From contig NZ_WJOK01000027.1 of NCBI RefSeq assembly GCF_009649785.1, positions 1 through 64,000 on the forward strand: DNA of 64,000 bases, given 5' to 3'. Below the pieces are notes generated by a model. That model worked only from the letters and a program-made list of their open reading frames with translations. It was not told where the DNA came from and did not search any database. A program made the position numbers and the translations under genes. Each line of letters starts with the position of its first letter. Positions within the stretch are counted from its first letter, which is position 1. This document shows positions 1 to 64,000 of this stretch, piece by piece. The DNA comes from Agrobacterium tumefaciens (GTDB taxonomy: Bacteria; Pseudomonadota; Alphaproteobacteria; Rhizobiales; Rhizobiaceae).

Positions 1-435
1 CATATCGGCTATGTCTCCGAGGCATGGGAGCGCCGGCTTGGCGAAGAACGTCAGAGCGAACAATGGCAGCGTGAGCAGCGTGATGTGATCGAGGTTCCCG
101 GCCTCACCTCGCGCAGCGCCGAAATCCTTGCCAAGGTGGAGAAGATGCAGGTCGAGAGGCGAAGCCAGTTCATCAAAGAGCTGCGGTCGTCTCCTGAGGG
201 GCAAACCGCGCTTGACGAGGCCAGGCTGGTGGCCGAAGCGCTCACGCGGCGGTTTGGTAATTCCGATCCCCGCAGGTTTACCGAGGAGCTCGAGGCACGC
301 ACGGAGCTCGCAAAGCAGGCCGAGCAGATCAACACAATCGCCCGCATGGTGCATCGTACACGCCATGCCGAGCTTAGCCATGACCACGCGTTGAGACAGC
401 AGAACCGGTCTCAGGGGCTTGGATTGAGCCGATAG
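1..435 (+). CDS. C-terminal part of an unrecognised, possibly conjugation-related protein (5' end outside window)
   Basis: The frame is open from the first base and stops at 435, so this is the last ~144 codons of a longer gene. The segment is hydrophilic, rich in Arg, Glu and Gln, and predicted helical, with no membrane segment or signal. Its style (alternating charged helices, an AEALTRRFG stretch, a Gln-rich tail) reminds me of the C-terminal ends of large rhizobial relaxases/mobilization proteins of the TraA kind. That is pattern memory, not a motif-level match. An internal ATG-less start at 85 is possible but unnecessary. The following gene is a truncated fragment, so this spot looks like an integration or deletion boundary. 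Confidence 0.4.
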   Translation, partial: HIGYVSEAWERRLGEERQSEQWQREQRDVIEVPGLTSRSAEILAKVEKMQVERRSQFIKELRSSPEGQTALDEARLVAEALTRRFGNSDPRRFTEELEARTELAKQAEQINTIARMVHRTRHAELSHDHALRQQNRSQGLGLSR

Positions 436-705
436 TGCGTGCCGACGACAACATTGGCGTCTTTTAATCGGTCACCCCAAAAGTGCGCCACGCTTCCAGA
501 TTTCCTAGGCGTCCCGATGCACCTATCACCGTTCAGCGCTCGAGACGGCTTCCCTCAGCAGTTCATCAGGACTGAATCAAACAAGCCGAGCTGTCCGGCG
601 AAACGGGGTACACTCCAGCCTGCCTACAGAGGGCCCCCACGAAATTGGGTCACACGAAGCCCAAGTAGCCCAGCGGCCTGCGCCCTGCCCGCCATCCTCG
701 AAGTT

Positions 706-1215
706 AACGAGGATATCCGCATGGGCGGCCAGGTGGTGACGGGGATAGGCTTCCTTGGCGCAGGACTGATCATGCGCACCGGCCTCAACATTCGCGGGTT
801 GAGCACGTCGGCGACAATATGGGCTACGGGAGCGATCGGCGTCCTTGCGGGTTATGGAGAAATTTTCGAGGCTGCTGAGGCAACGCTTCTAATCTTGTTG
901 ATCAACATAACCTCCCCCAGAGTTGTTCGGCTCATCGAGCGCTTTGTTCCACAACACCCAGTCGAGTCACAACGTCGTAGGGTTGAGGTCCGCACGACCA
1001 CGGAAAGCGAAACCGAGGTCCGGTCGAGTTTGATGAGCCAAACGCGTGACCATCAACTAGCAGTCACATCACTCGCACGGCGCGTCAATTCACTGGATAG
1101 GACCATCACCATTGATGTCACTATTTCAGGTGATGACGTTAACGACGAAGTCATGAGCGTTCTTGCGCAATCTCTTAGCTTGTCGCCAAACATTCTTTAC
1201 TGCACCTTCACGTAG
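706..1215 (+). pseudogene. MgtC/SapB family protein, 5'-truncated remnant
   Basis: The translation from about 706 carries the MgtC/SapB signature: a QVVTGIGFLGAGLIM stretch followed by GLNIRGLSTSATIW and an ATGAIGVLAGYG helix. A membrane helix and a soluble C-terminal domain follow, ending at 1215. Intact members have two to three further transmembrane helices (roughly 70-90 residues) before this signature. Here the open frame continues upstream to 439, but that part (about 90 residues, Pro/Arg/Ser-rich) does not resemble MgtC and has no helices. The gene therefore looks cut at its 5' end and joined to unrelated DNA near 690-705. MgtC-type proteins are inner-membrane proteins linked to low-magnesium or acid survival; this copy is probably inactive. 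Confidence 0.7.
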
Positions 1216-1462
1216 TTTGGAGACGCCAGGGCCGGTTCAACGACAATGCCATAGCCGCCATGTTCGCGCACACGAACATCACATTCCCTTGACATCTGTT
1301 CTCGGAGATTTTTGAGAGCTGTCACGATTTCGGCCGTCTGGCGCTTTTTCCAATGCCGTTTCCATGAGAGTCTTCACCAGTCTAAACTCAGAGGTTGTGT
1401 CGCTGTACTTTTCATTGCACGGTTAGGCAGAATTATAATTTTTGATGTTGACCGGGGAGCGG

Positions 1463-2626
1463 ATGGTACACGGAGAGAAATGCCGGTCTTTTGCATGTGT
1501 GCTTGTCGCAACTTCGGTCGCCGTTACGATGTTCGCCGGAACCGGTTTTGCACAGGATAACGATAGTGCCGTTCAAAATGCCGTACCGGTGATGAGAAAA
1601 TTCGATTTCTCAGCGCCAGCCCTCAATCTTGAAGGGACGCTTTCCCCAAATGCTACGGTCGAAACCGTACCAATGAGTCCGACGGAGCCTGGCACAATCG
1701 GTAATGTGAAAGTCATCGGAAAAATAACTTCAGATTCGTCCAGTCCGAAAATCGAGACGACCTTTATCGGGTACAATCTGCAGGCGCCATCGGCAGCGTT
1801 CCGGATCTGCACTTACCAGGCAGACACTGCTGGATACACAACGCGCGTCTCAAAAGTTGCATCGGACCTGACAGAAGCTATGCTTCTGGGCACCAAGGAT
1901 CAGAGCGGCGAACCACATAGCGCCCTTATCAGCTATTGCTTCTCTCGCGGGAAGCAGGCGCTGGGCATAAATTTCGTTGCAGATGTCAGCAACGCGGCGG
2001 ATGCTGACGCGGCTTATGATCTGGTAGTTCGGGCTGACAAGTATGCCGTTGCGTTCATTGACAGCCTCTCATGGGAAAATGGAGAAGAATCAAGCTTTGG
2101 GGAGGAGCTGCAATCGGTTCCTGTTCGGATAGCCAACGAGCGGATCGCACTCCGCATCCCGGACCAGTGGGAAATACCGATCAACGATTTTCATGGCGCT
2201 TTGCCGGCCGAGTTGCACATGATCAGGCGCAAGGGCGGAAGAGATGTTGGCCTGATATGGCTGCTCGTTCAGGACATGAAGGAAAAACCGGACCTGGAAA
2301 TGGCCGGAGCCACGATCGTGAGGGATTACTTTGTCAGGCAGACACCTGATGCCCGGCCACCCGCACTGATATCGAGTGAGGAAGACAGTCTGCTTGCAAA
2401 ACAGGGAATCCCCGCACGCACCTTCCGGTTTTCAGTGACAGACAAAAAAGGTCAGGACAGCGGCGATATAGATGCGACCGTCATATGGCGGAATGGGCGC
2501 CTGCATGTACTCACCCTTTGGTCAGCGTGGCCCTCCGCCGCCGATAACAGCAACTTCTTTTCCCGTCTTCCAGCTCTTACTGTCTACGATATCGTGCGAC
2601 AAGCCATGGTAACAACGCAGCAATAA
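1463..2626 (+). CDS. Secreted hypothetical protein (387 aa)
   Basis: No family recognised. The N-terminus has a classical Sec signal: basic residues (HGEKCR), a hydrophobic run (CVLVATSVAVTMFAG) and an AxA-like site (GFAQD), so the mature protein is probably periplasmic. The rest is a soluble mixed alpha/beta protein with few cysteines and no membrane segment. The ATG at 1463 is preceded by GGGGAG, but only 3-4 bases separate them. Upstream in-frame starts at 1442 (TTG) and 1445 (ATG) remain possible. The gene stands alone, about 140 bp before the DKNYY gene on the same strand, and precedes the T6SS island. Any functional link to secretion is only positional. Confidence 0.75.
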   Translation: MVHGEKCRSFACVLVATSVAVTMFAGTGFAQDNDSAVQNAVPVMRKFDFSAPALNLEGTLSPNATVETVPMSPTEPGTIGNVKVIGKITSDSSSPKIETTFIGYNLQAPSAAFRICTYQADTAGYTTRVSKVASDLTEAMLLGTKDQSGEPHSALISYCFSRGKQALGINFVADVSNAADADAAYDLVVRADKYAVAFIDSLSWENGEESSFGEELQSVPVRIANERIALRIPDQWEIPINDFHGALPAELHMIRRKGGRDVGLIWLLVQDMKEKPDLEMAGATIVRDYFVRQTPDARPPALISSEEDSLLAKQGIPARTFRFSVTDKKGQDSGDIDATVIWRNGRLHVLTLWSAWPSAADNSNFFSRLPALTVYDIVRQAMVTTQQ

Positions 2627-2768
2627 GGTCCGGCGCAGATAAAGAACCAAAGCGCACAAAATGTAGAAAAAACATCAAACTAGGGTATTTTCTTAAAGTA
2701 AAAAAAGCCTGTTTCCTTCTGGTATTTTGAGCCGCAAAAAATGGCGCAAGATAGACAGGTAAACTGGC

Positions 2769-4754
2769 TTGGAACCACGGCTGGCATTGACACCACAGAT
2801 CGGAGCGGACTTGGGCGGAACTAAGCTGACTGAACTTTTCCCACTACCCTATGCCCATTGGTATGCGGCCACTCTTTTTGCCGAGGCCGGGTATGCTGCG
2901 TCACAGATATTCGAGCGTCTCAACATAGATCCCGCGCGCTGGCAACGGTTCCAAGAGCGCTACAGCCAACTTCATTACGCCAATACAAATTGGGTTGCGG
3001 CCGCGTTCAGGCGGGACGGACTTCCCGAACCCGAGCAGGATCGGGCGCTTTTCCAGCGTCTGACGGGGAATGACGGCATCGGCCTATCGGTAACAGAACC
3101 CTTCAGCATGCGCACAGAGCTTGCGGCTTTGCGGCGGGCAGTCGAAGCTAATCCTCGAATCGGCCCCTTCGCCAATGTCGACTGGGTCGCGCATTACATC
3201 GGAGAAAGACGATTCCCGACCATCCGCTATATCCACAATGGCCATCAGGTCTATGTGGACGGCGCACCAATCCGCGACCGCAAGGGCGTCCCGTTGTCCG
3301 GGGTAGACCCCTTCACCTTTCGACAGCTTGGTGACCGCTGGTTTTGCGACGATAGACATGTCTACGGCCAGGGCGAGACACCAACGAAGCTTTTCTGGTT
3401 CTCAGCGCGCGGCGCCGATCCAGACAGCTTCACCGTTCTGAATCAACGTTATGGTGTCGACAAGGCCGCCGGTTATTACATTACCAACTTGCGCCTTCCC
3501 ACCGAGGAGCCGGGTACATTCGGGATCGTCAGCTATTATTACGGCAGCGGCCAGAAACCGGGCATCCGTATCGAAGAGAGTCACTACGCAAAGGACAGTC
3601 GCAAAGTCTATGCTTACGGGGTCGCGATTGAAGGCGCGGATGCGGCCAGTTTCCATTCCATCGGCGACGAAGGCAGATATTTCGCTGACAGGAAGCATGT
3701 CTATTGGGAGAAGAGCCTGATTCCCGACGCGGACCGAGAGAGTTTTGTCTGCGCATCAGAAGCAGGTCAGTATCGCGCTTATGACAGCGAGCGGCCGTAC
3801 TATGCAGGGCAACCTCAATCAGTCTCGGCAGAATTTGAGTCTTGGAGCGGCTATTTCGAGAACCATCCCGAGATTGCCGACAGCTGGTGGCACCGGGAGA
3901 AGGCACGCCGTGCGGTAAGCGCGTCTGTGGGGAATGAGCCAGTACCGATCGGCGGTCTCTATTACAGCGATGGACGCCGGATTCTGGTTAGGCCACAGCG
4001 TCCGCAGGAAGCCGAATGGGTCTCACTCGATCATTTCGACCACGACAGCTTCCGACACATCGTTGATGTGTTCGGGCAGGATCGGCACGGCCTGCGCTAC
4101 TTCTTGCCCGGCCTCGAACATTACGGGATGGAGCCCATTGAGAAAGCCGATCCCGCTAGCTTCGAAAAGCTCGACGGCCCATGGTTCAAAGACAAGCAGC
4201 AGGCCTATTACATCGACAGTACAGCACCTTTACCAGAGCTTGCTGTCGTCAAAATCGACATGGCGAGCTTCGAGGTTTTGGGCGGCGCCTATGCTCGTGA
4301 CGCAAAAGGGCTGATCGTTGAAGGTGTGCGCAAGCGCGGCATCGACAATCCCGCAGCGGTGGAATCGCTCGGCTTTTCCTTTGCACGGATGGGCGATACC
4401 CTGCTTTATCGCGGGAAGCCCATCAGCCGGCCCGGCAAGGTCAATCCCGCCACAGCGCGTGGTGTCAACGATCAGCTTCGGATTGATGCGAACGGCGAGA
4501 TGCTGTTCGGAGGCAGTTATCGCAAAAAGATTCCTGGAATCGATCCAGCCATTTTGCATTTCCTCAACCGTGTATTCGCAGTTGACGCACGGCATGTTTA
4601 CGCGATGACCGATACAGGACTGCTGCTCATTGAGGATATTGAACCGGGCGAAGTCGAGCTAGCCGGCCTCTACGCGGTCCGGGTGGGCGACACACAGCTC
4701 CACGTTTCCGGTGGCATCGTAAGGCGGTTACGACCCGAAGATACAAGTGGATGA
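2769..4754 (+). CDS. DKNYY-repeat family protein (661 aa)
   Basis: The protein contains several repeats of the DKNYY type. Each has an aromatic/Asp core such as YAKDSRKVYAYG or YFADRKHVYW, followed by a loop and a D-x-x-SF element (PDADRESF, ADPASFEKL, DMASFEVL). They are spread from about residue 150 to the C-terminus. The first ~130 residues are a distinct helical region. No signal peptide or membrane segment is visible, so it is probably cytoplasmic unless the start is wrong. The reading frame has no ATG near its beginning. TTG at 2769 is the longest option, and a TTG at 2811 with GGAG upstream is an alternative. The biochemical function of DKNYY repeats is not established. It lies between a secreted protein and the convergent 308-residue gene, at the edge of the T6SS island. 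Confidence 0.75.
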   Translation: MEPRLALTPQIGADLGGTKLTELFPLPYAHWYAATLFAEAGYAASQIFERLNIDPARWQRFQERYSQLHYANTNWVAAAFRRDGLPEPEQDRALFQRLTGNDGIGLSVTEPFSMRTELAALRRAVEANPRIGPFANVDWVAHYIGERRFPTIRYIHNGHQVYVDGAPIRDRKGVPLSGVDPFTFRQLGDRWFCDDRHVYGQGETPTKLFWFSARGADPDSFTVLNQRYGVDKAAGYYITNLRLPTEEPGTFGIVSYYYGSGQKPGIRIEESHYAKDSRKVYAYGVAIEGADAASFHSIGDEGRYFADRKHVYWEKSLIPDADRESFVCASEAGQYRAYDSERPYYAGQPQSVSAEFESWSGYFENHPEIADSWWHREKARRAVSASVGNEPVPIGGLYYSDGRRILVRPQRPQEAEWVSLDHFDHDSFRHIVDVFGQDRHGLRYFLPGLEHYGMEPIEKADPASFEKLDGPWFKDKQQAYYIDSTAPLPELAVVKIDMASFEVLGGAYARDAKGLIVEGVRKRGIDNPAAVESLGFSFARMGDTLLYRGKPISRPGKVNPATARGVNDQLRIDANGEMLFGGSYRKKIPGIDPAILHFLNRVFAVDARHVYAMTDTGLLLIEDIEPGEVELAGLYAVRVGDTQLHVSGGIVRRLRPEDTSG

Positions 4755-4794
4755 GTAATGCCTGATATCAAAGCTCCCCCCGAGGCTGGGTGCG

Positions 4795-5721
4795 TCAGTA
4801 GTGACGAGCGGCGTGCGGAGGTGCCAGGGCGGTGAAACCTGCGCCGTTGAAGTCATGCAGGCGCGAGGAAGACTCAATAGGCATGACATTACCGGATCGG
4901 AAGTCGCTTTTTGCCAGCCTATAGAGGCACCCGCCGCGTGCAAACACCAGATCGCCGCCATCCCAGTCTGCCCAATCCGTTTCCGGAAGGTCGACAAGCA
5001 ATGTTCCGTCCCGGTCAAACACGCGGTAGTCCAGTCCGTACCACGCCTTTTGACTGCGACCGATCGAATGAAGAACCATCTGAAGGCTCCGGCCGTTTGC
5101 ACCCGGTTTTTGCAGGACACGCGGCTTGTTGAAGCTGTAAAAGGTCGAGGCCTTCAGGCCATTGGTTTGCCCCTCACCGGCGTCGATCACACGCCAACCG
5201 TCACGCGCAAGTATGTAGCCGCTGATGGGCTCGTCCTCTCCACGTCCCGACAATATACCGCACGGGTCCACTTGCATGCCTCGCTTCAATCGAAAACCTG
5301 GAGCGAACGAGACGCGGTTATCGTCAAACGGATGGTTGAGAAGCAGTTTGTTCTCGTCCTCGAAAACACCGCCTCCTCCCCACGCGTCTCCTTTTGGCCA
5401 AAGCGTCAGTGCGGTGAAGAATGGCGGCTTCGATATGGCCGTCCAGCTCGCGTAGGGCGGGCGATTTGTGGCCGCGAAGTAGACCAGAAGTTCTCCGGAC
5501 GGAGAAAGATCGCAGCGTCTCTCGTAGACCCGTCCCTTCAACCATTGACCATGTTCAAAAGTGTCGGTGCGCAAGTCCCAGCGAATGAGCTGCACCAGCC
5601 GGCTCGGGCCGCGCCGAAATATGACACCTGTTCTCGCTGACCGTGCCAGGATCGCATACAGCCTCGGTGCAAGTGCCTTCCGAGAAGGATCTACAGTCTG
5701 CTTGCCTTTCTCTACAGCCAC
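4795..5721 (-). CDS. Uncharacterised 308-residue protein
   Basis: I recognise the overall style of a widespread but unnamed bacterial family of about 300 residues, with segments GVIFRRGPSRLVQLIRWD, YERRCDLSPSGELLVYFAA and a glycine-rich LWPKGDAWGGGG, but know no function. The sequence is soluble and rich in Trp, Gly and Asp. Strand-turn-strand spacing suggests a beta-propeller or WD-like fold (inference). There is no signal peptide. The start is GTG at 5721; AGGTGG lies at the start codon itself, so the exact start is uncertain. It converges on the DKNYY gene with about 40 bp between the stops, and diverges from a small membrane protein gene. Confidence 0.7.
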   Translation of the reverse strand: MAVEKGKQTVDPSRKALAPRLYAILARSARTGVIFRRGPSRLVQLIRWDLRTDTFEHGQWLKGRVYERRCDLSPSGELLVYFAATNRPPYASWTAISKPPFFTALTLWPKGDAWGGGGVFEDENKLLLNHPFDDNRVSFAPGFRLKRGMQVDPCGILSGRGEDEPISGYILARDGWRVIDAGEGQTNGLKASTFYSFNKPRVLQKPGANGRSLQMVLHSIGRSQKAWYGLDYRVFDRDGTLLVDLPETDWADWDGGDLVFARGGCLYRLAKSDFRSGNVMPIESSSRLHDFNGAGFTALAPPHAARHY

Positions 5722-5992
5722 CTGAGCAACTTTCTTCCGGCACTATCTGACGCCGTCATGTAGGACGTCACATGACAGTTTATCCCTGTGTCCGCATCAA
5801 GCTTGCGGACTTCCATCTCTCACCTCTCCGAAATACCGCGCAACACCATTATCAGATACTGGACGAAAAAATCGACATTGCGTAGTTTTAAACAACAACT
5901 GCATCCATTGAAGCGATTTGACACTTCGTCTCCCACGATTTGATCCAAACCCGGATACGTCGCCGTTTCAACCGATCGAACAGGAGAAACGC

Positions 5993-6271
5993 TTGCTGAT
6001 ACTTGAGATCGTCATTTTTTCTGCGGCTCTTATCGCGGTTGGCCTTCTGGCTGTGCAGCAGATTATCGCGCAGGTTCGGGAGTATAATTTCTACAAGAAG
6101 AATGGTGGTGATTTTTCTGTCGACAGCAACATGGATCACGTCAAACTTGACAGATCCATGCACTATAACGACCTCCGCCTCACGAACTGGCAGCGATTTT
6201 ATCTGTTCCGCCCAGCCTGCATCGCGATGCTCGTCTTTGTTTGGGCTATGATGGTAGTCTCTTTGCTTTAA
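5993..6271 (+). CDS. Small two-helix membrane protein (hypothetical)
   Basis: This short gene encodes a protein with an N-terminal hydrophobic helix (LEIVIFSAALIAVGLLAV), a polar middle of about 45 residues (Asp, Asn and Tyr rich) and a C-terminal helix (ACIAMLVFVWAMMVVSLL). TTG at 5993 is chosen because AGGAG sits about 6 bases upstream. A longer version from TTG at 5918 would add 25 polar residues. The two hydrophobic segments and the well placed ribosome site argue for a real gene over the opposite-strand frame across 5888-6331. No family recognised. It diverges from the 308-residue gene. Confidence 0.5.
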   Translation: MLILEIVIFSAALIAVGLLAVQQIIAQVREYNFYKKNGGDFSVDSNMDHVKLDRSMHYNDLRLTNWQRFYLFRPACIAMLVFVWAMMVVSLL

Positions 6272-6701
6272 CTGAAACGCCAGGCTTAGGTTGCCCTTGG
6301 CATTGCTCGTCGACCAGACTGGTTTCGGCAAGCCCCCTGCAGCACCTCACCGGTGCCAAGACAATGCGATTTTGTTCGGCAAGCGGTCGGAGGCAATGGC
6401 GATCTTAGTCATTCGGTTTAGGCCGAGGTTTAAATTTGACGTGCCTGCGTATAGCGCTGCGATTGCGTGTGGCCATGCGGGCTGTTCAAAGCCACCTCGA
6501 CGTTAAGCGGATACAAATGCCTCTTCTGGCTGCGCAAATCCGCAAGATGCGCTTAAACGCTGAACTCGAGGTCCAAATCGTTGACCTTCGCGATCGCATT
6601 CGTTCCGCTCTTCGTGTAGACGACCTAGGTGCCGGCCAGCGAATACATTCCCAGACCCTTCCCGCACACCCGTGATCAGTCCTCAGTGGGGTCGTCCGCC
6701 A
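6272..6701. other. Gene-poor stretch between the small membrane gene and the T6SS effector operon
   Basis: I see no convincing gene in these 430 bases. Short open frames occur on both strands but lack ribosome sites, membrane segments or family motifs. The stretch lies downstream of the minus-strand effector operon (last stop at 6702) and so probably contains its transcript end, but I could not identify a clear stem followed by a T-run. It may be the left edge of the T6SS island. Confidence 0.5.
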
Positions 6702-7151
6702 TTACCCGATCGTATAGTTCGATGCTACGCCGCGAAGATGTGTGACCGTCGCTTGCGACAAAACACCACTGCCCAGATAATCAGCAAAGCTGAATGAGAA
6801 TATGTCACTTCGTTCTATCGCCTTGACCAGATTGGTATCACCAAAGACAACGAGGTATTCGTGATCCTCCGGCGCCCAGATCCAGAGATCATGAGCTGAA
6901 AAATGGATCAGAAGGCCATAAGGCGAATTTTCAAACAGTGCATCAAGCACCAACCCGACCGGTTGCGGTGCAAAATGGCGCGGAGGCTGACCGAACTCGT
7001 AAGCAGCGAAATCAATCTCGTTACTACCGATACGCGCGGCGACGAGAGCGATTTCCTCCTCGCTTGGAAATTCGGGGTAAATCCTCGCCGCGAAATTTCT
7101 GTTTCGAATGGCCTGATGATCCAGCGTGCAGTCTTTTCCAATGAAGTCCAT
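6702..7151 (-). CDS. Candidate T6SS immunity protein (149 aa)
   Basis: This is the last gene of the minus-strand T6SS operon, starting 2 bp after the stop of the candidate toxin gene. The product is small, acidic and soluble, without a signal peptide, so it should stay in the cytoplasm. It has aromatic-rich segments such as HDLWIWAPEDHEYLVVFGD and resembles in composition the small immunity proteins that follow toxin genes. I do not recognise a named immunity family. The role is inferred from position: T6SS effector genes are normally followed at once by an immunity gene. A cytoplasmic immunity protein would fit a toxin acting on nucleic acids or nucleotides in the cytoplasm. Confidence 0.6.
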   Translation of the reverse strand: MDFIGKDCTLDHQAIRNRNFAARIYPEFPSEEEIALVAARIGSNEIDFAAYEFGQPPRHFAPQPVGLVLDALFENSPYGLLIHFSAHDLWIWAPEDHEYLVVFGDTNLVKAIERSDIFSFSFADYLGSGVLSQATVTHLRGVASNYTIG

Positions 7152-7153
7152 AA

Positions 7154-7702
7154 TTAAACCCCAGGTCCGTCATTATAGCGTATCTCGGTCTGACGACCGT
7201 TTGGCCTACGTATTTGCAACGTCGGACGACCGTCAGAGCTTCCCGGACGGACGGTAACCTTGCTGCCGTCTTCCAGTTCCCCCGTGCGGCCCGGCCCGTA
7301 TTGTGTTTCGATACCTTTCTCCTTGCCCGGTTTCAAGGAATCGAAGTCGCGTTCAGCTTCCGCCATACCGCCATCCTTTTCGCCGTGTTTTGTCTTACCC
7401 TTTGTCTGTTGACTGACGCCCGCTTCATCCTCCAGTTCCTCTTGCCGCTTCTTCTGTTCTTCCGCCTTTGCCGAATCGCAGTTCCCAGTGCAGCTTCCCG
7501 CCTCGCCATCGGCGGGTTCAGAATGGCTCTCATTGTACATTTTGTAGAGTTCGTAACCTTCATAGGCCAGCATGGCGAGGCCCATTGCTGCACCAACTGG
7601 CCCAAGAAAACCGAGCGCGGCGCGGGCACCGAGCCTCGTTGCCACGCCTGCAGCCGCACGGCCAAGCAGAACCTCCCCGCCAGCAGCAGCCACGGCAGTC
7701 AT
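7154..7702 (-). CDS. Candidate T6SS effector: hydrophobic N-terminus plus C-terminal toxin-like module (182 aa)
   Basis: Residues ~1-55 are hydrophobic and Ala/Gly-rich with one or two potential membrane helices, like the N-termini of T6SS cargo that need a DUF4123 chaperone. A polar linker rich in Lys, Glu and Gln (about 60-130) follows. The C-terminal ~50 residues contain RTGELEDGSKVTVRPGSS then GRPTLQI and a terminal EIRY. To my recollection this ending recurs at the extreme C-termini of polymorphic toxins, but I cannot name the enzyme. The start ATG overlaps the stop of the DUF4123 gene (ATGA), and a small candidate immunity gene follows 2 bp later. PAAR, chaperone, toxin, immunity is the standard arrangement for a PAAR-delivered effector. 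Confidence 0.65.
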   Translation of the reverse strand: MTAVAAAGGEVLLGRAAAGVATRLGARAALGFLGPVGAAMGLAMLAYEGYELYKMYNESHSEPADGEAGSCTGNCDSAKAEEQKKRQEELEDEAGVSQQTKGKTKHGEKDGGMAEAERDFDSLKPGKEKGIETQYGPGRTGELEDGSKVTVRPGSSDGRPTLQIRRPNGRQTEIRYNDGPGV

Positions 7703-8916
7703 GCACCCCCCCGTTCTTTCGCCGCATTCGCCATCAGCCGCATCATTTCATCCAGCCGAGCGTCAGGATTGCGGCCTCTGAGGTTCTGGCGAATATCAGG
7801 TGCTTCGATGAAGCGCCCGTTGCTTGCGCTCATAAGGTAGGTCCACTGAAAGAATCCGCGCTCGGTTTTCAATCCGTAAATTCGTGCCTGTGTTTCATAT
7901 CGTTCCATGAATATGAGCGCTTCGCGCTCGTCCATGCCTTGTAGCAAGTGCGGCGCGGACCTTTGAAAGGCCGTCACTCGGCGGCGACGCGCGGCGAGCA
8001 TTCGCGATGCACTGATGACCTCGATATTCTCAGGAGTCAGGCGCAACATGCCGCCCTGCGCGACGACATCAACCGGTCGATGAGCGCGCTTGATGTTCCC
8101 ACCCCATGCCTCGGCCGGAGCGAAGTAGATTTCTTCGGCCGGGCCCATAAGGCGCACCACCTGTTCCGGCGAAAGCGCCGGCAACACCTGCATCATGACA
8201 TTCGGGTCGGCATGGCGGAAAACAACAATTTCGCTACGACCCCGCGCCTCTTCAAGATCAAGGCCGAACGATGCCCCTTCTTGCGCATCGCCGGCCGCCA
8301 AGGAGATATCACCGGCTTCTCCAGAAACCGAACCGCTCAATCCCGCGAGCGCGTCTCGCTCAAGCGGCAGAAAGATGCGGTTAATACCACGAAGATGCCT
8401 GTAGATTGTTTCCTCAGAAAGGCAGCGATCACCGACCCAGAATACCACAGCCGGCCTGTCTGCGATAAGCTTGAGCAGGGCCTCTATTCTGCTCTTTACC
8501 CGCCCAGGCAAATCGATCTCGTCGGCTGGCATCAAGCCGCCGCCACTTTCATCACCATTGGCGACTGCTTTCGCCATGTCATTCGACAGTTTCGCTGCCA
8601 GCGCCTGCAGTTCCTCGTCGCTTGGCTCCGCCGTCTCGACCAAGCTATCCGGCGCACTTGAGGCCGGCGGCGAAAGACTAAGTGAAACGAGCCACGGCCC
8701 GCCGAGCACAATTGCCGAATTGGAACCCGCCGACCGATAGAGCGGCCTGTGGCACAAACCAGCCGCCGAAAGATCCGCTGTTAGGTTACCGAAGAGAGCT
8801 CCGTCCAGCACCGCATAGATTCGCCTGTCGCAACTGTCCGCAATCCGGGAGAGGCGTTTCAGATAAACCTGACCGACCGCTGGCACCTCCGCTCCGCCGT
8901 TAAGCTGGCTCTGCAT
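7699..8916 (-). CDS. DUF4123-domain T6SS effector chaperone (Tap/TEC-like)
   Basis: The N-terminal half has the DUF4123 pattern: an early RIYAVLDGALF strand, a PLYRSAG segment, GPWLVSL, a later PAVVFWVGD strand, and a FRHADPNVMMQVLPALS helix followed by FAPAEAWGG. This family binds a cargo effector and loads it on VgrG or PAAR. The ~100-residue C-terminal extension is basic and helical. ATG at 8916 was chosen because it lies one base after the PAAR stop with a GAGG ribosome site; the open frame upstream merely overlaps PAAR. The product is 405 residues and cytoplasmic. Its position between PAAR and the toxin gene suggests that this toxin is the client. Confidence 0.8.
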   Translation of the reverse strand: MQSQLNGGAEVPAVGQVYLKRLSRIADSCDRRIYAVLDGALFGNLTADLSAAGLCHRPLYRSAGSNSAIVLGGPWLVSLSLSPPASSAPDSLVETAEPSDEELQALAAKLSNDMAKAVANGDESGGGLMPADEIDLPGRVKSRIEALLKLIADRPAVVFWVGDRCLSEETIYRHLRGINRIFLPLERDALAGLSGSVSGEAGDISLAAGDAQEGASFGLDLEEARGRSEIVVFRHADPNVMMQVLPALSPEQVVRLMGPAEEIYFAPAEAWGGNIKRAHRPVDVVAQGGMLRLTPENIEVISASRMLAARRRRVTAFQRSAPHLLQGMDEREALIFMERYETQARIYGLKTERGFFQWTYLMSASNGRFIEAPDIRQNLRGRNPDARLDEMMRLMANAAKERGGA

Positions 8917-8917
8917 C

Positions 8918-9295
8918 TTATCCTCGAACCGTTGGAACGGACCGCGCGGCCATGCTTGCCTGGCACGAGGTTGCATCACTGCCGCCCTTCGGCTCACGGT
9001 CGCCGATGTAGACGTCGGTCGAACCGGTTTGCGCATTGCCGCCACAGTCAATCGCATCGCCTACTCGACCGGCCCGCTTGCCGTTGATGAAGACGGTGGA
9101 TGCTCCAGCCGCCAGAGCCCGCGGATGTGAGGGCTTCGGGCAGGACGGGCAGCCATGCGGCAAATAGGCATCCCCGACGCGCATCAGCGGCCGACCATTC
9201 ACATAGACATTATTACTACCCCCGGTCGCCGGTGTGGGTGGAAAATGGCAGGAATGGGATGAACCTATATCGGCACGGCGATGAGCTTTGGGCAT
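8918..9295 (-). CDS. PAAR-repeat spike-tip protein (125 aa)
   Basis: The protein shows the PAAR pattern: NNVYVNGRPLMRVGDAYLPH, a proline-rich turn, a second GASTVFINGKRAGRVGDAIDCGG block and a final GSTDVYIGD strand, with the conserved His and Cys that bind the tip metal. PAAR proteins cap the VgrG trimer and sharpen the T6SS spike. A ~25-residue tail after the fold is the only extra part, so the toxin is a separate gene rather than a fusion. The gene sits between an unrecognised gene and the DUF4123 chaperone, all co-directional and tightly packed. Confidence 0.9.
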   Translation of the reverse strand: MPKAHRRADIGSSHSCHFPPTPATGGSNNVYVNGRPLMRVGDAYLPHGCPSCPKPSHPRALAAGASTVFINGKRAGRVGDAIDCGGNAQTGSTDVYIGDREPKGGSDATSCQASMAARSVPTVRG

Positions 9296-9311
9296 CGGCT
9301 ATATCCCCTTT

Positions 9312-9845
9312 TCAGCGCGCCTGAAGCATGGCGCGTGTCAGTAACCCAAGCCGTGCTCCCTGCGGCGGGACAAACGATCCAGGGAGCCATTCGGGCTTCG
9401 AGGCCAAGGCAAGAGCAACGGCAAAATCGTCATCCTCGGTGCGCAGAAGCGCACTCAGATCTACAGGAACAATAGCGGGATTGAGCATAAGCGCAGCAAA
9501 ATCGCTGCCGATTTCAGGGTCGATCTTCCAATGCAAACTTTTGCCGCGTCCTGCGACCTCGGAAAAGGTCACATCCCCCTGACACCAGGACAGAGCGGAG
9601 CAGCCCAGCGGTGTCCAGCCTTGGCCATCGCACAGCATTCTCCATCTGTCGGCCGAGAATTGTGATAGATTTGCCAACAGCTCATGTTGGGTTCTTATCG
9701 CTTTCAGCGCGATGTCACGGCTTGAGCCACCCGCATTGAGCATGCGTACATAGGTATTTTTCCACTGGCGCTCGGTGGAATGGAGCTCTAGCCAAATTCC
9801 CGCCGGCGTAGATCCGTCGTCAAATTTCACTGGCTTTGATAACAT
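9312..9845 (-). CDS. Unrecognised T6SS-operon protein (177 aa)
   Basis: No family recognised. The product is soluble, without signal or membrane segments, with several Trp residues (GIWLELHSTERQW, RWRMLCDGQGW) and a Leu/Ala-rich C-terminus. ATG at 9845 is preceded by AGGTGAGG at good spacing. The gene starts 6 bp after the 321-residue gene and ends 16 bp before PAAR. The tight packing between vgrG and PAAR suggests a role in spike assembly or cargo loading, or cytoplasmic immunity. None of these can be told apart from sequence alone. Confidence 0.7.
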   Translation of the reverse strand: MLSKPVKFDDGSTPAGIWLELHSTERQWKNTYVRMLNAGGSSRDIALKAIRTQHELLANLSQFSADRWRMLCDGQGWTPLGCSALSWCQGDVTFSEVAGRGKSLHWKIDPEIGSDFAALMLNPAIVPVDLSALLRTEDDDFAVALALASKPEWLPGSFVPPQGARLGLLTRAMLQAR

Positions 9846-9851
9846 CCGGCC

Positions 9852-10817
9852 TCACCTCCCCTCATAGAATATATGTTGCTTGTCCATAGGCACCCAAGGC
9901 ATGAACGGGTTACTGTCAGGGGAACGCGCACCCGAATAGAATTTCTCGGTCATTTCTACCGACCTCTGCAGTGCATAGCCGGAATCAGGGAAACCGTATT
10001 TAGCGGGATTGACCTGCATGTCCCTAGTGATCGAGTTGATGATACGGTCCTGTTCCGCGATACGATCAAGCTGCTTTTGATAGGTATATTCTTCCGACTT
10101 CCATTCACGGAAATATGGATGAACGTTGTAGGCTTGGAATGGGTATTCCTCGCGTTTTGACCGGGACAACTCGTTCCAGAGCGAGTACCATTTTTTAACT
10201 CGCCAAAAGCCAATCATGGAACCCAGGGACGCGCCAACCAAGGTGGCTTCGGTCTTGACATTGAGGGCCGTCGCCCCTTTGAAAAGATTGCGGGCGTCGG
10301 CAAGATAATATGTCCCGACCCCTATTGCCGCATCAACAGAAGCCCCTGAGACCCACCCCATGGTGTAATCCAGATCGTTGATACAAAACGGTTTGAGAGC
10401 GCTCATTCCGTTCTGTTGCGCAGCAAGAAAACGGTAAATTTTTTCAGCGGAATCATACTGGTCTCCCGCTGTCGGGATGTCCGATATGTCCTTTGCGGTT
10501 TTCATATCCTCTATCGTCTTGAGTTGTTCGGAAGCCCCGCCGCCCTGACCGATCCTCATCGACTGCCCGCCGCCGCGTTCAACGCGCTTGGCGGCATTGG
10601 ACATGCCGTAACCTGCTGACAGGCCGGCCCCGTAGAACGAGGCGACACAGGCGCACAAGTTCTCCCGGCCGAACAACAGAAAGGTGTGCGCACCAAGAAT
10701 CAGAGATGCGCCACTGTCATAACCAATCAGCCATGACTGGGATTTGGTATGTGCCAATCCAGCCCAGGAGTCGGGAGTTTTCAGGTCGTTGCCATAGGGA
10801 AATGCGCTGTCGCTCAT
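9852..10817 (-). CDS. Unrecognised T6SS-operon protein, candidate effector (321 aa)
   Basis: No family recognised. Two regions are hydrophobic or glycine-rich and could be membrane helices: about residues 30-75 (GASLILGAHTFLLFG, FYGAGLSAGYG) and about 165-215 (GASVDAAIGVGTYYLA, TLVGASLGSMIGFW). The C-terminal third is polar, with many aromatic and charged residues. ATG at 10817 overlaps the stop of the preceding secreted-protein gene (ATGA). Next to vgrG in a T6SS cargo region, a protein with internal membrane segments and no signal peptide fits a membrane-active or membrane-translocating effector. The exported neighbour (10814-11278) would then be a candidate immunity partner. This is inference from context. 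Confidence 0.65.
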   Translation of the reverse strand: MSDSAFPYGNDLKTPDSWAGLAHTKSQSWLIGYDSGASLILGAHTFLLFGRENLCACVASFYGAGLSAGYGMSNAAKRVERGGGQSMRIGQGGGASEQLKTIEDMKTAKDISDIPTAGDQYDSAEKIYRFLAAQQNGMSALKPFCINDLDYTMGWVSGASVDAAIGVGTYYLADARNLFKGATALNVKTEATLVGASLGSMIGFWRVKKWYSLWNELSRSKREEYPFQAYNVHPYFREWKSEEYTYQKQLDRIAEQDRIINSITRDMQVNPAKYGFPDSGYALQRSVEMTEKFYSGARSPDSNPFMPWVPMDKQHIFYEGR

Positions 10818-11278
10818 TGCTCCGCCTGACCGTATTTGAATGGCACATAGGGTACGAATGGTTTCGACGGATCGAAGTTCTGCTGTCCCGGATAAAGAAG
10901 GCAATAGAGCTTCTGTTTGTAAACGACCGCCAGTGGATAACACGCGTCCTTCTTGGCCATGCCGCCCGCGCCACATTGCTGGAGCCCCTCGAGAACCTCC
11001 ATCGCTCGGCACTTTTCTTCCCTACAGTCGTAGTCCCTGATGTCCTCATAACCTTTAGAATAGAAAATGCGCGTTTTCGTATAGCTGTCTAACGGCCCAA
11101 GAACGGCCGCAAGCCCTGCATAGGCTCGGTCAACATCCTGCTTCTCTCCGATGTTGAAGGTGGATGGCGTATCCGATGTGAAGGCGAATTTGGCCGGATC
11201 GGTTTCGCATTCAATTGCGAAGGAAAAAGAGCTGGAGGCCATAAGGATCACACATGCCGGGGCCAGGATTCTCGTCAT
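10814..11278 (-). CDS. Exported cysteine-containing protein, candidate periplasmic immunity protein (154 aa)
   Basis: ATG at 11278 gives a clean Sec signal: MTR, a hydrophobic run (ILAPACVILMASSSFSF) and a cleavage region near AIEC. The mature part is ~130 residues with six or so cysteines (C-REEKC, QC, AC, YC), suggesting disulfides in the periplasm. A longer TTG start at 11290 would only add four residues and overlap the vgrG stop. No family recognised. It sits directly after vgrG and is translationally coupled to the 321-residue gene. In this operon the other periplasmic immunity gene (tai) also precedes its effector (tae), so an immunity role for this gene is a reasonable guess. Confidence 0.65.
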   Translation of the reverse strand: MTRILAPACVILMASSSFSFAIECETDPAKFAFTSDTPSTFNIGEKQDVDRAYAGLAAVLGPLDSYTKTRIFYSKGYEDIRDYDCREEKCRAMEVLEGLQQCGAGGMAKKDACYPLAVVYKQKLYCLLYPGQQNFDPSKPFVPYVPFKYGQAEQ

Positions 11279-11286
11279 ATTGCTTC

Positions 11287-13440
11287 TCAATTCAAATCTA
11301 TCCTTCCGCCATTGACGACAACACGCTGTTCGCCATTGATCTCGATCTCTTCAAAGTCGAGAAAGAGCTTCGTACCGCTCAGCGTGACAGTTCCATCCTC
11401 ATGCATCAAAACATTGGCCTTTCCGCAAGTCAGGTGCAATTCGCCCCCGCTATGTACGGTCGCGCTGTTTTGCGCAGACAGCGACATCGTGTCGTTGCTC
11501 ATGAGATTGACACGTGTTCCTGCGTTGACGCTGTAGGACATACCGACATTGGTAGCCATTCCGGCCCCCACGTTGACGGCTTTGAACACACCCACGCTCT
11601 CAGTATTGTTCTTCTCGACGATGACGGACATATTGCCCTCGCCAGGATTGAGAAGCCCTGGAAAACCGAGGTTCTTTGCAACGTCGCCAATCCCGCTCAC
11701 AAGCGAATTCAGCACCGAATTCACGACCCTTCCTATCCCGCTCGGCCCAACTGTAACCATCATATTGCCACCAACAACCTCGTGGTGGTTGTTGCGCACC
11801 TCTATCGACTTATTGTGGCCAACCGACTGGACCCAGTTATTATCAATCCGTTCGCTGTGATTGTTTCGGATTTTTTCGTTGCGGTCTTTCTGGGCGTGAA
11901 TGTAAATTTCCTCGCGGCCATTCTCGTCTTCGAAAGTCAGTTCGTTGAAGCCCGAACCTTTGTGCGTGTTAGTCCGGAACGTGCTCTTGGTTTTGTTGGC
12001 AGGCAGCTCATAAGGCACTGTCTGACGCGCATTCGGCACCACGCCGGTGACCAGGGGCCGGTCCGGATCGCCATCCACAAATGCAACCATCACTTCCATG
12101 CCGATGCGCGGGATGATCTGGCCGCCCCAAGTGGAGCCCGCCCAGTTCTGCGCAACCCGCACCCAGCACGTATCCGTGCCATCCTTCTTCGCCTTACGAT
12201 CCCAAGGGAACCACAGCTTGATGCGGCCATATTGATCGGGATGGATTTCCTCACCCTCGGGGCCAGCGACGATTGCCACCTGCGTGCCTTCGATGCGTGG
12301 GCGCTTCGTCGTCCGGTGCGGCGTTAAGGGAACGCGGGCCGGAATTGCCTCGAAGTGGTTGCGATACTCAGGCTCGTTACTGTTTGTCTCATAGGAGAGA
12401 TCGACGATGCTGTGGCTTGCCCTGATGATCACATGCTCTTCATAGGCATGTTCGGGATGGGCAACCTCGTAAGGCGTAAAGCGACGGCCGGGTTCGAGAA
12501 TGCGTGAGGTGGACGATCCGAATACCCGGTCGTGATCGGCCTCGATCGCCTGGGTGCGCAGTTTCTGCGCCCGTTCCGCTTCTTCCACCGTCTTGATGCG
12601 GGCCGGATATTCGTAGAGCTCGCGCTTCGCCGCGTCCGGCATTTGCACCAGAGACGGCGTCATCGTGCCAGGCACCATGCCCGGCGTCTCGAAATTCCAG
12701 TCCGCGCCCGCCCGCTGGCCGGAGACATAGGAGAACCGCCGTGCCCAGTCATTGATGTGGTTGCGGTCCGACGAGCCCTGCGCCAGCCGCACAGTTCCCT
12801 CCCCCTGGGCAGCCGGAGACGGCCCGAGCCAGCCGCTGGCGCTATCGGCAACATGCAGCTTATGGGAACCGTCCTCGTGGCTGAACCAGTAGAACAGGCC
12901 ATCCTCTTCGAAACGGCGGGTGAGATAATCCAGATCGGTCTCGTTAAACTGTACGCTGTAGTGCTGTGCAAGCGGCGGCGAAATGATGCCTGACGTATCG
13001 GGTGCAGGAATGCCGTGTTCTGAAAACAGCGTCTCAACGATATCGACCGCCGTCTTGTCCATCCAGATGCGGCAATCGGAACGCCGCGAAAGCAACCACA
13101 TCTGTGGCCGGATGGTCATCGAGTAAGAGCGCAACCCACGCGTGATCGGAGGACCTTCATGGAGCTCTGTTACAAGGCCGTTAAAGGGACGGCGAACACC
13201 GCCGCCCTCACCCTCGCCCTGGCTGATCTCGAGCGAAACATCGACCAGCCGCCCGATCAGTTCCTCGGGCTTAACCGCCTCCTTCTTGGCACGCACCGTC
13301 AGGCGAATATCAAAGAGCTGCGATACGCCTTCCTCGACCGTCAGACGCTCCGGCAAAAGCTGATCCTCTCCCAAAGGCGACTTGACCTTGAGGACGCGGC
13401 TTGCCTGAACGAAATCAGAAAGTGACGACTGGTCGTTCAT
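11287..13440 (-). CDS. vgrG: VgrG spike protein (717 aa)
   Basis: VgrG forms the trimeric needle that is pushed out on the Hcp tube. The protein has the phage gp27-like first half (RLTVEEGVSQLFDIRL, GLVTELHE, YSMTIRPQMWLLSRR, DLDYLTRRFEEDGLFYWF). The gp5-like OB-fold has the typical GRIKLWFPWDRKAKKDGTD, WGGQIIPRIGMEVMVAF and DGDPDRPLVTGVV. After the beta-prism (repeated NNHSERIDNN / RNNHHEVVGG motifs) it ends at ...GGRIDLN without an extra catalytic domain, so it is a structural, cargo-carrying VgrG. ATG at 13440 has AGGAG upstream. It lies 13 bp after tae and just before the unknown cargo genes. Confidence 0.97.
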   Translation of the reverse strand: MNDQSSLSDFVQASRVLKVKSPLGEDQLLPERLTVEEGVSQLFDIRLTVRAKKEAVKPEELIGRLVDVSLEISQGEGEGGGVRRPFNGLVTELHEGPPITRGLRSYSMTIRPQMWLLSRRSDCRIWMDKTAVDIVETLFSEHGIPAPDTSGIISPPLAQHYSVQFNETDLDYLTRRFEEDGLFYWFSHEDGSHKLHVADSASGWLGPSPAAQGEGTVRLAQGSSDRNHINDWARRFSYVSGQRAGADWNFETPGMVPGTMTPSLVQMPDAAKRELYEYPARIKTVEEAERAQKLRTQAIEADHDRVFGSSTSRILEPGRRFTPYEVAHPEHAYEEHVIIRASHSIVDLSYETNSNEPEYRNHFEAIPARVPLTPHRTTKRPRIEGTQVAIVAGPEGEEIHPDQYGRIKLWFPWDRKAKKDGTDTCWVRVAQNWAGSTWGGQIIPRIGMEVMVAFVDGDPDRPLVTGVVPNARQTVPYELPANKTKSTFRTNTHKGSGFNELTFEDENGREEIYIHAQKDRNEKIRNNHSERIDNNWVQSVGHNKSIEVRNNHHEVVGGNMMVTVGPSGIGRVVNSVLNSLVSGIGDVAKNLGFPGLLNPGEGNMSVIVEKNNTESVGVFKAVNVGAGMATNVGMSYSVNAGTRVNLMSNDTMSLSAQNSATVHSGGELHLTCGKANVLMHEDGTVTLSGTKLFLDFEEIEINGEQRVVVNGGRIDLN

Positions 13441-13453
13441 GGAACACTCCTAA

Positions 13454-13954
13454 TCAGGACCCGCGGCTGGACTGAAGTGGCCAGAACCAGATCGTTTCCG
13501 AATTGTAGTAGCAGGCCGACGCGCATTGGGTGGCCTCTGAGCCACCCCGCACAAGATCGATATGGCCGCCTCCGGTGTAACCAGGGATATTGTTGAACGC
13601 CACAACACCGTTACGGGCACCGATGCCATTACGCGCTGTCGCGGGGGTAAACGGTTCGGGCTCGCCTAGATAGCTCGTCCGTTTCACCAGATTTGCGAGG
13701 CGGCGCATGTTCACCTCAATGCCCTTGCCCGCATATGGACCTTTCTGGATGCGATGCGAGGCTGGCACGATGTTGATCCCCGATTTCACGAAAGCGATGC
13801 TAACGCGGATGGCACAGGTATTGTGATAGTTCGGGTTACCGATAAAATCATCCCAGCCTATTTCCGTGAAAAGATCACGCTGGCTGACATAGTTCGGGTG
13901 CGACGGGTCGCTGCTCGGATAATTCTTATAAAGAGTGTCAAAGTTAACGCGCAT
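13454..13954 (-). CDS. tae: T6SS peptidoglycan amidase effector, Tae4-like
   Basis: Tae enzymes cut the peptide stems of peptidoglycan in target-cell periplasm. The 166-residue product has the papain-like amidase residues: Cys47 in HNTCAIRVS and His131 followed by Asp133 in GGGHIDLV. An early YPSSDPSHP loop and the length also fit the Tae4 family. Two further cysteines near the C-terminus (QCASACYY) could form a disulfide outside the cell. ATG at 13954 matches the usual family start (MRVNFDTLY). A GTG at 13966 overlapping the tai stop would add four residues. There is no signal peptide, as expected for T6SS cargo. The immunity gene tai lies immediately upstream in the operon. Confidence 0.9.
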   Translation of the reverse strand: MRVNFDTLYKNYPSSDPSHPNYVSQRDLFTEIGWDDFIGNPNYHNTCAIRVSIAFVKSGINIVPASHRIQKGPYAGKGIEVNMRRLANLVKRTSYLGEPEPFTPATARNGIGARNGVVAFNNIPGYTGGGHIDLVRGGSEATQCASACYYNSETIWFWPLQSSRGS

Positions 13955-13965
13955 GGTTCGTCCCA

Positions 13966-14355
13966 CTAGTTACTTTTCTGCTCACAGGGAAAGGAGACCT
14001 TGAGCGCCTCCCGCACGAGAGTGGCTGCCTGTTCATCCAGTTTTTCCGCAGGAAGATCGCCGAGATAGGTGTAGATCCGGTCGTTGAGTTCATGGGGCGC
14101 CACGGCGCCTGCACCACACCAGTCCGATCCGCTCGTCAGATCGGCCACGCCAGCGATATAGGCGCTTGATTTTGCAACGGAAACCAGCCGCCGCATTTCC
14201 GGATCGGACACCTCCGGGGCAAGCTTACCCTCGATGGCCTGCTTGAGTTCGGCACCAGAGAATATCCATGTCCGCTCCGCCGCACCGACCGGCGAAAGAC
14301 CGGAAGATGCCAGAACAACCGGCACGGAAACAAAAAACGCATATAGGGAGCGCAT
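13966..14355 (-). CDS. tai: Tai4-like (Rap1a/Tai) periplasmic immunity protein
   Basis: The product (129 aa) begins with a Sec signal (MRSLYAFFVSVPVVLASSG... ending near GAAER). It then has the Rap1a/Tai features: helical repeats, SSAYIAGVADL, a WCGAG motif and a C-terminal FPCE cysteine, giving the conserved cysteine pair. Tai proteins bind and inhibit the partner amidase in the periplasm, protecting the producer and its kin. ATG at 14355 has AGGTGG about 8 bases upstream and gives a proper signal peptide; the frame extends upstream to 14448 without support. It is translated just ahead of tae, with the stop touching the first possible tae start. Confidence 0.88.
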   Translation of the reverse strand: MRSLYAFFVSVPVVLASSGLSPVGAAERTWIFSGAELKQAIEGKLAPEVSDPEMRRLVSVAKSSAYIAGVADLTSGSDWCGAGAVAPHELNDRIYTYLGDLPAEKLDEQAATLVREALKVSFPCEQKSN

Positions 14356-14426
14356 CAAAAAACCACCTAGACCAAACTCGACGTGAAACATCACGACGTG
14401 AGCTGCAAAACTGCATTGAAAACGTT

Positions 14427-14451
14427 CCGGTGCCGGCAACGCCGGCACCGG
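14427..14451 (-). terminator. GC-rich hairpin between hcp and tai (terminator/attenuator)
   Basis: A perfect 10-bp stem (CCGGTGCCGG / CCGGCACCGG) with a 5-base loop lies 13 bp after the hcp stop. In the direction of transcription it is followed by AACGTTTTC. It looks like a partial intrinsic terminator or an mRNA 3'-end stabiliser. It would let hcp, whose product is needed in many copies, be expressed above the effector and spike genes downstream. Confidence 0.75.
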
Positions 14452-14463
14452 GTCGCGTCACGA

Positions 14464-14940
14464 TCAGGCAGCCTTCGTCGTCGCCAGATCGTAGGAGGCG
14501 ATCATCGGAGACTGCGGCGAGTTGTTGTCGTCGAACGGCGTGTACTTCACTTCCATCTTCGTGAAGTTGAGCTTGACGGTTTCCACCGGACGGTCACCGC
14601 TGGAATCCACCGAGTAGCTGGCGATAAGCGTGTTTGTCAGCAGATACTCGATATAGGTGTTGCCGGGATTACCCGTGGTCACCAGATGAATGGTTGCGAG
14701 CTTGCCGGTCCGGCCGGCGCAGGCTTCCTGGAAAAGCTTGGTGGAAGAAGAATCGCTAACCTTGGTCAGAATGACTTCCGAAATGGTCGGTTCGGATGCC
14801 TCGCGGTTTGCAGCAGAACCAGCAGAGGTGTTCATGTTGCGGGCCACGTTCCAGTGAATGGCTTCAATATCCATCCACTTGCGATGTTCTTCATGGGTGG
14901 CGTCGCCCTGGATACCGTCAATCTGCAGATAAATTGGCAT
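14464..14940 (-). CDS. hcp: Hcp, T6SS tube protein (158 aa)
   Basis: Hcp hexamers stack into the inner tube that is expelled during T6SS firing. The sequence has the standard Hcp course: IYLQIDGIQGDATHEEHRKW at the N-terminus, then VILTKVSDSSSTKLFQEAC, a TIHLVTTG strand, a YIEYLLTNTLIASYS region, and VKLNFTKMEVKYTPFD near the end. Length is typical. ATG at 14940 has AGGAG at good spacing. It follows clpV by 57 bp and is followed by a strong hairpin before tai. Confidence 0.97.
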   Translation of the reverse strand: MPIYLQIDGIQGDATHEEHRKWMDIEAIHWNVARNMNTSAGSAANREASEPTISEVILTKVSDSSSTKLFQEACAGRTGKLATIHLVTTGNPGNTYIEYLLTNTLIASYSVDSSGDRPVETVKLNFTKMEVKYTPFDDNNSPQSPMIASYDLATTKAA

Positions 14941-14997
14941 GCTGTAAGCTCCTGTAGCTAAAATGACCTCTTGCTCCGAGGCCGAGTTACCCTTCGT

Positions 14998-17667
14998 TTA
15001 ATGCCGCATGCGTCGGGTAGCCCCATCCGACGCGGCAACTTTATCCACCCCAACCTCTTCGGTTACGGCGAATTCATCTGCTTCCCCAGCCTCTTCGGCA
15101 CGAATGCCGAACCCGTTTTCACCAAAATCGACAACAATGTTCCCGACACGCTCTCCCGCGATTACCTTTTCGAGGAAAAAGCTGGAAAGAGGCGGCAGGA
15201 GGTCCTTGCCGATCATGATTTCAATGGCGCGTGCGCCAATCTCACTTGCACCGGCGCGCGCCACCAGGGCATCTCGCGCCACATTGGACAGGGTCAGGCC
15301 GGTGCCATATGTTGCGAGCACACGTTCCCTGATCTTGCCAATCTGCATATCCACGATCCTTGCAAGCGCCTCCGTACCAAGCGGCATGAAGGGAAGAATG
15401 ATCGTGCGCCCGAGGAACGCGGGCTTGAACTGTTTGGTAAGCTCCGGCATCAGAAGCGCTTCCAGCGCTTCGCCTTCCGGCATCGTGTCGGGATCGGCCG
15501 ACAGCGCCGAGAGCAACTCCGAGCCTGTATTGGCCGTCATGAAGATAGTGGTGTTCTTGAAATCCACGTCGCGGCCTTCGCCATCACGCAACACGCCCTT
15601 GTCAAACACCTGATAGAAAATGTCCTGGACGCCGGGGTGAGCCTTGTCGATCTCATCCAAGAGCAGAACCCCGAACGGCCGACGGCGCACCGCTTCCGTC
15701 AACACGCCGCCTTCGCCGAAACCGACATAGCCGGGCGGCGAACCGAGAAGAAGCGAAACCTTATGCTCTTCCTTGAACTCCGACATGTTGATCGTCGTCA
15801 GATGGCTGTTGCCGCCGTAGAGCATATCGGCGAGCGACAGCGCGGTTTCGGTCTTTCCTGTTCCGGACATGCCAACAAGGAAAAAAACGGCCGGCGGGCG
15901 GCGCGGATCGGATAATCCGGCCCGCGCAGTGCGCATGGCATCGGCAATCCGTGCAATTGCAGCATCCTGCCCCACCACCCGCTGCCGCATACGCGCATCG
16001 AGTGTCCGGGCACTTTCGATCTGGTCCGCCAGAAGTTTGCCAAGTGGAATTCCGGTCCATCGCGAAACGACGGCGGCGATCGCCTCACGATCAACGACCG
16101 TCGGGACAAGTCTCTCGGCATTTGCCGGTTTTGCCTCAACCGCAGGCCGCAGGGGAGAGACATTGGAAACATCGCCTTCAACCGGCTGCTCTTCGCTTAG
16201 CTCAGCCATCTCCGCGTCGTAACGGCTGCGCAGATCATCGATCCCACTCTCAAGCTTTTCGACTTCGCCCCGTATCGACTGGATACGGCTGTCAATCTCG
16301 CCATCCTGCGGTTCACGCAGAAGCCAGTTCAACTCATCGGTGAGAAGGCGCCGCTCGCTTTCCATAGCGCGCAGCCGCTCCGGCTGGGTCTGCCGTGCCA
16401 GTGAGACGGCAGCCGCGGCCGTATCGAGAAGGCTGACGGCCTTGTCCGGCAACTGCCGCGCGGGCATGTAGCGTGCGGATAATTGCACCGCGGCCACGAC
16501 CGCCTCGTCACGAACGACAACGTTGTGATGGCTGACGAAGCTGTCAGCGACACCGCGCAACATACGTATGGCGGTCGTCTCATCCGGCTCGCGCACATGT
16601 ACAGGCTGGAAACGACGGGTCAGCGCCGCATCCTTTTCGAAATACTTCTTGTATTCGCTCCAGGTCGTCGCCGCGACGGTGCGCACTTCACCCCGCGCCA
16701 GAGCGGGCTTGAGAATATTGGCCGCATCGCCCTGCCCGGCCGCACCACCCGCACCAACGAGACCGTGGGCCTCATCGATAAACAGGATGACCGGTTCGGT
16801 AGAACGTTTGACCGCATCGATTACGCCATGAAGGCGGCGCTCAAACTCACCCTTAACGCCGGCACCGGCCTGAAGTAGCGAAATATCGAGGTTCAGCAGG
16901 CGGACATTGCGCAACTTTTCCGGAACGTTGCCAGACGCGATTTCCAGCGCCAGCGCCTCGGCAACCGCCGTTTTGCCAACCCCCGCCTCACCTACCAGGA
17001 TGGGATTGTTCTGTCGGCGGCGCGTTAGAATATCAACGAGCTGGCGTAACTCATCATCGCGGCCGATAACAGGATCAACCTTGCCATTGCGGGCATCTGC
17101 GGTCATGTCCTGGGTGTAAAGGCGCAAGAAATCATTCTGGCCTGCAGACTGTCCTGTCCCTGCCTGCCCTGAGCCTGCCAGCGCGGAAGGAACATCCACG
17201 CCTGCGCCATTTTCAGTCGAGTTGCGAAGAAGCTCAAGCGCGGTGCGATCCATCGCCTTGAGAGAAGGAAATGCCGAGCGGACGAAAGAGCGAAGTGAGG
17301 TTTCCTCATCCATCGCCAACAGCAGATCGCAAAGCGTAACACGGTCGCGGCCAGCCTCCAGCGATGCGAGAATCCATGCCTCCCGGGCTGCCGTGAGGAT
17401 GTTCTGGGAGAGCGACAATGCCTCTCCGTCGCCGATGATGGACTCCTCCAGACTGCGGCTGATTTCAGCCTGCAATACCGGAAGTGGAATTTTTAATTCC
17501 TCGAATGTTTTCGCATAGATGCCGGAGTCCACAACCGCAAGCAGCCAATGCGGGATATCCACGTATCTGTGCCCCATGCGCACCGCAACAGAAGCCGCAG
17601 CTTCAAGGGTAACACGCAGGTCTGGCTCAAGCGCTCCAACAAGGCGGTTGAGATCGATATGCGACAT
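14998..17667 (-). CDS. clpV: ClpV (TssH), T6SS sheath-recycling AAA+ ATPase (889 aa)
   Basis: ClpV disassembles contracted TssB/TssC sheath. The order of parts is an N-terminal Clp repeat domain ([13 protein letters not shown]), AAA domain 1 with Walker [15 protein letters not shown] and Walker [13 protein letters not shown], a coiled-coil middle domain, and AAA domain 2 with Walker [14 protein letters not shown] and Walker [14 protein letters not shown]-terminal small domain follows. The start was set to ATG at 17667 because a perfect AGGAGG lies just upstream; the open frame to 17742 has no support. clpV is the first gene of the minus-strand operon and diverges from tssA across 220 bp. Confidence 0.97.
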
Positions 17668-17789
17668 GCAATGAGCCTCCTGCCCGGGTTCATTCCACAA
17701 CGTGACGTGGAGTAAATATGATGATGAAACCAACTTGTCCACCCCGAAGTTGATTTTTTGTCAGATGAGATTATCCACTAGACGCCACA

Positions 17790-17806
17790 ATTTAGACACA
17801 TTTAGA
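17790..17806. promoter_or_regulatory. Tandem ATTTAGA repeats in the clpV-tssA intergenic region
   Basis: Two copies of ATTTAGA lie exactly 10 bp apart (17790-17796 and 17800-17806), one helical turn, in the AT-rich part of the 220-bp region between the divergent T6SS operons. The spacing is that of direct-repeat sites bound by OmpR-type response regulators. In A. tumefaciens the T6SS is known to be controlled by the ChvG/ChvI two-component system, so this is a candidate site; I cannot match it to a defined ChvI consensus. Confidence 0.4.
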
Positions 17807-17827
17807 ATAAGTCTGTCTTATGAATAG

Positions 17828-17839
17828 CCTTACGTAAGG
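17828..17839. promoter_or_regulatory. 12-bp perfect palindrome upstream of tssA
   Basis: CCTTACGTAAGG is a perfect dyad located about 50 bp before the TTG start of tssA. It is a candidate operator for a dimeric regulator of the tss operon. The function is inferred from symmetry and place only. Confidence 0.4.
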
Positions 17840-17887
17840 GAAGTAACTACAAAAAATCCATTACTATTTCTCGGAGATAGACTGCCG

Positions 17888-18943
17888 TTGAACGCGCCGA
17901 ACGTTAAAACAGATGTAGAATTTCTGAACGACTGCGGAGAAAATATCCGGGTCAACGCAAGAACGCGTGAAATATACTATAGAATTAAGGATGAAAGAAA
18001 CCAAGCTCGTACAGAAGAGCGCGCCGCTTCTCCGCAGGATAACCTGAAAATATCCAGTAGCTGGGATAATGTCAGCAATCTTGGATTGCAGATTATATAT
18101 TCCGAAAGCAAGGATGTTGAAATATTGGCGTGGCTTGCGGAAGCATCGCTGCGCCTGCGCGGCTTTCATGGTCTGCGCGAAATCTACGACCTCGGCAAAG
18201 AGCTGTTTTACAACCACTGGGACTCGCTGCGGTCAATCAGCGACGATAATGACGAAGAAAAATTTGCACCTTTAGCGGGATTGAACGGTGTCGGCAGCGA
18301 AGGAACGCTTGTTCAGCCTTTGCGCCTCGCCTCATTGATCCCAGGCGGCAAATTTGGCGAACACAGCCTATGGGACTTTCAACTCGCGCAGCGCCCAAAT
18401 GAGAGCAAACGTCGCGAAGAGCTATATCGGCTTGCGTCTGAAACTGGCGTTGCCGCCATGTCATCCCAGTTGGCAGAGGTGACTGCGTGCCTCTCCGCGT
18501 TTGATGCCATCATGGCCATCCTTGCCGAGCGCTGCGGGCAATCCGCACCACCGAGTTCCCATATCCGCAACACGCTGGTCGAAGCAGCGTCTGCAATTCG
18601 CTCGCTCGGCGGGCGTGACCAGGAGCCGGCATCCGTCGAACAGGAACCTGTGGGCATCAGCGGTTCAGACGAGAGCGGGCCGGCGGCCGCGCGGCCCGCC
18701 GTGACCGCACCGGAAGGCATATTATCGCGCGACGAAGCATTTGAAACTCTTCTCTCGGTTGCGCGTTACTTCCGCCGTACCGAGCCGCATTCACCGATCT
18801 CCCTTGCCATAGAGACACTGGTGCGCAGGGGACGCATGGATTTTTCGGAGCTGCTGGCCGAGCTTTTGCCGGAAGCCCAGGTTCGAAACGCAGTCTTAAC
18901 CGCCGCCGGCATCAAGCCAAGCGGAGAGAGCAACGGAAAATAG
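17888..18943 (+). CDS. tssA: TssA (ImpA), T6SS sheath-assembly cap/initiator
   Basis: TssA coordinates tube and sheath polymerisation from the baseplate. The 351-residue protein has the ImpA N-terminal region: the preceding RNQARTEERAA helix, then WDNVSNLGLQIIYSESKDVEILAWLAEASLRL-type sequence, here from about residue 55 to 90. A GLREIYDLGKELFYNHWDSL helix, a proline/alanine linker near residue 235-280 and a C-terminal VARYFRRTEPHSPIS-type domain follow. It starts with TTG at 17888 behind a purine-rich CGGAGATAG. It is the first gene of the plus-strand operon; tssB follows after 65 bp. Confidence 0.9.
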   Translation: MNAPNVKTDVEFLNDCGENIRVNARTREIYYRIKDERNQARTEERAASPQDNLKISSSWDNVSNLGLQIIYSESKDVEILAWLAEASLRLRGFHGLREIYDLGKELFYNHWDSLRSISDDNDEEKFAPLAGLNGVGSEGTLVQPLRLASLIPGGKFGEHSLWDFQLAQRPNESKRREELYRLASETGVAAMSSQLAEVTACLSAFDAIMAILAERCGQSAPPSSHIRNTLVEAASAIRSLGGRDQEPASVEQEPVGISGSDESGPAAARPAVTAPEGILSRDEAFETLLSVARYFRRTEPHSPISLAIETLVRRGRMDFSELLAELLPEAQVRNAVLTAAGIKPSGESNGK

Positions 18944-19008
18944 AAAGCGCGGAGCGCGACGCCACTCCGTAACAGTCGTCTGTGCCAAGGGGCACCAAGG
19001 AGGTTGAA

Positions 19009-19518
19009 ATGGCAAGTGTACATGAGAAGCTGGAGCGTGTTCGCAAACCACGCGTTCACATCAAATACGAAGTCGAAACCGAAGGCGCGATGGTAATCAA
19101 GGAACTGCCTTTCGTGGTCGGTGTGCTCGGTGATTTCTCCGGCAATCCCACCCAGCCGCTCAAGCCGTTCGGGGAGCGTAAATTCGTTCAGATCGACCGC
19201 GACAATTTCGACGAAGTCATGCGGCGCATGACGCCCGGCCTCAATATTTCCGTTGCCAATACGCTGCAAAAGGATGGCACGGACATGCAGGTCAACCTGA
19301 AGTTCGAAAGTATGGATGATTTCGAACCCGGCGCTGTCGTGCAGCAGGTTCCGGCGCTCAAGGCGCTTTTGGATGCCCGCAACGAACTGCGCGACCTTCT
19401 TTCCAAGGCCGACCGTTCGGAAGATCTGGAGCGGATGCTGGAGGATATTCTGCAAAACAAGACCGACCTCGCAACGCTGGTTTCCGAACTCAAGGAAAAG
19501 AACGGCGCGAACGAATAA
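19009..19518 (+). CDS. tssB: TssB, T6SS small sheath protein (169 aa)
   Basis: TssB pairs with TssC to form the contractile sheath. The protein has the family hallmarks: [20 protein letters not shown] at the N-terminus, [47 protein letters not shown], and a helical C-terminal part that contacts TssC. ATG at 19009 has a near-perfect AAGGAGG. A frame extending to 18982 is unsupported. It is followed by a 96-bp gap with two hairpins before tssC. Confidence 0.96.
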
Positions 19519-19529
19519 TCGCCTGTGTG

Positions 19530-19563
19530 GAGGAAAATCTCCTCGAACGGCCCCGCTTGGGGC
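19530..19563 (+). other. Two small hairpins between tssB and tssC
   Basis: Two stems lie back to back after the tssB stop: GAGGA/TCCTC with a 5-base loop (19530-19544) and GCCCC/GGGGC with a GCTT loop (19550-19563), the latter followed by TTCT. Neither has a long T-run. They are likely mRNA processing or stability elements setting tssB and tssC levels. Confidence 0.45.
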
Positions 19564-19614
19564 TTCTAACTGTTCAAGCGGCATTTTCAAAGCCGCATGT
19601 GGAAGGACTGAAAC

Positions 19615-21096
19615 ATGAGCGCTGAGAGCCTGCTGAAAAATGAAGCACAGGCAACGACCGCCGAAGATCAGGGACTGCTGTCCAAGGTGGTTGCCGCTAC
19701 CCGTCAAACCGAACCGGACCGCGCGCAGAACCTCCTGCGTACGCTGACCGATCAAGCACTGAAGGGGACGGTAAAATATGATCGCAACCTCACCGTCACC
19801 CTTAACCACGCGATCGCGGAGCTGGACCGCACGATTTCCGAACAGCTCGCCGCTATCATGCAGGCGCCCGAATTCGCCAAGCTTGAGGGCACCTGGCGCG
19901 GGTTGAACTATCTCGTCAAGAACTCCGAAACGAGCGTCAACCTCAAGATCCGCGTCATGAATGCCGGCAAGCGTGAACTGGCGCGCGATCTCGAAAAAGC
20001 CGTCGAATTCGATCAGTCCCGCCTCTTCAAGGCGATCTATGAAGACGAATTCGGCACCCCCGGCGGCGAACCGCTCGGCGCCATTATCGGCGATTACGAA
20101 TTCGACAATTCCTTCGATGACGTCCAGCTGCTGCAAGGCGTCTCATCGATAGCGGCGGCAGCCTTCGCGCCATTCATCTCTGCTGCCAGCCCGCACATGT
20201 TCGGTTTCGAGGACTATCGCGATCTCGCCCGTCCGCGCGATCTGGAAAAGATTTTCGACACGGTCGAATATGCCAAGTGGCGCAGCTTCCGCGAAAGTGA
20301 CGATTCCCGTTTCGTCACGCTTGCTCTTCCGCGTGTGCTGGCGCGTATGCCCTACGGCCCGAAAACCAACCCGATCGATGACTTCGCCTATGACGAAACC
20401 AAGGGTGCGGTGAATGGTGACCTTGAGCATGACGAATATTGCTGGATGAACGCCGCATACGTGATGGGCACCAAGCTGACCGATGCCTTCGCCAAAAGCG
20501 GCTGGTGTACGGCTATCCGAGGGGCTGAAAACGGCGGCAAGGTGGAAAACCTGCCCATGCATGTCTTCTCCAGCGATGACGGCGACCTGGATCTGAAATG
20601 CCCGACCGAAGTCGGCATTACCGACCGCCGCGACGCCGAACTCGGCAAACTCGGCTTTCTGCCGCTGTGCCACTATAAGAACACGGACTATGCGGTGTTC
20701 TTCGGCGCCCAGACCGCGCACAAGCCGAAGCTCTACGACAAGCCGGAAGCAACGGCCAACGCCGCCGTTTCGGCACGTCTGCCCTACATCATGGCCACGT
20801 CGCGTTTCGCGCATTATCTCAAGGTCATGGGGCGCGACAAGATCGGCTCCTTCATGGAAGCGTCCGATTGCGAAGTCTGGCTCAATCGCTGGATCGCCAA
20901 CTACGTCAACGCCAATGACGAGGCGGGTGAGGAAAGCCGCGCCAAATATCCGCTGCGCGATGCCAAGGTGACCGTGCAGGAAGTGCCCGGCAAACCCGGC
21001 GCCTACAATGCGGTCGCATGGATGCGGCCCTGGTTGCAGATGGAAGAACTGACGACCTCGCTGCGCATGGTCGCCCGTATTCCGTCGAAGAACTGA
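19615..21096 (+). CDS. tssC: TssC, T6SS large sheath protein (493 aa)
   Basis: This is the main large sheath subunit. Family marks include AELDRTISEQLAAIMQAPEF, EGTWRGLNYLVKNSE, GEPLGAIIGDYEFD, AAAFAPFISAASPHMF, WRSFRESDDSRFVTLALPRVLARMPYG and a C-terminal LRMVARIP. The N-terminal ~60 residues that pair with TssB are present. ATG at 19615 has GGAAGGA upstream. It equals the gene called tssC41 in A. tumefaciens by position, with a shorter paralogue following. Confidence 0.96.
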   Translation: MSAESLLKNEAQATTAEDQGLLSKVVAATRQTEPDRAQNLLRTLTDQALKGTVKYDRNLTVTLNHAIAELDRTISEQLAAIMQAPEFAKLEGTWRGLNYLVKNSETSVNLKIRVMNAGKRELARDLEKAVEFDQSRLFKAIYEDEFGTPGGEPLGAIIGDYEFDNSFDDVQLLQGVSSIAAAAFAPFISAASPHMFGFEDYRDLARPRDLEKIFDTVEYAKWRSFRESDDSRFVTLALPRVLARMPYGPKTNPIDDFAYDETKGAVNGDLEHDEYCWMNAAYVMGTKLTDAFAKSGWCTAIRGAENGGKVENLPMHVFSSDDGDLDLKCPTEVGITDRRDAELGKLGFLPLCHYKNTDYAVFFGAQTAHKPKLYDKPEATANAAVSARLPYIMATSRFAHYLKVMGRDKIGSFMEASDCEVWLNRWIANYVNANDEAGEESRAKYPLRDAKVTVQEVPGKPGAYNAVAWMRPWLQMEELTTSLRMVARIPSKN

Positions 21097-21105
21097 GCCT
21101 GGTGC

Positions 21106-21123
21106 GGGGTGCTCAGCCACCCC
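21106..21123 (+). other. Hairpin between the two tssC genes
   Basis: GGGGTG and CACCCC form a 6-bp stem around a 6-base loop, 10 bp after the tssC stop. No T-run follows, so it is more likely an mRNA stability element or partial attenuator than a full terminator. Confidence 0.45.
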
Positions 21124-21151
21124 GGCCCCGTTCATCATCCGGAGCACACTC

Positions 21152-22546
21152 ATGGCGCATCAGTCCTTCACGGACGCCCGTATTTTCGCCGACCAGCTCA
21201 TCGCCCTCATCGACGATGCGCTGACCGGCCAGGTGAACGCTATTCTCCACCATCCCGATTTTCAGGCGATGGAGGCGAGATGGCGCGGGCTTGCCATGGT
21301 CGTGCGCGAGGCAGGCCGCAGCACCGACGTGAAGGTGAAACTGCTGAACGCCAGCTGGCGCGACCTTGCCCGCAACACGGAACGCGCCACCGACTTCGAC
21401 CAGAGCCATCTTTTCGAGGTCGTCTATAACCGCGAATTTGGCATGCCGGGCGGCGAACCGGTCGGCCTTCTGATCGGTGACTACGCCTTTTCCCCTGATG
21501 ATCTTGATGGTGCCGATTCCATCACAACGCTGTCACAGATCGGCATGGTGGCTGCGGCCGCCTTCTGCCCTTTCGTAGCGGCGGCTTCGCCCTCCACCGT
21601 TGGGCTGCAGGACTTTTCGGAGCTCAGCCGGGTCCATGACTTTTCTTGGCTGAAACAGGAGAAATCGCGGCTGCGGTGGAATGCGCTTCGCGCACGCGAC
21701 GATTCACGCTTCGTAGGCCTTGTCGCACCGCGCGTTTTGCTACGTTCTCCCTACAGGCCCTATGCGCGCGGGCGGGATGACGGATTTCCATTCCGCGAGC
21801 ATGTGGCGGAAAGCGGCGAGACCCTGCTGTGGGGCAACGCCGCCTTTGCCTTCGCAACGGTTGTGGTGCGCAATTTCGTCGATTCCGGCTGGTTTGCGGA
21901 TCTGCGCGGTGTGACACAGGACGCCGTGGATGGCGGCATGCTCTCTGTCCGACAATTGCCACCGCTTGATCTCGGCATCGAGAGTAACGGCCTGTCCGCC
22001 CAGCCGCCCGTGGAAGTGCAACTGACGACTGGGCAGGAACAGCAATTTTCCGATCTGGGCATCGTACCCGTCTCCACAACCTATCTTTCCGGCATGGCGA
22101 TCTTCAACGCCAACCAATCCCTGCATGCACCCGGCCATTACTCCACCGAAGCGGCGAGGCAGAACGCCCGCCTCGCTGCCATGCTGCAATATGTGCTGTG
22201 TGCCTCCCGGTTCTCGCATTACCTCAAGGTCATCATGCGCGATGACATCGGCCAGCTCAGCGATGCCACGACCATCGAGCGTAAACTGGAAAGCTGGCTT
22301 TCCTCCTATACGCTCGGCAACGACGATGCGGAGGCGGCGTTGCGCACGCGCTATCCGCTGCGCTCTGCAGGGATCAATGTCTTCGAGGTTCCCGGCAAGC
22401 CCGGAACATTCTCATGTACCGTCCGCCTTCAGCCGCATTTCCAGCTCGATGACGTCTCCACGAGCTTCCACCTCATTGCCGAAACCATGATGCCGGCCAC
22501 CGCCGCATCCCGGCCTTCGGCCGAGCCGCAAAGGATATCCGCATGA
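21152..22546 (+). CDS. TssC paralogue (ImpD; tssC40-like)
   Basis: This is a second large-sheath homologue of 464 residues. It shares the TssC core with its neighbour (MEARWRGLAMVVREAGR, GEPVGLLIGDYAFS, AAAFCPFVAAASP, ALRARDDSRFVGLVAPRVLLR, FSHYLKVIMRDDIG) but its N-terminus is about 60 residues shorter. The missing part corresponds to the region that intertwines with TssB, so it may not build normal sheath. Tandem tssC genes are known in rhizobial imp clusters. Its stop overlaps the start of the next gene (ATGA). Confidence 0.9.
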   Translation: MAHQSFTDARIFADQLIALIDDALTGQVNAILHHPDFQAMEARWRGLAMVVREAGRSTDVKVKLLNASWRDLARNTERATDFDQSHLFEVVYNREFGMPGGEPVGLLIGDYAFSPDDLDGADSITTLSQIGMVAAAAFCPFVAAASPSTVGLQDFSELSRVHDFSWLKQEKSRLRWNALRARDDSRFVGLVAPRVLLRSPYRPYARGRDDGFPFREHVAESGETLLWGNAAFAFATVVVRNFVDSGWFADLRGVTQDAVDGGMLSVRQLPPLDLGIESNGLSAQPPVEVQLTTGQEQQFSDLGIVPVSTTYLSGMAIFNANQSLHAPGHYSTEAARQNARLAAMLQYVLCASRFSHYLKVIMRDDIGQLSDATTIERKLESWLSSYTLGNDDAEAALRTRYPLRSAGINVFEVPGKPGTFSCTVRLQPHFQLDDVSTSFHLIAETMMPATAASRPSAEPQRISA

Positions 22547-23364
22547 CGCTGCGCGACGAAATTTCCCGCCTCCTGGACGACAACCAGCTGCAAGACGCAA
22601 TCGGGCTCGCGCGGGACCATGTGAAAACCAGGCCGACCGACAAGGATGGCCGCCATTTCTACATCGATCTGCTGGTCCTCGCCGGCGACTATGAAAAGGC
22701 CGATGCGCAATGCAATCTGGCCGCAACATTCTCACCGCAGGACAGCGTCGGTTTTTCCCTCTTCCGCCACCAGCTGCGCGCCATGGCCGCACGCAATGCG
22801 TGGTTTGAAAGCGGCGCCGTACCGGATTTCCCCGGCGGCCCCTCCGAACTTGACCAATTGGCCATCCGGGCGAACATTGCCGCGCGGAGCGGCGATGTCG
22901 AGGGCGCGAAAGACGCGTTGAATGAACTCGACGAAAAACGCGGCAATGTGCCAATCGGCCACGACGGCAAGAGCGCCGGCGACATCCGCGATCTGGACGA
23001 TCGGGTTCCGCATGCGCTGGAAGTCCTGACCAACGGCGGACGTTATCTCTGGATCGATTACGGACGCATCGAGAGCCTCAGCATCGACCCCATGAGCCGC
23101 CCGCGCGACCTCGCCTTTCGCGGCGCCGAACTGACGTTGCGCGACGGGGCAGTCGCATCCGTGCTGCTTCCTGCGATCTATCACGGTGCGGGCGACGATG
23201 TCGGCCTCCTTCTCGGTCGAGAAACGCACTGGAGTGAGGGTGAACCACTGATAACGGGTCTCGGCCAACGCTGCCTGCTGATTGGCGACGATGTTGTGCC
23301 GTTCCACGAAATCGGCGCGCTTTCCGCCCTGTCCGACGAAGAAAGGCAGATCGCCCGTGGTTGA
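22543..23364 (+). CDS. tagJ: TagJ (ImpE/SciE), T6SS accessory protein
   Basis: The 273-residue protein has an N-terminal TPR-like helical part (ISRLLDDNQLQDAIGLARDHVKTRPTDKDGRHFYIDLLVLAGDYEKA pattern spread over residues 5-52) and a C-terminal domain with YLWIDYGRIESLSI and the RPRDLAFRGAELTLRDG segment typical of ImpE. In other systems TagJ binds TssB and modulates sheath handling by ClpV; it is an accessory part found in certain T6SS subtypes. It overlaps its neighbours by a few bases on both sides. Confidence 0.9.
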   Translation: MTLRDEISRLLDDNQLQDAIGLARDHVKTRPTDKDGRHFYIDLLVLAGDYEKADAQCNLAATFSPQDSVGFSLFRHQLRAMAARNAWFESGAVPDFPGGPSELDQLAIRANIAARSGDVEGAKDALNELDEKRGNVPIGHDGKSAGDIRDLDDRVPHALEVLTNGGRYLWIDYGRIESLSIDPMSRPRDLAFRGAELTLRDGAVASVLLPAIYHGAGDDVGLLLGRETHWSEGEPLITGLGQRCLLIGDDVVPFHEIGALSALSDEERQIARG

Positions 23365-23866
23365 TCCGCTGGAGCAATATCGCGCACGGCAAAGGACGCT
23401 GTCGCGCTCGGTTCTGGACCGGCTGCTCGATGACGCGCCGGATGCGGAAACGGATATGCTCGTCAGCCTGAAGGATCAGGCCCGCGAGATGCGCGAGGTG
23501 ATCCGCCGCGACCTCGAGGCATTGCTCAATACTCGCCGCAACCCGGCCGGCCCGCCGGCTGCGTTGAAGGAACTGTCCGATGCCCTCGTAAGCTACGGCG
23601 TGGACGGCATTCTTTCAGCCAATCTGGTGACGGATGCCTCCAAGGCGCGACTCGCTCGCAGCATCGAGCGGCGGATTTCCCTGTTCGAAACACGCCTTGC
23701 CGACGTGCATGTGACGATCCTGAAAAACCGCACGGATGGTGACCGGGCGCTTCGCATGCGCATACAGGCAAGCTTCCGCCTACAGGAAGGCATGCCGCCG
23801 ATCAGCTTTGAATCCCGGATCGATCCTTCCACGCAGCAATTCCTGGTGGAGGCGACGAATGGCTGA
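23357..23866 (+). CDS. tssE: TssE, gp25-like baseplate protein (169 aa)
   Basis: TssE is the sheath initiator in the baseplate. Marks: RTLSRSVLDRLLDD at the N-terminus, LKDQAREMREVIRRDLEALLNTRR (the gp25 core, about residues 37-60), ALVSYGVDGI and a C-terminal strand pair. GTG at 23357 overlaps the tagJ stop. The open frame extending to 23282 lies inside tagJ and is not expected to be used. The 3' end overlaps tssF by 8 bp. Confidence 0.93.
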   Translation: MVDPLEQYRARQRTLSRSVLDRLLDDAPDAETDMLVSLKDQAREMREVIRRDLEALLNTRRNPAGPPAALKELSDALVSYGVDGILSANLVTDASKARLARSIERRISLFETRLADVHVTILKNRTDGDRALRMRIQASFRLQEGMPPISFESRIDPSTQQFLVEATNG

Positions 23867-25640
23867 AGGCTTCCTCGAAAAGTACAATGACGAGCTTTTT
23901 GCGCTGCGAAAGCGCGCATCTCGTTTCGCGGCGGCGTTTCCGAAGATCGCCGGAAGGCTGCGGATGACGGGCGACGTTGCCGACGATCCGCATGTCGAGC
24001 GTCTGATCCAGAGTTTCGCCTATTCCGCCGCCCGGGTGCGCCAGAAGCTGGATGACGAATTCCCCGAACTGTCGGACAGTCTGCTGGAAACGCTCTATCC
24101 GCATTATCTTGCCCCGATCCCTTCGATGAGCGTCGTGCAATTCGCCCCGAGCCCGGCGCTGGCAACCGTGCAGACGCTTCCCCGCCACAGCGAAATTCTC
24201 GCCGAACCGGTTGGCGGCGAAAGCTGCCGTTTCCGCACCACGCAGGACGTCGAGATCGTTCCACTGGAGATCGCAGCTGCCACACTCACCGGTCAGCCGA
24301 TCGATGCCCCTTTTTCGGCGTCCTTTGCCGGCACGGCCAGCTGTTTGAGGCTTTCGCTACGCAGCACGGCCCCGCGCAGCGGTACTTTCCCGGAAATGGG
24401 ACTGACGAAACTCCAGATTTTCCTGTCCGCCGCATGGCAGCAGGCGACAGCGCTTTACGAGCTTTTGACCAACCATTGCGTCGGCATGGCGCTTGCGCGT
24501 CACGCCGAGGACAAGGAAGCCGTTTTCCTGCCCGCCGGAAGTCTTACGCCGTCCGGGTACTCTCGCGACAAAGCCATGCTGCCATATCCAGCCAACAGTT
24601 TTGATGGATACCGGCTTCTCACCGAATTCTTCGCGCTGCCGCAGAAATTTCTGTTTCTCGATATTGACGGCCTGCAGAAATGGGGCGGCGGCGACTGCGA
24701 GCTATACATTTATCTGGATGCGGCGGACACGCGGCTTGAGCGCATGGTGTCGGTCAGAGATTTTGTGTTGAACGCCTCACCGGTGATCAACCTGTTCAAA
24801 CAAAGTTGCGAACCGCTCAGTCTTGATGGTACGCGGACGGAATACAGGTTGCTGCCGGATGCACGGCGGCAGCGGACGCGCGAGATCTATGCCGTTGAAA
24901 ACGTTCAACTGACCAGCCGTTCCGGACAGACCGAGAAGACGTCTCCGTTTTTTGGTCGCACACAGCGCAATAATGGCGCAAACGTTTACTGGCAGATACA
25001 GCGCCGGTTCGATGATGACGGCTCTTCCGATACGGACATCGCCTTCGTGGATCAGAAGCGCGGCCCGCTTGGGCCGCTCGACATGGTGGCAAGCATTGAT
25101 ACACTTTGCCTCAACCGCGAACTGCCAAGCCAGCTTCCCTTTGGCGGCGGGCACCCATTCCTGCAGCTTTCTACCGGCAACGAGGCGGTGAAATCCATCC
25201 ATGCGCTTATGCCGCCGACGGAGGCGATCCGCGTCAACGAGCGTTCGGCACGCGAGTGGCGGCTGATCTCACATCTTCTCCTCAACCATCTCTCGCTCAG
25301 CGACAACGGCGGCGCGCCGCTGAAGGACATTCTCTCGCTTTATTCCTTCAGGGACAGCCCGGAAACCCGACAGATCGTGGAGGCGATCAGCAATGTCGAG
25401 GCGCAGAATTCTCATGCCCGGATTGGCTCGGCAATGGTACCGGGAACAGATATCACGGTGGAGTTTGACCCGGCACTGATCGCGCGACCTGCCGCATTTG
25501 TTTTCGCCGGCGTCCTCAACCATTTCTTCGGGCTCTACACCTCGATCAACAGTTTCACGCGACTGACGGCGACGATGCGCGGCCACTCCAAACCGATTGC
25601 CCGCTGGCCAGCCCGCGCGGCCGACCGGCCGCTGCTTTAG
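23859..25640 (+). CDS. tssF: TssF (ImpG), baseplate protein (593 aa)
   Basis: TssF forms the baseplate wedge with TssG. It begins with the family signature FLEKYNDELFALRKRASRFAAAFPKIAGRL over residues 4-33, followed by DPHVERLIQSFAYSAARVRQKLDDEFPEL and LLETLYPHYLAPIPSMSV. The middle region has FYRLTEFFALPQKFLF-like sequence. ATG at 23859 was chosen: the frame reaching 23736 lies inside tssE, and this ATG begins exactly where homologues start. tssG follows after 9 bp. Confidence 0.95.
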   Translation: MAEGFLEKYNDELFALRKRASRFAAAFPKIAGRLRMTGDVADDPHVERLIQSFAYSAARVRQKLDDEFPELSDSLLETLYPHYLAPIPSMSVVQFAPSPALATVQTLPRHSEILAEPVGGESCRFRTTQDVEIVPLEIAAATLTGQPIDAPFSASFAGTASCLRLSLRSTAPRSGTFPEMGLTKLQIFLSAAWQQATALYELLTNHCVGMALARHAEDKEAVFLPAGSLTPSGYSRDKAMLPYPANSFDGYRLLTEFFALPQKFLFLDIDGLQKWGGGDCELYIYLDAADTRLERMVSVRDFVLNASPVINLFKQSCEPLSLDGTRTEYRLLPDARRQRTREIYAVENVQLTSRSGQTEKTSPFFGRTQRNNGANVYWQIQRRFDDDGSSDTDIAFVDQKRGPLGPLDMVASIDTLCLNRELPSQLPFGGGHPFLQLSTGNEAVKSIHALMPPTEAIRVNERSAREWRLISHLLLNHLSLSDNGGAPLKDILSLYSFRDSPETRQIVEAISNVEAQNSHARIGSAMVPGTDITVEFDPALIARPAAFVFAGVLNHFFGLYTSINSFTRLTATMRGHSKPIARWPARAADRPLL

Positions 25641-25649
25641 GAGACGGGT

Positions 25650-26654
25650 ATGTTACAGCAGACGCCAACCATCAAAGACCGACAGGCGGCGCTTCTCAGC
25701 GACGATCCCGGCCGCTTTGACCCTGCAACCGCGTTTCGCGTCGCCCAGTTCGTTTCGCCGGATGACGCGATCGTCATCGGTGCTCATGGCGGAATACAGC
25801 CGACACCGCTTGCAGTCAGCGGTTTCAGCCGAAAGCGCGGTCATGCCGAACTGAAATCAGCTTTCGCGCCCATCGTCGGCCCGCTTGGTTCGCTACCGCC
25901 GGCATACGGCGAACTGCTGCAACGGGAAGAACGCAATCGTTCGGGCGCGCTGGCCAGCTTCTTCAACCTTTTTGCGGCAAGGTTCAGCGAGCTGTTTGTA
26001 TCCGCGACGGAAAAATACCGTCTTGCAAGGGGTTTGCGCTGGTCGGCCGATCAGAGGGACAACGGTTTCCGCAAAACACTGCTCGCCCTCATCGGGTTCC
26101 GCACTGCCGGTCTGGTCGAGAAAGCAGGCGTGAGCGAAGACGCGCTCCTGCGTTTCAGCGGTCTTCTGGCCGGCCGCAACCGCAATGTTTCGGCCCTGAC
26201 ATCAATGCTTTGCGAATTCACGGGACTTCCGGTCCATATCGAACAGTTTCGCCGGCGTTGGGTGGCTTTACCGCTTCACGAACAAAGCCAGCTGGGGCAG
26301 GCATCAGGACTGAGGCTCGGACAGAACTCGACAGCGGGAAGCGCTGTCGAAGATATGAGCGGGGGCTTCCGGGTCGTGATCGGCCCTGTCGCATATGCGG
26401 ATTACCTGGCCCTCACGCCCGGTTCGAAACGGCTTGCGGAAATATTTTCTCTGACACGCCTGTTCGTCGGAAGCGCATTGCACTTCGATGTGCAGGTGAT
26501 CCTGAAAAAGGAGGACATTCCCTTTTGCCGCCTCGGCCAGTCCGATGCTCCCGCCCGTCTCGGCTGGAACAGCTGGGCTCGCGTGGCACCCGCCCAACAA
26601 GACAGCGCTGACGCTGTGGTGACCGAGCGGGAAGGCTCGGCGATTTCCGCGTGA
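25650..26654 (+). CDS. tssG: TssG (ImpH), baseplate protein (334 aa)
   Basis: TssG pairs with TssF in the baseplate wedge and contacts TssK. Family marks: FRVAQFVSPDD with an early I-S-like strand region, GPLGSLPPAYGELL, a FFNLFAARFSELF helix, ALIGFRTAGL, a later VHIEQFRRRWVALP and the C-terminal VVIGPVAYADYLALTPG. ATG at 25650 has GGAGACGGGT upstream. The gene ends 6 bp before fha. Confidence 0.94.
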   Translation: MLQQTPTIKDRQAALLSDDPGRFDPATAFRVAQFVSPDDAIVIGAHGGIQPTPLAVSGFSRKRGHAELKSAFAPIVGPLGSLPPAYGELLQREERNRSGALASFFNLFAARFSELFVSATEKYRLARGLRWSADQRDNGFRKTLLALIGFRTAGLVEKAGVSEDALLRFSGLLAGRNRNVSALTSMLCEFTGLPVHIEQFRRRWVALPLHEQSQLGQASGLRLGQNSTAGSAVEDMSGGFRVVIGPVAYADYLALTPGSKRLAEIFSLTRLFVGSALHFDVQVILKKEDIPFCRLGQSDAPARLGWNSWARVAPAQQDSADAVVTEREGSAISA

Positions 26655-26660
26655 GGGGGC

Positions 26661-27866
26661 ATGGATATGAAGCTTGCACTCAAGGACACACGCAATATCG
26701 GAGCAGCTAGAGCCAGTCAGTGGACCTTCGAGCGCGGCCGCCGCGTCATTGGCCGTTCGCGGGAATGCGACTGGCAGATCGACGACAATGAACGGCGCGT
26801 TTCCAAGCTGCACTGTACACTCAACCGCGATGGCGAAGGCTTCACGATAATGGACCAGAGCGCGAATGGCACGCTGGTCGATGGCCGCCTTCTGCTCGAA
26901 GGCGAAAGCGCACGTCTCCGCGACGGTTCGCAAATCAACATTGGCGGGCAGGTTTTTCAGGTCGCCATCAGCGGCGATGCCGAACTGGATTTTTCCGACC
27001 CCGACGCATCCCTGCGAATGAGCGACGAGCCGCTGACCATTTCGGCGATCCTTGCGGACATCGCCCCGAACGGCCGTTCGGCCGGCGGCATGATGGGCAA
27101 CACTGCCTCTGTCGACGACTGGTCCGAAACATGGCGCGAGGGCGCCAAACGGAAGGCGAAATCCATTTCGCGAAATGTCGAGATCGGCTGGAGCGAACCG
27201 CCCGCGGCGCATGGAATAAGTGCCATTCTTCCTGATAACTGGGATGAGGAGCCGGTTGCAAGCAGCGAGCACGAACATACCGACGCGCTAAACACGCCCG
27301 TCATGATCTCTCGTCCCGTTTCGACCGCCCGCAGCGAAGATTTCGACAATGTTTTCCCGGAGACAGAAGAAAACTTACGAGTGGAAAACGCATCGGCTGC
27401 AGGCGTTTCTACCGCGCCGGAGATTGGTGATCTTCTAACCACGCTGGAGCAGGAAAGCGCCGATTGTCTAGCCGTTCTCGACCTGGAGAGCGAGCACGCT
27501 GGCCAAGGTTCGTCAGCCTCCCTGAGCGAGCGGATGGAAAGGCTCATCCGCCAGCAGCGGCAACTTGCCTACGCGCTCGAAACTTTGATCCATGGTTGCA
27601 CGCAAAGGCTCGAGCCGAGGTTTATCGAGGCGTCTGTCGATGCCGGCAACGATTTCCGGGCAAAGATCGGCCGCCGGGACTGGCAGGGGCTGATCATCAA
27701 AACAGACTACTGGTCCGCCTACAAAAAGCAATTTGAAGAAAACGGCCGTCCATTGCCGGTCAGGCAGTTCCTGCAGCGCGCAGCGCGTGGTGAAGCCGCG
27801 CCGGTACGGCAGACTGACGCGGCCACAGCCGATGCCAAGGGGGTAAATGACCACGATGAGACATGA
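26661..27866 (+). CDS. fha: Fha (ImpI), FHA-domain T6SS activator (401 aa)
   Basis: Residues ~20-100 form a forkhead-associated domain with RVIGRSRECDWQI, RRVSKLHCTLN and the later SANGTLVDGR loop. The Arg and Ser/His residues that bind phospho-threonine are present. The rest is a low-complexity linker and a C-terminal helical domain that continues to the end. In A. tumefaciens Fha binds phosphorylated TssL and so links kinase activity to secretion. The gene overlaps tssK by 20 bp. Confidence 0.93.
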   Translation: MDMKLALKDTRNIGAARASQWTFERGRRVIGRSRECDWQIDDNERRVSKLHCTLNRDGEGFTIMDQSANGTLVDGRLLLEGESARLRDGSQINIGGQVFQVAISGDAELDFSDPDASLRMSDEPLTISAILADIAPNGRSAGGMMGNTASVDDWSETWREGAKRKAKSISRNVEIGWSEPPAAHGISAILPDNWDEEPVASSEHEHTDALNTPVMISRPVSTARSEDFDNVFPETEENLRVENASAAGVSTAPEIGDLLTTLEQESADCLAVLDLESEHAGQGSSASLSERMERLIRQQRQLAYALETLIHGCTQRLEPRFIEASVDAGNDFRAKIGRRDWQGLIIKTDYWSAYKKQFEENGRPLPVRQFLQRAARGEAAPVRQTDAATADAKGVNDHDET

Positions 27867-29196
27867 GAACCGTGTAGCCTGGAGCGAGGGCATGTTTCTT
27901 CGCGTCCAGCATTTTCAGCAGTCCGACCGTTGGACCGAACGCCTGGTGCGCAACACCACACGCAACCTTTCGCCCTATCCGTGGGGGATCGTTGAGATCG
28001 GGGTCGATCGCAGCGCCTTGTCGATAGGGCAATTCGCTCTGTCGAACCTGCGCGGCATCCTTCCCGACGGCACGCCCTTCGAGGCGCCTGAGGATTCCGA
28101 CCTGCCGCCGCCGCTCGATCTCGACGAGAGCGTCAAGAATGCCATCATCTATCTCGCCCTGCCGGCCCGGCAGCCGGGTAAGGCCGACATGTCCGCCAGC
28201 GGCCACAACGACACCAACAATGTGCGTTTCACCGCATCCACCTATGAAGTCTCCGATACCAATATGGAGACGGATTTCGTCGCCCCGATTGATGTCGGCC
28301 GCCTGAGCCTGAAGTTCCTCAAGACCGGTGACGATCTTTCCGGTTATGAACTCATCGGGCTGGCGCGGGTAATCGAAGTCCGCTCCGACCGTGCGGTCAT
28401 TCTCGATCCTGATTTCATCCCTCCAAGCCTCAGCTGCGCGGCAGCGCCCCGTCTCAACGAATTGCTGACGGAGCTTCTTGGGATTGTGCGCCACCGCGCC
28501 CAGGCGATCGCCGAACGCATCGGTGATCCGACGATCCGGGGGACGGCGGAAGTGGGCGATTATTTCCTGCTGCAGATCCTCAACCGGGCCGATCCGCTAC
28601 TCGCCCATCGCAGTGCCAACGCTACGCGTTTTCATCCCATCCGCTTTTACGAAGACTGCATCCAGCTTGCCGGCGAGCTCGCCACCTTCACAATGGACAG
28701 GAAGCGGGCGACAGATTTCCCGCCCTATCGACACGAGGATCTGAAAGCCACCTTCGGCGCTGTGTTTGATGATCTGCGCACCTCGCTGTCTGCGGTTCTG
28801 GAACAGGCGGCCGTCGCAATCGAACTGGTGGAACGCCGTCATGGCGTCCGCGTCGGCACTATCCACGACCGCACACTTCTGCGCGACGCTGGCTTCGTGC
28901 TTGCCGTGCGGGCGGATATGGCTGCGGAGGATATTCGCCGTCGCCTCCCGGCACAGATCAAGGTCGGTCCGGTGGAACGGATTTCCGAACTAGTCAATGT
29001 GGCACTGCCGGGTATTCCCGTGCGGTCTCTGCCGGTTCTGCCAAGGCAACTGCCCTATCGATCCGGCACCGTTTATTTCGAGATCGACACGCAGTCGCCG
29101 CTCTGGAAACAGCTCGATACTTCAGGAGCCATTGCCCTGCATCTAGCGGGCGAATTCCCTGGGCTTGAAATGGAAATGTGGGCGTTACGCGAATGA
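27847..29196 (+). CDS. tssK: TssK (ImpJ), baseplate-membrane complex connector (449 aa)
   Basis: TssK links the baseplate to TssL/TssM and has a receptor-binding-protein-like fold. Marks: an N-terminal NRVAWSEGMFLRVQHFQQSDRW, PYPWGIVEIGVDR, a helical middle region around LLQILNRADPLLAHRS, and a C-terminal domain with GIPVRSLPVLPRQLPYRSGTVYFEID. ATG at 27847 lies behind AAGGGG; a second ATG four codons later is also possible. The stop overlaps tssL by 4 bp. Confidence 0.95.
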   Translation: MTTMRHENRVAWSEGMFLRVQHFQQSDRWTERLVRNTTRNLSPYPWGIVEIGVDRSALSIGQFALSNLRGILPDGTPFEAPEDSDLPPPLDLDESVKNAIIYLALPARQPGKADMSASGHNDTNNVRFTASTYEVSDTNMETDFVAPIDVGRLSLKFLKTGDDLSGYELIGLARVIEVRSDRAVILDPDFIPPSLSCAAAPRLNELLTELLGIVRHRAQAIAERIGDPTIRGTAEVGDYFLLQILNRADPLLAHRSANATRFHPIRFYEDCIQLAGELATFTMDRKRATDFPPYRHEDLKATFGAVFDDLRTSLSAVLEQAAVAIELVERRHGVRVGTIHDRTLLRDAGFVLAVRADMAAEDIRRRLPAQIKVGPVERISELVNVALPGIPVRSLPVLPRQLPYRSGTVYFEIDTQSPLWKQLDTSGAIALHLAGEFPGLEMEMWALRE

Positions 29197-30704
29197 GCAC
29201 GGAAAACCCCTCTTCCTGGCAAGACTTGCCAACGGTGGTCGAGATCACCGAGGAAAGTCGCCGGCGCAACCAGAACGCCCGCAACATGGCGGCAATCCTG
29301 GAGGACATCGTCGAGACCGACGAGCCGGCAGGCCCCAGCAGGGCAAAGGCGACTGCCATGCCGGTCGAACAGCTGCTGACCGGTTTCCACTTCGGCGGCG
29401 AGGAGGTTCCGACACTTGTGCAATCGGCAGCTCCCCTTCTCAACCTCGCACATCTGCTGCGCTTCAGCGATGCCGAGCCGGATCCCGACCAGCTTCGCCG
29501 CGCCTGCGTTGAAGCAATTACACGCTATGAACGCGACCTCGCCTCCGCCCGCATCAGCCCCGAGCGGGCAAGGGCTGCGCATTATGTCGTCTGCGCGACG
29601 GTCGATGACGTCGTTCTCAGCAAGCCTTGGGGTGTGCGGGCAGGCTGGGCGCGCTCCGGGCTCGTTTCCACGTTCCACAATGACGTCACTGGCGGCGACC
29701 GGGTTTTCGACATTCTCGACCATTTCCACCAGTCGCCCGGCGCCAACAAGGATCTGCTGCTTCTGATCTATCTGTGCTTGTCGCTGGCTTTCGAGGGACG
29801 AACCCGCGTTTCACCGAAAGGAGCGCTCGAGCTTTCACGCATCCGCGACAGCCTCTACAAAACGCTGATCGGCCAATATGGCGCCTTCGAACGGGAGCTT
29901 TCTCCGCATTGGAAAGGCGTCGATGCCCGACATACGCCATTGCGCGCGATGGCGGCGCTCTGGACCCTGCTGTCGCTGATGGCGCTCGCCTTCGCGCTCG
30001 GTTATCTCTTCTTCACGCTGTCGCTCAACAGCGCATCCGATGTCACCTTCGAAAGACTTGCTCATCTGCCGCCGAACGAAACACCGAGCGTGTTGATCGC
30101 AAGCCCTCCTGCACCAACGCCGCCGCCAATTGAAGTGGAAACTCCCCGCGTCGTTGATCCACCCAAAATCGTGGAGCCGAGGCAACCCTCCCGGCTTGAA
30201 AAGCTGATGGCCTTCCTGCAGCCAGAAGTCGACAGGAAGCTCGTGACCCTTGCGGATGTGAACGGGCGGCTGCGGGTTCGCATCAACAATTCGGGCCTGT
30301 TCACGACAGGCAGCGCCGATGTCAGCCCGCAGTTCCGCGATCTCATCCAGCGTATCGGCGGCGCGCTTGCGGCTGAGAAATTTCGTGCGGTGGTCATCGG
30401 TTATACCGACACCGTGCCGATCAAGACGGTGGAGTTTCCATCGAACTGGCACCTTTCCGAGGCGCGCGCCAAGGCCGTTGGAGACATTCTTTCCCAATTC
30501 ACCGGCCCTGAAGCAATCCTGACCGAAGGCCGGGCCGACAGCGACCCGATCGCCGACAACAAGACGGAAGAAGGCCGTCAGATAAACCGCAGAACAGAAA
30601 TCATGGTCCTGACCAATCCCGATGAAAAACTGAGCGATGCCGGCATTCTCTCGCCGCCCATACAGAACAGTCCGGGACAGCAGCCGGGAGAGACCCAGCC
30701 ATGA
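29193..30704 (+). CDS. tssL: TssL (ImpK) with C-terminal OmpA-like domain (503 aa)
   Basis: TssL is the inner-membrane partner of TssM. The N-terminal cytoplasmic DotU/IcmH domain (about 50-240) has LLNLAHLLRF and CATVDDVVLS. One transmembrane helix lies near residue 255 (LWTLLSLMALAFALGYLFF). A Pro-rich periplasmic linker and an OmpA-like peptidoglycan-binding domain (about 355-480, with VVIGYTDTVPI and NRRTEIMVL) follow. With ATG at 29193 residue 14 is Thr (in DLPTVVE), matching the Thr14 that PpkA phosphorylates in A. tumefaciens TssL. This supports both the start and the regulatory switch. It overlaps tssK and tssM by 4 bp each. Confidence 0.95.
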   Translation: MSTENPSSWQDLPTVVEITEESRRRNQNARNMAAILEDIVETDEPAGPSRAKATAMPVEQLLTGFHFGGEEVPTLVQSAAPLLNLAHLLRFSDAEPDPDQLRRACVEAITRYERDLASARISPERARAAHYVVCATVDDVVLSKPWGVRAGWARSGLVSTFHNDVTGGDRVFDILDHFHQSPGANKDLLLLIYLCLSLAFEGRTRVSPKGALELSRIRDSLYKTLIGQYGAFERELSPHWKGVDARHTPLRAMAALWTLLSLMALAFALGYLFFTLSLNSASDVTFERLAHLPPNETPSVLIASPPAPTPPPIEVETPRVVDPPKIVEPRQPSRLEKLMAFLQPEVDRKLVTLADVNGRLRVRINNSGLFTTGSADVSPQFRDLIQRIGGALAAEKFRAVVIGYTDTVPIKTVEFPSNWHLSEARAKAVGDILSQFTGPEAILTEGRADSDPIADNKTEEGRQINRRTEIMVLTNPDEKLSDAGILSPPIQNSPGQQPGETQP

Positions 30705-33700
30705 ATCCATTGAGCTATTTTTATACGATCCGCTCCTATGTCGAGAGCTATGCGGCCCTCGTCGGACGACGTTTCCTGTCGCTTTTATGGGTGATAGCGC
30801 TCTGCGTCGTCATCTGGTTCTACGGCTATCTGATTGCGCTCGGCGATTTCAAGCCGCTTGGAACGGTGCAGGCCCGGCTCATCGCCATCGGCATCATCGT
30901 CGCCATCTGGCTGGTCTACATCGTCGTCACGATCTACCGCGGACGCAAGCAGGACAAGGAACTCGTCGACAGTATCGAGCGCGAGGCGCTGGCCAATCGG
31001 CAGGCGGAAATCGGCGAAATCCAGACACGCCTGAAGGAAGCGCTCGCTCTCTTGCGACGCGTCACGAAAAAGCGCTTCGGTTATATTTACGACCTGCCCT
31101 GGTATGTGATCTTCGGCGCCCCCGGTTCCGGCAAGACGACGGCACTCACCAATTCCGGCCTGCAATTTCCGCTTGGCGATGCGCTCGGCGAAAATGCGGT
31201 GAAGGGCATTGGCGGCACGCGCAACTGCAACTGGTGGTTCGCCGATGAGGCGATCCTGATAGACACCGCCGGCCGCTATACCACGCAGGACGATCTCGAC
31301 GGATCCTCAAAGGCCGGCTGGGAAGGTTTTCTCAGCCTCCTGAGGCGATATCGCCGTTCGCAGCCGATCAACGGCGCATTGGTTACCCTATCCATCCCCG
31401 ATCTGCTCAACCGTGATCCCGAAGAACAGCGGCAGGAACTGCGCTCCATCCGTCAGCGGCTTTCGGAACTCGACGAATATCTGCGCGCTCGGGTCCCGGT
31501 CTATATCGTTCTGACGAAGGCCGATCTGCTGCATGGTTTCGTGGAGTTTTTCGACGGTTTCAACAAGACCGATCGCCAGCAGGTTTGGGGCACAACCTTC
31601 AAGCTGGATGAGAGCTACTCCGCCGAGAACCTGCCGCAGCGCCTGACGGAAGAATTCGAGCTGCTGCAGCAGCGGGTCGATGCCATGCTGATCGAACGCC
31701 TGCAGCAGGAACAGAATGCGGAGATACGCGGACGTATCTTCCGTTTTCCGGCCGAGCTGGCGCGTCTGAAGGACCGCCTGCATGAAGCGCTTGCCGAGCT
31801 TTGCGCAAGTTCACCTCTCATTGAGCCCCCGCTTCTGCGCGGCGTTTATTTAGCGTCGGGAACGCAGCCGGAAACGGAAAGATCTCCCGCAGCCCCCAAA
31901 ACCCGCCGGAGCTACTTCCTCTCGCGGCTGTTCAAGGATGTCATCTTTCCCGAAGCCGCATTGGTGATGCGCGACAAACGCCTTTCCGGGCGGCAATTGC
32001 TGGTGCGCCGCATTGCCTATGGCGCATCCGCCGCGGCGGTCGCCATTGTCTTCACTGGCTGGATTTTCACCTATTTCGCCAATACACAGGCGCTCGCCGA
32101 AGCGGATCGCAAACTTGGCGCTTATGAGCAGCTCGTTCAGGGAATTCCCGTACGAGACGTCGCAGATGCGGATTTCCTGCGCATCCTCCCCGCGCTCGAC
32201 AATCTGCGCGATGCCAATTCCGGCTTTGCCCGCGAACGCATGTGGAATGTCAGCTTCGGTCTCGATCAGGAAGAAAAGATTGCCGGGCGCCAGCGTGATG
32301 CCTATCAGCGCGCGCTCAACGCCCTGCTGCTGCCGCGCATGATCGTGCAGCTGCAAAAGCAGCTTAAGGACGAGAAGGATGTCACCCGCACGTTCAATTC
32401 GCTGAAACTCTATGGAATGCTGGGCGGGATGGGTGCACTGGACCGCGATTTCCTGACCGTGCAGACGCATCAGATGTTCGCATCGCTTTACCCTGGTGAT
32501 GGAAGGGCTGCGGTGCGAGAAGCGCTGGACCAGCACGCAAAGGCGCTGGCCAACGGCGTGCTTGCACCGATCGAGCTCGATGCGCGGCTCATCGCTACCG
32601 CCCGCGAAACGATCCGCGATCACGCGATTAGCACACGCGCCTACGATATTCTCGCCGGTCTTCCGCAGGTGCGCGAATTGATGGAATGGACACCCGCGGC
32701 GGCTTTCGGTCCTCTGGGGGAGCGGGCTTTCGAGCGTCGCAGCAAAGCGCCTATGGCGGAGGGCATAGAGGGCCTTTTCACTGCGGATGGATATCACCGT
32801 GTCGTCATTCCGCAAGTCGCTCATGCCGCCCGCATCGCGCTTTCCGAAGGCTGGGTGCGCGGTTCTGATGATGCCATCAAGGGCGCGACCGTGGAGCAGG
32901 TGGCGCAGGCCGCGCTGCAAATCTATTTCGACCGGTTTGAGAAAAAATGGGCTGATATGCTGGCCGACCTTCGGGTCAAACCGTCCCAGACCCTCGGCGA
33001 CGCAGTGGAAACCACTCGTGCGCTCGCCAATGAGCGCAATATAGTGATGGAGGCCGCCAGATCGATCTCGGAGGCGACCGATCTCCGCCCCGGAGCAAAC
33101 CCCGCCACCCTCGCCTCCACTGCGGAAGGCGACGCAACCACAGCCGTTATGGTGGCCTCGGTGAATGCGTCCGATCCCTATGCGAGACTGCGCGACATGC
33201 TGGCGACAAAAGGCGCAGCCACAACGGGCGAGCAGGCCAATGGCGACAAGACCGGTGGTTCGCCGTCGGAACAGTTGCTCGCGCATTTCAAGCTGCTGAA
33301 CGAACAGCTTGCCCGCTCGGCAACAACCTCCGATGAAGTCGCCAAGGTGTTCGACGTGGACAGCCAGCTCACCAAGGCCAATCAGGACCTGCTGCAGCAG
33401 GCCCGCGAATTGCCGGCACCGCTCGACGTCTGGGTGGCAGGCGTGGCGGCGGATGTCGGCTCGCTCGCAGTGAAGTCCGCTCGCAGCCGCATCGCCGAAC
33501 TCTGGACATCAGATTCAGCCTCCCTGTGCTCTTCGATCGTCACCGGTCGTTATCCCTTCGACCGGACCTCCGCGCGCGATGTCGCCATTGCGGATTTCAC
33601 GCGTCTCTTCGGGCCGGCAGGGGTTTTCCAGACTTTCTTCAAACAGCGCATGGAACCGTTTGTCGACAAGACGACGACCCCATGGAGCTGGAAGGGTACC

Positions 33701-34180
33701 TTTGGCGCGGCCGGCCTTCCCAGCAGCGCAGTCGCCCAGTTCGAAAATGCCGACAAGATTTCGCGCGCCTTTTTCCCGAATGGTAGCGAGACGCCGGCGG
33801 TTTCGATCAATGTCAAACCCGTCTCCCTCACCAATGCCTCCAGCGCGGTGATGCTGGAGATCGAGGGCGAGCGGGTCGTTTATTATCATGGTCCGATCCA
33901 GGCGAAATCGATCACCTGGCCTTCGCGCGAAAACACGGCAAGCCTGTCACGCATCGCCTTCCAGCCCGGCGGCTGGCAGCAGGCCAAAACCGAAAATGGC
34001 GACTGGTCGCCCTTCCGCCTGTTCGACGGTGCCGATATCGAGAACCAGTCGGGTGATCTGCTGCGGGTGCGGTTTGAGAATGGCGGACAGGCTGCCGAAT
34101 TCGATATTCAGTTCGGCTCGGTTCTCAATCCGTTCAAGCTGGATGCAATTGCCAGCTTCGCCTGCCCCGCGCAGTTCTAG
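30701..34180 (+). CDS. tssM: TssM (ImpL/IcmF), T6SS membrane-complex protein (1159 aa)
   Basis: TssM spans the inner membrane and reaches the outer membrane side, forming the T6SS channel with TssL. Two N-terminal helices lie near residues 28-50 and 63-80, and a third near 435-455 (AYGASAAAVAIVFTGWIF). Between them is the cytoplasmic NTPase-like domain with an intact Walker A GAPGSGKTT at about residues 139-147 and a DTAGRY motif. The large periplasmic part follows, ending in the usual beta-rich C-terminal domain (WSPFRLFDGADIE, LRVRFENGGQAAEFDIQFGS). The intact Walker A agrees with the ATP-dependent TssM described in A. tumefaciens. Confidence 0.96.
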   Translation: MNPLSYFYTIRSYVESYAALVGRRFLSLLWVIALCVVIWFYGYLIALGDFKPLGTVQARLIAIGIIVAIWLVYIVVTIYRGRKQDKELVDSIEREALANRQAEIGEIQTRLKEALALLRRVTKKRFGYIYDLPWYVIFGAPGSGKTTALTNSGLQFPLGDALGENAVKGIGGTRNCNWWFADEAILIDTAGRYTTQDDLDGSSKAGWEGFLSLLRRYRRSQPINGALVTLSIPDLLNRDPEEQRQELRSIRQRLSELDEYLRARVPVYIVLTKADLLHGFVEFFDGFNKTDRQQVWGTTFKLDESYSAENLPQRLTEEFELLQQRVDAMLIERLQQEQNAEIRGRIFRFPAELARLKDRLHEALAELCASSPLIEPPLLRGVYLASGTQPETERSPAAPKTRRSYFLSRLFKDVIFPEAALVMRDKRLSGRQLLVRRIAYGASAAAVAIVFTGWIFTYFANTQALAEADRKLGAYEQLVQGIPVRDVADADFLRILPALDNLRDANSGFARERMWNVSFGLDQEEKIAGRQRDAYQRALNALLLPRMIVQLQKQLKDEKDVTRTFNSLKLYGMLGGMGALDRDFLTVQTHQMFASLYPGDGRAAVREALDQHAKALANGVLAPIELDARLIATARETIRDHAISTRAYDILAGLPQVRELMEWTPAAAFGPLGERAFERRSKAPMAEGIEGLFTADGYHRVVIPQVAHAARIALSEGWVRGSDDAIKGATVEQVAQAALQIYFDRFEKKWADMLADLRVKPSQTLGDAVETTRALANERNIVMEAARSISEATDLRPGANPATLASTAEGDATTAVMVASVNASDPYARLRDMLATKGAATTGEQANGDKTGGSPSEQLLAHFKLLNEQLARSATTSDEVAKVFDVDSQLTKANQDLLQQARELPAPLDVWVAGVAADVGSLAVKSARSRIAELWTSDSASLCSSIVTGRYPFDRTSARDVAIADFTRLFGPAGVFQTFFKQRMEPFVDKTTTPWSWKGTFGAAGLPSSAVAQFENADKISRAFFPNGSETPAVSINVKPVSLTNASSAVMLEIEGERVVYYHGPIQAKSITWPSRENTASLSRIAFQPGGWQQAKTENGDWSPFRLFDGADIENQSGDLLRVRFENGGQAAEFDIQFGSVLNPFKLDAIASFACPAQF

Positions 34181-34220
34181 GGACGGAACGGAATGGTGAG
34201 TTTCAAAGGAGGGGATTAGA

Positions 34221-34262
34221 ATGAAGGCAGGCACGACACCGACAGCGGGTCATCGCAACTGA
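34221..34262 (+). CDS. 13-codon leader cistron coupled to tagF/pppA
   Basis: In the 81-bp gap after tssM there is an ATG at 34221 with a strong AGGAGGGG ribosome site, followed by 13 sense codons and TGA. The TGA overlaps the ATG of tagF/pppA (TGATG), which itself has no ribosome site. Translation of the downstream gene probably depends on re-initiation after this short cistron. The peptide (rich in Thr, Gly, Ala) resembles nothing I know. Confidence 0.55.
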   Translation: MKAGTTPTAGHRN

Positions 34263-35674
34263 TGGCCGATCAGGCATCAAGGTCCACGCAAACGGCGACG
34301 GAAAGCGATCGCATCGGTTTCTTCGGCAAGGTCCCAAGTCATGGCGATTTCATCTCCGATGGGCTCGAGCGGGAATTGATCGGTACCTTTGACGGCTGGA
34401 TGCGATCCGGCATGCACGCCGGTGCGGATATGTTTACGGGCCGATGGCCCGAAATATTCTCTTCGTCGCCACCCATACGCTTCATCATTGAGCGCGGCAT
34501 ATGGGGAAACTGCGCCTATGTCGGTGTACTGGTGCCGAGTGCGGACCGGGTGGGACGCAAATATCCGCTCGCCATCATCGCGCAGCTCAATGGCTTCCGC
34601 GAACATCCACGAAGCCTCTATCTCGACGACACCTGGTTCATGGCCGCGGAGGCGCTGGCGGAGACATCGATGACCCGCGATTTCGACATCTCGCGGTTTA
34701 TTACTTCGATCAAAAAACTACGTCTGCCAAAATCGCGGGAAGAGGAGGATGTGCCGGAAATGGTGCGCGACCGTATGCCGACGAGCCTCTGGTGGTATAT
34801 CGATCCCATCAGCCGTCGTGCCCGCGGCCTCAAATTTGACGGCAAACCCAAAGCCTCCGATTTCCTGCGTCTCTTTAGCGACATGCCGGGCAAAGGCGGC
34901 GAGGACCGTTCAACGCCAGCGCCAATTCCAGCAACGGCGCAGGAGGAAACAAAACAGCAAATGCCGCCCGTGGCGCCAGCGCCTGCGCCGGCAGCGAAAC
35001 AGCCGTCATCTGTGACCTACAGCTATGCCACACACCCTGGAACGCGGCTTTCCCTGAATGCGGACGCTCTTTTCGTTTCCCAGACACCTTCCCTCTTCGC
35101 CATAGCGGATGGACAAGGTAATTCGCACAGCGCTGCAGAGGCCGCCCGTCTCGCCACGAATATTCTTGCGGAAACGCCAGATGCCGAAAACCCGGAGATG
35201 ATGGCGCAACAGATCAGGGGAAGGCTTGGCACAATCAACAGCCTGCTCCTCTCCCGCCAGACGACCGGTGCCGATGTCAGGCCGATGGCCAGCGTCGTCA
35301 TAGCTTCGATCATCTCGCGCAGGCTGAGCGTCCTGTGGTCTGGTGATGCGCGCGCCTATCTCCTGAAAAACGGCACCATGCACCAGCTTTCGCGCGATCA
35401 CGTCGTTGTCGGCATGAAAAAGCAACTCTCGCAATGTGTCGGGCTTTCCCAGCAGTTCCGGCCGGACATCGTTTTCGAGGAGTGGGGTTTGCAGGACAGG
35501 GTCCTGCTGTGCAGTTACCCGCTGGTGCAGATCCTCCGGGACCGCGCCATCGCCGAGATCGTCTTCAACACCCCGGTCAAGGATTGCGCCAATGCCCTGG
35601 TCCAGGAAGCTCTCATCGAAAACGCCCGCGAGAATATAAGCGCTATTGTGATTGGAAACCGGCGTGAACAATGA
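34262..35674 (+). CDS. tagF-pppA: TagF-PppA fusion: T6SS repressor domain plus PP2C phosphatase (470 aa)
   Basis: Residues ~15-210 are a TagF (DUF2094) domain, opening with IGFFGKVPSHGDFISDGL and containing PIRFIIERGIWGN and WWYIDP. After a Pro/Ala/Gln linker (about 220-255) the C-terminal half is a PP2C-type Ser/Thr phosphatase with the metal-binding Asp in FAIADGQGN and a later LWSGDARAYLL. In A. tumefaciens the same fusion counteracts T6SS activation: TagF represses post-translationally and PppA removes PpkA phosphates. It likely initiates by coupling to the leader cistron. It overlaps ppkA by 11 bp. Confidence 0.92.
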   Translation: MADQASRSTQTATESDRIGFFGKVPSHGDFISDGLERELIGTFDGWMRSGMHAGADMFTGRWPEIFSSSPPIRFIIERGIWGNCAYVGVLVPSADRVGRKYPLAIIAQLNGFREHPRSLYLDDTWFMAAEALAETSMTRDFDISRFITSIKKLRLPKSREEEDVPEMVRDRMPTSLWWYIDPISRRARGLKFDGKPKASDFLRLFSDMPGKGGEDRSTPAPIPATAQEETKQQMPPVAPAPAPAAKQPSSVTYSYATHPGTRLSLNADALFVSQTPSLFAIADGQGNSHSAAEAARLATNILAETPDAENPEMMAQQIRGRLGTINSLLLSRQTTGADVRPMASVVIASIISRRLSVLWSGDARAYLLKNGTMHQLSRDHVVVGMKKQLSQCVGLSQQFRPDIVFEEWGLQDRVLLCSYPLVQILRDRAIAEIVFNTPVKDCANALVQEALIENARENISAIVIGNRREQ

Positions 35675-36551
35675 ACTTGCCTATCCGGAGGTAGCCGCAC
35701 GCTTTTCCGACCTTTGGCGAAGCATCCGCCATGAGGGCACGCGGCAAAGAAGCTATCAGGAGCAGCAAGACCTGATCGACCAGATCCGAAATGCGCTGGA
35801 TCGAAAATTACCAGATATTTCTGGCGAAAAACCGGACTGGATTGCGGACAGCTTTGCCGTGAATTTCACAGCTTACCAGAGCGAGACGACACTTTTGCTC
35901 CAATTGCGCCACCGCGATCTCGGCTCGCTGCACGCGCTTAAAACCGTGCCGCCTGCCCGCAGGGACGACACCGTTTTGCTGCACCGTTTATGGGACGAGG
36001 CCGAGATCGGGCTCGCGCTGCGCCATCCCTGCCTTGTGGAAACGTCCGCCCTTTTGCGGTTATCCGATGGTCGGCCGGGTCTGTTGCAGCCGTGGTTTGC
36101 GCACTCACTGGCATCGATCATATCTGCGCAACCGATTGCCGCCTCGGAGGCGATCGTGATCCTTCGCCGCGTGCTGCAAGCGCTGAGTGCAGTGCATGCA
36201 TTTGGATATGTGCACTGCGACGTCACGCCCGCCAATATTCTGCTGTCGGATGGTAAGTTCGAAACGGCAAGACTGGGCGACTTCGGCATCGCCCTGCAGA
36301 TTGGTCGTAAACACGCCGGACAGGGCCTGCGCTTTGCTGCCTCAACTGAATTTTCGCCGCCGGAACAGATGCAAGGCGCACCTGCAAAGCCGGATCAGGA
36401 TATATATGCCGTGGGACGGCTCGCCAGGCGGCTAATCGAGACGGATAAGGCACAATCACCGCAATGCCTCGCAGATCTTGCGGACGCCTGTTGCCATTAT
36501 GATCCCGCTTTGCGCCCACAATCGGCAATGGAAGCTTTACAGCTTCTGTAA
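35664..36551 (+). CDS. ppkA: PpkA-like Ser/Thr protein kinase, cytoplasmic (about 295 aa)
   Basis: The product carries the protein-kinase catalytic motifs HCDVTPANIL (about 183-192, the HRD loop with Cys in place of Arg) and GDFGIAL (DFG at about 206). A likely ATP-anchoring Lys lies in LHALKTV, and FSPPEQ is the APE-like motif. A clear glycine-rich loop is not visible before the Lys. There is no transmembrane helix or periplasmic sensor domain, unlike the longer Pseudomonas PpkA. The role inferred from family and place is phosphorylation of TssL at Thr14, enabling Fha binding and secretion. GTG at 35664 is preferred; TTG at 35652 would add four residues. Last gene of the tss operon. Confidence 0.85.
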   Translation: MNNELAYPEVAARFSDLWRSIRHEGTRQRSYQEQQDLIDQIRNALDRKLPDISGEKPDWIADSFAVNFTAYQSETTLLLQLRHRDLGSLHALKTVPPARRDDTVLLHRLWDEAEIGLALRHPCLVETSALLRLSDGRPGLLQPWFAHSLASIISAQPIAASEAIVILRRVLQALSAVHAFGYVHCDVTPANILLSDGKFETARLGDFGIALQIGRKHAGQGLRFAASTEFSPPEQMQGAPAKPDQDIYAVGRLARRLIETDKAQSPQCLADLADACCHYDPALRPQSAMEALQLL

Positions 36552-36562
36552 CGCCTCATTGG

Positions 36563-37699
36563 TCAGTTGCCGCCGCCGGGAAGCGGCGCCGCCGCAGTCG
36601 GCACACTCTTCTGGAACACGGTCAGCAGCTTGGCCGAATCCACCAGCGGCGCGTTGCTGGCATAGAGCACATCACCCTTCTGCATCTGGAAGAGCTGCAT
36701 GAGTGCGATGCTGGAAGCGTCGCGCATGTTGACGTGATATATCACAGGCCGCATGGTCGTGGCCGTAGCGACCGGACCTTTCGCGCCCGGTATCCTTGCG
36801 GCTGGAACCTGAACAATCTCATTGCGGAAGACATAGACATTGCGCGCGTCTGCGCGGTCATCCAGCAAGCCACCGGCGCGGCCGACGGCCTGCGCAAGGG
36901 TCAGCTTTCCGGCTTCAAACTGGAATTCACCGGCACTCTTGAAGGCACCGAGTGCGGTGTAGCTCGCCGCGTCGCCATCGATCATGATCTGATCATCCGG
37001 TGACAGGCGGATGTTCTGACGGTCTTCCCGCATGACGCGGTCAAGAGGCACGCTGGCCCTTTGCGAGCCGCGAACGACGGTGACCGTGGCCGCGCCCGCA
37101 GCGACAGTAGGGCCACCTGCTTGATTGAGCGCATCGAGCACCCGCTCCTGCCGGGCGGTGAGCACGATCTTTCCGGGATTTTTCACCGCGCCGCTGAGCA
37201 TGACGGCGCTCGTCGGCTTATCAACGACAGTAACGACGGCCTGCGGATTCACGGCCGACCCCTTGAGGCCGGCAACGACCTGCGATTGCAGCCCTTCCGG
37301 TGTGGAATCAACAACCCTCTGTTTGCCAACAAAGGGAATATTCACCGAGCCGCTCTGATCCACTGTAAAGCGGCCAAGATTAAGCGTCTTGCTCTGTGTC
37401 GGGGAGAAAAGTCCGTCTTCTCCCGTATCCAGCACGGTAATGTCGATAACGTCGCCGCGCCGCAACCTCTGAGCGTTGTAACCGGTGTTGCGAAGCGCGG
37501 TAAGGCCGGGCCCGGAGGCGTTCTGTGTACTTGCGGCGGAAACCGTGGCTGCCGATGCGTTAGCCAGCTCGATGACGGGGATTTTCTCGTTGGTTCGCGG
37601 TAAAGTCGCAGACCGGATATTGCCTGCGGTCGGTCCGTCAGATGGCTTTGCACATGCGCTCAAAAGAGCCATCAGCAAAATCGCCCCCAACTTTTTCAT
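36563..37699 (-). CDS. Wza-type polysaccharide export lipoprotein (378 aa)
   Basis: The N-terminus is a lipoprotein signal with a clear lipobox (LLSAC after MKKLGAILLMA), so the mature protein should be lipidated. A polysaccharide-export domain follows (LRRGDVIDITVLDTGED, TVDQSGSVNIPFVGKQRV, then PQAVVTVVDKPTSAVMLSGAV), then two SLBB-like regions (PGKIVLTARQERVLDALNQAGG; GKLTLAQAVGRAGGLLDD). Such proteins form the outer-membrane pore for capsule or exopolysaccharide. ATG at 37699 was chosen over the longer frame because it begins the lipoprotein signal. It converges with ppkA; no Wzc or glycosyltransferase genes are nearby, so it is an orphan here. Confidence 0.9.
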   Translation of the reverse strand: MKKLGAILLMALLSACAKPSDGPTAGNIRSATLPRTNEKIPVIELANASAATVSAASTQNASGPGLTALRNTGYNAQRLRRGDVIDITVLDTGEDGLFSPTQSKTLNLGRFTVDQSGSVNIPFVGKQRVVDSTPEGLQSQVVAGLKGSAVNPQAVVTVVDKPTSAVMLSGAVKNPGKIVLTARQERVLDALNQAGGPTVAAGAATVTVVRGSQRASVPLDRVMREDRQNIRLSPDDQIMIDGDAASYTALGAFKSAGEFQFEAGKLTLAQAVGRAGGLLDDRADARNVYVFRNEIVQVPAARIPGAKGPVATATTMRPVIYHVNMRDASSIALMQLFQMQKGDVLYASNAPLVDSAKLLTVFQKSVPTAAAPLPGGGN

Positions 37700-37741
37700 C
37701 CCTCGTCCCCTCAATGATTCAACCTGACGCAGAGATAACAT

Positions 37742-38270
37742 CCCGACACGTCATCGCAACAACTTTAGCGGTTGCAATTTATGGAAAACCTTCTGTCGAA
37801 AGAAAGGGTGTGACCATTCCGCAACTTTTTTGGATCCGGCCGAAGCAAACTCCTAGAATGCACCGATGAGAAATAAGCAGGACAACGACTCCGGTGGCGG
37901 CAATTGGCTTCTCCAAACCGGATGCAGGAGCCAAGGCTTTCAACAATCCCGCACCGCCGAAATCAGCCCGCCCTCAAAACGATCCCGAGCACTTGTTTCC
38001 CGTTTACATCGTTGGAATGCCATCACCGACAGAAAAAGGCTGTCTGCCGCAGCAAACTTGCTCCCCTATACACAGTTGACAAAAACCCGTTGAGCCGATG
38101 GAAGCCGTTTCCTTATCAAGGAACTCGCCGCTGATTGCAGCCGCTCGCTTTGGCGTTCGTGTGGCTTTCCCACGATCTCCGCCACCCGCACTGGTTCTGA
38201 TGATTTTATCGAGCTTCCCTGGCGCGGCTCAAACGGGTCCAGTTGCTGTGTACAGCGCGGAACAACTTTC
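37742..38270. other. Gene-poor stretch after the polysaccharide export gene
   Basis: About 530 bases without a convincing gene. Several short frames exist on the plus strand at 37866-38134 but they are Pro/Ser-rich with overlapping alternatives and no ribosome sites or motifs. The left part contains the promoter of the minus-strand export gene. The right end abuts the decayed SRPBCC gene. Confidence 0.5.
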
Positions 38271-38817
38271 TCAAGGCGATAGGATCGCTGCTGATGAGTC
38301 AAAGCGCTCCAGCCTGCCCAACGTTTGCAGACCCAGTTCCACGGCACCGAAACCCTTCGCTCGCTGGAACTCGGCTTCCGCGCTGAACACCATGCCCAGC
38401 ACAACTTTCGTCGTGCCATCCTGATTTTCAGGCCCACGCATCGGCATGTTTTGGCCCGTTTTCGCCCCATAGCAGCGTATAGGCGATCCTCTCTTCGGAC
38501 CGGACCTCGATATAACGATGATGGTTCGGAAAGACTGTTCCGCCAGGGCCGATCATGTCAAAGACCCATGCGCCGCCGGTCCGCCGGTCAATGCTCTTCA
38601 TGCGGCGGGAAAAGCCGTCAGGGCCCCGCCATCGTGGCAGCGCCTCTTTGTTCATCCAGCCTTTCCAGACGATGTTTCGCTGCACCTTCATCGTTCGCTC
38701 CAGCACCATGGTTCGCCCGGCCACGCTGGCCAGATTGTTGAGACCGGCACTGAAACCTTGTTGATAGCCATCGCACATATCCTCCGCCAGCGAGGAAAGC
38801 CGCTCCGTTGCGGTCAA
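38271..38817 (-). pseudogene. SRPBCC (AHSA1-like) domain gene, frameshifted and 5'-truncated
   Basis: The 5' frame (38428-38817) reads like the start of an AHSA1-type SRPBCC domain: VLERTMKVQRNIVWKGWM, RGPDGFS, GPGGTVFPNHHRY, ERIAYTLLWGENGP. It stops at 38428 after HADAWA. In another frame immediately downstream the rest continues: ENQDGTTKVVLGMVF, then GFGAVELGLQTLGRL, ending at TGA 38271-38273. A small deletion of a few bases around 38426 therefore broke the gene. The first ~35 residues (ERLSSLAEDM... GYQQGFSAGLNNLASVAG) resemble the C-terminal helix of another SRPBCC domain, suggesting a tandem-domain protein that lost its first half. Confidence 0.75.
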
Positions 38818-39150
38818 GCGGCTACGCTCTTTAACAACCTGAAATGTGTTTCAGCGTGGGATTTGACCCCAACATGGCGCGAGAGGCTGACCCCCGCCAC
38901 GCCGAAGAAACGGCAAATTGATCAGCGTGTTAACCTGTCCCAACCAGGGTCAATTTTTCCGCGAGGCGTACAGGACACGATAGACGTCGCCGCGCCTGGG
39001 ATAGGTTGCATAGGCGTCGAAATCCGTAGACTCAAAATGGCGAACGTTTAGCCGCGAGGTCTGGATGGGTAGAGAGGTCTCAGGAAACAGTCATCAGCAT
39101 TTTTCAACCACCCCGGACATCTGGTGGCGATATCTGTGAACCGCAAGTCG
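38818..39150. other. Gene-free stretch with an inverted TTGACCC pair
   Basis: No coding region is supported here. TTGACCCC near 38863-38870 and GGGTCAA at 38947-38953 are in inverted orientation about 80 bp apart, with a further GACCCCC at 38889 between them. This type of repeat occurs at ends of some IS21-like elements, so the stretch may be a scar of a lost insertion. That is weak inference. Confidence 0.35.
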
Positions 39151-39618
39151 TCAAACCTCGATCGGAAAGGAAAAACCAGCCTTTACCCGGTCCATGACGA
39201 CCATGGTCTTGAAGCCCTTGATATCGTGGTTTTCGTAAAAGAACCGCCGGGTAAACGCCTCATAGTCCTCCATGTCCTTGGCGGTGATGACCAGAATGAA
39301 GTCGGCGTCTCCCGTCACATAATATCCGATCATCACTTCCCGGGTCGCGCGGATGGCCGCCTTGAAGCGATCGACAATATCGGCGCGTTCGCGCTCCAGT
39401 GAAACGAGCACGATCATGGTAATGCCTCGCCCAACCGCCTTCGGCGACACGATGGCGACATCTGCTTCGATGACGCCATCTTCGCGCAGACGTTTGAGGC
39501 GCCGCTGGCATGCGGTCGGTGAAAGATTGACGAGTTGCGCCAGCTCTTCCGACGTAAGGCGATTGTTTTTTTGAACGGCCTCAAGCAACGCCTTGTCCGC
39601 TCTATCGAGAGTATTCAT
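39151..39618 (-). CDS. Lrp/AsnC-family regulator of the ectoine cluster (155 aa)
   Basis: The N-terminal winged helix-turn-helix (LLEAVQKNNRLTSEELAQLVNLS, PTACQRRLKRLREDGVI) is followed by the AsnC/RAM effector domain (TMIVLVSLERE, GYYVTGDADFILVI). ATG at 39618 is preferred, six bases inside the longest frame, with AGGAT upstream. Rhizobial ectoine clusters carry an asnC gene next to ssd and atf, and Halomonas has the related DoeX, so this is probably the local metabolite-sensing regulator. It diverges from the dehydrogenase gene across 120 bp and likely controls that promoter and its own. Confidence 0.88.
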   Translation of the reverse strand: MNTLDRADKALLEAVQKNNRLTSEELAQLVNLSPTACQRRLKRLREDGVIEADVAIVSPKAVGRGITMIVLVSLERERADIVDRFKAAIRATREVMIGYYVTGDADFILVITAKDMEDYEAFTRRFFYENHDIKGFKTMVVMDRVKAGFSFPIEV

Positions 39619-39738
39619 GCACAAATCCTGCGTACGGAACCTAAAATAAGCGAAATTCCGGCTTGAACGATATAATTAACGCAGTCAACCGCTCAATGCG
39701 CTTGATTAGTCTCCCTGTAAATCTACCGGGAGCTCCAT

Positions 39739-41217
39739 ATGAGAAGTATTGCAAGCACTGCATTAAAAAACCTGCGGCGGCCCGATTTGATCGAGCGACG
39801 CGCTTTTCTCCATGGCAGTTGGGCTGCTCGCGATGAAACGCTCAGTGTCATTGATCCGGCGACCGGAGAAGATCTCATCGGTGTGGCGGCATGTTCGCTT
39901 GAGGATGCGGATGATGCCGTCAGTACCGCGAAAAATGCCTTTCTAGAATGGCGCGACAAGCTTCCAACCGAACGGGGGCAGATCTTGCGTGAATGGGGCA
40001 AGTTGATGCGCAACAACGCGCATGATCTCGCCGTCATAATGACGGCCGAACAGGGCAAACCACTCTCGGAATCGCTTGGTGAAATTGCTTACGCTGCCAA
40101 TTTCCTTGATTGGTTTGCCGGCGAAGGCGAGCGCGCCTACGGCGAGACGATACCGAGCCATTTGCCCGACAGTCGTCTCTCGGTCCAGATGCAGCCGCTA
40201 GGCGTCACCGTGGCCATCACCCCGTGGAACTTTCCCTCTGCTATGATCACCCGCAAAGCGGGCGCAGCGCTTGCCGCTGGCTGCACAATGATCGTCAAAC
40301 CGGCGCCTGAAACACCCCTCTCGGCGCTCGCTTTGGCAAAGCTCGCTGAGGAAGCTGAAATGCCCGCCGGCGTATTCCAGGTCATCACTGGCCACGCCGC
40401 ACCACTTGCGCATCGCCTGTTGCAACACACCGATGTGCGCGCATTTTCCTTTACCGGCTCGACTGAAATCGGTCGTATTTTGCTGGCGCAATCGGCGGCG
40501 ACCATCAAGAAAGCGTCGCTGGAACTTGGAGGTCACGCGCCCTTCATCCTGTTCGACGACGCCGATGTCTCCAAAGCCGTAAAAGGTTGCATCGGGGCGA
40601 AATTCGCAACATCGGGGCAGGACTGCCTCGCTGCCAACCGGATTTACGTCCAGCGAGGTATTTATGACCGCTTCGTCAGTCAGTTCGGCAAGGCAAGTGC
40701 CGAACTCAAGGTCGGCCACGGTTTCGAGGCTGGCATCGATATAGGACCGATGACACGCCCCTCCGTCGCTGAAAAGTGCCGCAAGCAAATCGCGCAGGCC
40801 CTCTCTGCCGGTGCACAGCTCATCTGCGGCGGGCAAGACAGTCCGCTCGGCGGCAATTTTGTCACCCCGACCGTGCTGGCCGATGTCACAGACGACATGC
40901 TGATCGCGCGGGAGGAGACCTTCGGTCCGGTGGCCGCGATCTTGCCATTCGATGACGAGCGGGAGGTCGTGCGACGCGCCAACTCGACGGAGATGGGGCT
41001 TGCGGCCTATCTCTACACCAACGATCTCGGCCGGGCGATGCGTCTGACGCATCAACTGGAATATGGCATGGTAGCCGTCAACACGCCGAAATTTACCGGC
41101 GCGCCCGTTCCCTTCGGCGGCTGGAAACAGTCCGGCCTTGGTCGTGAGGGCTCGCGTCATGGTCTCATGGAATATCTCGAACCCAAATATGTCTGCTTCG
41201 GCAACTTAGCTGCGTGA
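39739..41217 (+). CDS. doeC: NAD(P)-dependent semialdehyde dehydrogenase, ectoine pathway (DoeC/Ssd)
   Basis: This is an aldehyde dehydrogenase of 492 residues with all catalytic features: TPWNFPSAMITRK (cofactor Lys), FTGSTEIGR, the general base Glu262 in LELGGHAP and the nucleophile Cys296 in SGQDCLAANR. The closest class is succinate-semialdehyde dehydrogenase. In ectoine degradation the equivalent enzyme oxidises aspartate semialdehyde to aspartate, the last step. ATG at 39739 lies behind GGGAGCTCC. It overlaps or nearly touches the following aminotransferase gene. Confidence 0.9.
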   Translation: MRSIASTALKNLRRPDLIERRAFLHGSWAARDETLSVIDPATGEDLIGVAACSLEDADDAVSTAKNAFLEWRDKLPTERGQILREWGKLMRNNAHDLAVIMTAEQGKPLSESLGEIAYAANFLDWFAGEGERAYGETIPSHLPDSRLSVQMQPLGVTVAITPWNFPSAMITRKAGAALAAGCTMIVKPAPETPLSALALAKLAEEAEMPAGVFQVITGHAAPLAHRLLQHTDVRAFSFTGSTEIGRILLAQSAATIKKASLELGGHAPFILFDDADVSKAVKGCIGAKFATSGQDCLAANRIYVQRGIYDRFVSQFGKASAELKVGHGFEAGIDIGPMTRPSVAEKCRKQIAQALSAGAQLICGGQDSPLGGNFVTPTVLADVTDDMLIAREETFGPVAAILPFDDEREVVRRANSTEMGLAAYLYTNDLGRAMRLTHQLEYGMVAVNTPKFTGAPVPFGGWKQSGLGREGSRHGLMEYLEPKYVCFGNLAA

Positions 41218-41231
41218 AAAGGAACTCGCCT

Positions 41232-42635
41232 ATGACAATCGACGTCAAGAATATTGCGGAAATGGATCGAAACGCCGTTTTGCACCCTTTCACGCAGCTC
41301 AAGGATTTTGCCAGCGGCAAACTCGGCGAGCCCACCATTGTCGAAACCGGCAAGGGCATCCGCATTCAGGACGCGCACGGCAAGCAGTTGATCGACGGTT
41401 TCGCCGGTCTTTATTGCGTTAATGTCGGTTATGGACGTACCGAGGTGGCTGAGGCGATTTCACGTCAGGCCTACCGCCTTGCCTATTATCATTCCTATGC
41501 CGCCCACACGACGGATGAGTTGGCCATCCTTTCCGATCGCCTCGTCAGAATGGCACCAGGCAAAATGAGCAAGGTCTTCTACGGCATGTCAGGGTCAGAC
41601 GCCAACGAGACACAGGCCAAGCTCGTCTGGTATTACAACAATCTGCGCGGCAAACCGCAAAAGAAGAAAATCATCTCCCGCGAACGGGGATATCACGGCT
41701 GCAGCGTGGTTTCCGGCTCAATGACCGGCATGAGTTTTTATCACGACCATATGGACCTTCCACGGGCCGGAATCCTGCATACAGGCGTTCCGCATCACTA
41801 TTGGGGCGCAGAAGCCGGTGAGACGGAGCTGGAATTTTCGAGGCGGCGCGCGGAAGAGCTGGACGCGCTTATTCTGCGCGAAGGACCGGACACGATTGGT
41901 GCATTCATCGCCGAGCCGGTGCTCGGAACGGGCGGTATCACACCGCCGCCGGAAGGTTACTGGCCGGCCATTCAGGAGGTTCTCAAAAAATACGATGTCC
42001 TGTTTATTGCCGATGAGGTTATTACCGGCTTCGGCCGCACGGGTTCGATGTTTGGTTCACAGCATTACGGCATCGAGCCAGATCTGATCACCGTCGCTAA
42101 AGGCCTGACCTCGGCCTATTTCCCGCTTTCGGGCGCTATCGTCGGGGAGAAAGTCTACAAGGTGATGGAGGAAGGCGCGGATCGCGTCGGCGCCTTCTCC
42201 CACGGCTACACCTATTCCGGCCATCCTATCGGAGCGGCGGCTGCAAACGCCGTGCTCGACATCGTCGAAAAGGAAGACCTGCCAGGCAATGCACGAGCCG
42301 TTGGCAGCTATTTCCAGGAACAACTGAAGGCGAAGTTCGCCCAGCTTCCGATCGTCGGCGAGGTGCGCGGAGTGGGACTGATGGGCGCTATCGAATTCGT
42401 GGCTGACCGGGAAAAAAAGACGCGTTTTGCCCCTCAACTCACTGTGGGTGCACGCGTTTCCAAGGCGGCGCGCAACGGCGGTCTCATAGCACGCGCCATG
42501 CCGCATGGCGATATTCTGGGCTTTGCACCGCCGCTTGTTACGACCCGGGAGGAGGTCGACGAGATCATCGCCATTGCTGAAGCCGCTGTCCGCAGTGTCA
42601 TGGATGATCTGGTCCAGGCCGGCGAGAAAATCTGA
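41232..42635 (+). CDS. doeD: Class III aminotransferase, likely L-2,4-diaminobutyrate transaminase (DoeD/Atf)
   Basis: This is a PLP-dependent class III (omega) aminotransferase of 467 residues. It has VNVGYGRTEVAEAI at the N-terminus, FYGMSGSDANETQAKL, ERGYHGCS, the FIADEVITGFGRTG motif and the PLP lysine at residue 290 (VAKGLTS). In the ectoine pathway this enzyme turns 2,4-diaminobutyrate into aspartate semialdehyde, feeding the dehydrogenase encoded just upstream. ATG at 41232 is preferred over the frame start at 41214. It sits 14 bp after doeC, with the regulator enuR following after a 160-bp gap. Confidence 0.88.
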   Translation: MTIDVKNIAEMDRNAVLHPFTQLKDFASGKLGEPTIVETGKGIRIQDAHGKQLIDGFAGLYCVNVGYGRTEVAEAISRQAYRLAYYHSYAAHTTDELAILSDRLVRMAPGKMSKVFYGMSGSDANETQAKLVWYYNNLRGKPQKKKIISRERGYHGCSVVSGSMTGMSFYHDHMDLPRAGILHTGVPHHYWGAEAGETELEFSRRRAEELDALILREGPDTIGAFIAEPVLGTGGITPPPEGYWPAIQEVLKKYDVLFIADEVITGFGRTGSMFGSQHYGIEPDLITVAKGLTSAYFPLSGAIVGEKVYKVMEEGADRVGAFSHGYTYSGHPIGAAAANAVLDIVEKEDLPGNARAVGSYFQEQLKAKFAQLPIVGEVRGVGLMGAIEFVADREKKTRFAPQLTVGARVSKAARNGGLIARAMPHGDILGFAPPLVTTREEVDEIIAIAEAAVRSVMDDLVQAGEKI

Positions 42636-42794
42636 TCGGCAGCTTCAGTTTTCAACGTCGCAAATGCTGCTCATTTCGACAGCAACTGCGCCTCTTTGCA
42701 GCGCAGTTGCTGTCTACGCTGCATAAGGCTTCATCTTTTCATAGAAGCATGCATAATGTCATGAAATTACCTTCGTCGAAAACGAGACAATTTC

Positions 42795-44243
42795 ATGCGT
42801 CGTCAAGCCAATTCACCCAGCCCAGATCCAGTTTCCCCAACGAGACCGGTGGCATGGCGACCGACGCTGGCTAAGCAGAAAGGCGAAACGAAACATTCCG
42901 CACTGACAGAACGCATCATTGCTGATATCGACGCCGGCGTTCTGAAGCCGATGGACCGCATGCCGACACACCGCGATCTGGCCCGCGAACTCGGCCTTTC
43001 TGTCCAGACGGTCAGCCTTTCCTACAAGGAGGCGGAGCGGCTTGGTTATCTCAGCGGTGAAATTGGCCGCGGAACCTTCGTGAAGACGCGGGTGACGGAG
43101 CGGGCAGGTCGCATGATGCTTGATCACAGCCAAACCGAGGTGCTCGATCTATCCATCATTCGCGGCGTCTATCTCGATGACCATGAAAATGCCTCGCGCG
43201 CCATTCTTCGCGAGATGGCCGATGGTGATAATTCTGGCTTCATGCGCCCCTGCCGGCCCGTCGCGGGGCTCGACAGCCATCGCGAAACGGCCAGAACATG
43301 GCTTGGGATGATGGGCGTGACAGCCGGCCCGGAACGCATACTTGTCACCAATGGCGCGGCGCACGGCATTTTTCTCGCTCTGAGCTGCATTATCCGCTCC
43401 AACGACGTGGTGCTCTGTGAAAACCTGACCGACCACGGCATTATCGGCCTGTCTAATATCCTCGGCTTCAGCCTAAAGGGCTTACCCACCGACGAAGAAG
43501 GCATTTTGCCCGAAGCGCTGGAGGCCGCCTGCGCAGCCGGAGGTGTCCGCGCTCTGGTGCTCATTCCCACGCTTAACAACCCGACCGGGCACGTGTCGGG
43601 CGCAGCGCGAAGGCAGGCCATCGCCGCAATTGCCGAGCGGTACGGCATTTTTGTCATCGAGGACGAGGTCTACCGTCCGATGATCGAGGATGATCTGCCA
43701 TCCATCACCGAAATGCTGCCTGATCTGGGCTTCTTCGTCACCAGCTTCACCAAGACAGTGTTGACAGGGCTGCGCGTCGGTTATCTCGTCGTGCCACCCG
43801 CCTATTCCATCCGCGCCGCCTCCATCCTGCGTGTGTCGAGCTGGAGCGGGACATATCTCACGGCCGAGATCGCTACGCGTTGGGTCGAAAACGGCACGGC
43901 ACGGCTGCTGCTGGATGTCCAGCGCACCGAGGCCCGTGCGCGGCAGAAAATCGCCATGGACATACTGGGCCACCATATAGGGTCGACCCACCCCCTCTCC
44001 CTCTGCGCCTGGCTGAAGGTTCCGCAGCGCTGGACGGAGGACGGCCTGGTGCGCGCGCTCACGAACCAGAACGTCGCGGTAACCCCGTCAGAACCATTTA
44101 TTGCCGGTCCTAGCCATGGCGGCGGCATTCGCATATGCCTCGGCGGCCGCCTCAATCATGCAAGCCTCGCCAGGGCTTTGACCACCGTGCGGCAGACATT
44201 CGAGCAACTGCCGCCGGTCTACGATATCGGGTCAATCGGCTGA
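42795..44243 (+). CDS. enuR: EnuR, MocR-type (GntR/aminotransferase) regulator of ectoine use (482 aa)
   Basis: A GntR winged helix-turn-helix (about residues 35-105: TERIIADIDAGVLKP, MPTHRDLARELGLS, QTVSLSYKEAERLGYL) is fused to a class I aminotransferase-like domain. The PLP lysine is residue 320 in SFTKTVLTGLRVGYL. EnuR proteins are repressors of ectoine uptake and breakdown genes that sense pathway intermediates (acetyl-diaminobutyrate, diaminobutyrate) through bound PLP. Its position between doeD and eutB, in the middle of the cluster, supports this identity over a biosynthetic aminotransferase. Confidence 0.9.
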   Translation: MRRQANSPSPDPVSPTRPVAWRPTLAKQKGETKHSALTERIIADIDAGVLKPMDRMPTHRDLARELGLSVQTVSLSYKEAERLGYLSGEIGRGTFVKTRVTERAGRMMLDHSQTEVLDLSIIRGVYLDDHENASRAILREMADGDNSGFMRPCRPVAGLDSHRETARTWLGMMGVTAGPERILVTNGAAHGIFLALSCIIRSNDVVLCENLTDHGIIGLSNILGFSLKGLPTDEEGILPEALEAACAAGGVRALVLIPTLNNPTGHVSGAARRQAIAAIAERYGIFVIEDEVYRPMIEDDLPSITEMLPDLGFFVTSFTKTVLTGLRVGYLVVPPAYSIRAASILRVSSWSGTYLTAEIATRWVENGTARLLLDVQRTEARARQKIAMDILGHHIGSTHPLSLCAWLKVPQRWTEDGLVRALTNQNVAVTPSEPFIAGPSHGGGIRICLGGRLNHASLARALTTVRQTFEQLPPVYDIGSIG

Positions 44244-44263
44244 GGCTGCCATCCGAAAATCAT

Positions 44264-44311
44264 TGAATCATTACAATATAATAATTGACATGATTTTATT
44301 TCGCTCTCAAC
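44264..44311 (+). promoter_or_regulatory. AT-rich candidate promoter/operator before eutB
   Basis: The only sizeable non-coding gap between enuR and ehuA contains a consensus-like TATAAT at 44277-44282, a TTGACA at 44285-44290 and an AATCATT...ATGATT partial dyad. It is the natural place for an EnuR-controlled promoter driving eutB through ehuA. The two hexamers cannot belong to the same promoter in this order, so assignment is tentative. Confidence 0.45.
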
Positions 44312-45331
44312 ATGACAATCATGAAGAGCGAAAACCTGTCCATATCCGCCGCCGACAACTTGCTTCCAGTCTCACTGGCCGCAATAAAGCGAGCGGCGGC
44401 GCGGCTTGCGGGACAGGTGGAGCGCACACCGCTGGTTCGCTCGGACTTTCTCTCTGAGCGCTGTGGTCATCCCATTCATCTCAAACTTGAAACCCTTCAG
44501 CCCATCGGCGCCTTCAAACTGCGCGGCGCGATGAACGCCATTCTCTCGCTAGACGATACGACGCGCCAGCGTGGCCTCGTCACCGCCTCGACGGGCAATC
44601 ATGGCCGGGCGGTGGCCTATGCCGCAGACAAACTCGGCATCCCCGCCACAATCTGCATGTCGGCGCTGGTGCCGGCAAACAAGGTGGAGGCGATCCGCGC
44701 GCTCGGCGCGGAAATCCGGATTGTCGGCAGATCACAGGATGATGCGCAGGAGGAAGTGGAGCGCCTGACCAAAAGCAGAGGCCTGACCGCTATCCCGCCT
44801 TTCGATCACGCCGACGTCGTGGCCGGCCAGGGCACTATCGGCCTCGAGGCCGTCGAAAACATGCCTGAACTGGCGACAATTCTCGTTCCTCTATCGGGCG
44901 GTGGCCTTGCGGGCGGTATCGCCGTTGCGGTGAAGGCGCTGAAGCCGGAGGCACGTGTCATCGGCGTTTCCATGCAGCGGGGCGCGGCCATGCATGCGTC
45001 AGTCACTGCCGGGCGACCCGTCACCATCCAGGAAGAAGAAACGCTGGCGGATTCGCTGGGAGGGGGGATTGGATTGAAAAACCGGATCACATTTGCGCTC
45101 TGCCAATCTCTTCTCGACGAGATCGTGCTGGTATCCGAGGAAGAGATCGCAGCCGGCATCCGCCATGCGACGCATGAAGAAGGTCTGACGGTCGAGGGTG
45201 CCGGCGCAGTCGGTTTCGCGGCGATCCTCTTCGGTAAGGTGGACATCACCGGCCCAACCGCGATCATCGTGTCGGGTGGAAATATCGATCCGGCGGTTCA
45301 CAAGACGATCATCGAAGGGCCTGCCGCATGA
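44312..45331 (+). CDS. eutB: EutB, threonine-dehydratase-like enzyme of hydroxyectoine use (339 aa)
   Basis: This is a fold-type II PLP enzyme like catabolic threonine dehydratase. The PLP lysine is residue 69 in IGAFKLRGAMNA, followed by TASTGNHGRAVAYAA, and the glycine-rich phosphate loop PLSGGGLAGGIA lies near residue 195. In ectoine clusters EutB works with EutA and EutC to convert 5-hydroxyectoine toward ectoine. ATG at 44312 has no obvious ribosome site; ATG at 44321 is an alternative. The stop overlaps eutC by 4 bp. Confidence 0.88.
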   Translation: MTIMKSENLSISAADNLLPVSLAAIKRAAARLAGQVERTPLVRSDFLSERCGHPIHLKLETLQPIGAFKLRGAMNAILSLDDTTRQRGLVTASTGNHGRAVAYAADKLGIPATICMSALVPANKVEAIRALGAEIRIVGRSQDDAQEEVERLTKSRGLTAIPPFDHADVVAGQGTIGLEAVENMPELATILVPLSGGGLAGGIAVAVKALKPEARVIGVSMQRGAAMHASVTAGRPVTIQEEETLADSLGGGIGLKNRITFALCQSLLDEIVLVSEEEIAAGIRHATHEEGLTVEGAGAVGFAAILFGKVDITGPTAIIVSGGNIDPAVHKTIIEGPAA

Positions 45332-46341
45332 GCCAAATCACCATCCTAACCGAAAAAGAACTGCGCGCTGTCGTGAAGCTCGACCTGTCGGCAGTCGAGT
45401 GCGTGGAGCAGGCCTTTGCAGCGCTCGCAACGGAAGCGGTCGCCATGCCGCCGATCTTGCGGCTCGATATACCAGAGTTTCGTGGCGAGGTGGATGTAAA
45501 GACGGCTTATGTGCCGGGTTTTGACGGTTTCGCCATCAAGGTCAGCCCCGGCTTCTTCGACAATCCCAAACTCGGTCTGCCGAGCCTCAACGGGCTGATG
45601 ATCCTCTTCAGCGCAAGGACCGGACTGGTGGAGGCCCTTCTTCTCGATAACGGCTACCTCACAGATGTGCGTACCGCCGCAGCCGGGGCGGTCGCAGCAC
45701 GGCATCTCGCCCGCGAAGATGCTTCCGTTGCAGCAATTTTCGGAGCGGGCATGCAAGCCCGTCTGCAGTTCGATGCGCTGAAACTGGTGCGACCCATTCA
45801 ATCCGCACGCATCTGGGCTCGTGACCATCAAAAGGCCGAGGTGCTCGCAGGCGATCTGGCCCGCCAACACGGTATCGAGGTCATCGCCGCGGCCGATCCG
45901 CAGACCGCTGTCCGGGGCGCCGACATCGTCGTGACCACGACGCCAGCCGAAAAGCCGATCCTGTTTGCCGGCTGGCTTGAAGAAGGCCAGCATCTGACGG
46001 CCATGGGATCGGATGCCGAACACAAGAACGAGATCGATCCGGCCGTATTTTCCAGGGCGCGCTATATCGCAGACCGGCTTTCGCAGACCCGAATCCTCGG
46101 TGAATTGCACCACGCTATCGCCGCGGGGCCTGTAACGCTGGATCAAGAATTCACCGAGCTCGGTGCTGTCATCGCTGGCAAGGCACGCGGTCGCGTATCG
46201 AGGGACGACATCACCTTTGCCGATCTGACCGGCACCGGAGTGCAGGACACCGCCATCGCCAATCTCGCGTTTACCCGCGCAAAAGACGGCGGCAGCGGCC
46301 AAATCATCGAAAACAGTGTGAAAATGGGAGACGCAGCGTGA
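45328..46341 (+). CDS. eutC: EutC, ornithine-cyclodeaminase-like enzyme (337 aa)
   Basis: The protein belongs to the ornithine cyclodeaminase/mu-crystallin family: VKTAYVPGFDGFAIKVSPGF (substrate region), TDVRTAAAGAVAARHLA, a Rossmann AIFGAGMQARLQFDAL, and a late DDITFADLTGTGVQD. In hydroxyectoine use it is thought to act with EutB in removing and rebuilding the amino group that leads to ectoine. It overlaps eutB and doeA by 4 bp each, so the three are translationally coupled. Confidence 0.9.
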   Translation: MSQITILTEKELRAVVKLDLSAVECVEQAFAALATEAVAMPPILRLDIPEFRGEVDVKTAYVPGFDGFAIKVSPGFFDNPKLGLPSLNGLMILFSARTGLVEALLLDNGYLTDVRTAAAGAVAARHLAREDASVAAIFGAGMQARLQFDALKLVRPIQSARIWARDHQKAEVLAGDLARQHGIEVIAAADPQTAVRGADIVVTTTPAEKPILFAGWLEEGQHLTAMGSDAEHKNEIDPAVFSRARYIADRLSQTRILGELHHAIAAGPVTLDQEFTELGAVIAGKARGRVSRDDITFADLTGTGVQDTAIANLAFTRAKDGGSGQIIENSVKMGDAA

Positions 46342-47516
46342 GCGTAACGCTGAACTTTACGCGCGAGGAATATGCCGCGCGCCTGTCCAAAACCCGCGAC
46401 GCCATGGAAAAGGCAGGCATCGACCTGCTTGTCGTCACCGACCCATCCAACATGCATTGGCTGACAGGCTATGACGGCTGGTCCTTCTATGTCCACCAAT
46501 GCGTGCTGGTGCCGCCGCTCGGCGAGCCGATCTGGTATGGCCGCAAGCAGGATGCCAATGGCGCCAAGCGCACCGCCTACCTCGCCCAGGACAACATCAT
46601 CGGTTATCCTGACCACTACGTTCAATCGACCGAACGGCATCCGATGGATCTGTTGTCGAAGATCGTCGATGACCGGGGCTGGTCAGGCCTGTCGATCGGC
46701 GTCGAGATGGACAATTATTATTTCTCGGCTGCTGCCTTTGCATCCTTGCAGAAACATCTGCCGAACGCCCGCTTCAAGGATGCCGCCGGTCTTGTAAACT
46801 GGCAGCGCGCGGTCAAAAGCCCGACCGAACTCGACTATATTCGCAAGGCTGGCAAGATCGTCGAGCTGATGCACAAACGTATCGTTGACGTAGTCGAGCC
46901 GGGCATGCGCAAATGCGATCTCGTCGCCGAGATCTACGATGCCGGCATTCGTGGCACCGCGGAATTCGGCGGGGATTATCCCGCGATCGTACCGTTGCTC
47001 CCGTCGGGTGCCGATGCTTCTGCGCCGCATCTGACATGGGACGACAAGCCGATGCGCTTGGGCGAAGGCACCTTCTTTGAAATCGCCGGCGCTTATCGCC
47101 GTTATCATTGCCCGCTCTCTCGCACTGTCTTTCTCGGCAAGCCGACGAAGGCGTTCCTTGATGCGGAGAAGGCCACGCTTGAGGGCATGGAGGCCGGTCT
47201 TGCGGCTGCCAAACCCGGCAATACCTGCGAAGATATCGCCAATGGGTTTTTCGCGGTGCTGAAAAAATACGGGATCATCAAGGACAACCGAACCGGTTAT
47301 CCCATCGGCCTCTCTTATCCGCCGGACTGGGGCGAGCGCACCATGAGCCTGCGCCCCGGCGACCGCACGGAGCTGAAGCCCGGTATGACGTTCCATTTCA
47401 TGACCGGTTTGTGGCTAGACGACATGGGGCTCGAAATCACCGAGAGTATCGCCATTACCGAAACGGGTGTCGAATGCCTCTCCAATGTGCCGCGGCAACT
47501 GTTCGTGAAAGGCTGA
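46338..47516 (+). CDS. doeA: DoeA, ectoine hydrolase (M24-family fold, 392 aa)
   Basis: The enzyme opens the ectoine ring to give N-acetyl-2,4-diaminobutyrate. It has the creatinase-like N-terminal domain (LVVTDPSNMHWLTGYDGWSFY) and the pita-bread C-terminal domain (AVKSPTELDYIRKAGKIVELM, FEIAGAYRRYHCPLSRTVFLG, GMTFHFMTGLWLDDMGLEITE). Ectoine hydrolases differ from metal-dependent M24 peptidases in the metal ligands, which agrees with the non-canonical residues here. Length and place next to doeB fit. Confidence 0.92.
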   Translation: MSVTLNFTREEYAARLSKTRDAMEKAGIDLLVVTDPSNMHWLTGYDGWSFYVHQCVLVPPLGEPIWYGRKQDANGAKRTAYLAQDNIIGYPDHYVQSTERHPMDLLSKIVDDRGWSGLSIGVEMDNYYFSAAAFASLQKHLPNARFKDAAGLVNWQRAVKSPTELDYIRKAGKIVELMHKRIVDVVEPGMRKCDLVAEIYDAGIRGTAEFGGDYPAIVPLLPSGADASAPHLTWDDKPMRLGEGTFFEIAGAYRRYHCPLSRTVFLGKPTKAFLDAEKATLEGMEAGLAAAKPGNTCEDIANGFFAVLKKYGIIKDNRTGYPIGLSYPPDWGERTMSLRPGDRTELKPGMTFHFMTGLWLDDMGLEITESIAITETGVECLSNVPRQLFVKG

Positions 47517-47519
47517 GAG

Positions 47520-48533
47520 ATGTTAAGCACCGCGCTACGCCCCTCACCTATCACGTCGTCGGTCGATTTTGACAAGAAAGGCGTGCAGCACGGTCATCTG
47601 CGGCTACCATACAGCCGCGATGACAGTGCATGGGGGTCGGTAATGATCCCGATATGCGTGATCGCCAACGGCGAGGGGCCGACAGCCCTTTTGACCGGCG
47701 CCAATCACGGCGACGAATATGAGGGGCCGGCCGCACTTTTCGAACTTGCCCACACACTCGATCCAGATGACGTCAGCGGGCGTATCATCATCGTGCCAGC
47801 ACTCAACTATCCGGCCTTTCGCGCGGGAACACGCACCTCGCCGATCGACCGCGGGAACCTCAATCGCAGCTTTCCCGGTCGTCCGGACGGTTCCGTGACG
47901 GAGAAGATCGCCGATTACGTGACCCGCCATCTGTTACCGCTTGCGGATATCGTTCTTGATTTTCATTCAGGCGGCAGGACGCTTGATTTCCTGCCTTACG
48001 CTGCCGCTCACGAATTACCCGACAAGATACAGGAAGCCCGGTGCTTTGAGGCGGTGGCAGCTTTTGCTGCCCCCTATTCGATGAAGATGCTGGAGATTGA
48101 CGCCGTCGGCATGCTGGACACGACGGCCGAGGAACTGGGAAGGGTCTTTGTCACCACCGAGCTTGGCGGCGCGGGCACGGCCAGTGCAAAATCGATCGAC
48201 ATCGCCCGCAAAGGTACCATCAACCTGCTGCGCCATGCAGGCATCCTGACCGGCGCCGCGGTGCCGACGCCGAGCCGCTGGCTGGATATGCCCTCCAACG
48301 ATTGCTTCACCTTTGCCGAAGATGACGGGCTCGTCGTCTTCGTCCGCGATCTCGGAGACACGGTCACGGCAGGTGAAACCATCGCTAGGGTCTACCCTGT
48401 TGGAAAAACCGGTCTTGCGCCGGTCGAATACCGCGCCTCTATCAGTGGCGTGCTCGCAGCGCGCCACGTTCCCGGCCTCATCAAGGCCGGCGACTGCCTT
48501 TCCGTCATCGCCACGGTCACGGAGAATACCTAG
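47520..48533 (+). CDS. doeB: DoeB, N-acetyl-L-2,4-diaminobutyrate deacetylase (337 aa)
   Basis: This is a zinc-dependent deacylase of the succinylglutamate desuccinylase/aspartoacylase family. The zinc motif GANHGDEYEGP lies at about residues 59-69 (His and Glu ligands), RGNLNRSFPG provides substrate arginines, and DIVLDFHSGGRTLD carries the third ligand. It removes acetate from the DoeA product to give diaminobutyrate for DoeD. The gene starts 3 bp after doeA. Confidence 0.92.
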   Translation: MLSTALRPSPITSSVDFDKKGVQHGHLRLPYSRDDSAWGSVMIPICVIANGEGPTALLTGANHGDEYEGPAALFELAHTLDPDDVSGRIIIVPALNYPAFRAGTRTSPIDRGNLNRSFPGRPDGSVTEKIADYVTRHLLPLADIVLDFHSGGRTLDFLPYAAAHELPDKIQEARCFEAVAAFAAPYSMKMLEIDAVGMLDTTAEELGRVFVTTELGGAGTASAKSIDIARKGTINLLRHAGILTGAAVPTPSRWLDMPSNDCFTFAEDDGLVVFVRDLGDTVTAGETIARVYPVGKTGLAPVEYRASISGVLAARHVPGLIKAGDCLSVIATVTENT

Positions 48534-48593
48534 TCCGAAGAATGAAGTGAGATCCGAAAACGGACCACGCAACCCAACCAGAGGAGTTAGAAC

Positions 48594-49445
48594 ATGAATA
48601 TGACAAAACTCGCCGGGCTTTCCGCCCTTGCTCTTTCCATCAGCGTGACAGCGGTCAGCGCACTCACCCTCCAGGAGGTGAAGAAGCAAGGCTACATTCG
48701 CGCAGCGACTGCCAATGAAGTGCCCTATTCATACATGCAGCCCGACGGCACCTCTGCCGGCATCGGCCCCGATGTCGCGAATGCAGTTCTGAAATCGATG
48801 GGCATCGAAGAGGTCAACTGGACGGTGACCCCATTCGGCACGCTGATCCCCGGGCTGAAGGCGCGTCGCTTCGATTTCGCAGCCGCCGAACAGAACATTT
48901 CGCCCGAGCGCTGCAAGCAGGTGGCCTTCACCGAACCGAACTCGTCCTATGGCGAAGGCCTGCTGGTGAAGAAAGGAAATCCTAAAAAGCTGACCACCTA
49001 TGCCGATATTGCCAAGGATCCTGCATTGAAGGTCGCCGTCGTATCTGGCGCCAACAATGTAGACTTCCTGCGCGCCGTCGGCGTCAAGGAAGATCAGATC
49101 GTCTTCATCCCGGCCAATGCAGATGCCATCCCCACTGTCCAGAGCCGCGCCGATGCCTATGCCGCCACGGAACTGACAGTGTCAGAACTGGCCAAGGGCC
49201 AGGCCAATGTCGAGCAGGTGAAGCCCTTCGTTGATCCTGTCGTGAAGGATGCGCCTGTGCGCAACTACGGCGGTTTCGCTTTCCGGCCGGAGGACAAAGA
49301 ATTGCGTGACGCCTTCAACGCCGCGCTCGTCGAATTCCGCAAGACCGACGACTACAAGAAAATCCTCGCAAAATACGGCCTCTCCGAACAGAGTATCGCG
49401 GCAGCGGCCGAAAAGAAGGTTGCCGATCTCTGCGCCGGAAAATGA
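48594..49445 (+). CDS. ehuB: EhuB, periplasmic ectoine/hydroxyectoine-binding protein (283 aa)
   Basis: This is the solute-binding protein of a polar amino-acid type ABC transporter. An N-terminal Sec signal (KLAGLSALALSISVTAVSAL) precedes the family-3 fold: YIRAATANEVPYSYMQPDG, FGTLIPGLKARRFDFAAA, QNISPERCKQVAFTEP and a C-terminal KKILAKYGLSE. The aromatic residues that cradle ectoine in EhuB are plausibly among the Tyr/Phe of the first domain. ATG at 48594 has AGAGGAG upstream. It is followed by a strong hairpin before ehuC. Confidence 0.93.
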   Translation: MNMTKLAGLSALALSISVTAVSALTLQEVKKQGYIRAATANEVPYSYMQPDGTSAGIGPDVANAVLKSMGIEEVNWTVTPFGTLIPGLKARRFDFAAAEQNISPERCKQVAFTEPNSSYGEGLLVKKGNPKKLTTYADIAKDPALKVAVVSGANNVDFLRAVGVKEDQIVFIPANADAIPTVQSRADAYAATELTVSELAKGQANVEQVKPFVDPVVKDAPVRNYGGFAFRPEDKELRDAFNAALVEFRKTDDYKKILAKYGLSEQSIAAAAEKKVADLCAGK

Positions 49446-49452
49446 CGCCAGC

Positions 49453-49478
49453 CGGCGCCCGGGGATTACCGGGCGCCG
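49453..49478 (+). terminator. Strong hairpin between ehuB and ehuC (attenuator/stabiliser)
   Basis: CGGCGCCCGG and CCGGGCGCCG form a perfect 10-bp stem with a 6-base loop, 7 bp after the ehuB stop. No T-run follows. Such stems after binding-protein genes usually protect the upstream mRNA and lower downstream expression, giving more EhuB than permease. Confidence 0.75.
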
Positions 49479-49484
49479 ATTACC

Positions 49485-50171
49485 ATGAATTCGGGAACAC
49501 GCCAGATGGACATGACCGCCTACCTGCCGATGTTGTGGCAAGGCGCCGTCGTCACCATGACGATTACGCTCGCAGCCCTTGTTGTCGGCACGGTACTCGC
49601 CTTTTTCTTCGGCATTCTTCGCGTCGAGGGTGGACCAATCCTCTCGACTGTCGCATTGTGCTACACGGAGGTGTTTCGCGGCACCTCGCTGCTGGTCCAG
49701 CTTTTCTGGTTCTATTACGCTCTGCCGCTCGTCGGTCTGAGTTTCGATCCGGTCACCACCGGCGTCATGGTGCTCGCCGCCCATGCGGGTGGGTATGGCG
49801 CCGAGATCGTTCGCGGCGCGTTATCTTCCGTTTCGGTGCAGCAGCTGGAAGCCGCACGAGCGCTGAACTTCACGCGGATGCAGACGCTGTTTCGCATTTC
49901 CTTGCCGCAGGCGATCGTCGAGATGATGCCGTCCTTCGGCAATCTGGCCATCGAAACGCTGAAGCTTTCCTCACTCGTATCGCTGATCTCGATTGCCGAC
50001 CTCACCTTCGCGGCACAGTCGATCCGCAACCTGACGCTGGATAGCACCAGCATCTATTCGATCACACTCCTCTGTTATTTCGCGATGTCGCTGATCCTGA
50101 TGGCCATCATCCGGGTGATCGAACATGTCGTGCGGCGCGGCAATGTCTTTCCGCGCACTCGCCATTCGTAA
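49485..50171 (+). CDS. ehuC: EhuC, ectoine ABC transporter permease (228 aa)
   Basis: This is an inner-membrane permease of the polar amino-acid type with about five helices, beginning LWQGAVVTMTITLAALVVGTVLAFFFG. The EAA loop (about residues 120-145) is LEAARALNFTRMQTLFRISLPQAI. The start could be ATG 49485 or ATG 49506; the second begins closer to the first helix. It pairs with EhuD to form the channel energised by EhuA. Confidence 0.92.
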   Translation: MNSGTRQMDMTAYLPMLWQGAVVTMTITLAALVVGTVLAFFFGILRVEGGPILSTVALCYTEVFRGTSLLVQLFWFYYALPLVGLSFDPVTTGVMVLAAHAGGYGAEIVRGALSSVSVQQLEAARALNFTRMQTLFRISLPQAIVEMMPSFGNLAIETLKLSSLVSLISIADLTFAAQSIRNLTLDSTSIYSITLLCYFAMSLILMAIIRVIEHVVRRGNVFPRTRHS

Positions 50172-50183
50172 GGATATTCAGTC

Positions 50184-50876
50184 ATGATGTATGGTTACGA
50201 ATGGGACACGACCACCTGGATCACCTACACGACCTCGATCCTGCCCATCATTTTGATCGGCCTGACGGTAACGCTGAAAGCAGCCGCCGCCGGCTTTGCC
50301 ATCGCGCTTATTCTGGGGCTGGTTTTTGCGCTGCTGCGCCGCAGTCGGGTGAAATTGATTTCCTGGCCGACCGCAGTTGTTGTCGAATTCCTTCGCGACA
50401 CTCCGCTTCTGGTGCAGCTTTTCTTCCTCTATTACGTTCTTCCGGAATTCGGCATCGTTCTGCCGGCGTTTCTCACCGGTGCACTGGCGCTCGGCCTTCA
50501 ATATGCCGCCTATACTTCTGAGGTCTATCGCGGCGGCATGGAGGCGGTGCATCATGGCCAGTGGGAAGCCGCGACTGCGCTTAATCTGACGCGCATGCAG
50601 ACGTATCGGGATATCATCATCCCGCAGGCGATCCCGCGCATAGTTCCGGCCATGGGCAACTATCTTGTCGCCATGATCAAGGAAACGCCGGTGCTTTCCG
50701 TCGTCACGGTTCTAGAGATGATGGGGCTGGCAAACATGATCGGCGAGCGCACCTTCGAATATCTGGTGCCGCTGACGCTTGTCGGCCTGATCTTCCTTCT
50801 TCTGACCATAATCTGCTCAGCAGGCCTCAGCCGCCTGCAAAGGGCGCTTCCAAAAGCAGGAATACCCTTGCGATGA
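50184..50876 (+). CDS. ehuD: EhuD, ectoine ABC transporter permease (230 aa)
   Basis: This is the second permease, homologous to EhuC. Helices begin at [22 protein letters not shown], followed by [20 protein letters not shown] and the EAA loop [27 protein letters not shown] at 50184 has AAGGA upstream. The stop overlaps the ehuA start (ATGA). Confidence 0.93.
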
Positions 50877-51652
50877 CAAACAATACCAATCAACCGCTGA
50901 TCGAATTTTCCGATGTCACAAAGCGGTTCGGCATTTTGACGGTCCTCGACCAGTTCAATTTCAGCGTGGCAAAAGGTGAAAAAGTCACTCTTATCGGTCC
51001 TTCCGGCTCCGGTAAGTCGACGGTTCTGCGCATTCTCATGACGCTGGAACCGTTCCAGGAGGGAAAGCTGACGCTGGCGGACATTTCCTACCATCAGGCC
51101 GGCGGCAAAGGCCCCTTCCAAGCCTCGGAAAAACACCTGCGCCAGATCCGTAACCACGTCGGCATGGTTTTTCAGAGCTTCAACCTCTTCCCTCATATGA
51201 CGGTGCTGCGCAACATCGTGGAGGCGCCGGTGCGTGTACTGGGCATTGCCCGGCCGGAGGCAGAAACACGGGCAATCGAACTCTTGAAGATGGTCGGCCT
51301 GGCCGACAAGAAGGATCACTATCCAGTGCAGCTTTCTGGCGGCCAGCAGCAGCGTGTCGCCATTGCCCGCTCTCTTGCCATGCGCCCGCGTGTCCTGCTT
51401 TTTGACGAACCAACCTCCGCCTTAGACCCCCAGCTGGTCGGCGAAGTGCTTTCCGTCATCCGTGGCCTGGCCCACGAGCACGATTTGACCATGTTACTTG
51501 TTACCCACGAGATGCGTTTCGCTCGGGAAGTGTCGGACCGGGTCTGCTTCTTCGACAAAGGGCGTATTTGTGAGCAAGGAACGCCAGAAGAAATCTTCGG
51601 CGCACCAAAGGAAGATCGGACCCGCGAGTTCCTGTCATCCGTTCTGCGGTAA
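50873..51652 (+). CDS. ehuA: EhuA, ectoine ABC transporter ATPase (259 aa)
   Basis: This is an ABC ATPase with Walker [10 protein letters not shown] (about residue 41), Q-loop [16 protein letters not shown], signature [13 protein letters not shown] and Walker [15 protein letters not shown], followed by the H-loop VTHEM. It hydrolyses ATP to drive EhuBCD import of ectoines. It is the last gene of the cluster; in the S. meliloti cluster ehuA comes first, so the order is rearranged here. Confidence 0.94.
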
Positions 51653-51867
51653 CCGCACTCTCACACGACCAGGAAACAGCCATGACCACAGCGACGACGA
51701 GGCGGCAGACGTGCTCGATAATGCTGAATAGGGTGGTCAGACCGAAGGCGACCTGAAGCAGTTCTCCGAGGCGGCTGAGCAAAATAGCCGTCGGCCGCCG
51801 CAACGTCTCGTCGCTGCGGCGGGATTTGCTCATTAATCAAGTGTTGGCGAGATTGACAACACCGTAA

Positions 51868-52173
51868 GATGTTGGCATTATAGACAACAAGAAGGCGCTC
51901 ACGATCACAGAACACAAAAGTGTTGGTGCCGACGGCAGCATTATCCAGTTCGTTATTTGGAAAGTTCCAACGCCTGTTCCCCCAACCGAACATGGGTTCA
52001 AATATCGCATGGTCTATGCCCAGAACGGCATTAGGGTTGTGGGCTTCGACAATGAGCGGGGTAAAGGCGATCACATACATCTGGACGGCCATGAGTTTCC
52101 TTACCGGTTCACAACAATCCACCAACTGATTGAGGACTTTTTATTTGAGGTCGAAAAACGGAGGCAGTCATGA
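51868..52173 (+). CDS. TumE-like toxin of a toxin-antitoxin pair (start codon unclear)
   Basis: The frame encodes a TumE-type protein of about 100 residues: an N-terminal ADGSIIQFVIWKVP strand pair, YRMVYAQNGIRVVGFDNERGKGDH, then FPYRFT and a C-terminal helix. It is closed upstream by TAA at 51865-51867, and no ATG, GTG or TTG occurs in frame before the conserved region. ATT at 51877 could be used, or the 5' end has a frameshift (an ATG at 51869 lies one base out of frame). The stop overlaps the start of the antitoxin gene (ATGA). TumE proteins are toxin partners of HVO_A0114-type antitoxins. Confidence 0.7.
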   Translation, partial: DVGIIDNKKALTITEHKSVGADGSIIQFVIWKVPTPVPPTEHGFKYRMVYAQNGIRVVGFDNERGKGDHIHLDGHEFPYRFTTIHQLIEDFLFEVEKRRQS

Positions 52174-52541
52174 GAACTTTGACCATCACGACAAACGCCG
52201 ACTGGAAATCGGCATTACGCGTAGCAGGTAAGCGCGCTGCTATTGGCCTCGAAAGCGGTGAGTATCAGGGTGAAACGCTAAACTTTGAGACACCCGGCAC
52301 ATTCTTTTCGCGTCTCACCGAGCGCCGTTGGGAACTACTGAACGTCCTTCTGGGAAGTGGAACGGTTGGCGTGCGAGAGCTTGCGCGCAGACTGAACCGG
52401 GACGTCAAGCGCGTCCATGAAGATGCTGCGGTGCTAGTCGAGCTGGGACTGATTGAGAAGGACGAGCGCGGTGCATTAAGTTGCCCGTTCGAGCATATTC
52501 ATATCGATATGATGATGGTGTCAGCAAGACAGGTGGCGTGA
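52170..52541 (+). CDS. TumA-like (HVO_A0114 family) DNA-binding antitoxin (123 aa)
   Basis: The protein contains a winged helix-turn-helix (LTERRWELLNVLL, VGVRELARRLNRDVKRVHEDAAVLVELGLI) preceded by a short N-terminal strand region and followed by a beta wing (CPFEHIHIDM). This is the HVO_A0114/TumA antitoxin pattern. It should bind both its own promoter and the TumE toxin. It is translationally coupled to the toxin frame upstream, which is the standard toxin-first order of this pair. Confidence 0.85.
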   Translation: MRTLTITTNADWKSALRVAGKRAAIGLESGEYQGETLNFETPGTFFSRLTERRWELLNVLLGSGTVGVRELARRLNRDVKRVHEDAAVLVELGLIEKDERGALSCPFEHIHIDMMMVSARQVA

Positions 52542-52639
52542 TAGGAGAGAGGGCGCTGACGTTTAGCACGATTAGCGTCGATTATGGCGAGAGGAACCGC
52601 CTTCGGCCCTTCGCCTCCCGGTCCCCTCGATACGGACAC

Positions 52640-52818
52640 GGCACTCTGTTGATCTGAACCCTTCATACTGGACCGTTTTTGGTTAGAGTGTTCCGGTGCA
52701 TTTTCCTGGCTGGGAAAGGAACGGAAGACGATGAAAGCATCGCAGTTTTCGGACGCACAGAAGACGTTCATTCTGAAGCAGGGTGATGAAGGAGTGTCGG
52801 TGGCGGAAATCTGCCGGT
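52640..52818 (+). mobile_element. IS3-family left-end fragment with truncated OrfA
   Basis: An ATG at 52731 preceded by GGAACGGAAGACG starts MKASQFSDAQKTFILKQG, followed by VAEICR. This is the start of an IS3-family OrfA transposase (helix-turn-helix region). Homology ends abruptly near 52818 after about 29 codons; the remaining frame is unrelated. The 90 bp before the ATG look like an IS end region. It is a dead fragment lying between the toxin-antitoxin pair and the cupin gene. Confidence 0.7.
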
Positions 52819-52930
52819 GCCACTCCAGTTCCGCCGAAGTGCGGACGAAGATTGGCTGGTCGCCAGCACTGGCTGCGCAGCAAACCAGACACGGTTTGGC
52901 AGGCCCGACCAGATGGCCAGGAGCATTCAC

Positions 52931-53416
52931 ATGAAAGTTGAAAAAATCACTTTAAATCCAGGCGATCAGGTTCCCAACAACCAGACCTTCCCTGTCATCA
53001 TCTATCGACACGTCGGCTCGCCATTCGATTCCGCTGCTTTCGAGGCACTGTTCGCACGAAACGGATGGCGCGGCATCTGGCGCAATGGTGTGTTTGCCTA
53101 TCACCATTACCACAGCGGCGCGCATGAAGTTCTGGGCGTGGGGGGCGGTGAAGCGACGTTGCAGATTGGCGGGCCGGATGGGCAAACCTTGCACGTTACG
53201 CAAGGTGACTGTCTGGTTTTGCCAGCCGGTACGGGCCACATGAAGCTGAAATCCTCTGCCCATTTTCAGGTTGTCGGCGCTTATCCACCCGGCCAGGAGG
53301 CCGATGTTCAGACGTCTGCACCAACCAGTGCGATGCTTGCACAGATAAAGTCTTTGCCAAAGCCGACGACCGACCCCGTGCACGGAGCATCAGGTGGCCT
53401 GATCGATCTCTGGTGA
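52931..53416 (+). CDS. Cupin-domain protein (161 aa)
   Basis: This is a small single-domain cupin. The first motif is HYHSGAHEVLGVGGGEA (His and Glu metal ligands in the GxHxH-like box, about residues 58-75) and the second is GDCLVLPAGTGHMKL (about 98-112) with its His. It resembles YjlB-type cupins of unknown function. ATG at 52931 has AGGAG at ideal spacing. The upstream extension of the frame runs back into the IS fragment and is not used. The function cannot be deduced. Confidence 0.85.
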   Translation: MKVEKITLNPGDQVPNNQTFPVIIYRHVGSPFDSAAFEALFARNGWRGIWRNGVFAYHHYHSGAHEVLGVGGGEATLQIGGPDGQTLHVTQGDCLVLPAGTGHMKLKSSAHFQVVGAYPPGQEADVQTSAPTSAMLAQIKSLPKPTTDPVHGASGGLIDLW

Positions 53417-53485
53417 GAATGAGCCGGGTTTTCGAAACCTGCCAGCTTCCTACACTAATAAGAAGTATTGAGACTGCTCTGAGGT

Positions 53486-54082
53486 TCAAGCCTCGGAAAG
53501 CTCCTGCTTCACCGCTCCCCCCGCAACGCGCGCAATACTCAGGAGCCGCTCCACGTCACGCCCAATCCGCGCCATGGCGGAGAGGCCGACCATGGTTGAA
53601 CTCACGAAATCCGCAAGGCGCTCTGCCTTCTCCGGATAACGCACGGCGATATATGAGCGGATAACGCCCTCTGCCGCCGTGTGAAAAACGCTGGCTGCGG
53701 CACGCGCCTCTCCATCGCCGCAGCGCGTGCCTTCCAGAACGAGGCAACCAGGGGCTGCGGAATGAGCGGCATAGCGCCTTGCTGCATCTTCCAGCAACGC
53801 GGCAAGGCACTCGCCAACCGGACGATCCGGCCGCAGGATATCGGCAAGAGGTATTGCTTCCGTGCCGGCGTAGAGATCAAGAACCCGCTTGTAGAGGCCC
53901 ATCTTGCTACCGAAGGCGGCATAAAAGCTTGGCGGGTTGATGCCTAACACCGAGGTGATCTCCGCGACGCCGACAGCATCAAAGCCACGCGCGTGGAACA
54001 GCTGCTTGGCCGTGGCCACAGCCTGATCAGGATCAAAACGGCGCGGACGGCCGCGGGAGCGAATGTTTTTTGTATCGGTCAT
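53486..54082 (-). CDS. bdcR: BdcR-like TetR-family repressor (198 aa)
   Basis: The N-terminal TetR helix-turn-helix is clear: RRFDPDQAVATAKQLFHARGFDAVGVAEITSVLGI with NPPSFYAAFGSKMGLY following. The ligand domain is all helical. It diverges from the bdcA homologue, which is the bdcR-bdcA arrangement known in E. coli, so it is probably the repressor of bdcA and of itself. A near-repeated 20-bp sequence covers its start codon and the region ahead of bdcA. Confidence 0.85.
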   Translation of the reverse strand: MTDTKNIRSRGRPRRFDPDQAVATAKQLFHARGFDAVGVAEITSVLGINPPSFYAAFGSKMGLYKRVLDLYAGTEAIPLADILRPDRPVGECLAALLEDAARRYAAHSAAPGCLVLEGTRCGDGEARAAASVFHTAAEGVIRSYIAVRYPEKAERLADFVSSTMVGLSAMARIGRDVERLLSIARVAGGAVKQELSEA

Positions 54083-54140
54083 TACATAATATCTTGACGA
54101 GTGAGCTGCTTCGTATTTATGTATCGATCATTAAATTAAT
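54071..54140. promoter_or_regulatory. bdcR-bdcA intergenic region with near-identical 20-bp direct repeats
   Basis: TGTATCGGTCATTACATAAT (54071-54090, covering the bdcR start codon) and a closely similar copy starting TGTATCGATCATTAAAT (54120-54139) are in the same orientation about 49 bp apart. A TTGACG hexamer at 54094 lies between them and may be the bdcA -35. The repeats are candidate BdcR operators. Confidence 0.5.
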
Positions 54141-54157
54141 TTTCAAGGTCATGGAGA

Positions 54158-54871
54158 GTGCTCGTGTTTCAAGGAAAATCCGTTCTGGTTCTTGGCGGCA
54201 GCCGAGGCATAGGCGCAGCCATCGTGCGGCGGTTTGCAGACGAAGGTGCAAAGGTAACGTTCACCTATGGCGCATCCCAAGGTGCGGCGGAAGAGCTGGC
54301 GAAGGCGACGGGCAGCACTGCCATACGGGCGGACAGTGCTAACCGCGACGAAGTCATCCGCGTCGTGCGTGCCAGTGGTCCACTGGACATATTGATCGTG
54401 AACTCCGGGATCGCCATTTTTGGCGATGCTCTCGAGCAGGACCCTGATGCCATCGACCGTCTGTTTCAGATCAACATCCAGACGCCCTATCACGCCTCTG
54501 TGGAGGCGGCGCGGCAGATGCCTGACGGTGGCAGGATCATCGTTATCGGCTCGGTCAATGGAGACCGGATGCCGGTGCCGGGCATGGCCTCTTACGCCGT
54601 TTCCAAATCGGCCTTGCAGGGGCTGGCGCGCGGTTTGGCACGCGACTTCGGGCCGCGCGGCATCACCATCAACGTTGTGCAGCCCGGCCCGATCGACACC
54701 GACGCGAACCCGGAAAACGGGCCGATGAAAGACCTGATGCACAGCTTCATGGCACTCAAGCGCCACGGACGGCCAGAGGAAGTGGCCGGCATGGTGGCCT
54801 GGCTTTCCGGGCCTGAAGCCGGTTTTGTGACGGGCGCGATGCACACGATCGATGGCGCATTTGGCGCCTGA
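54158..54871 (+). CDS. bdcA: BdcA-like short-chain dehydrogenase/reductase (237 aa)
   Basis: The SDR fold is complete: LVLGGSRGIGAAIVRRF (cofactor glycine motif), NSGIAIFG, the catalytic Ser in GSVNGDRMP and the Tyr/Lys pair in SYAVSKSALQG. The C-terminal GAMHTIDGAFGA and the overall sequence closely follow E. coli BdcA, described as a cyclic-di-GMP-binding biofilm-dispersal protein. GTG at 54158 gives the same N-terminal length as E. coli BdcA; GTG at 54164 is also possible. Whether the enzyme reaction or nucleotide binding matters in vivo is open. Confidence 0.88.
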   Translation: MLVFQGKSVLVLGGSRGIGAAIVRRFADEGAKVTFTYGASQGAAEELAKATGSTAIRADSANRDEVIRVVRASGPLDILIVNSGIAIFGDALEQDPDAIDRLFQINIQTPYHASVEAARQMPDGGRIIVIGSVNGDRMPVPGMASYAVSKSALQGLARGLARDFGPRGITINVVQPGPIDTDANPENGPMKDLMHSFMALKRHGRPEEVAGMVAWLSGPEAGFVTGAMHTIDGAFGA

Positions 54872-54899
54872 TAAGCAGATTGCCTGATTGTTTGCGGCA

Positions 54900-54936
54900 G
54901 GTTTCGGGACATCACGATGCTGCTGCTCCCGAAACC
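54900..54936. terminator. Stem-loop between convergent bdcA and anti-sigma genes
   Basis: GGTTTCGGGA (54900-54909) and TCCCGAAACC (54927-54936) form a perfect 10-bp stem with a 17-base loop. It sits between two genes transcribed toward each other, so it probably ends transcription from one or both sides, although no T-run follows. Confidence 0.6.
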
Positions 54937-54998
54937 GGCGAGTAGAATGCGGCGAAGGAAATTTCGCCGCGATCTTATCGGTTTTGCCTTTGGGCGAT

Positions 54999-55703
54999 CT
55001 ATCGCGGCATTCGGGCGAAGCCCTTTGCCAGAATCGGGCCGGTTGGCCTTCCTGTTGGTGATCCGCCTGCCTGTTCAAGCGTGATCTCGTAGAGCTGGTC
55101 GCTTCTGGGGGTCGGCAAAGCCGGTCCGTCGAGACGCGCTGAACGGACGCCATCGATCAGGCCGAGCGAGACCGGGCCAACCTCCCTGGAGGGCAATGTC
55201 CATACCTGTATCGTCTTGTCTCCAGGCACTGCAAAATCGGCCAGCATCCGCACGGTTGCTCTTTCGTTGCCAAAATCCTCAACAACGGCCTGAACCTCAC
55301 CCGTCTCGTTGACGAGGACTGCGATCACCAGCGGCTCCGTTGTCCGTGTCAGGCTAAACGTAAGGCCGGCGGCGAGCACAAAGGTTGCGGCAATGGCGGA
55401 CACGGCAACGGCGCGCCAGCGGTTTGTGCTGTTGTCGTTTGCCGTGTGGTTGAGCTTGAGGGATGCGGATTTCGACTGGAGCGGCAGGCGGGATTCGATG
55501 TTGCTCCACAATTCGCCCTTGATGGCTGCCGGCTCGACGGCAGTATCGAGCGGCAGAAAACGCTCACGGCTGGCCGCGATTGCCGCACGCAATTCGCCAT
55601 CTGATTCCATTGCTGCTTCAACAGCCTTGGCTTCGGAGGTCTCCAGCAAGCCCAATACATAGTCATCGGCGATGGCGGGAATATCTTTGCGCGCCATCAT
55701 CAT
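54999..55703 (-). CDS. RskA-type anti-sigma factor (234 aa)
   Basis: An N-terminal anti-sigma helical region (DDYVLGLLETSEAKAVEAAM) is followed by one transmembrane helix near residues 105-125 (AVAVSAIAATFVLAAGLTFSL). A periplasmic RskA-like domain follows (VLVNETGEVQAVV, KTIQVWTLPS, LYEITLEQAGGSPTG). It would hold the adjacent ECF sigma factor at the membrane until a signal triggers release. ATG at 55703 overlaps the sigma stop; the GTG at 55712 is a longer option. Confidence 0.88.
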   Translation of the reverse strand: MMMARKDIPAIADDYVLGLLETSEAKAVEAAMESDGELRAAIAASRERFLPLDTAVEPAAIKGELWSNIESRLPLQSKSASLKLNHTANDNSTNRWRAVAVSAIAATFVLAAGLTFSLTRTTEPLVIAVLVNETGEVQAVVEDFGNERATVRMLADFAVPGDKTIQVWTLPSREVGPVSLGLIDGVRSARLDGPALPTPRSDQLYEITLEQAGGSPTGRPTGPILAKGFARMPR

Positions 55704-56251
55704 GCCATGCACTCCCGAAGCGCCGAAAGGCCGCGCCTGATCCAGGACTTCGTCGTTCCAAGCGGAATGCGCAACCGGCCAGCGATTTCGCCGTGGGAAT
55801 ATCCGGCCACGTAGGCCATCAGGATGCCCTGTCTCTTTGTCTCCTCAAGACCGCCGAGACATTCATAAAGTCGTGAATTCCGATCGAGATTCTGCCATGC
55901 GGCCATCACTTCATCTGCCTGCGCGCCATCGCGGAGCGTTTCAACATCCTCCACGGGGAGTTCACGCCTGCTGTCGCGCAGCAGATTAAGCGCCCGGTTT
56001 CTGACGATCGCGTAAATCCAGCCGCGCGCTGACCCCTGGTCTGCCCGGTATTGGTGCGCATGGGTCCAGATGCGCACGAAGCTCTCCTGCACCACCTCTT
56101 CCGCCAGTTCCCTGCGCTTGACGATGCGCTCTGCCACTGCAATCAGCCGGCCTGCCTCGCGATCGAAAATCGCACGCAATGCATTTTTGTCCCCTTTTGC
56201 GCAGGCAGTGAGCGCCTTGTGTAGATCATCCGGCACGGAGCCCATCTGCAT
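55700..56251 (-). CDS. ECF sigma factor (183 aa)
   Basis: Sigma-70 region 2 is seen in IFDREAGRLIAVAERIVKRRELAEEVVQESFVRIW (spread over residues ~27-62), with ARGWIYAIVRNRALNLLR. Region 4 is GYSHGEIAGRLRIPLGTTKSWIRRGLSAL at the C-terminus. It belongs to the family paired with membrane RskA-like anti-sigma factors. ATG at 56251 was chosen over the much longer open frame. It probably drives its own operon and the divergent DUF4394 gene. Confidence 0.88.
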   Translation of the reverse strand: MQMGSVPDDLHKALTACAKGDKNALRAIFDREAGRLIAVAERIVKRRELAEEVVQESFVRIWTHAHQYRADQGSARGWIYAIVRNRALNLLRDSRRELPVEDVETLRDGAQADEVMAAWQNLDRNSRLYECLGGLEETKRQGILMAYVAGYSHGEIAGRLRIPLGTTKSWIRRGLSALRECMA

Positions 56252-56449
56252 TTGAAACCTTTCAACGTCTGATCGCCAGCATGGTCGACTTGGGCATAAT
56301 ACCCATCGCGGCGGCATATGGATGCATCTCGCAAATATTTTTTCACTGCCTGCATCCAAATGCACCCTGCCCGGTGTCTTGAACTGTGGAAGCGTCGAAA
56401 ACCAACCGCTGGACGCCTTCCGAACGGTTCAACGCACGGGAGAAACACC

Positions 56450-57238
56450 ATGAATATCATCCGCTCCACTCTGATCGCCTCCGCCGCTTTCGCAGCATCG
56501 GCAAGCATCGCGGTTTCAGCACCGGTCCTCGGGCTGACCGGCGACAAGACGCTCGTCATGTTCGACACTGACAAGCCTGCCGTCACAAAGACAATGGATG
56601 TCACCGGGGTCGACAAGCTCGTTGGTATCGACTTTCGCCCCGGGAACAAGACTGTCATCGGTGTGACGCCGGACCACCGCATCGTCTCCATCAACCTTGA
56701 GACAGGTGCTGCAACCGATGTGGCCAATATGGACAAAATGCTGACCATGACCGAAGCGCCTGTTGTGGTCGATTTCAACCCGGCAGCGGATCGTCTTCGT
56801 TTCATGACCGGCACGACCAATCACCGCGTGCATCCCGACACCGGCGCTGTGACGGTTGATGGAACACTGGCTTTTGAAGATGGCGACATGCACAAGGGAG
56901 AAACGCCAAACATCGTTGCCGCCGCCTATACCAACTCTATCGGCAAGCCGGAAAAGACGGCCATGTACAATATCGACGCGACCATCGGCGCCCTGGTTCA
57001 GCAGACAAAGCCGAATGACGGCACACTGAAGGCAATCGGCAAGCTCGGCCTCAAGGGAACGCCGGCAACCTACGCATTCGATATCTACGGCGAGGAAGGC
57101 GGCAAGAACACCGCATACTTGGCCGCCGGCAACACGCTCTACACCATCAACCTCGAAACCGGCGCAGCAAGCGAAATCGGCAAGATCACAGGTGCAGACA
57201 ACAGCTTGCGCGACATCACCATTCTTCCTGCAGTGTGA
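56450..57238 (+). CDS. DUF4394-domain secreted protein (262 aa)
   Basis: A Sec signal (NIIRSTLIASAAFAASASIAVS, cleavage near SAP) precedes a DUF4394 domain with repeated strand blocks: LVGIDFRPGNKTVIGVT, RIVSINLETGAATDV, VDFNPAADRLRFMTG, TLYTINLETGAA. These suggest a beta-propeller. The biochemical role of DUF4394 is unknown. ATG at 56450 has GGGAGA upstream. It diverges from the ECF sigma operon, a position typical for a direct sigma target, and ends before a clear terminator. Confidence 0.88.
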   Translation: MNIIRSTLIASAAFAASASIAVSAPVLGLTGDKTLVMFDTDKPAVTKTMDVTGVDKLVGIDFRPGNKTVIGVTPDHRIVSINLETGAATDVANMDKMLTMTEAPVVVDFNPAADRLRFMTGTTNHRVHPDTGAVTVDGTLAFEDGDMHKGETPNIVAAAYTNSIGKPEKTAMYNIDATIGALVQQTKPNDGTLKAIGKLGLKGTPATYAFDIYGEEGGKNTAYLAAGNTLYTINLETGAASEIGKITGADNSLRDITILPAV

Positions 57239-57270
57239 TTAACCATCACCTACTGCGTACGTGAGCTATC

Positions 57271-57305
57271 AAAAAGGCTGGTGCGGTTATGCGCCAGCCT
57301 TTTTA
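57271..57305 (+). terminator. Rho-independent terminator after the DUF4394 gene
   Basis: GGCTGGTGC and GCGCCAGCC pair around a short loop, with AAAAA before and TTTTT after the stem. It can serve both the DUF4394 gene and, read from the other side, the convergent methyltransferase gene. Confidence 0.9.
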
Positions 57306-57397
57306 ATTACATCCGTTATGTCAAGGGTCGCTAAAAAGCACTATCTGCGAACAATAATCGTTCCTAGAAAAATCGCCACCTCAAACCAAAAAGCTCC

Positions 57398-59101
57398 CTA
57401 CACCTTCTTTATCGCTTTTTCTAAGTTTGCGATTAAGCCATTAGGGAAGCGCCCCTCGTCAGCACCATATTGGACATAGTGGCGAAGTGGATCAACGCCG
57501 GCCCTGTCAATATCCACATAGTAATTCCGATACCATTCCGGATCAAACAGCCCGGAACGCTTGAGCATGCTGACCTGACGCGACGAATACAGCCTGCGCG
57601 GAAGCACTCTCCAAAAATTAGGCAACTCGAGCATTTTCATTACAGCGCGTCCTAACAGGCGTCCGGCCTCTTCAAGAAGCAGAGACCGAACGGACGCTTG
57701 GCCTTCCGTTTCCATCAGCATTTTCGTCAAGGTTGTAACTTCAACCAATCGCTCCTGCGCCCGTAGGTCGCTCTCTGCCTTCGCATTCTCTAGGCTCGCA
57801 TATTGTCGAATGTGCTCATCCCTTGCAGCTTTGGCTTCCGCCAACTCCGCCGCGGCTTTTGAGGCCGCATCATTCAACTCCTTAATAGATATCGACTGAG
57901 CGAGACAACGTTCCTTGTCTTCGGACTGAGCACAGCGAAGTTGCTCCACATCACGCACCAGTAGATTAATATGCTCCTTCAGCGCCTCTGTGACTTTATT
58001 ACTTTGGATTTGGCTTTCAGAAGCGATTGCCAACTCGCGACGTAAGTCCGAAATTTCAAACGCATTTTGTTCGGCCTCCAGTTGGCGTTGCGAGAGCGCA
58101 CTTGTAACATCAGCTAGGCGACTTCTTAAATCCGCAGCCTCAACACTTACCTGGACGGAACTTTGCTGGGCGACCTCAATATAATTCAAATTATTCGATA
58201 ACTTTTCTTCTAAAACCCTAATATTTAATTCCCGCTCTGCCGCTAAAGCCGCCAGTTCTTGGACTTTATTCTTATGTTCGCCAACCTCCTTTTCTAACTT
58301 CGTGACCTGCACAACCCTCTTACGTAGCTCCTTGTTATCATATGAATCGAGACATGCTTTTCCCAAGCTCGAAAACAAATGCTGAACGTCGCGTCGAAGG
58401 CCGTTTTGGTGCTCGGCATCAAGAAGTAACCGCAACCTTTCTGGAAGATGCCCGCCGACTCCTACCACACCTAGTCCGTGACCATGGAAAAACTCGAATA
58501 CTGGGTATTTTTCTCGCAATTCATCAAAAAGACGAAATACTCCAAAGTTGCGCTCTCTCACATTTGTATCGTGTAAAAGCACTACACCCCGGTTGGATAT
58601 CTTTGGTAACCACTTGTCAAAATCATTCCTCACAGCTTCGTAGCTATGGAACCCATCAATGTGCAAAACATCTATACTACCATCAAGAAAGTATTCATTC
58701 GCCTCATCAAAGTTTTTCTTCATGAGGGTGGAAAAAATGCTGTAATTATCCTCATTGTAATCTTTAACATACTGGTACACTTCCCCACCATATGCCCCAG
58801 CGTGTTCGTCCCCGGTCCAACGGTCAACAGCGAAAGCTTGCGCACCTATGTCAAGCTTCTCGAGCGCTTGGCAGAACGCAAAGTACGAAGTGCCCCAATG
58901 GGTGCCCAACTCAACCACTAAAGATGGGCGCAGCGCCTCAGTTAACCAAAAAGCAAAAGGAATATGCTCAATCCAGGCAGATTGCTTCAAGTACCTGGGT
59001 CGCAAATAAGCGTAGCTTCCGATGGGTAAAATCTGCGCCTCGGTTAGGGTTGACAAAATAGTACGTTGATTAAGTGCATCGTTCATACCTGACTGATCCA
59101 T
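57398..59101 (-). CDS. Methyltransferase with long coiled coil (about 567 aa)
   Basis: Residues ~30-220 form a class I SAM-dependent methyltransferase (Methyltransf_24 type): SLVVELGTHWGTSYFAFCQAL, IDVLHIDGFHSYEAVRNDFDKW, GVVLLHDTNVRERNFGVF. A coiled coil of ~220 residues follows (heptads through ELRKRVVQVTKLEKEVGE, ADLRSRLADVTSALSQRQLE, AAELAEAKAARDEHIRQYA). The C-terminus has GLFDPEWYRNYYVDID and DPLRHYVQYGADEGRFPN, a module common in rhizobial cell-surface glycosyltransferases. The base composition looks lower in GC than its neighbours. It probably modifies a surface glycan. The start may be ATG 59101 or ATG 59086. Confidence 0.8.
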   Translation of the reverse strand: MDQSGMNDALNQRTILSTLTEAQILPIGSYAYLRPRYLKQSAWIEHIPFAFWLTEALRPSLVVELGTHWGTSYFAFCQALEKLDIGAQAFAVDRWTGDEHAGAYGGEVYQYVKDYNEDNYSIFSTLMKKNFDEANEYFLDGSIDVLHIDGFHSYEAVRNDFDKWLPKISNRGVVLLHDTNVRERNFGVFRLFDELREKYPVFEFFHGHGLGVVGVGGHLPERLRLLLDAEHQNGLRRDVQHLFSSLGKACLDSYDNKELRKRVVQVTKLEKEVGEHKNKVQELAALAAERELNIRVLEEKLSNNLNYIEVAQQSSVQVSVEAADLRSRLADVTSALSQRQLEAEQNAFEISDLRRELAIASESQIQSNKVTEALKEHINLLVRDVEQLRCAQSEDKERCLAQSISIKELNDAASKAAAELAEAKAARDEHIRQYASLENAKAESDLRAQERLVEVTTLTKMLMETEGQASVRSLLLEEAGRLLGRAVMKMLELPNFWRVLPRRLYSSRQVSMLKRSGLFDPEWYRNYYVDIDRAGVDPLRHYVQYGADEGRFPNGLIANLEKAIKKV

Positions 59102-59287
59102 TTGGGTTCCCAAGCGAATAATTCCCGCGTTTGAGAAACGCGTAACACAGAAGAGACGTCAGGCAAATATCGCTTCAACCATCAGCCGCTTTGTGCGGAT
59201 TATTTTCAATCAGCCGTTTATCAAATACTGAATAGCCCAGAGATTTGTAGACGCCTTCTTTCCTAATTTTGAGGCAGGAAGAGCATC

Positions 59288-59557
59288 ATGAGCAAATCGA
59301 ATTTCAGCGAAGATTTTAAGCGCGACGCCGTGCGTCAGATCACGGAGCGAGGCTATCCGGTGGCGGAGGTTTCTAAGCGCCTCGGCGTGAGCCAGCATTC
59401 CCTGTATGAATGGAAGAAGAAGTTTGCGGCGTCTAACGCCAAGGGCAACGACGAGGCCGAGGAGATCAGGCGGCTGAAGAAGGAACTGGCTCGCGTCACC
59501 GAGGAGCGAGACATCCTAAAAAACGATCACGGGTTTCGGTCAGCCTATGCGCAGTAG
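59288..59557 (+). pseudogene. IS3-family transposase OrfA, 3'-altered
   Basis: MSKSNFSEDFKRDAVRQITE begins a typical IS3 OrfA with the helix-turn-helix GYPVAEVSKRLGVSQHSLYEWKKKF and the leucine-zipper-like EEIRRLKKELARVTEERDILK. The end (NDHGFRSAYAQ) departs from the normal OrfA-OrfB junction, and no OrfB start follows, so the transposase cannot be made. Confidence 0.85.
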
Positions 59558-59751
59558 AAACAGGCCGAGCTACGCTGATCGTGGGAGGGGAGTTGCCGAC
59601 TGCTTATTGGAGGCGATCGGCCCCGTTAAAAAACGTGGCACATGGGCTGTTGCGAACTTGGGAGTGGTGACGCTGTTTCGGCGGCGATCCCGGATAGGAA
59701 AATGACGTACTTTTGCGGCCCAGCCCCTCTCGATCCAGAGGAGGAGAAGCC

Positions 59752-60865
59752 ATGCCAAAGACAAGTTCATCCAAGCCACAGATATGGCAGCGGTCAATCC
59801 AGATTGTGCTGAGATGCCAATCCGTCATTCGCAAGCTTTGCCCACGATTTGCATGATATTGCCGCTTGGTTCAAATCCTGCGGCGTCACCAGCCTGGCGA
59901 TGGAGTCGACCGGGGTCTACTGGAATACCGGCCTACGAGATTCTAGAGTAGCGTGGCTTCGAGGTGATCCTGGTCAACGCACGTTATGGAAAGAACGTCC
60001 CTGGCAGGAAGACGGACGTTAGCGACGCGGCATGGCTTCGCCATCTGCAGATTTATGGCCTGCTGCGCGGGAGCTTTCGGCCGAGCGCACAGAGGTCGCA
60101 ACGCTGCGTGCCTACCTGCGCCAGCGAGAACGGCTGGTCGAGTATGCGGCAGCTCATATCCAGCATATGCAGAAGGCTCTGATTGAGATGAACCTACGGT
60201 TCCACCATGTTGTCTCCGACATCACCGGCGTGACCGGCATGAAGATTACTCGTCCGATCATCTCCAGTGAGCGTGATCCCGACGTTCTGGCATCTTTGCG
60301 CGATGTTCGCTGCCACTCATCTGTCGAAACAATCAGAGCACCCTTGATCGGCAAAGATCGTGATGAACAAGTGTTGCTCTTTCCCGGTCACTGGAGCTTT
60401 ACGACTTCTACCAGGAGAAGATGCTGGAGTGCGACCGCAGGCTTCAAGCGTAGATTGCTTCCATGACCGCTGAGCTTGAGCCGCCGCTTGCGCCACTGCC
60501 AAAGATCTGGAAGAAGACCAAGCAGACCAACGCATCGTCCTTCGATGTTCGCACCGCACTATACGGCCTCACAGGAACAGATTTGACCCAGATTCACGGC
60601 CTCGGCTCCTCGCTTGCGCTCGAGCTTACCGGCGAGTGCGGAACGGATCTGAGGGCACGGCCCTCTGCCAAACACTTCACATCGTGGCTCTGCCTCGCAC
60701 CCCGCAACACCATCTCCGGCGGCAAAGTGCTTTCGTCCCCGATACGTCGATCCTAGCCGCGGCGCTGTTGCGGTTGGCTGCTACCACGATTGCCCAGGCT
60801 GCGGCACATCCCGCCTTTGCGGAACGGCGAACCGTCACACCTCGAAGCCGAGACCGCATGGTGGA
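59752..60865 (+). pseudogene. IS110-family transposase remnant 1, multiple frameshifts
   Basis: Pieces of one IS110-type transposase follow in order across three frames: VTSLAMESTGVYW (around 59888), ILVNARYGKNVPGRKTDVSD (from 59967), TEVATLRAYLRQRERLVEY to MKITRPIISSERDPDVLASL (60080-60300), and FDVRTALYGLTGTDLTQIHG to GGKVLSS (60540-60735). The ATG at 59752 (MPKTSSSKPQ) is the expected start. At least three frameshifts and one in-frame stop make it non-functional. Confidence 0.85.
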
Positions 60866-60867
60866 AA

Positions 60868-61285
60868 CTCCTAGAGTTTTAAAGGCTTGCCGAAAGACCG
60901 CGGTCAACGCTCGGCGCATAGCCTTACAATTTAATCCAGACTACGATCATCGACGCGCCCGACGTGTTGCGGGATCAGCTTCGTGGCATGACCCGCATGC
61001 AACTGGTTCGATTGCTTGCCGCCTGGCGTCCGGACCTGACAGCCTACCGCGATGTGGAAGCCGCATATCGGATCACCTGAAGTCGCTTGGCCGCAGATAT
61101 CTTTAACTGCATGATGAGATTGCCGATCTCGACATGATGATCGCTGCAATCGTCGAGGACCTGGGTCCAGACCTTATCGAACGTAATTCAATTGGTCACA
61201 ACCGCGCCGTGCAGGTCTTGATCACCGCTGGCGACAATCCCGAGCGATTGAAGTCAGAAGCAAGTTTCGCGGCGTCAAACGTTAA
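60868..61285 (+). pseudogene. IS110-family transposase remnant 2 (different subgroup)
   Basis: After remnant 1 a second IS110-type sequence begins near 60868: RVLKACRKTAVNARRIALQ, then in another frame TTIIDAPDVLRDQLRGMTRM and QLVRLLAAWRPDLTAYRD, then LKSLGRRYL, EIADLDMMIAAIVEDLGPDL, and LITAGDNPERLKSEASFAA. This is the central and C-terminal part of a group of IS110 transposases distinct from remnant 1. It contains stops and frameshifts and lacks both ends. Confidence 0.75.
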
Positions 61286-61375
61286 ATCGCTCGGGAAGTC
61301 TTCGGCATCATCATGCGTCGCCAGAAACAGATCAATCAAACCAGGATCGTCGCTTGACAAACAGAAGGGCGTCCA

Positions 61376-61655
61376 GGGCTCCCAGTTTGCCAGCATGAAC
61401 TGGGCATTGTTCCTCAGGCATCACAATCTGGTTTATTCGATGAACCGACGCGGCAACTGCCATGACAATGCGGTGGCCGGAAGCTTCTTCAATCTTCTAA
61501 AGCGAGAACGGATATGTCGCAGGGTCTACCCTTCACGCGATGAAGCACGCCAGGACGTGTTCGACTGCATCGAAATGTTTTACAATCCGAAACGCGAGCA
61601 CGTCAGAAAAGGGATGCTGTCGCCCGTCAAGTTTGAGATCCAGCAGAAAATCTAA
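61376..61655 (+). pseudogene. IS3-family transposase OrfB, C-terminal fragment
   Basis: From about 61376 the frame reads GSQFASMNWALFLRHHNL, then MNRRGNCHDNAVAGSFFNLL and a C-terminal FYNPKREHVRKGMLSPV. This is the end of the integrase core, with the conserved Asn/Asp-rich NCHDNA motif; the usual catalytic Glu position (AESFF) is changed to Gly. The front of OrfB is absent. Confidence 0.85.
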
Positions 61656-61700
61656 CTTGAGGGTGTCTACAAAACTCGCGGCAATTCACAGATCGAGGCT

Positions 61701-61928
61701 TTGGAACAAGCAAAGCCTCAAGCCGTCAGAGTGAAGGAAATTCGAAACTGGGAAATTGTCGTTGCGAAGTGCAACTACTGCGGCCACGTTTCAAATATCC
61801 CGCACTGGCAACTGAACCGCGTGGCAAAGGTCGATACCACCGTCGATGAAATTGCCAAGCGACTGAAATGCAAACGCTGCAACGTAAAGGGTGATGTGAA
61901 GATCACCATAGCCAAGATGCCGAGGTGA
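61701..61928 (+). CDS. Small zinc-ribbon-like protein, probably 5'-truncated (75 aa)
   Basis: The sequence has two CxxC pairs, CNYCGH and CKRCNVKG, about 40 residues apart, a layout that would bind one zinc ion. The first possible start is TTG at 61701, only 13 bp after the IS3 right end, and no ATG occurs until the last codons. The IS insertion therefore probably removed the original 5' end. No function is known to me. Confidence 0.55.
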   Translation: MEQAKPQAVRVKEIRNWEIVVAKCNYCGHVSNIPHWQLNRVAKVDTTVDEIAKRLKCKRCNVKGDVKITIAKMPR

Positions 61929-62167
61929 GCATGTGCAACCTATATCGCATTGTAATACGGATTGATCCGGGATCGCAATCCGCGCTTTCATATCACCGAG
62001 GGATCAGTTGTGGAACTGATTAGAAGCGCATCTCTCAGTGGAAGTGTCTAACGACTGCTACTTTCCGTAACCCGCAGTTAACACTTGATTAACCAACGAA
62101 CTATTTATATCGATGCAATCACTGATTGCTCATGAAGAGCGCGAGATCATTTTTTTGCGAGCTCCTC

Positions 62168-64000
62168 ATGACATCTATTCTGACCAACAGCACCGCCATT
62201 TCTGCACTGCAAACCCTCCGCTTCATTTCATCTGGATTGGAGAATTCTCAAAGGGCAGTATCCACAGGACTTCGCATTGCAACTGCGTCTGACAACGCAG
62301 CCTACTGGTCTATCTCTACGACCATGCGTTCTGACAATGGCGCTCTCTTAGCCGTCCAGGACGCACTCGGCCTCGGTGCAGCCAATGTTGATACGGCTTA
62401 TGCCGGGATTGATTCGGTGGTTGCTGTTCTAATAGAGTTCAAATCGAAACTCGTAGCAGCGACAGAGCAAGGTGTTGATAAATCCAAAATTCAAGCCGAG
62501 TTGGACCAGCTTAAGAATCAAGTTGTAAGCGTTGCTGGCTCCGCCAGCTTCAGTGGTCAAAATTGGCTGAATACAAATATTGTCGATATTTACGACAGTG
62601 CCTTCAATAGGGCTTCCATTGTTTCATCTTTTGTGCGGACGGGAACTTCTGTCTCCGTCAAGACGATAGGTGTCGATCTTTCCAGAATATCGCTCTTCAA
62701 CAGCACTGGCGGCGGTCTACTTCAAGAGGACGCGCGAGATATCAAGACCATAGGCGGCATTAGGTCTCTGAATCCAACATCCGATCCGGCCACTATTGGC
62801 GGTGACTACACATCGTATGATGGGATCGACGGTTCAAAAGGATATATGACGCCCGTATGGAACACTGGAAGCCCTGGCAGGGTCTTCATCGATTTCCCCG
62901 CAAACGCGCCGCTCGATTTCAATCAGCCGGGCGCTGAAGTCAGCTTTACGATAGTTCTCGATAAAGAGGCTTCAAATCCCGACAGCTACACTGGAGCGGG
63001 CGGTAATCTTCAGGAGCTACCAGGACCATATTACAACGGTTATTCCGCGACAGTGACCATTACTAAGGCCGATGTTGATGCTTACAATGCAACCCTCGGA
63101 GGTGTAATATCCACTAATACGCAGTATGCGGGGCTACTTACCTCAAAATTGAGTTCAATTGGAGCCTCTGCGTCCGCAAACTACCTTACGGGATATCCTC
63201 CCGTCCATGATCCAGAAAAGATTTCGATCACAACGCTCCAACAACACGGTGATGGATCATACGTAGAGATTGCTGCGGTTACGAGTGTCGGCGTAAGCGC
63301 AGGAGGACTAAAACCGGACTCCGATTTCGGTACGCGCGGCTCCGGCCTCGCGCTAAATTTTGAACCGTTCATAGTTTTTAGAGACGGTATCGATGATAAG
63401 GGAATAAGAGTCAGCTTCACCTTCTCGGTGAACGGGGCGTCACCAAAGGCCTACGCATTTGATCGGTCTTACGTGAATCAGGTGCTGTCACGCGACGACG
63501 GAAAAGTGTCGTCGCCCGAGGATATGGCGACCCTGATGAAGTCTCTCCTCGAAGACGATTGGCCAGATCTCATCATCGAAGCAAATGCGGGTCGCGTTGT
63601 CATTAAATCAGACCCGGCTGTGGATAGGCAGTGGGGCTCAGGAACCTTGATCGACTTCGACAACATCCGTGTCAGCAACGAGCCGCGCTCTACGCTGAAT
63701 TTCCTGGAGATCAACATTGTTGAGAACCCTGATTTGGTCGACATGTACATCACTTATGTTGAGAACGTGACAACCAACGCGACTTCTGGTGCGGCGATGT
63801 TGGGCGCTATTCAAACGCGGATAGACTTGCAGCTTGGCTTCGCGGACCGTCTTTCAGATTCGATCGCAAAAGGAATAGGACGGCTAGTCGATGCCGACAT
63901 GAACGAGGCATCAACCCGTCTCAAAGCCCTCCAAACGCAGCAGCAACTAGGCGTACAATCGCTGCAGATCGCGAACAGTCAGTCGGAGAGCATTATAGCT
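62168..64000 (+). CDS. Large rhizobial-type flagellin, 3' end outside window
   Basis: The frame is open to the last base (611 codons). The N-terminal domain is classic rhizobial flagellin: MTSILTNSTAISALQTLRFI, QRAVSTGLRIATASDNAAYW, SISTTMRSDN, ALGLGAANVDTAYAGID. The visible C-terminus is the matching flagellin helix (RLVDADMNEASTRLKALQ, QQQLGVQSLQIANSQSES), so only a few codons are missing. The central region (about residues 170-500) is much longer than in the ~300-430-residue flagellins of Agrobacterium and should form an extra surface domain. ATG at 62168 matches the family start; an in-frame ATG at 62132 is unlikely. It polymerises into the flagellar filament. Confidence 0.92.
   Translation, partial: MTSILTNSTAISALQTLRFISSGLENSQRAVSTGLRIATASDNAAYWSISTTMRSDNGALLAVQDALGLGAANVDTAYAGIDSVVAVLIEFKSKLVAATEQGVDKSKIQAELDQLKNQVVSVAGSASFSGQNWLNTNIVDIYDSAFNRASIVSSFVRTGTSVSVKTIGVDLSRISLFNSTGGGLLQEDARDIKTIGGIRSLNPTSDPATIGGDYTSYDGIDGSKGYMTPVWNTGSPGRVFIDFPANAPLDFNQPGAEVSFTIVLDKEASNPDSYTGAGGNLQELPGPYYNGYSATVTITKADVDAYNATLGGVISTNTQYAGLLTSKLSSIGASASANYLTGYPPVHDPEKISITTLQQHGDGSYVEIAAVTSVGVSAGGLKPDSDFGTRGSGLALNFEPFIVFRDGIDDKGIRVSFTFSVNGASPKAYAFDRSYVNQVLSRDDGKVSSPEDMATLMKSLLEDDWPDLIIEANAGRVVIKSDPAVDRQWGSGTLIDFDNIRVSNEPRSTLNFLEINIVENPDLVDMYITYVENVTTNATSGAAMLGAIQTRIDLQLGFADRLSDSIAKGIGRLVDADMNEASTRLKALQTQQQLGVQSLQIANSQSESIIA

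What the first reader, a model, noticed from the sequence alone, without database searches (positions are those of the whole stretch)
34221..34262. A 13-codon leader cistron appears to control translation of TagF-PppA
The gap between tssM and tagF/pppA holds an ATG with a strong AGGAGGGG site, 13 codons and a TGA overlapping the tagF ATG, which has no ribosome site of its own. Almost all other genes of this operon overlap directly. A dedicated mini-cistron before the negative regulator could set the ratio of repressor/phosphatase to secretion machine, or respond to translation state.
Basis: partly seen in the sequence, partly recalled or inferred. Interest (0 to 1): 0.6.

Follow-up and report, generated by a model that had tools for sequence, protein, structure and literature searches.

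The report
Conserved mini-gene feeding ribosomes to TagF-PppA
A tiny 13-codon reading frame with a very strong ribosome site sits just before the gene for a brake on an Agrobacterium toxin-injection machine; its position and end are kept across the genus while its peptide drifts, so translating it, rather than its product, is probably what matters.

Summary
After tssM (ends 34180) come AGGAGGGG (34207-34214), ATG (34221), 13 codons and a TGA whose last base is the first base of the tagF-pppA ATG (34262). tagF has no ribosome site better than shuffled sequence.

All 27 genomes of the genus with full-length tagF-pppA (own included; 39 searched) have SD + ATG + 13-16 codons + TRATG overlap (24 TGATG, 3 TAATG). 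The peptides drift: no codon periodicity overall (5.3, 6.4, 5.1 changes per site), pN/pS about 1.2 in seven pairs, at most weak constraint in one clade. Yet no in-frame stop occurs and the overlap never breaks. Of 40 loci in other genera, none has this architecture; one has a possible 5-codon analogue.

Best reading: an Agrobacterium-specific mini-cistron that delivers ribosomes to tagF by termination-reinitiation. In 29 of the 40 other-genus loci a tagF start lies within 34 nt of tssM; in Agrobacterium the gap is 77-134 nt, probably too long for tssM to feed it. Translation and coupling are inferred, not measured. I found no support for a sensing or regulated role. It is a new member of a known kind, the ribosome-delivering short upstream ORF.

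The parts
30701..34180 (+). tssM (IcmF), the preceding gene; its stop is 40 nt before the leader ATG and 81 nt before the tagF ATG
   Evidence: Pfam IcmF-related_N, IcmF-related, IcmF_C
34181..34206 (+). spacer between the tssM stop and the leader's ribosome site; not repeated elsewhere in the genome
34207..34214 (+). AGGAGGGG, very strong Shine-Dalgarno site of the leader
   Evidence: GGAGGGG exact in 19 of 27 congeneric loci, close variants in the other 8
34221..34262 (+). 13-codon leader cistron (MKAGTTPTAGHRN, stop TGA)
34260..34264 (+). TGATG: leader stop overlapping the tagF start by one base, the proposed termination-reinitiation site
   Evidence: TRATG in 27 of 27 congeneric loci
34262..35674 (+). 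tagF-pppA, fused T6SS negative regulator and PP2C phosphatase, 470 aa
35652..36551 (+). downstream kinase gene (ppkA-like), overlapping tagF-pppA

Best explanation
The leader is a ribosome-delivery mini-cistron. 30S subunits bind the strong SD at 34207-34214, translate 13 codons, terminate at TGA, and a fraction reinitiate at once on the overlapping ATG of tagF-pppA, which attracts few ribosomes of its own. The peptide matters little or not at all; the act and place of termination are what selection keeps. In Agrobacterium this replaces the probable ancestral arrangement, in which tagF lies close behind tssM and could take ribosomes from it. TagF-PppA output then depends on leader initiation times reinitiation efficiency, probably giving a modest, fairly constant supply of the T6SS repressor/phosphatase that depends little on tssM translation. 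Shown: anatomy, conservation, drift of the peptide, genus restriction in the sample. Inferred: translation of the leader, the reinitiation step, the effect on TagF level, and the evolutionary replacement.
For: All 27 congeneric loci have SD + ATG + 13-16 codons + TRATG overlap. In the leader frame 0 of 381 codons are stops, against 47 of 354 and 15 of 354 in the other two frames (the leader was defined as an open frame, so the finding is that one exists in every locus). In the 12 codons shared by all, 202 parsimony changes would be expected to make about 4.9 stops and made none (P about 0.008). The T of the stop never changes, against means of 5.1-6.4 changes per leader site; the next base changes 3 times and is only G or A. 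The leader site is stronger than tagF's in 27 of 27 loci (mean -11.0 against -2.7; shuffles -3.2). Peptide: pN 0.157, pS 0.130 over 7 pairs (30 and 8 changes); tagF 0.041 and 0.280. The tagF start is predicted more paired than the leader start in 25 of 27 loci (mean unpaired 0.36 against 0.53). Literature: about 20 nt between genes almost abolished coupling in six pairs (abstract of PMC10666635); a review proposes short ORFs whose only job is ribosome delivery (PMC12548453 section 11).
Against: No expression, ribosome-profiling or peptide data. Reinitiation without an SD near the second start may be inefficient: SD removal substantially reduced it in PMC6728339 (passage). Some coupling over longer gaps exists: another passage there cites a synthetic operon with a 50-bp gap in which upstream translation raised downstream translation fivefold, so tssM may still help. 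De novo initiation at an SD-less ATG is not excluded. One clade (10 loci) gives pN/pS of about 0.76 over all its pairs and keeps an R-H-x-x-A-like core in several members, so weak peptide constraint there is possible. The statistics use parsimony on related genomes and are rough. Genus g107 often manages with an SD directly before tagF and no leader. Deleting atu4331 (tagF-pppA) did not significantly change Hcp secretion in one condition (PMC3702570 passage).
Confidence: 0.72

Rival explanations
1. Regulated valve, uof-fur-like: an sRNA or protein binds the leader SD under some condition and so shuts off tagF-pppA without touching the tagF start.
For: The leader SD is unusually strong and conserved, and leader and tagF could be controlled together. 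Four ar14-family sRNAs with CCTCC motifs exist in the genome.
Against: Predicted ar14 pairing with the leader (-16.9 to -19.8) is no better than with other gene starts, several of which are stronger. No CsrA homologue (PF02599) in the genome; no Rfam match at 33800-34600. Nothing identifies a specific binder.
Confidence: 0.12
2. Sensing leader peptide (stalling or attenuation type): ribosome pausing on particular codons changes tagF or downstream expression.
For: It is a short leader before a regulator gene; such uORFs exist (start of the abstract of PMC12121999 seen in a listing). One clade keeps an R-H-x-x-A-like core in several members.
Against: 27 different peptide strings in 27 genomes (L020 and L024 differ only by the first Met); pN/pS about 1.2 in seven pairs; no codon-position periodicity over the genus; mean fold z -0.46, with 3 of 27 loci below -1.8; no consensus pair within the leader; no sigma-70-like promoter or Rfam element.
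Confidence: 0.04
3. Frameshift or misplaced start: the real TagF begins at 34221 and ribosomes shift frame at the leader end.
For: The strong SD lies only 54 nt before the tagF ATG, as if for an N-terminal extension.
Against: In 10 of 27 loci the tagF frame itself has a stop 6-21 nt before the ATG. The last sense codon varies (GGC, AAC, GAC, GTC, CGC), with no shared slippery site. The one-base stop-start overlap is in all 27.
Confidence: 0.03
4. Decoy: the leader mainly captures ribosomes and lowers tagF expression, and tagF is translated at a low level by independent SD-less initiation.
For: Endogenous TagF-PppA is described as 'albeit at a low level' in A. tumefaciens (PMC5995506 discussion passage). 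tagF lacks an SD.
Against: A decoy would not need its stop to overlap the tagF ATG exactly, yet this holds in 27 of 27 loci.
Confidence: 0.09

Closest known systems
Ribosome-delivering short upstream ORF (uORF) coupled to a downstream gene (review PMC12548453 section 11, which cites mycobacterial uORFs and MIRUs)
   Same: Short ORF, stop overlapping the downstream start, proposed function only to bring a ribosome
   Different: Here inside an operon rather than in a 5' UTR or a mobile repeat; one-base TRATG overlap rather than the 4-nt overlap of MIRUs; the sequence is not repeated in the genome
uof-fur of Escherichia coli (leader ORF immediately upstream of fur; passages of PMC7867234; the coupling and RyhB details are recalled)
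   Same: Short leader ORF directly before a regulator gene, thought to be needed for its translation
   Different: uof is longer (recalled: 28 codons), has its own promoter, and is an sRNA target (recalled); no such regulator is known here
tap-repA of plasmid R1 / repY-repZ of ColIb-P9 (recalled, not read)
   Same: Short leader cistron whose translation is required for a downstream gene of low output
   Different: Those are controlled by antisense RNA and RNA structure; no conserved structure over the leader found here
Bicistronic designs of synthetic biology (review remark in PMC12548453; details recalled)
   Same: Strong SD and short first cistron ending on the next start codon
   Different: Natural, and without an SD embedded in the first cistron for the second gene
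Ordinary one-base TGATG gene overlaps (PMC6728339, PMC10666635)
   Same: Same junction and presumed termination-reinitiation
   Different: The upstream partner is a 13-16 codon frame with a drifting peptide, not a gene

Membership tests
Translationally coupled short upstream ORF (ribosome-delivery uORF) | short ORF with its own ribosome site directly before the gene | tested here: met
   ATG with predicted 16S pairing of -8.1 to -13.3 kcal/mol in 27 of 27 loci
Translationally coupled short upstream ORF (ribosome-delivery uORF) | stop overlaps or nearly touches the downstream start | tested here: met
   TRATG one-base overlap in 27 of 27 loci
Translationally coupled short upstream ORF (ribosome-delivery uORF) | peptide sequence not under selection | tested here: met
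   pN/pS about 1.2 in 7 pairs and no codon periodicity over the genus; weak constraint possible in one clade, pN/pS about 0.76
Translationally coupled short upstream ORF (ribosome-delivery uORF) | leader translation is required for downstream translation | not testable with these tools
   needs reporter fusions or ribosome profiling
uof-fur-type sRNA-controlled leader | an sRNA or protein represses through the leader's ribosome site | tested here: inconclusive
   only ar14 sRNAs and CsrA were examined: ar14 pairing not special, no CsrA
Attenuator / stalling leader peptide | conserved peptide or codon motif, or alternative RNA structures | tested here: not met
   residual R-H-x-x-A-like core in part of one clade
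MIRU-like mobile coupling repeat | repeated copies in the genome | tested here: not met
   34181-34270 has only its own copy; the other 6 matches are 14-22 bases with E 1.5 or more
Programmed frameshift | open shifted frame and conserved slippery site | tested here: not met

The most novel reading that the evidence does not exclude
A genus-specific translational valve: Agrobacterium took tagF-pppA out of the tssM coupling chain and put it under a dedicated leader with an exceptionally strong ribosome site. The amount of T6SS brake can then be turned down on its own, by an sRNA, an RNA-binding protein or ribosome availability acting on the leader, while the machine genes on the same mRNA are still made.
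Probability: 0.13. Interest if true: 0.7.

Novelty: new member of a known kind. Interest (0 to 1): 0.45.

Why it matters
It is a clean natural case in which evolution keeps the act of translating a short frame (site, start, open frame, stop position) while the peptide drifts, so ribosome delivery by a mini-cistron can be tested at one well-studied gene. It also gives a simple hypothesis for why endogenous TagF-PppA is at a low level (PMC5995506 passage), although it shares an operon with the T6SS machine that is transcribed from the tssA-clpV intergenic promoter region (PMC3702570 passages).

Tried and rejected
Functional peptide: not supported, with possible weak constraint in one clade. RNA structure at the junction: folds of 27 loci gave mean z -0.46, with L014, L025 and L026 below -1.8; the consensus fold of 15 of the congeneric sequences has 8 pairs, all inside tagF and none in the leader. 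Rfam: nothing at 33800-34600. Internal promoter: none of sigma-70 type at 33900-34500; the two terminator-like hits lie in tssM and tagF, not in the gap. Mobile repeat: no second copy. CsrA: absent from the genome. ar14 sRNA targeting: pairing not better than at other starts. Frameshift: rejected. Literature: searches (62 and 63 joined type VI secretion with coupling/leader terms; one found nothing) listed no paper whose title or abstract start describes this leader. Seen as passages only: PMC5995506, PMC3702570, PMC6728339, PMC7867234. PMC12548453: passages and section 11. PMC10666635: abstract and section 7. Others: listing only.

Rows set aside: L034 (G028), a phosphatase-domain-only match, was left out of the 27; 11 of the 39 genomes had no match. 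L142 is a second match in the same genome as L141. L102 (Neorhizobium galegae) was not tested because tssM and tagF-pppA are annotated there in pieces. L100, L101 and L103 (three plasmid records) were looked at but are not in the count of 40. L146 is flagged only because that script misplaced the tssM end (gap 99 there, 70) and an ATG inside tssM opens a frame; its tagF has its own strong SD. One search printed minus-strand loci unreversed; one search corrected this. under-scores ATGATG loci because it took the first ATG; redid it. The 7 pairs were chosen by me from 23 printed; several of the other, more distant pairs have pS above pN.

Full report
OBSERVATION. One search confirms every element: AGGAGGGG at 34207-34214, ATG at 34221, 13 codons, TGA at 34260-34262, and the ATG of tagF-pppA sharing the A at 34262. 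tssM ends at 34180, so tagF starts 81 nt after it. Pfam confirms TagF_N plus PP2C, IcmF/TssM upstream and a protein kinase downstream. The window lies in a genome whose genus includes named Agrobacterium strains (one search names contigs such as A. tumefaciens B6, A. leguminum, A. salinitolerans, A. rosae and A. bohemicum; their lengths equal those of the unnamed congeneric contigs).

CONSERVATION IN THE GENUS. 39 genomes of the genus were searched; 28 had a match, of which one (G028) is only a distant phosphatase domain, and 11 had none. In the other 27, own genome included, the tssM-tagF gap was read after orienting each locus. All 27 have a strong SD, an in-frame ATG, 13-16 codons (9, 10, 4 and 4 loci for 13, 14, 15 and 16, by the ATG my script picked) and a one-base stop-start overlap, TGATG in 24 and TAATG in 3. 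The distance from the tssM stop to tagF is 77-83 nt in 26 and 134 nt in one.

THE FRAME IS KEPT, THE PEPTIDE DRIFTS. All 27 peptide strings differ, though L020 and L024 only by the first Met. On a tagF tree, parsimony counts means of 5.3, 6.4 and 5.1 changes per site at leader codon positions 1, 2 and 3, so there is no coding periodicity; tagF, just downstream, shows the usual third-position excess. Pooled over seven pairs, leader pN is 0.157 and pS 0.130 (30 and 8 changes), against 0.041 and 0.280 for 70 tagF codons. Over all pairs within three clades, pN and pS are 0.408 and 0.311 (12 loci), 0.386 and 0.506 (10 loci), and 0.514 and 0.462 (5 loci). The second clade keeps an R-H-x-x-A-like core in several members, so weak peptide constraint there is not excluded. 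Yet the T of the stop never changed, and the next base changed three times and is only G or A. The 12 codons common to all leaders took 202 changes, of which about 4.9 would be expected to make a stop, and none did. The other two frames of the same stretch hold 47 and 15 stops in 354 codons each, in 25 and 14 of 27 loci. These numbers are rough because the genomes are related and parsimony undercounts.

RIBOSOME SITES. The leader's best in-frame ATG has a predicted 16S pairing of -8.1 to -13.3 kcal/mol (mean -11.0). The tagF ATG has -0.1 to -4.8 (mean -2.7), no better than shuffled sequence (mean -3.2); the leader is stronger in 27 of 27. Predicted unpaired probability averages 0.53 at the leader start and 0.36 at the tagF start, lower at tagF in 25 of 27. 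A consensus fold of 15 sequences places no pair in the leader.

OUTSIDE THE GENUS. I examined 40 loci of other genera: 22 from 394 family genomes (30 matches, 8 of them in the genus), 14 new ones from 63 genomes of genus g107 (16 matches) and 4 new ones from 397 genomes of the order (10 matches). None has an SD-led frame ending in TRATG on the tagF start. Two were flagged: L056, a possible 5-codon frame with a 4-nt ATGA overlap, and L146, where the script misplaced the tssM end, the frame starts inside tssM and tagF has its own strong SD. In 29 of the 40 an in-frame tagF start lies 34 nt or less after the tssM stop, often about 10 nt (which start is used is not known). The other 11 are L048, L068, L146 and eight g107 loci with a gap near 100 nt; in those eight and L048 a moderate SD (-5.8) directly precedes tagF. 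So in this sample the leader is a genus-level feature, and the ancestral layout was probably close spacing to tssM; the polarity is inferred.

UNIQUENESS IN THE GENOME. GGAGG-ATG-TRATG with these spacings occurs 103 times in the own genome (11 for the reversed pattern); 100 were listed and 21 of these are in frame without a stop. The tagF leader is the only one of the 21 whose overlapped ATG is the sole possible start of an ORF over 100 aa. Leaders with weaker ribosome sites or other lengths were not scanned. The gap DNA has no second copy.

MECHANISM. Coupling falls steeply with distance; about 20 nt almost abolished it in the six pairs tested (abstract of PMC10666635). tssM at 77-134 nt should therefore feed tagF poorly, whereas the leader at -1 nt should feed it well. 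Against a strict view, a passage of PMC6728339 cites a synthetic operon with a 50-bp gap where upstream translation still raised downstream translation fivefold. The last 15 nt of an upstream gene, fused to a long reporter, sufficed for coupling in both pairs tested (PMC10666635 section 7); so no long upstream signal is needed, but a 13-codon frame as such was not tested there. I therefore read the leader as a device that brings ribosomes to an otherwise poor start. Because SD removal reduced reinitiation in PMC6728339 (passage), an SD-less junction may give a modest yield. This would fit the statement that endogenous TagF-PppA is at a low level in A. tumefaciens (PMC5995506 discussion passage), but that link is inference. 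Leader translation and coupling themselves were not measured. Deletion of atu4331 (tagF-pppA) had no significant effect on Hcp secretion in one condition (PMC3702570 passage), so the physiological weight is open.

REGULATION. I found nothing to support a sensor or switch: no genus-wide conserved peptide, no RNA family, no CsrA, no special pairing with the four ar14 sRNAs, and no sigma-70-type promoter at 33900-34500. The regulated-valve reading stays open, because other regulators were not tested.

KNOWN KIND. A review states that short upstream ORFs may serve solely to deliver a ribosome to the next gene, with mycobacterial MIRUs as one case (PMC12548453 section 11). uof-fur in E. coli is the nearest named example (passages of PMC7867234; its coupling and sRNA control are recalled). 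This is therefore a new, well-conserved member of a known kind. It is unusual in sitting inside an operon, in a peptide that drifts while its frame is kept, and in serving a T6SS negative regulator.

Noticed in passing
base 34259 (position -3 from the tagF ATG) and the same position in L008-L033: The base before the leader stop is C in 27 of 27 loci with zero changes on the tree, although the other 13 third positions changed 3-8 times; with TGATG any other base would create an in-frame ATG, GTG or TTG one codon before tagF. Multiple testing makes this only suggestive.
   Followed up: partly
L131-L135, L137, L138, L140 (genus g107), tssM-tagF gap: In these relatives the gap is about 100 nt and carries an inverted repeat (variants of GTAGGACCCGGC ... 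GCCGGGTCCTAC) right after tssM, with a moderate SD directly before tagF and no leader; possibly a processing or stability hairpin.
   Followed up: no
L056 (G300), tssM-tagF gap: A possible independent analogue: a 5-codon ATG frame whose stop overlaps the tagF start by 4 nt, behind GAGGAAAGCCGA.
   Followed up: no
leader peptides of L019-L027 and L030: One clade keeps an R-H-x-x-A-like core in several members and has pN/pS of about 0.76 over all its pairs, a hint of weak peptide or nucleotide constraint.
   Followed up: partly
L102 (Neorhizobium galegae VafX2 plasmid pNgVX): tssM is annotated as a shorter gene followed by two hypothetical proteins, and tagF and the phosphatase as two genes rather than one fusion.
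   Followed up: no
G000:C2:3271, C62:34373, C46:151592, C46:237495: Four ar14-family sRNA genes, each with repeated CCTCC (anti-Shine-Dalgarno-like) motifs.
   Followed up: partly
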